The notes beneath the pieces were generated by a model. The model did not search any database and was not told where the DNA came from. It was given only the letters and a program-made list of their open reading frames with translations. From Oscillospiraceae bacterium (GTDB lineage Bacteria > Bacillota > Clostridia > Oscillospirales > Oscillospiraceae), in assembly GCA_029065305.1 (NCBI GenBank), contig JAIEIQ010000260.1, positions 1 through 13,972 on the forward strand: a stretch of DNA of 13,972 nucleotides, written 5' to 3'. The position numbers and the translations under genes were made by a program. This document shows, piece after piece, positions 1 through 13,972 of this stretch (position 1 is the first letter of the stretch; every line of letters starts with the position of its first letter).

Positions 1-1965
1 CTTTTCCCCGCCGTCTGGCTGGCGGGAGCGGCTCTGTTGCTGCTGTGGCGGCTGCTGGGCACCCTCCTCTTCTGCCGCAGGGCCCGCCGCTGGAGCCGCC
101 AGCCCGGGGAGCAGACCCGGCAATTCTACCGGAGCGCCTGCGATGATCTCCACATCCAACGTCCCCCGGTCCTGCTCATCAGCGCCCCGGTGGGCTCCCC
201 CATGATGACGGGGCTTCTGCGCCCCAGGCTCTACCTCCCCTCGGAGGACTGGGGCCCCCAGGAGCTGGCCTTTATCCTCCGCCACGAGCTGACCCACTAC
301 CGGCGGCACGACCTCTGGTATAAGCTGCTCATTCTTGCCGCCAACGCCGTCCACTGGTTCAACCCTCTCATCCACCTTCTCTCCCGGGAGGCGGACACCG
401 ACCTGGAGCTGACCTGCGACGACGCGGTGGTAGCCGGGCGCGGCCGGGAGGACCGCCAGGCCTACAGCGAGACCCTTCTGGGAAGCCTCCACCGCCAGCG
501 GGGGTTGAGCCGCGCGGTCCTTTCCACTCATTTTTACGGAGGTGCAAAAATCATGAAAGAACGCTTTCGGAATATCCTGACCCAGAACAAGCGGAAATTC
601 GGCGTTACCGCCCTGCTTCTGGCCCTGTTTCTGACGGGCTGCGCCGCCGCCGCCCTGGGCATCCGGCAGCAGGCCGGTACCGAGCCGGCGCCGGATGCGG
701 AACAGGAGCCGGAACAGGACGATGCCGCCTACTGGAAGCCCGCCGCCCTGACGGCGGAGGAGATGGCGGACTGGGAGGAGCGGCTGAACTCCACAGAGCT
801 CAACGGCTTTGTCTCCCGTATGTACAGCGATATCCGCTATCTGCCTCTGGGAGAACTTTTCTACAATCATATGGGGGACCCGCTCACCGGCAGTGAGCGC
901 GCCGCCTACCGGGAGGCCTGGGGGGATGACCCGCCGGGGCTGGACATCAGCGCTGTCACCCGGCGGGAGGCCGAGGATTTTCTCGCCGGGCATACCGGTC
1001 TGACCCTCTCGGACTTCCCCGGCGGTCTGGACGCCCAGTGGAACTACAGCCAGGAGGGGGACCGCTGGTACTTCTTCCACGGCGACACCAACTTCACCCC
1101 TGTCACCGTCACCGGCGGCGTCCGGCAGGCGGACTCCCTCACCCTGTATCTGGAGGCCCGGGACGGCCAGTTCTCCAGCGGCCTGGCCTCGGGGGAGCTG
1201 ACCCTCATCGACGGGAAGTTCTTCAGCTTCACCACTCCCCTCTATACCCAGGTGGAAGCCCTGGCCCGGGGGAAGATGAACAGCGCTTTCGCCTGGCTGG
1301 CGGAGGACTACGACATCACCTTCACGGACCGCTGTCTCACCAGCCTCTGGTGCTTCGCCTCCGAGACCATCGGGGAGGAGAGCTACAGCGCCTGGGCCAT
1401 GACCTATCTCCTAAAGCCCGAGGACATCTCCAAGGTCCCTCTGGCGGGAGCGATGGAGACCTTCAATGGCTGGCTGACCCAGAGCGACGGCCCTGGGGAC
1501 CCGATAGCCATTGTCAGCGTCAAGGACGGACAAGTCCAGCTCTGTGAGTGGACTGACACCAGCGTCAGCTGGGAGATGGGCTACACTTGGGAGGAGTGGA
1601 TCGTTGCCCACACCTGCCTGGGTATGGTCCTGTCCCCCAAGCTCAACGGCTGGCCGGAGGTGACCATGGAGTTCATTGCCTCCATTGCCGCCGGGAAGGA
1701 GGAGTGGTGTACCGGCTGGGAGACCACAGCGGAGCGCTGTCTCCGGCAGAAGGGCCGTACGCCGGAGGACGGCGGTCTGACCATCGAAAAGACCTTCCAG
1801 TCCGGCTATGACGGAGACCAGAGTCTCCTTATCCGCGCTGTCTGCGCAGAGGGCGGGTACCTCCTGCTTCTCAACCGGCAGGAATATTTCTATGGTGCGG
1901 ACGGACAGTCCTCCGCCGTCTTCTGGCAGGTCCTGGGGGAGGTCCCCGCCGGGGAGCCGGCCTGA
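1..1965 (+). CDS. M56 (BlaR1/MecR1-like) membrane metallopeptidase with large non-penicillin-binding C-terminal domain, 5' partial
   Basis: The reading frame is open from base 1, so the true start lies upstream; the first codons encode a hydrophobic helix. Numbering visible codons from base 1, a zinc-protease motif HELTH is at codons 95-99 (bases 283-297), followed by the family pattern NAVHWFNPL and an E..CDDAVV segment, which identifies peptidase family M56. These proteins are polytopic membrane proteases that respond to an extracellular signal and usually inactivate a BlaI/MecI-type repressor; no such gene is visible here, but it could lie upstream. A further hydrophobic segment ending LTGC (codons about 200-214) leads into roughly 430 residues of predicted extracytoplasmic domain rich in Trp and Tyr. 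I see no penicillin-binding SxxK/SxN/KTG set there, so a beta-lactam sensor is unlikely and the ligand is unknown. The family call is firm; the signal and target are not known. Confidence 0.88.
   Translation, partial: LFPAVWLAGAALLLLWRLLGTLLFCRRARRWSRQPGEQTRQFYRSACDDLHIQRPPVLLISAPVGSPMMTGLLRPRLYLPSEDWGPQELAFILRHELTHYRRHDLWYKLLILAANAVHWFNPLIHLLSREADTDLELTCDDAVVAGRGREDRQAYSETLLGSLHRQRGLSRAVLSTHFYGGAKIMKERFRNILTQNKRKFGVTALLLALFLTGCAAAALGIRQQAGTEPAPDAEQEPEQDDAAYWKPAALTAEEMADWEERLNSTELNGFVSRMYSDIRYLPLGELFYNHMGDPLTGSERAAYREAWGDDPPGLDISAVTRREAEDFLAGHTGLTLSDFPGGLDAQWNYSQEGDRWYFFHGDTNFTPVTVTGGVRQADSLTLYLEARDGQFSSGLASGELTLIDGKFFSFTTPLYTQVEALARGKMNSAFAWLAEDYDITFTDRCLTSLWCFASETIGEESYSAWAMTYLLKPEDISKVPLAGAMETFNGWLTQSDGPGDPIAIVSVKDGQVQLCEWTDTSVSWEMGYTWEEWIVAHTCLGMVLSPKLNGWPEVTMEFIASIAAGKEEWCTGWETTAERCLRQKGRTPEDGGLTIEKTFQSGYDGDQSLLIRAVCAEGGYLLLLNRQEYFYGADGQSSAVFWQVLGEVPAGEPA
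538..555 (+). promoter_or_regulatory. Possible internal ribosome binding site and in-frame ATG within the M56 gene
   Basis: GGAGGT (538-543) lies 9 bases before an in-frame ATG (553-555). Initiation there would give a 470-residue protein beginning with a basic stretch, a hydrophobic run and LTGC with Cys at residue 30, which reads like a lipoprotein signal peptide. The local codons (GGA GGT GCA AAA) are less GC-rich than those around them. Use of this start is an inference. Confidence 0.4.
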
Positions 1966-1974
1966 GCGTGAAGG

Positions 1975-2002
1975 AGCCCCGGAGCCATTTGGCTCCGGGG
2001 CT
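1975..2002. terminator. Hairpin between convergent genes, probable shared terminator
   Basis: A perfect 12-bp stem, AGCCCCGGAGCC paired with GGCTCCGGGGCT around an ATTT loop, starts 9 bases after the M56 stop codon and lies 24 bases beyond the end of the minus-strand SLH gene. Neither side carries a clear run of T, so intrinsic termination may be imperfect. Its position between two convergent gene ends supports a role for both strands. Confidence 0.65.
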
Positions 2003-2026
2003 CTGCTGTCAACAGCGGAAGATCTG

Positions 2027-3382
2027 TCAGCCCACTCTGCGGGCGAGGGCCTCCAGCCGCATCAGGATGGTCGCCGCCTCCGCCCGGGTGGCGGTGCCTC
2101 CGGGGGACATGGTTCCGTTGGCCATGCCGGAGATCAAGCCCTCGCCAACCGCCCAGGCGATGGGCTGGACGGCGTAGGGGGAGATCCGGCCCGCGTCGGG
2201 AAACCGCGCCAGAGAGACGCCGGCACCGGTATCCCAGCCCTTATAGCGGGCAAAGCGGTACAGAATCGCCGCCAGCTGCTCCCGGGTGATGTTGTCCTCG
2301 GGACCGAAGGTTCCGTCCTCATAGCCGGTGACAATCCCGTTGGCTGCGGCCCAGGCGATGGGCTGGGCGTAGTAGAAGTCCGCCCGTACATCCGGGAAGG
2401 CGGAGGCGGGGGCCTCCGGAGAGCCCTCCAGGCGGTGGAAGATGGTGACGATCATCCCCCGGGTGGTGGGCTCGTCGGGGCCGAAGCGGTCCGCAGTGAT
2501 GCCGTTCATCAGACCCTGCTCATAGACATATGCCACAGCGCTCCGGTACCAGTCGCTCTCCCGCACGTCGGCAAAGGGCAGGTTGCCGGGGACATCGGGC
2601 GCGGGCGGCGGCGACTCCTCTGTCCGGACAAAGCTCACCTCCACCTCCACGTCGGAGGCGGGCATCCGAAAGGTATACGTCCCCTCAGACCGCTCCCGGA
2701 GCTCCACCGGCCGGTCCTTCCGGTCAAAGACCTCCAGGCTCCCCAGCTCCCAGCCGCCGTCCGCCGAGACGGTGAGGGTGACGCGCTCCCCCTCCTCCGC
2801 CCGAGAGGCGTCGGCGCGGACGGTGCCTCCCTCTGTCCGGGGGATGTTGATCCGGTAGCGCTCCCCGTCCTCCTCCTCGTCCGGGGCGTCCTCGCCCCAG
2901 CCGGTGACGCCGGACCGCTCCCGCAGGTCTGTCTGCCCGCTCAGGTCCTCGATCCGGTTCAGCCCCCGGCCCAGCAGGGTCAGGTCCGCGCTGGCGGGGA
3001 GCACATCCTCTCCGCTCCCCCGGCCCCCCAGATCCAGGGTCCCCAGAAAAAGGCGCTCCTGGCTGCCCAGGGGGCTGTTCCGGGAGGTGAGGCAGACGGT
3101 CAGGCGGGTGCTGTCCCCGCCGTCCACCGCCTGGCAGACGCTGTACAGATCCCGGCTGGCGGGGACGAAGTCCGCCTCCGGCCAGCTGCCGTCCAGGGTC
3201 AGCTCCAGCTGGGCGGCGTACACGCCGCTGCCGTCCAGGTCCTCCAGAGCCAGGAAAATCTCCCCCCGGCCGTCCCCCTCCTCCCAGGCCAGGGAGGGGG
3301 AGGACGCGGCCCGGGCGGAAAATGTCCCCAGACTGCCGGCCAGCGCCAGAGCTGTCAAAAGAGTGGGCAGACGCCGGTTCAT
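2027..3382 (-). CDS. Secreted S-layer-homology (SLH) protein with cohesin-like N-terminal region; likely surface anchor for the upstream M60 peptidase
   Basis: This 451-residue protein starts with a signal peptide (residues 1 to about 25, ending ARA). Residues about 28-160 have the beta-rich spacing of a cohesin (GVYAAQLELTLD, then an RLFLGTLDLGG strand); this is pattern matching by eye and only moderately certain. Residues about 175-250 resemble an InlB-B-like repeat (GGTV...GERVTLTV...YTFRMPASDVEV). Three SLH domains follow at about 268-320, 327-382 and 391-447, each with an F.DV/F.DA start, an A-rich helix and a TR(E/G/A) segment. SLH domains bind secondary cell-wall polymers, so the protein should sit on the cell surface. 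Its ATG overlaps the upstream stop codon (ATGA, 3382-3379), so the two genes are translationally coupled. The architecture resembles OlpA-type cellulosome anchors, suggesting it could hold the dockerin-bearing peptidase. The SLH assignment is firm; the cohesin call needs structural confirmation. Confidence 0.9.
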   Translation of the reverse strand: MNRRLPTLLTALALAGSLGTFSARAASSPSLAWEEGDGRGEIFLALEDLDGSGVYAAQLELTLDGSWPEADFVPASRDLYSVCQAVDGGDSTRLTVCLTSRNSPLGSQERLFLGTLDLGGRGSGEDVLPASADLTLLGRGLNRIEDLSGQTDLRERSGVTGWGEDAPDEEEDGERYRINIPRTEGGTVRADASRAEEGERVTLTVSADGGWELGSLEVFDRKDRPVELRERSEGTYTFRMPASDVEVEVSFVRTEESPPPAPDVPGNLPFADVRESDWYRSAVAYVYEQGLMNGITADRFGPDEPTTRGMIVTIFHRLEGSPEAPASAFPDVRADFYYAQPIAWAAANGIVTGYEDGTFGPEDNITREQLAAILYRFARYKGWDTGAGVSLARFPDAGRISPYAVQPIAWAVGEGLISGMANGTMSPGGTATRAEAATILMRLEALARRVG

Positions 3383-6300
3383 TCCTGCCCTCCTGTCTGG
3401 AGTACCACCTGGGGCAGGGACTCCTTGTCGCCGGGGCAGTTGATCCAGGCGGTCTGGGCCGTAACCCGCTGGCTTTCAGCAGAATCGTGCTTGTCCGTGC
3501 GCTTGAGCTCCGCCTGGATGCGGCCCGGCAGCAGCTGCAGGCCCTCGCAGGGGTCCTTGGCCTGGAGCGCGGCCTCATTTTCCAGGTTGGGGACGAAGAT
3601 GAAGAAGCCGTCGCTGATGTCGCTGACCGGGCCGGTCTCCGGCACGGTGGCCAGCAGCAGGGCATAGCCGTCAAGGGGCCTCACGACCGGCTCCGGCACG
3701 CTGTCCGCCTCGTCATTCACAGGCGCGGTGATAAACTCGCCCTTGATGTTGATGGTGTTGTAGACCGGGTCGCCCCGATAGGTACCCAGGATCACCAGTG
3801 TGCCGGCCTCGATGGTTTCCGTCCCCTCCTGTGTCTGATAGGTGTAGTCCGCCGAGAGTGCGCCCATTGTCGCGCCCTCCAGGAAGGAGATGTCGTCCCC
3901 GGCGAAGCTGATGAGCTTGATCTCTGCGTCCTTCGGTACGCCGGTGAGGGTGATTTTCTCCGGCTCGTAGGTCCAGATGCGGGTGTCGTTCTCCGCTGTG
4001 TCGGGCTTGCGGAAATAGCCGACAAAGCCGACCGCGCGTTCCTCCAGGGGAGCGGAGAGGATATTTTCGTAGCGCTTTTCCCCAATCTCAATCGTTGCCT
4101 GGAGATCTCCGCCTGCACTTGTTTTTATGCCGGTGACGTCAGTGCCCTTTTCTACTGTAATGGTCACAGTGCCGTCAGCTTCTCTGCTCACCTTGTAGTC
4201 TTTTTCGTCCACCAGCATGTCGTAGGCCACTCGGACCTCCCCGGCCTTGACGGTTTCTCCAATTTTGTTCCCCAAGGTGTCGTAGGCTGTCACCTCATAG
4301 GTATAGACCCGGTGGTTGCCGGAGCCGATGGTGTCCTTGTATTCGGCAGTACCCTTCTGAATGAAGGCAATGGGCTTGCCGTTCCGGAGAATTTCATAGC
4401 CCTGGACGTAGTCTTCGTTTTCGAGAGGTGTGATAGTAACCGTGACCTCCTTGCCGCCGTTCTCATTGGCGGCTGCTGCGGAGAACTCGCCTGTGGGGGC
4501 GGTGACATTGGCCAGCCGGTCACGGCGGCTCTGGTCGTTCAAGTACCAGATAGCCCGGGTTTCCTTCTCTGCGGGCATTTTTGCCTTTGCCTCGTCGCTG
4601 AGGACCATGCCCCAGCGGGTGAAGAACTCGCTCAGGTCCTTCCCCGCCACGCCGGAGGCGGTGAGAGCTACCCTCTCGTCATAGGTGTTGCTGTCGGTGA
4701 AATAGGTCTTTTGACTCCACGCCTTGGAGAAGTCGTTGAAGAATTTCGGAAGCTTCTCCCCGCCGTCATAGGCCAGATGGAGCTGCCAGTACATGCCCAG
4801 CTGAACAAACACGTCCCCGGAGGCCCCGGGCATCCCCTGGGCGGTCTTGTCGAAGATGGCGGCGTACTTGCCGCTCTTCTCCAGCCGGGAGGGCAGGGTG
4901 TTGGACTTGCCGTCGTAGGTCTGGACCATCAGGGAGTAGATATTGTTGGTGATCTCCGCCTTGCCCAGCAGGTCCAGGTTGTGGCCGATCTCGTGGGCGA
5001 TGCCCCAGCCGAAGAGACCATTGTAGTCCCCCGTGACAGCCTCCTTCACCGGCCTGCCGGTGACCATGCCGCCGCAGGAGCTGTAGCCGATGCCAATGTG
5101 GCTGCCGGCGGCGTACATGAAGGCCCCGGAGAACATGGTCATATACCGGATGTTCTGCCGCGCCTCCACGCCCACCTTCTCATAGACGGCGTCAATGCCG
5201 TGGGTGGTACGGCAGATGGCCATGACCTGCTCCCACGCCTCGATGCTGTTATAGAGGGTCTGGATCTTCTCCTCCCGGCTGGAGCTGCCCATTGCGGACT
5301 GCACGGTCAGGGCCGGGATGGAGAGGAGCACAGACGGGGTGGCAATCTCCGTGACGTTGAGATAGTTGGTGGTGGGGTTGGGGATGGAGCGGGTCAGATA
5401 GGCGTCCAGCTCATCCACATAGCGTCCGATAACCTCTTTCCGTCCGGCCTCGTCCAGAGTGTACCAATTCCCCAAATCCAGTACCGGAATGGAGACGGCC
5501 TGTCCGGCCCGGTGGACGTGGAGCTTGATCTGATCCGCGCCCGTGCCGCCGTAGGTGGCATACAGACTGCCGCCCTTGGTGAACTCCGCCCGATCCGTCA
5601 GCTGGGGGATGGTCAGCAGGTTTCTGCCGTTGTGGAGCGTGCCGATCTTGCTCTGCCAGGAGGACGCCTCCGCGCCGTACTGGGTGGCGTAGACATCCAC
5701 GGATCCGTTCTCGGGAATCCCGGCGGCGTAGATGACGATGGTCTGTCCGGCCCTGACGGTGACGCCCAGGGGCTGGAAGCTGCTCCCCCGGCCGCCGGAG
5801 CGGGACTCGATGCCCTCCAGCACCGCGCCGCTGGACTTGCCGCCGCTCAGCAGCTCCCGGGCCAGGGCCAGCTCATCGGCCATGATATCGGTGTGGAAGT
5901 AGTAGAGGCGCTCGCCGCTGTCAAGCCGGTCCTCCAGGGCCTTGATCCGCGCCTCGTCCACGCCCTCCGCCAGCTGGGTGTGGAGGCCGTCCTTCCCTCC
6001 GGCGAAGAGGCCGGCGATGTCGTCGGTGAGGTTCTTGCTGGGGTCGTACTGGACGAACATCAGCTCCGAGAGGCTGACGTTGTGTCCGTCGTAGCCCACC
6101 TGCTCCGCCGCCACGCTGATCTTCTTCACGCCCTTCACCGGATCAAAGGGCATGATGGCGAAGCGGTCCGTGGGGATGGTGCTCTGGTTGGGGATGGTGG
6201 GCCAGGTGTGGACATCGGCGCCGGTACCGCCGTTGTCCACGCCGCCCAGGGCCGGGTCGGGGACCAGCAGCTCCTCCGTCCCGTCTGCATACCACACCCG

Positions 6301-8268
6301 GACGCTGTAGGCCCGCAGATAGCTGGGGAAGCTGCCGTCCAGCCGGGGAACCCAGATGACGGCGCTCAGATCCACCGGCTCCTTGAAGGTGGCGATGACG
6401 TGCTCATTTCCGCTCCAGTTGTTGCTGGCGGTCCAGTGGGTTCGGTAGTCGCCGTCGATGACGTTGTTGATATTGAAGCCCTCGGGGTAGGCGGAGGCCA
6501 GGTAGTTCTTCGGGTCCGCCAGCTCCACCTTCTCAATGAGGCTCCGGTCCAGAAGGGCCTCGGTGGGCAGACCCTCCGGCGGGTCGTAGTTGGTGGCCTT
6601 GGGGGTGCCCTCCACCGCAGCGGAGGGACTGCCCAGACCCTGGTCGTTGCCGGCGGTGACACGCAGGGCGTAGGTCACGTCGTTGGTCAGGCCGGTGACG
6701 ACGGTGCTGGTCTGGGCCAGCTGGCCCTCCCAGGACTGCCACTGCTCCCCGGCGGCGGGACGGTACTCCACGATGTAGTAGTTGGCCCCCTTGGCCTCCT
6801 TCCAGGACAGGCCCAGAGCGCCGTCCAGCACGGAGACCCGCACCATATCCACCCGATCCGGCGGTCCGGAGGGCTGGGGGGTGGCGGTGACGGCGGCGGA
6901 GGGCTTACCCTCCCAGCTGCCGTCGGTGGGGGTGACGGTAAAGGCGTAGGTCGTGCCGTTGTCCAGGCCCGTCACCTCCGCCCGGGTCACGTCCACCCGG
7001 AGCTCCTCTACCTCCTGGGGCTCCTCCTCCGGCCAAAAGAGAATCTTATAGCCGGAGACGTTGGGCAGGGCGTCCCAGCGCAGCTGAACCAGCTCGCTCC
7101 CCGCCTCCGCCGTCAGGCTCTCCTGCTTGATGGCGCTGTTTTTGGGCGCGGGGTTCTCGGGCACGATGTCCTGTAGGAACTGAATGGCCTCCAGCGCGGC
7201 GTACTCGCCGCCCTGGGTCTTGGAGACGGTGATGGCGATCCGCTTCACCGGCACCCGCGTCCCCAGGTTCACCAGGATCACGCCGCTGCCAGGGGTGCGG
7301 CCCGTGGCCTGGGTGTCCTCCGGCGGGGTGGTATCAAAGGGGACCCGGTGCTCCTTCCCGCTCTCGTCCACCGCCAGGACCACGCCCTTCTGCACCTCCC
7401 CCGCGCCGCTGGGGGAGACGATCTGGACCTGCTGGAGGTCCACGGTCCGATCCAGGTCCATCTCCAGCTGGATGTTCTCCCCGGCGAGCCGGACGGTCTC
7501 GCCGTTGTCCAGGAAGAGGTTCTCCAGATCCCCGGTGACAGCCGTGCCCGCCGCCGCCAGCTTGGCGGCGAGGCCGTCCACGTCCACCGGCGGATCCAGC
7601 AGGGCGGTCTTCAGGCACTCCGCCTCCCCCTGGGCCTCCAGCTGCCGGTCCACATAGGCCAGATCCACGATGTCAATGGTGCCGTCGCCGTCCAGGTCGA
7701 AGCGCTCCAGATCGGCGTCCTTCTCGCTGCCCAGGGCGGCGGCAAGCGCCTCCCGGTCGGCCTTGTCCACCTGTCCGCTGCCGTCCACGTCGCCCAGGGT
7801 GAAGGTGGCGTCGCCGGTGCCCAGGATGGCGTACCGGGCGCAGTCCTCCAGGGCCAGATCGACGGTGCAGGTCACATAGCCCCGGCCCGTGAAGCGCAGG
7901 CTGTAGCTCCCCCGGGGCAGGTCCTTCACGGTCAGATCCAGGTATCCGGGCCACTGCCCGCCACCCAGATCCCCGCCCTCCGGGTTGCGCAGGGAGACCT
8001 CGGCGGCATAGCCGCCCGCGTCAAGGCCGCTGTCCGCCTCCCACAGAGGGAGGACGCCCAGGCTCCTGCCATCCCGCAGCAGCTCCGCCTGGACCTGCCG
8101 GTCCCGAAGGGCGTCCAGCCGCTGGGCGTAGTCCACCCGCAGGGTGGCAGAGATGCTGCCGGTGACGCCGTCCGCCTCCTCCGCCCGGGCGAGAGAGGCC
8201 CAGGAGAGGGAGGACAACAGCAGCGCCGCCGTCAGCAGGAGTGAAAGAACTCTCGTTCGTATCCGCAT
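3379..8268 (-). CDS. Secreted M60-family (enhancin/mucinase-type) metallopeptidase with dockerin, F5/8C-like and FN3 domains
   Basis: The 1629-residue protein has a signal peptide (1-29, ending ARA). A type I dockerin (about 150-215) shows two calcium-loop repeats: D160, D162, S164, D168 and D191, D193, D195, D199. A galactose-binding-like region lies at about 220-370, two FN3 domains at about 385-560 and an F5/8 type C (discoidin/CBM32-like) domain at about 580-740. The M60 region (about 825-1250) carries HEIGH at 1092-1096 followed by E1105, matching the family HExxH-x8-E zinc site. An FN3-like domain (about 1265-1345) and an unrecognised C-terminal region complete it. M60 enzymes typically cleave glycoproteins such as mucins, with companion domains binding glycans, so a secreted glycoprotein-degrading role is likely; the exact substrate is unknown. 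An in-frame ATG at 8331 lies at the -35 element and encodes no signal sequence, so 8268, preceded by AAGGAAG at 8 bases, is preferred. No wall anchor is present, which points to the SLH partner downstream. Confidence 0.92.
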   Translation of the reverse strand: MRIRTRVLSLLLTAALLLSSLSWASLARAEEADGVTGSISATLRVDYAQRLDALRDRQVQAELLRDGRSLGVLPLWEADSGLDAGGYAAEVSLRNPEGGDLGGGQWPGYLDLTVKDLPRGSYSLRFTGRGYVTCTVDLALEDCARYAILGTGDATFTLGDVDGSGQVDKADREALAAALGSEKDADLERFDLDGDGTIDIVDLAYVDRQLEAQGEAECLKTALLDPPVDVDGLAAKLAAAGTAVTGDLENLFLDNGETVRLAGENIQLEMDLDRTVDLQQVQIVSPSGAGEVQKGVVLAVDESGKEHRVPFDTTPPEDTQATGRTPGSGVILVNLGTRVPVKRIAITVSKTQGGEYAALEAIQFLQDIVPENPAPKNSAIKQESLTAEAGSELVQLRWDALPNVSGYKILFWPEEEPQEVEELRVDVTRAEVTGLDNGTTYAFTVTPTDGSWEGKPSAAVTATPQPSGPPDRVDMVRVSVLDGALGLSWKEAKGANYYIVEYRPAAGEQWQSWEGQLAQTSTVVTGLTNDVTYALRVTAGNDQGLGSPSAAVEGTPKATNYDPPEGLPTEALLDRSLIEKVELADPKNYLASAYPEGFNINNVIDGDYRTHWTASNNWSGNEHVIATFKEPVDLSAVIWVPRLDGSFPSYLRAYSVRVWYADGTEELLVPDPALGGVDNGGTGADVHTWPTIPNQSTIPTDRFAIMPFDPVKGVKKISVAAEQVGYDGHNVSLSELMFVQYDPSKNLTDDIAGLFAGGKDGLHTQLAEGVDEARIKALEDRLDSGERLYYFHTDIMADELALARELLSGGKSSGAVLEGIESRSGGRGSSFQPLGVTVRAGQTIVIYAAGIPENGSVDVYATQYGAEASSWQSKIGTLHNGRNLLTIPQLTDRAEFTKGGSLYATYGGTGADQIKLHVHRAGQAVSIPVLDLGNWYTLDEAGRKEVIGRYVDELDAYLTRSIPNPTTNYLNVTEIATPSVLLSIPALTVQSAMGSSSREEKIQTLYNSIEAWEQVMAICRTTHGIDAVYEKVGVEARQNIRYMTMFSGAFMYAAGSHIGIGYSSCGGMVTGRPVKEAVTGDYNGLFGWGIAHEIGHNLDLLGKAEITNNIYSLMVQTYDGKSNTLPSRLEKSGKYAAIFDKTAQGMPGASGDVFVQLGMYWQLHLAYDGGEKLPKFFNDFSKAWSQKTYFTDSNTYDERVALTASGVAGKDLSEFFTRWGMVLSDEAKAKMPAEKETRAIWYLNDQSRRDRLANVTAPTGEFSAAAANENGGKEVTVTITPLENEDYVQGYEILRNGKPIAFIQKGTAEYKDTIGSGNHRVYTYEVTAYDTLGNKIGETVKAGEVRVAYDMLVDEKDYKVSREADGTVTITVEKGTDVTGIKTSAGGDLQATIEIGEKRYENILSAPLEERAVGFVGYFRKPDTAENDTRIWTYEPEKITLTGVPKDAEIKLISFAGDDISFLEGATMGALSADYTYQTQEGTETIEAGTLVILGTYRGDPVYNTINIKGEFITAPVNDEADSVPEPVVRPLDGYALLLATVPETGPVSDISDGFFIFVPNLENEAALQAKDPCEGLQLLPGRIQAELKRTDKHDSAESQRVTAQTAWINCPGDKESLPQVVLQTGGQE
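3389..3394 (-). promoter_or_regulatory. Ribosome binding site of the SLH gene, inside the end of the M60 gene
   Basis: AGGAGG on the minus strand, 6 bases before the ATG at 3382, lies within the last codons of the upstream gene. With the ATGA overlap it supports this start and coupled translation, plausibly keeping enzyme and anchor in proportion. Confidence 0.8.
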
Positions 8269-8301
8269 GTCTGTTTCTTCCTTTCCAGATGATATCGACC
8301 T

Positions 8302-8331
8302 ATTATACCAAACGCCCCCCTGTTTTGACAA
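8302..8331 (-). promoter_or_regulatory. Promoter of the M60-SLH operon
   Basis: On the minus strand, TTGTCA (8331-8326), an 18-base spacer and a consensus TATAAT (8307-8302) with an upstream TGG (extended -10) form a good housekeeping-sigma promoter. Transcription would begin near 8295, about 27 bases before the chosen start codon at 8268, which supports that start. Confidence 0.75.
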
Positions 8332-8455
8332 GAGCTTCCCGGGGGAGAGCGCATAAATTCACGGGATGGCCGGCCTGCCCGGCTGTTACCAAATAGGAAC
8401 TGCTTCGTTATTGGATTGTAATGGAGCTGTAACCCACAGATGAGGGGAGATCCGC

Positions 8456-8461
8456 TATAAT
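8456..8461 (+). promoter_or_regulatory. Probable -10 element for the membrane-protein gene
   Basis: A perfect TATAAT lies 44 bases before the ATG at 8506. With 17-base spacing the -35 position reads CCCACA, a poor match, so the promoter may need an activator or be weak. It is divergent from the M60 operon promoter, about 125 bases away. Confidence 0.5.
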
Positions 8462-8505
8462 AAAGCCCGTAGGCTTCGACAGACAGAACAGGAGGTACGG
8501 TGTAC

Positions 8506-9477
8506 ATGACGATAGACAAGAAGAAAATTGCGGGGATTGTGCTGGCGATTCTGGCCGGACTGGCCGCAGCGGGGATTATCATCTGGCAGCCCTGGAACCG
8601 GCCTGAGCCGGAGACGAAAGCACCGGTACAGCAGATAGACGGCGGCGAGACGCCGGAGGCCCCCGGCGAGAAGGGACCCGTGCTCCAGGTGGGCGGAAAG
8701 GAGATCGCCTGCACTATCTATGAGGGGGACGGCTGGAGCATCTATGTGCCCGAGGGGTGGACGGTCCGGGAGGGACCCGGCGGGATGTGGATGAGCCGAA
8801 ATGAGGCCGTGCTGGAGGTGTGGCGTCAGGAGACGGCGGACTACGACGGGAGCTTCGCGTCCGTAACGGCGGGAAAGGACGGCGGCAGAGAGCGGATGCT
8901 CTACCTTGCGGACGGAAAGGGCGGCAGCTGGGAGCTCCGGGGCTTCGCTTCCAACCCGGAGAGCTGGGCGGAAAACGAGAAGCTGATGATGGAGACGGCA
9001 CGGACCTTCCGGCTGAACGGGGAAGCGCCCTTCGCGGACTGGGGCTCCCTGGCCGAGGAGCCGGACTGGCAGGAGGCCGAGGGGATGACGGTGCTGTTTC
9101 TGGACAAGGACGGCTATGTGCTGGACGGCGAGGTCCGGAAGGCCGTGGAGGCGTATATGGGCGGCTGGTCCGGGGAGACGCGGGCCCTCTTCACAGGGGA
9201 GTACCGGGTGGAGGAGATCGCGTGGGTTTCCAGCTACAGCGGGCTTGTGGAGGACTATGTGAACGTCTTCCGGGCGGATGTGCGCTATGAGCTGTCCCAG
9301 GAGGGCATGGAGAGGATCGGGGACTGGGAGTTCCCAGTCCAGGACGGCTGCGTCCAGCCGCCGGACGGGCTGCTGCTGGCGGTGTACCACGACGGCGGCT
9401 CGGTGGGGAGGACCAAGTGGCTGGATGAGGGGACCCTGGAGAGCCAGGCCGGACTGGCCGCTGTGCTGGCACAGTAG
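8506..9477 (+). CDS. Membrane-anchored extracytoplasmic protein of unknown function
   Basis: I do not recognise a named family. The 323-residue product has a short basic N-terminus (DKKK), one membrane helix (about 8-27), a Pro/Glu/Gly-rich linker (about 28-58) and then two apparent globular regions. The first (about 65-170) contains GWSIYVPEGWTV and ends in ETARTFRL, a pattern reminiscent of PsbP/Mog1-like or DUF1795-type lipoprotein domains; this resemblance is tentative. The second (about 175-323) is acidic and aromatic with no known motif. The anchor and linker suggest the bulk lies outside the membrane. AGGAGG at 8490-8495 is 10 bases from the ATG at 8506; a GTG at 8500 is only 4 bases away, so the ATG is preferred, though the difference is just two residues. 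The gene is monocistronic, closed by a strong terminator, and divergent from the M60 operon; shared regulation is possible but not shown. Confidence 0.8.
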   Translation: MTIDKKKIAGIVLAILAGLAAAGIIIWQPWNRPEPETKAPVQQIDGGETPEAPGEKGPVLQVGGKEIACTIYEGDGWSIYVPEGWTVREGPGGMWMSRNEAVLEVWRQETADYDGSFASVTAGKDGGRERMLYLADGKGGSWELRGFASNPESWAENEKLMMETARTFRLNGEAPFADWGSLAEEPDWQEAEGMTVLFLDKDGYVLDGEVRKAVEAYMGGWSGETRALFTGEYRVEEIAWVSSYSGLVEDYVNVFRADVRYELSQEGMERIGDWEFPVQDGCVQPPDGLLLAVYHDGGSVGRTKWLDEGTLESQAGLAAVLAQ

Positions 9478-9493
9478 ACGGAAAGCGAACAGA

Positions 9494-9533
9494 GAACCGC
9501 CCGCGCCAAAAAACGGCGCGGGCGGTTCGTTTT
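9494..9533 (+). terminator. Strong intrinsic terminator
   Basis: A perfect 14-bp GC-rich stem (GAACCGCCCGCGCC with GGCGCGGGCGGTTC) around an A-rich 7-base loop is followed by GTTTTA. It starts 17 bases after the stop of the plus-strand membrane-protein gene. The minus-strand operon ends at 9540 and may also use the hairpin, but on that strand no clear T run follows. Confidence 0.88.
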
Positions 9534-9539
9534 ACCGCG

Positions 9540-10031
9540 TTACTGCGCGGCGGGGACCAGCTCTCTGGCCTGCTTTCCGGTTACGTGCTCGATGGTCAAT
9601 GCCAGCACGCACAGCCGGGAAAAATCTTTTTCGATATACTCCGTCCGGTGCTCCGGGGTGTCGGCGGGGGCGTACTTCCGGGCCAGCAGCTCCACAGAGC
9701 GGCGCTTCTCCGCCGGGGCCTCGACAATCCGCATCCGGCCAAAGGCGATGACGCTGCGGTAGTGGGTGGTGTACCGCTCCGGGACCACCTGATCCTGGTC
9801 GATAACGCAGAAGGAGGCCTTCTCATTACGGGCGACGGCGTCCAGCTTGTGGCCGGACTGGGCGCAGTGGAAATAGAGGGTGTCCCCCTCCCGGACGTAG
9901 CTGATGGGGACGGCATAGGGGTAGCCATCGTCCCCGGACAGGGCCAGGACCCCGGCGGTGCCCCGGTCCAGGATGGACAGGCAGTCGGACTCCGGCAGGA
10001 CTTGCTTTTTCCGGCGCATTTCTCGGAACAT
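9540..10031 (-). CDS. NimA-like pyridoxamine 5'-phosphate oxidase-family flavin-binding protein
   Basis: At 163 residues this has the usual length of the NimA/PNPOx-like split-barrel family. Family landmarks are the N-terminal MRRKKQ segment, GVLAL..DDGYPYAVPISY (about 27-45), YFHCAQSGHKLDAV (Y53-F54-H55, G60-H61-K62) and SVIAFGRM (about 93-100). Members bind FMN or a related cofactor in the cytoplasm. Some Nim proteins reduce 5-nitroimidazole drugs to harmless amines, but most homologues in Clostridia have no proven resistance role, so a drug-resistance label is not justified by sequence alone. The start is supported by AAAGGAGG (minus strand, 10047-10040) 8 bases upstream of the ATG. It is last in the four-gene operon, 43 bases after the Mrp gene with no terminator between; a private promoter is not visible. 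Confidence 0.85.
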   Translation of the reverse strand: MFREMRRKKQVLPESDCLSILDRGTAGVLALSGDDGYPYAVPISYVREGDTLYFHCAQSGHKLDAVARNEKASFCVIDQDQVVPERYTTHYRSVIAFGRMRIVEAPAEKRRSVELLARKYAPADTPEHRTEYIEKDFSRLCVLALTIEHVTGKQARELVPAAQ

Positions 10032-10074
10032 AGGCGAAGCCTCCTTTACAGATGGTATTGATGGAGTGGATTGA

Positions 10075-10908
10075 TTACTGCTTGCTGTCGAACTTCTCCA
10101 GGATGTCCGCCAGATTTTCCAGCCAATCGCCCTGGAAGTCCTCGATGCGGCCTGCGTCGGTGAGGGAGGCCAGCTCCGGGTTCAGGGGCATCCGGGCCAG
10201 GAGCTTCAGGTTGTGGGCGTCGGCGGCGGCCTGGGTCCGGCCCGGGCCGAAGAGGGAGATCTCCTTGCCGCAGTCGGGGCAGAGGAGATAGCTCATGTTC
10301 TCCACAATGCCCACGATGGGCACGTTCATCATCTCCGCCATCTTCACGGCCTTCTCCACCACCATGCTCACCAGCTCCTGGGGGGAGGCCACGATGATCA
10401 GTCCGTCCAGGGGCAGGGACTGGAACACGCTCAGGGCCACGTCGCCGGTGCCCGGGGGCATGTCTACGAAGAGGTAGTCCACGTCCCAGATCACGTCGGT
10501 CCAGAACTGGGTTACCACTCCGCCGATGACCGGGCCCCGCCAGAGGACCGGGTCCGTCTCGTTGTCCAGCAGCAGGTTCACGCTCATGAGCTGGATGCCC
10601 GTGGAGGTGGGGACGGGGAGCATCCCCCGCTCGTCGGCCATGGCCCGCTGGCGGACGCCGAAGCACTTGGGAATGGAGGGGCCGGTGACGTCGGCGTCCA
10701 GGACGCCCACCTGATAGCCCTTCCGACTCATGAGCACCGCCAGCTGGCTGGTGACCATGCTCTTGCCGACGCCGCCCTTGCCGGATACGACGCCGAAGAC
10801 CTTGCCCACACGGGCGGCGGGGTTGTGCTCCTTCAAAAAGGACTGGGGCTCGGTGCGCTCCCCGCAGCTCTCGCCGCAGGTGGAGCAGTCGTGGGTGCAT
10901 TCAGACAT
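10075..10908 (-). CDS. Mrp/Nbp35-type Fe-S cluster carrier ATPase (ApbC family)
   Basis: This 277-residue P-loop ATPase is a cytoplasmic scaffold or carrier that delivers iron-sulfur clusters to apoproteins. The deviant Walker A motif GKGGVGKS is at residues 43-50, D-A-D-V-T-G-P-S (about 72-79) is the family signature, and VDMPPGTGD lies near 148-156. The CPDC pair at C210 and C213 matches the conserved CxxC that binds the bridging cluster between two subunits. The N-terminus has four cysteines (C4, C8, C11, C15), an Nbp35-like extension absent from many shorter Mrp proteins, which probably binds a second cluster. Its ATG is 3 bases after the stop of the CmpB-like gene, and its AAGGAG site overlaps that gene's last codons, so translation is probably coupled. 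The family call is secure; client proteins are unknown. Confidence 0.95.
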   Translation of the reverse strand: MSECTHDCSTCGESCGERTEPQSFLKEHNPAARVGKVFGVVSGKGGVGKSMVTSQLAVLMSRKGYQVGVLDADVTGPSIPKCFGVRQRAMADERGMLPVPTSTGIQLMSVNLLLDNETDPVLWRGPVIGGVVTQFWTDVIWDVDYLFVDMPPGTGDVALSVFQSLPLDGLIIVASPQELVSMVVEKAVKMAEMMNVPIVGIVENMSYLLCPDCGKEISLFGPGRTQAAADAHNLKLLARMPLNPELASLTDAGRIEDFQGDWLENLADILEKFDSKQ

Positions 10909-10911
10909 TGC

Positions 10912-11754
10912 TTACATCTCCTTGTTTTCTTTGATGAATTGCTTCCGGTTTTCCAGATATTCACGCAGCTTGGACAGAGCCTCGCTGTGGCGGGCGGATT
11001 TCAGGGTGGGGAAGGATTGCAGCAGGCGGCGGTCGAAGAAGTCCTGACGCTCGTAGAGGGCGTGGAGCTTCCGCTGGGCCTCCGCCCGGACCTCCTCCAG
11101 CCGCTGGCGCTGGGCTTCGGTGAACTGGCGCTGTCCGGCCCGGAGCTGCTCCAGCCGCTGGGCCAGCTCGTCGTGGACGGCGTGGAGCTTGGCCAGGTGG
11201 CTGCCCACGCGGAGGGCGCTGCGGACGGAGACGGCGATATCCGCCAGGTAGAGGACGCCCAGCACCAGGGCCAGAGGGACCCCCAGGCCGGCGGCGAAGA
11301 GGGCGCCCAGCCGCCGGGCGATAGGCGGGTTGGCGAAGTGGCAGAGGAACACACTGGCCAGACCGAAGAGGGTGGAATTGAGCAGGCAGACCCGGCCTCG
11401 GAGGTGGAAACGGTAGTGGGAGTAGTCCCACCAGCGCATGTGGAAGAGCTTCTCCATGCCATAGGAGGTGATATACTCCACGGCGGAGGTGAGCACCGCC
11501 CCCAGCAGGAAGGTCAGCAGGGGATTTTCACACCCGCCGTCCAGAGCCAGCAGGACCACCAGGGCTCCGTGGCCGTAGATGGGGCAGAGGAGGCCGTTGA
11601 GAAAGCCCCGCTTCTCACATAGCTTTCTCTGGCCGATGGAGCAGTATACCATCTCCCCGCACCAGCCCAGGAAGCTGTAGGCCAGCAGGAGGAGAAAGGT
11701 GAAGCAGCCCCGCTGGAGGGGCGAGACACAGGCGTCGGGAAAAAAGAACGGCAT
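10912..11754 (-). CDS. CmpB-like 'putative ABC transporter permease' membrane protein with C-terminal coiled coil
   Basis: The 280-residue protein shows the motifs of the CmpB-type family: GWCGE (G30-W31...E34), RGFLNG (49-54), CPIYGHGA (57-64), EYITSYGMEKLFHMRWWDYS (about 93-112) and GRVCL (about 119-123). About five hydrophobic segments lie near residues 17-37, 55-72, 78-98, 122-142 and 148-172. The family is named as an ABC transporter component, but its function is not well established and no ABC partner of the transport type is present. Residues about 185-280 are highly charged, rich in Gln, Arg, Glu and Leu, and predicted coiled coil, presumably cytoplasmic. The start is 9 bases after the YhaN-like stop, with GAGG 7 bases upstream of the ATG. 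Cotranscription with the coiled-coil ATPase makes a membrane-associated joint role conceivable, but this is speculative. Confidence 0.82.
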   Translation of the reverse strand: MPFFFPDACVSPLQRGCFTFLLLLAYSFLGWCGEMVYCSIGQRKLCEKRGFLNGLLCPIYGHGALVVLLALDGGCENPLLTFLLGAVLTSAVEYITSYGMEKLFHMRWWDYSHYRFHLRGRVCLLNSTLFGLASVFLCHFANPPIARRLGALFAAGLGVPLALVLGVLYLADIAVSVRSALRVGSHLAKLHAVHDELAQRLEQLRAGQRQFTEAQRQRLEEVRAEAQRKLHALYERQDFFDRRLLQSFPTLKSARHSEALSKLREYLENRKQFIKENKEM

Positions 11755-11763
11755 AGCAGGACC

Positions 11764-13662
11764 TCACAGACTGACAATGTGGCAGGCGTTGGGGTGGAGG
11801 CGGCGCAGGCAGGATGCCTCCCGGCTCTGGCAGGTGAAGAGCAGGATCTGCCGCTGGGCGGAGAGCTCCAGCAGATAGTCCAGGGCCGCGGCCATGCGCC
11901 CGTCGTCGAAGCTGACCAGGGCGTCGTCCAGGATGATGGGGGCGGCGTTTTCCGCCGGCAGCACCAGCTGGCACACCGCGAGGCGCACCGCCAGATAGAG
12001 CTGGTCCGACGCACCCTGGCTGAGGAGCGCGGCCTCGTGGGGGGCCAGACGGTCCGTCTCCTGGGCGGAGGGGGTCATCTCCCGATCCAGCAGAACTCTA
12101 TTATACTTCCCCTGGGTGAGCTTTGTAAATATCTCCGCCGATTTTTCTCCCAGAGCCGGAGAAAACCGGTTTTGCAGGTCCGTGTCCGCCTGGGAGAGGA
12201 CCTCCATGGCCAGGGCGATGGCGTCGTACTCCGCCTGGAGCCCCTCCCGGCGGGAGAGAAGCGCCGCCTCCTGCTCCCGCAGGGCGATGGGGTCGCCGCG
12301 GCCCTGGATCTGGCCGGCGGTCCGGTGGATGGCGGCCTTGAGGGATTCCTCCCGGCCGAGAAGAGCCCGCAGGCTGTTTTGCAGCTGGTCCCTGGTCAGC
12401 GTGGGGCGTTTGACGGGCTGGGCTGACGCGCCGGAGAGAGCGGCGGCGGGCTGGGCGGAGCGGAGGCTGGCCTCATAGCCGGCCTCGGCGGCGGAGAGGG
12501 CGTCCAGGTCGGACTGGTGGGCGGCGCGGGCGGCATCCAGCGCGCTCAGAAGGGCCTGGTATGCCGTTTCCTCCGCCTGGCGGCGGTCCTGACCGGCCTG
12601 CCAGCGGCTTTTTTGGCGGGCGTGAAGCAGCAGGATACCCATTATAATGAGAAAAGAGATCGCCAGCGCGCCGGCAGCGGCGGCGGGAGAAAATGAAAAG
12701 AAGAAAGCGGCGGCGAAGGCCAGGGGGATTGCCAGAAGGGGCCAGAGAAGGAGCCGGGGCGGCGTTTCAGCGGCGGACTCCGGCGGGGAGTGGGCGGCAG
12801 CGGCCCCCTCCGCCTCCTGGAGAGCCTGGGCGGAGCGGTCCGCGCGGCGGCGGGCCTCCTCCACCAGCTGGGCCAGACGGCGGCTGGCGGCTTGGGCCTC
12901 CTGCCGGGCCTCCGCCTGCCGGGAGAGGGCGTCGGCCTGGTCCGCGGCCTCGTGGCGGGAGAGAAGGGCGTGGACGTTTTGGATCTGGGACTGGATGGCG
13001 GTCAGGTCCTTTTCACAGCCCTGGAGCTGAGCGTCCAGAGTTTGGAGCTCCCCCAGCGTGGTTTGGACGAGGGTGAGCTCCCGCTCCAGCTGGGGCAGCA
13101 GGCCCGTCTGATTGTGTCGGCGGCGGTTGAGCTGCCGCCGCAGGCGGTCGGAGACGGCGGAGCAGGACACGTCCTCCTCGCCGGTGGTGATGAGGGCGTT
13201 GATGCGCTGCTCCAGGGCCGCGTGGGGGCCGATGGCCAGACCGCCCTGGCGGATGAGGGCGCTGCGGACGTAGACCTCCTGGGGGACGCCCAGCAGGAGC
13301 TCGCCGCAGTCCGAGGCGGTGAGGCCCTCCACGGGGGAGGCGGTGCCGGTATAGACGGCGGAAAAGGCGGACATGGGGGAGTTGGCCCGGGCGGTGCGCC
13401 GGGTGAGGGTCAGGTCCCGGCCGCCGGCCTGAAGGTCCATACTGCCCTCCATGAAAGCGCCGCTCCAGGGCTGGTAGCGGCGTTTATCGGCGTTGGGGCT
13501 GCGGTCCCGGGTGTTCAGACCGTAAAACATAATCTGAAGAAAGGCGGTCCAGGTGGATTTTCCGCCCTCGTTGGGGGATTCTATCACGTTCAGCCCAGGC
13601 CGGAGGGACAGCTCCGCACGCTCCAGACGGCCGAAGGAGGCGGCCAGCTTCTTGATGTACAT
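11764..13662 (-). CDS. YhaN-like AAA/SMC-type ATPase with coiled coils and internal membrane hairpin
   Basis: This 632-residue protein has the split ATPase layout of the SMC/Rad50/YhaN group. Its N-terminal Walker A is SPNEGGKST (29-37), with Ser in place of the first P-loop Gly. Coiled coil runs at about 190-290, two hydrophobic segments at about 305-325 and 328-350, and a second coiled coil follows. The C-terminal ABC signature is LLSQGASDQ (about 545-553) and Walker B is IILDDALVSFDD (D579-D580), with Asp at the usual Glu position. B. subtilis YhaN acts with the SbcD-like YhaO; related proteins are linked to DNA-end metabolism, but the function here is inferred. No CxxC zinc hook is seen. 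An in-frame start at 13704 would coincide with the predicted promoter; the ATG at 13662 with GGAGG 6 bases upstream is chosen, and the protein then begins MYIKKL as in homologues. First gene of a four-gene operon; no sbcD-like gene is next to it. Confidence 0.88.
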   Translation of the reverse strand: MYIKKLAASFGRLERAELSLRPGLNVIESPNEGGKSTWTAFLQIMFYGLNTRDRSPNADKRRYQPWSGAFMEGSMDLQAGGRDLTLTRRTARANSPMSAFSAVYTGTASPVEGLTASDCGELLLGVPQEVYVRSALIRQGGLAIGPHAALEQRINALITTGEEDVSCSAVSDRLRRQLNRRRHNQTGLLPQLERELTLVQTTLGELQTLDAQLQGCEKDLTAIQSQIQNVHALLSRHEAADQADALSRQAEARQEAQAASRRLAQLVEEARRRADRSAQALQEAEGAAAAHSPPESAAETPPRLLLWPLLAIPLAFAAAFFFSFSPAAAAGALAISFLIIMGILLLHARQKSRWQAGQDRRQAEETAYQALLSALDAARAAHQSDLDALSAAEAGYEASLRSAQPAAALSGASAQPVKRPTLTRDQLQNSLRALLGREESLKAAIHRTAGQIQGRGDPIALREQEAALLSRREGLQAEYDAIALAMEVLSQADTDLQNRFSPALGEKSAEIFTKLTQGKYNRVLLDREMTPSAQETDRLAPHEAALLSQGASDQLYLAVRLAVCQLVLPAENAAPIILDDALVSFDDGRMAAALDYLLELSAQRQILLFTCQSREASCLRRLHPNACHIVSL

Positions 13663-13668
13663 GGGATA

Positions 13669-13673
13669 CCTCC
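13669..13673 (-). promoter_or_regulatory. Ribosome binding site deciding the YhaN-like start
   Basis: GGAGG on the minus strand sits 6 bases before the ATG at 13662. The in-frame ATG 42 bases further upstream has no comparable site, so the shorter protein is favoured. Confidence 0.75.
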
Positions 13674-13704
13674 ACAATATATATAATGAAAAGCTTCTGG
13701 ACAT

Positions 13705-13733
13705 ACTATATCATGGGAAGGGGAAAATGTCTC
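13705..13733 (-). promoter_or_regulatory. Candidate promoter of the four-gene operon
   Basis: On the minus strand GAGACA (13733-13728), a 17-base spacer and TATAGT (13710-13705) make a moderate sigma-A match about 43 bases from the start codon. Other AT-rich -10-like strings nearby (13675-13690) could serve instead. Confidence 0.4.
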
Positions 13734-13776
13734 CAGGTAAACTGGAAAAATTTTTGAAATTTTTTCGAGAAAACTA

Positions 13777-13805
13777 TTGACAACAGGGGGTGAATCTGAT
13801 ATATT
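13777..13805 (+). promoter_or_regulatory. Tandem promoter P1, consensus -35, rightward
   Basis: TTGACA (13777-13782), an exact 17-base spacer and TATATT (13800-13805). Upstream lies an A/T-rich block (about 13748-13775) with alternating A and T runs, resembling an UP element. It points right, out of the window, away from the YhaN operon. Confidence 0.75.
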
Positions 13806-13846
13806 AGTCAAGCCGTCAGCGAGCGGGGAGCTCAACGAGGCGAGCA

Positions 13847-13966
13847 GCTGAAAAAACTTCATCGGGAGCGAAAAAAGCACTTGACAAACGGCTTGGGTTC
13901 TGGTAGAATAAGCGAGCTGTCTGAGAGGAGCCGGTCGAAAGGCTGGCGGGGCGCTGAAAAAACTTC
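13847..13966 (+). repeat. 14-base direct repeat in the leaders of P1 and P2
   Basis: GCTGAAAAAACTTC occurs at 13847-13860 and again at 13953-13966, starting 42 and 44 bases after the end of the P1 and P2 -10 elements. The unit promoter-leader-repeat therefore appears duplicated. Just before the second copy, 13931-13946 can fold into a 6-bp stem (two G-U pairs) capped by GAAA. The stretch from 13734 to 13972 holds no gene that I can support. Confidence 0.75.
13881..13909 (+). promoter_or_regulatory. Tandem promoter P2, consensus -35 with extended -10, rightward
   Basis: TTGACA (13881-13886), a 17-base spacer ending TGG and TAGAAT (13904-13909), preceded by an A run (13871-13876). The -35 lies exactly 104 bases after that of P1. 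Tandem consensus promoters of this kind are typical of rRNA or stable-RNA operons in Firmicutes; the transcribed gene itself is outside the window. Confidence 0.8.
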
Positions 13967-13972
13967 CGAAAA

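Follow-up and report, generated by a model that had tools for sequence, protein, structure and literature searches.

A dockerin-bearing M60 metallopeptidase and its probable cell-surface dock, encoded by an adjoining SLH gene with a cohesin-like domain

In the stretch of DNA analysed here (the window, 13,972 nt, which is the entire contig C180 of a 70% complete metagenome assembly), a bicistronic unit very probably makes a secreted metalloprotease of the glycoprotein type together with its own cell-surface dock, the two being joined by dockerin-cohesin-like binding. Both proteins would be exported by signal peptides, and the dockerin of the protease, with an X-like module in front of it, would bind the cohesin-like domain at the N-terminus of the anchor protein, presumably with calcium; we infer this binding itself as well as its 1:1 stoichiometry. 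The anchor would be held on the cell wall by its SLH repeats, or by a membrane helix in some relatives, and the protease would be displayed on the producer cell and not lost to the medium. The initial annotation had read the two genes as a docking cassette, and this interpretation is supported by the cohesin-like predicted fold of the anchor domain and by the conservation of the pair in relatives.

The M60 metallopeptidase gene (8268..3379, minus strand; 1629 aa) and the anchor gene (3382..2027, minus strand; 451 aa), both defined by ORF translation and Pfam, are connected by a translational coupling site (3379..3394, minus strand), in which start and stop codon overlap as ATGA (3382-3379) and an AGGAGG (3394-3389) lies 6 nt 5' of the anchor-gene start; the ORF coordinates, strands, ATGA overlap and separate AGGAGG of the SLH gene had all been annotated exactly. 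The coupling is tight across relatives as well, with a gap of -8 to 125 nt (median 10.5) and overlapping genes in 29 of 78 pairs, the window included and start codons picked by rule. A sigma-70-like promoter (TTGTCA-18-TATAAT; 8302..8331, minus strand; 11/12 matches) ends 33 nt 5' of the M60 start codon; the promoter scan of the region gave 2 sites against 0.7 expected. A 13-bp inverted repeat (1974..2003, no strand assigned) separates the anchor gene from an M56 gene that converges on it; the repeat lacks a T-run and was not called by the terminator scan. The M56 gene (1-1965, plus strand) encodes a BlaR1-type peptidase with a long extracellular region that has no Pfam name, and the penicillin-sensing domain of BlaR1 was not called in it by Pfam. 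On the other side of the pair, a four-gene run (9540-13704, minus strand) encodes an SMC-like AAA_27 ATPase, a CmpB-type membrane protein, a NUBPL-type P-loop NTPase, and a pyridoxamine-phosphate-oxidase-like protein.

The M60 protein consists, in this order and all on the minus strand, of a signal peptide (8182..8268; about residues 1-29, read from the translation by eye), an X-like module 5' of the dockerin (7819..8166; about residues 35-150, placed by profile alignment to X-dockerin chains), a type I dockerin (7639..7797; residues 158-210), fn3 repeats (the best-scoring at 6607..6834, residues 479-554; a second stretch was also matched by Pfam), an F5/8 type C (CBM32-like) module (6277..6486; residues 595-664; 28.0 bits, just below the cut-off of 28.2), the Peptidase_M60 domain (4609..5247; residues 1008-1220), and a conserved C-terminal region. 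The last of these, residues 1340-1629 (3382-4251), is common to relatives and has no Pfam name. With 71.4 bits against a cut-off of 25.8 for PF13402, and with an HEXXH zinc motif (here HEIGH) plus downstream glutamate in the translation (HEIGHNLDLLGKAE), the protein is assigned to the M60 peptidases on its sequence. Its catalytic region aligns with the solved M60 enzymes 5kdj, 5kdn, and 7jfs (F5/8 type C domain proteins), with ZmpC/ZmpA (6xsz, 6xsx), and with BcM60F (9pks); BT4244 and ZmpB are further M60-like glycopeptidases. Because of this alignment with solved glycopeptidases, the substrate is probably an O-glycosylated protein such as mucin. The protein had been described as devoid of an SLH, sortase, or membrane anchor, and indeed neither Pfam nor NCBIfam found an SLH or other anchor domain in it, nor was a C-terminal membrane helix seen when the translation was inspected by eye.

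The two-repeat dockerin proposed earlier is recovered by Dockerin_1 (PF00404) at residues 158-210 with 28.5 bits, above the curated cut-off of 22.9, and both calcium loops are visible in the alignment; by this score and its two calcium-loop repeats the domain classifies as a type I dockerin. Dockerin_1 was matched at E<=0.1 in 77/77 members of alignment A3, which holds the window and 76 loci (L181 was dropped for its short length; in L132, L158, and L184 the corresponding gene segment is missing). Conservation is stronger in the second repeat (D-I-I/V-D-L-A/S-Y) than in the first one, which suggests a single binding mode. The top PDB match of the dockerin profile is 2jnk, a hyaluronoglucosaminidase dockerin, and many calmodulins are matched too, as is usual for EF-hands. 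In the PDB X-dockerin chains 5k39_B and 4u3s_B, the profile spans part of the X module plus the dockerin, and the X-like module of relatives gives weak CarboxypepD_reg (37/77) or PEGA (32/77) matches; a beta-rich module appears to precede the dockerin in an X-dockerin-like arrangement. It is very unlikely that the anchor holds the protease through some contact other than the dockerin, e.g., this X-like module or the C-terminal region. Residual distances do correlate between the X-like module and both the cohesin-like domain and the SLH repeats (0.18 each), and the C-terminal region is likewise shared by relatives under no Pfam name, but the partner domain is folded like known dockerin receptors, and the dockerin is retained where the X-like module diverges: the match to the M60 protein starts only near residues 88-110 in seven loci (L165, L168, L169, L179, L181, L185, and L191).

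The anchor protein is composed of a signal peptide that is visible in the translation, a cohesin-like domain (2903..3304; residues 27-160; nine predicted beta strands), a Flg_new_2 domain (divergent InlB B-repeat; 2624..2857; residues 176-253) that is missing in some members of the family, and three SLH repeats (2072..2578; individually 2456-2578, 2270-2398, and 2072-2206), all on the minus strand. The SLH repeats, which were already reported as three, score 125 bits in Pfam, and residues 1-175 carry no Pfam name. The cohesin model (PF00963) has no match in the window anchor at E<=1 or in its own genome at E<=10, cohesin is not among the 25 families listed, of 54, for 78 anchor relatives, and a PDB search with the sequence profile of the domain returned nothing at E<=10. 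When aligned with hhalign to a cohesin profile, the domain reaches 22.7% probability (columns 17-94 against 16-94), vs. below 7% for 8 control profiles. As a side observation, residue 97 of the anchor (position 72 of alignment A2, in strand 6) is a cysteine where 76/78 relatives have a tyrosine, only the window and L112 being different.

By its predicted fold, the domain is closest to cohesins. The best matches are the cohesins 2jh2, 2vo8, and 2w1n, cohesins hold ranks 1-9 with 118-121 aligned residues vs. 103 for the best CBM2, and among the 50 structure matches listed (VIA), a list from which a family may be missing without being thereby excluded, 41 were read as cohesins and the remaining nine as modules of CBM2-type, GH20, or chitinase. 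The model is a nine-stranded beta sandwich that superposes on solved cohesins over the whole domain, i.e., a predicted cohesin fold. An unrelated fold in this region was what the initial annotation had said would overturn its proposal, and the structure comparison instead predicts a fold like that of cohesin; the "cohesin-like beta region" stands in terms of fold, whereas Pfam does not call it. The domain is hence not a cohesin by the Pfam definition, and probably acts as one by fold and context; its family escapes the standard models. CBM2 chains lie within one Z unit of the cohesins, a proximity that would suit a different scheme, in which the dockerin is a calcium-stabilised internal spacer and the anchor a co-produced, CBM2-like glycan-binding adhesin directed to the same substrate, the two proteins not binding each other. 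We consider this scheme improbable, as the cohesins lead in both rank and aligned length, and the distribution of the domain across genomes, described below, speaks against it as well.

In the source assembly, at 70% completeness, the dockerin of the M60 protein is the only one found, and the cohesin-like domain is found in the anchor only; as the only dockerin adjoins the only copy of the domain despite 43 SLH repeats in many proteins, the adjacency exceeds chance. When the genome collection was scanned with the M60 protein, 80 of 133 confirmed loci were kept. In 77/77 assessable loci the M60 gene is followed immediately, in the same orientation, by the cohesin-like gene; in L113, L115, and L166 the contig ends. 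SLH repeats are in the same ORF as the domain in 74/77 loci; in L179 they are in the following ORF, L177 has none, and in L149 the contig ends. According to the record titles, the hosts are Oscillospiraceae, Butyricicoccus, Acutalibacter, Neglectibacter, Negativibacillus, and Anaerotignum. Flintibacter muris DSM 110149 and Flavonifractor sp. An92 are among the relatives that have the pair. Among 250 family genomes, the X-dockerin region was matched in 53 at E<=0.01, of which 29 were counted as clear orthologues (E<=3e-18), and the partner is directly downstream in 28/28 assessable ones, the 29th (G180) ending at a contig edge. The conservation of the pair in relatives that had been predicted is therefore seen both in the 77 loci and in these orthologues. 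Five of the 24 weaker matches were examined (G077, G152, G207, G216, and G036). In G216, which is a weak match, a diverged partner with a membrane anchor lies directly downstream of a dockerin-M60 gene. In G036 (L247), the X-dockerin region belongs to a 354-aa frame without an M60 catalytic domain, and no cohesin-like partner was found in the 8 kb around it.

A separate search of the genomes with the partner domain gave 30 strong matches (E<=9e-18), 30/30 of them beside an M60 gene: 28 have a visible dockerin, the M60 gene of G050 is cut by the contig, and that of G118 is truncated. No strong match was found in a genome without the M60 gene, which argues against an adhesin of independent function, and the exclusive placement beside M60 genes rules out a chance resemblance of the domain. 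Of three weak matches, one is the diverged partner of G216, and those in G119 (Ig/SLH protein) and G028 (transglutaminase-like protein), named by eye, look unrelated. Two weak matches of another search, in G159 and G088, contain stop codons and overlie frames resembling, by eye, RelA/SpoT and tRNA deacylase. The domain is present exactly once in 29/30 genomes searched (window, G180, and G050 included), with none in G180. By the Pfam dockerin model, 22/30 genomes have exactly one match (in G143 outside the M60 gene), and more than one is found in six, namely two in G116, G246, and G214, three in G200, six in G147, and seven in G070; G050 and G071 have no Pfam dockerin at E<=0.001, and the M60 dockerin of G071 was nonetheless matched in the X-dockerin-region search. 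That the linkage is merely inherited synteny, with no functional tie, is hardly credible. The 77 loci share descent and are not independent observations, but their other neighbours differ: comparing frames of >=120 aa in flanks of up to 6 kb (more than 1.5 kb being available upstream in 70 loci and downstream in 62), the commonest other flanking family occurs in 8/77 loci and the next in 5, ruling out synteny alone. The gene order is kept from Oscillospiraceae to Anaerotignum, and anchors have been exchanged while the domain was kept.

This exchange is seen in L177, L206, L208, L209, and L242, where the domain after the dockerin-M60 gene is followed not by SLH but by a membrane helix, read by eye, and a basic tail. 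The domain was matched with E-values of 2e-11 in L177 (model of 29 family sequences), 7e-11 in L206, and 3e-6 in L242, and, with filters off and a seven-sequence set, of 1e-11 in L208 and 7e-7 in L209; the latter two were missed by the default search and found by eye at the expected place, and profiles retrained with them were left unused as circular. The sequences thus indicate that a membrane helix can take the place of the SLH anchor with the domain kept. A protein search with the membrane-anchored partners found 16 relatives among 8000 candidates scored, none labelled cohesin. At the order level, an M60 relative is present in 25/394 genomes; 20 loci from 19 genomes were fetched, the remaining six genomes having been seen already. 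Thirteen of the 20 hold the full pair (with the partner of L202 in two reading frames) and three the membrane form, L207 is a single chain with dockerin and SLH, L210 has a split dockerin and a weak neighbour match, and L211 has neither dockerin nor partner. In L200 (G118), the M60 gene is damaged and lacks the part equivalent to residues 1-1011, and the partner gene changes frame and has no signal peptide that aligns, so that both members of the pair look decayed. Absence of the dockerin coincides with an absent partner in one case and a damaged one in the other, which counts against a spacer beside an independent adhesin. Such a spacer would fit genus g77 (L207, L245, and L246; G077, G152, and G207), where the M60-dockerin protein is one chain that retains the dockerin together with its own C-terminal SLH. 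The g77 stretch before SLH resembles the cohesin-like domain weakly (E 8e-4, 0.006, and 0.09 in three homologues), shuffles scored as high or higher in 4/3000 cases for P0038 and in more than six for P0040 (1/2000 in an earlier run with the same stretch), and a one-chain fusion of M60, dockerin, cohesin-like domain, and SLH is a weakly supported reading that is not counted as evidence here.

Distances and trees are in line with a socket that belongs to its enzyme. Over 64 loci, distances of the domain correlate with those of the catalytic domain at r 0.81 vs. 0.52 with those of its own SLH; with the enzyme signal removed, the partial distance correlations are weak (0.21 for domain-dockerin and 0.12 for SLH-dockerin). 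Of 61 tree splits, the domain shares 36 with the catalytic domain, 33 with the X-dockerin, and 25 with its own SLH. Because the domain follows the catalytic domain more than its own SLH, the pattern is in keeping with a socket that goes with its enzyme and an anchor that can be swapped, within the limits set by short domains and shared history.

Cohesin-SLH genes of a parallel kind are encoded in some of the relatives. In 33 genomes (the 30 of the pair set plus three of g77), Pfam finds no cohesin at E<=0.001 in 28, and the other five contain six places, of which the three that share a contig with another dockerin gene were examined. In G147 (L249), a giant protein with a dockerin at its end is followed directly, with overlapping frames, by a protein of 788 aa that carries a signal peptide, a cohesin (24.4 bits; cut-off 24.1), Flg_new_2, and three SLH; this second protein has the same build as the window anchor, but its cohesin is recognised by the standard model. 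In G214 (L250), the gene immediately before a dockerin-bearing one encodes a cohesin-SLH protein of 407 aa (24.4 bits), and in G070 (L248), a dockerin gene is located upstream of a cohesin-SLH protein of 602 aa (19.7 bits, under the cut-off) with one gene between. The cohesin-like model of the window family matches none of these three proteins, and their cohesins are accordingly placed, by sequence, in a separate cohesin branch. With their position near very large dockerin proteins, they may possibly be a second set of private docks. As cohesin-SLH genes here lie beside or near other dockerin genes, the spacer-and-adhesin scheme loses further ground, and docking of the protease by its neighbour becomes slightly more probable, as does a wider reading to which we give a little less than an even chance. 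On that reading, private docks are in use across gut Oscillospiraceae and their relatives: an enzyme would be encoded together with a socket of its own, anchored by SLH or in the membrane, in place of a shared scaffold, and one of the socket families, a widespread one, would be a cryptic cohesin overlooked by the standard models.

A Pfam-based survey of the human gut catalogue counts 26,894 genomes that encode dockerin proteins, 6,562 that encode cohesin proteins, and 4,333 that encode both (PMC12997984). Dockerins without a detectable cohesin are thus common, and the window pair gives one such dockerin a candidate partner that Pfam models miss, along with a rule for finding more partners, namely, to inspect the gene adjoining a dockerin gene. 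If private docks are indeed in use, part of the gut genomes with dockerins and no cohesin would hold them and not broken cellulosomes. Docking by the window pair would also mean that gut Clostridia retain a glycoprotein protease at the cell surface, a point that matters for which organisms benefit when mucus is degraded. The pair would also be a natural, compact plug-and-socket with exchangeable anchors, usable for surface display.

Among known systems, the anchoring scaffoldins OlpA, OlpC, and SdbA of the Clostridium thermocellum cellulosome combine cohesin with SLH. Compared with OlpA and SdbA, the anchor described here has a visible signal peptide and SLH by Pfam, and its cohesin is recognised by predicted fold only; unlike in OlpA, OlpC, and SdbA, the partner gene is adjacent and encodes a protease, with one such domain in 29/30 genomes. 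A cellulosome is defined by a multi-cohesin scaffoldin and several dockerin enzymes, whereas the window assembly (70% complete) has one domain, one dockerin, and no Pfam cohesin, and no multi-cohesin scaffoldin with the cohesin-like domain was seen in the 30 genomes searched. In the type II X-dockerin modules of CipA and ScaA, a module precedes the dockerin as it does here, but there the X-dockerin is at the C-terminus of a scaffoldin, and the X-dockerin-like part described here lies N-terminally in an enzyme. The single cohesins (X82) and secreted-glycosidase dockerins of Clostridium perfringens are non-cellulosomal like the present pair and provide the best fold matches (2jh2, 2vo8, and 2w1n); 2jnk is presumably from C. 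perfringens, too, and the cohesin is not known to be encoded beside its dockerin partner in that species. The C. perfringens cohesin sits on another enzyme and not on a dedicated anchor (PMC12997984).

A likeness of purpose is offered by the Limousia mucinolysome, in which cohesin-dockerin pairs display mucin-active enzymes, including peptidases, on gut Clostridia (PMC12997984). It is described there as having many dockerin enzymes, multi-cohesin scaffoldins, and a sortase anchor, and as found with Pfam cohesin and dockerin models; the terms "M60" and "SLH" are absent from the main text of that paper (PMC12997984). Such models would miss the cohesin-like domain. Among 415 M60 proteins, a 2012 survey lists 2 with dockerin and 1 with SLH, and its accessible portion describes no docking partner (PMC3267712); no description of an M60-dockerin/cohesin-like-SLH pair was found in the open-licence PMC text consulted. 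The M60-like glycopeptidases (BT4244, ZmpA/B/C, and BcM60) are comparable through their catalytic region, in which the window protein aligns with the solved enzymes named above. By analogy, the pair would function as an anchor of the OlpA/SdbA type that serves one client, and its purpose would resemble that of the Limousia mucinolysome; it is probably a variant of the known cohesin-dockerin display, i.e., a single-client dock built on a cohesin-like family that standard models miss.
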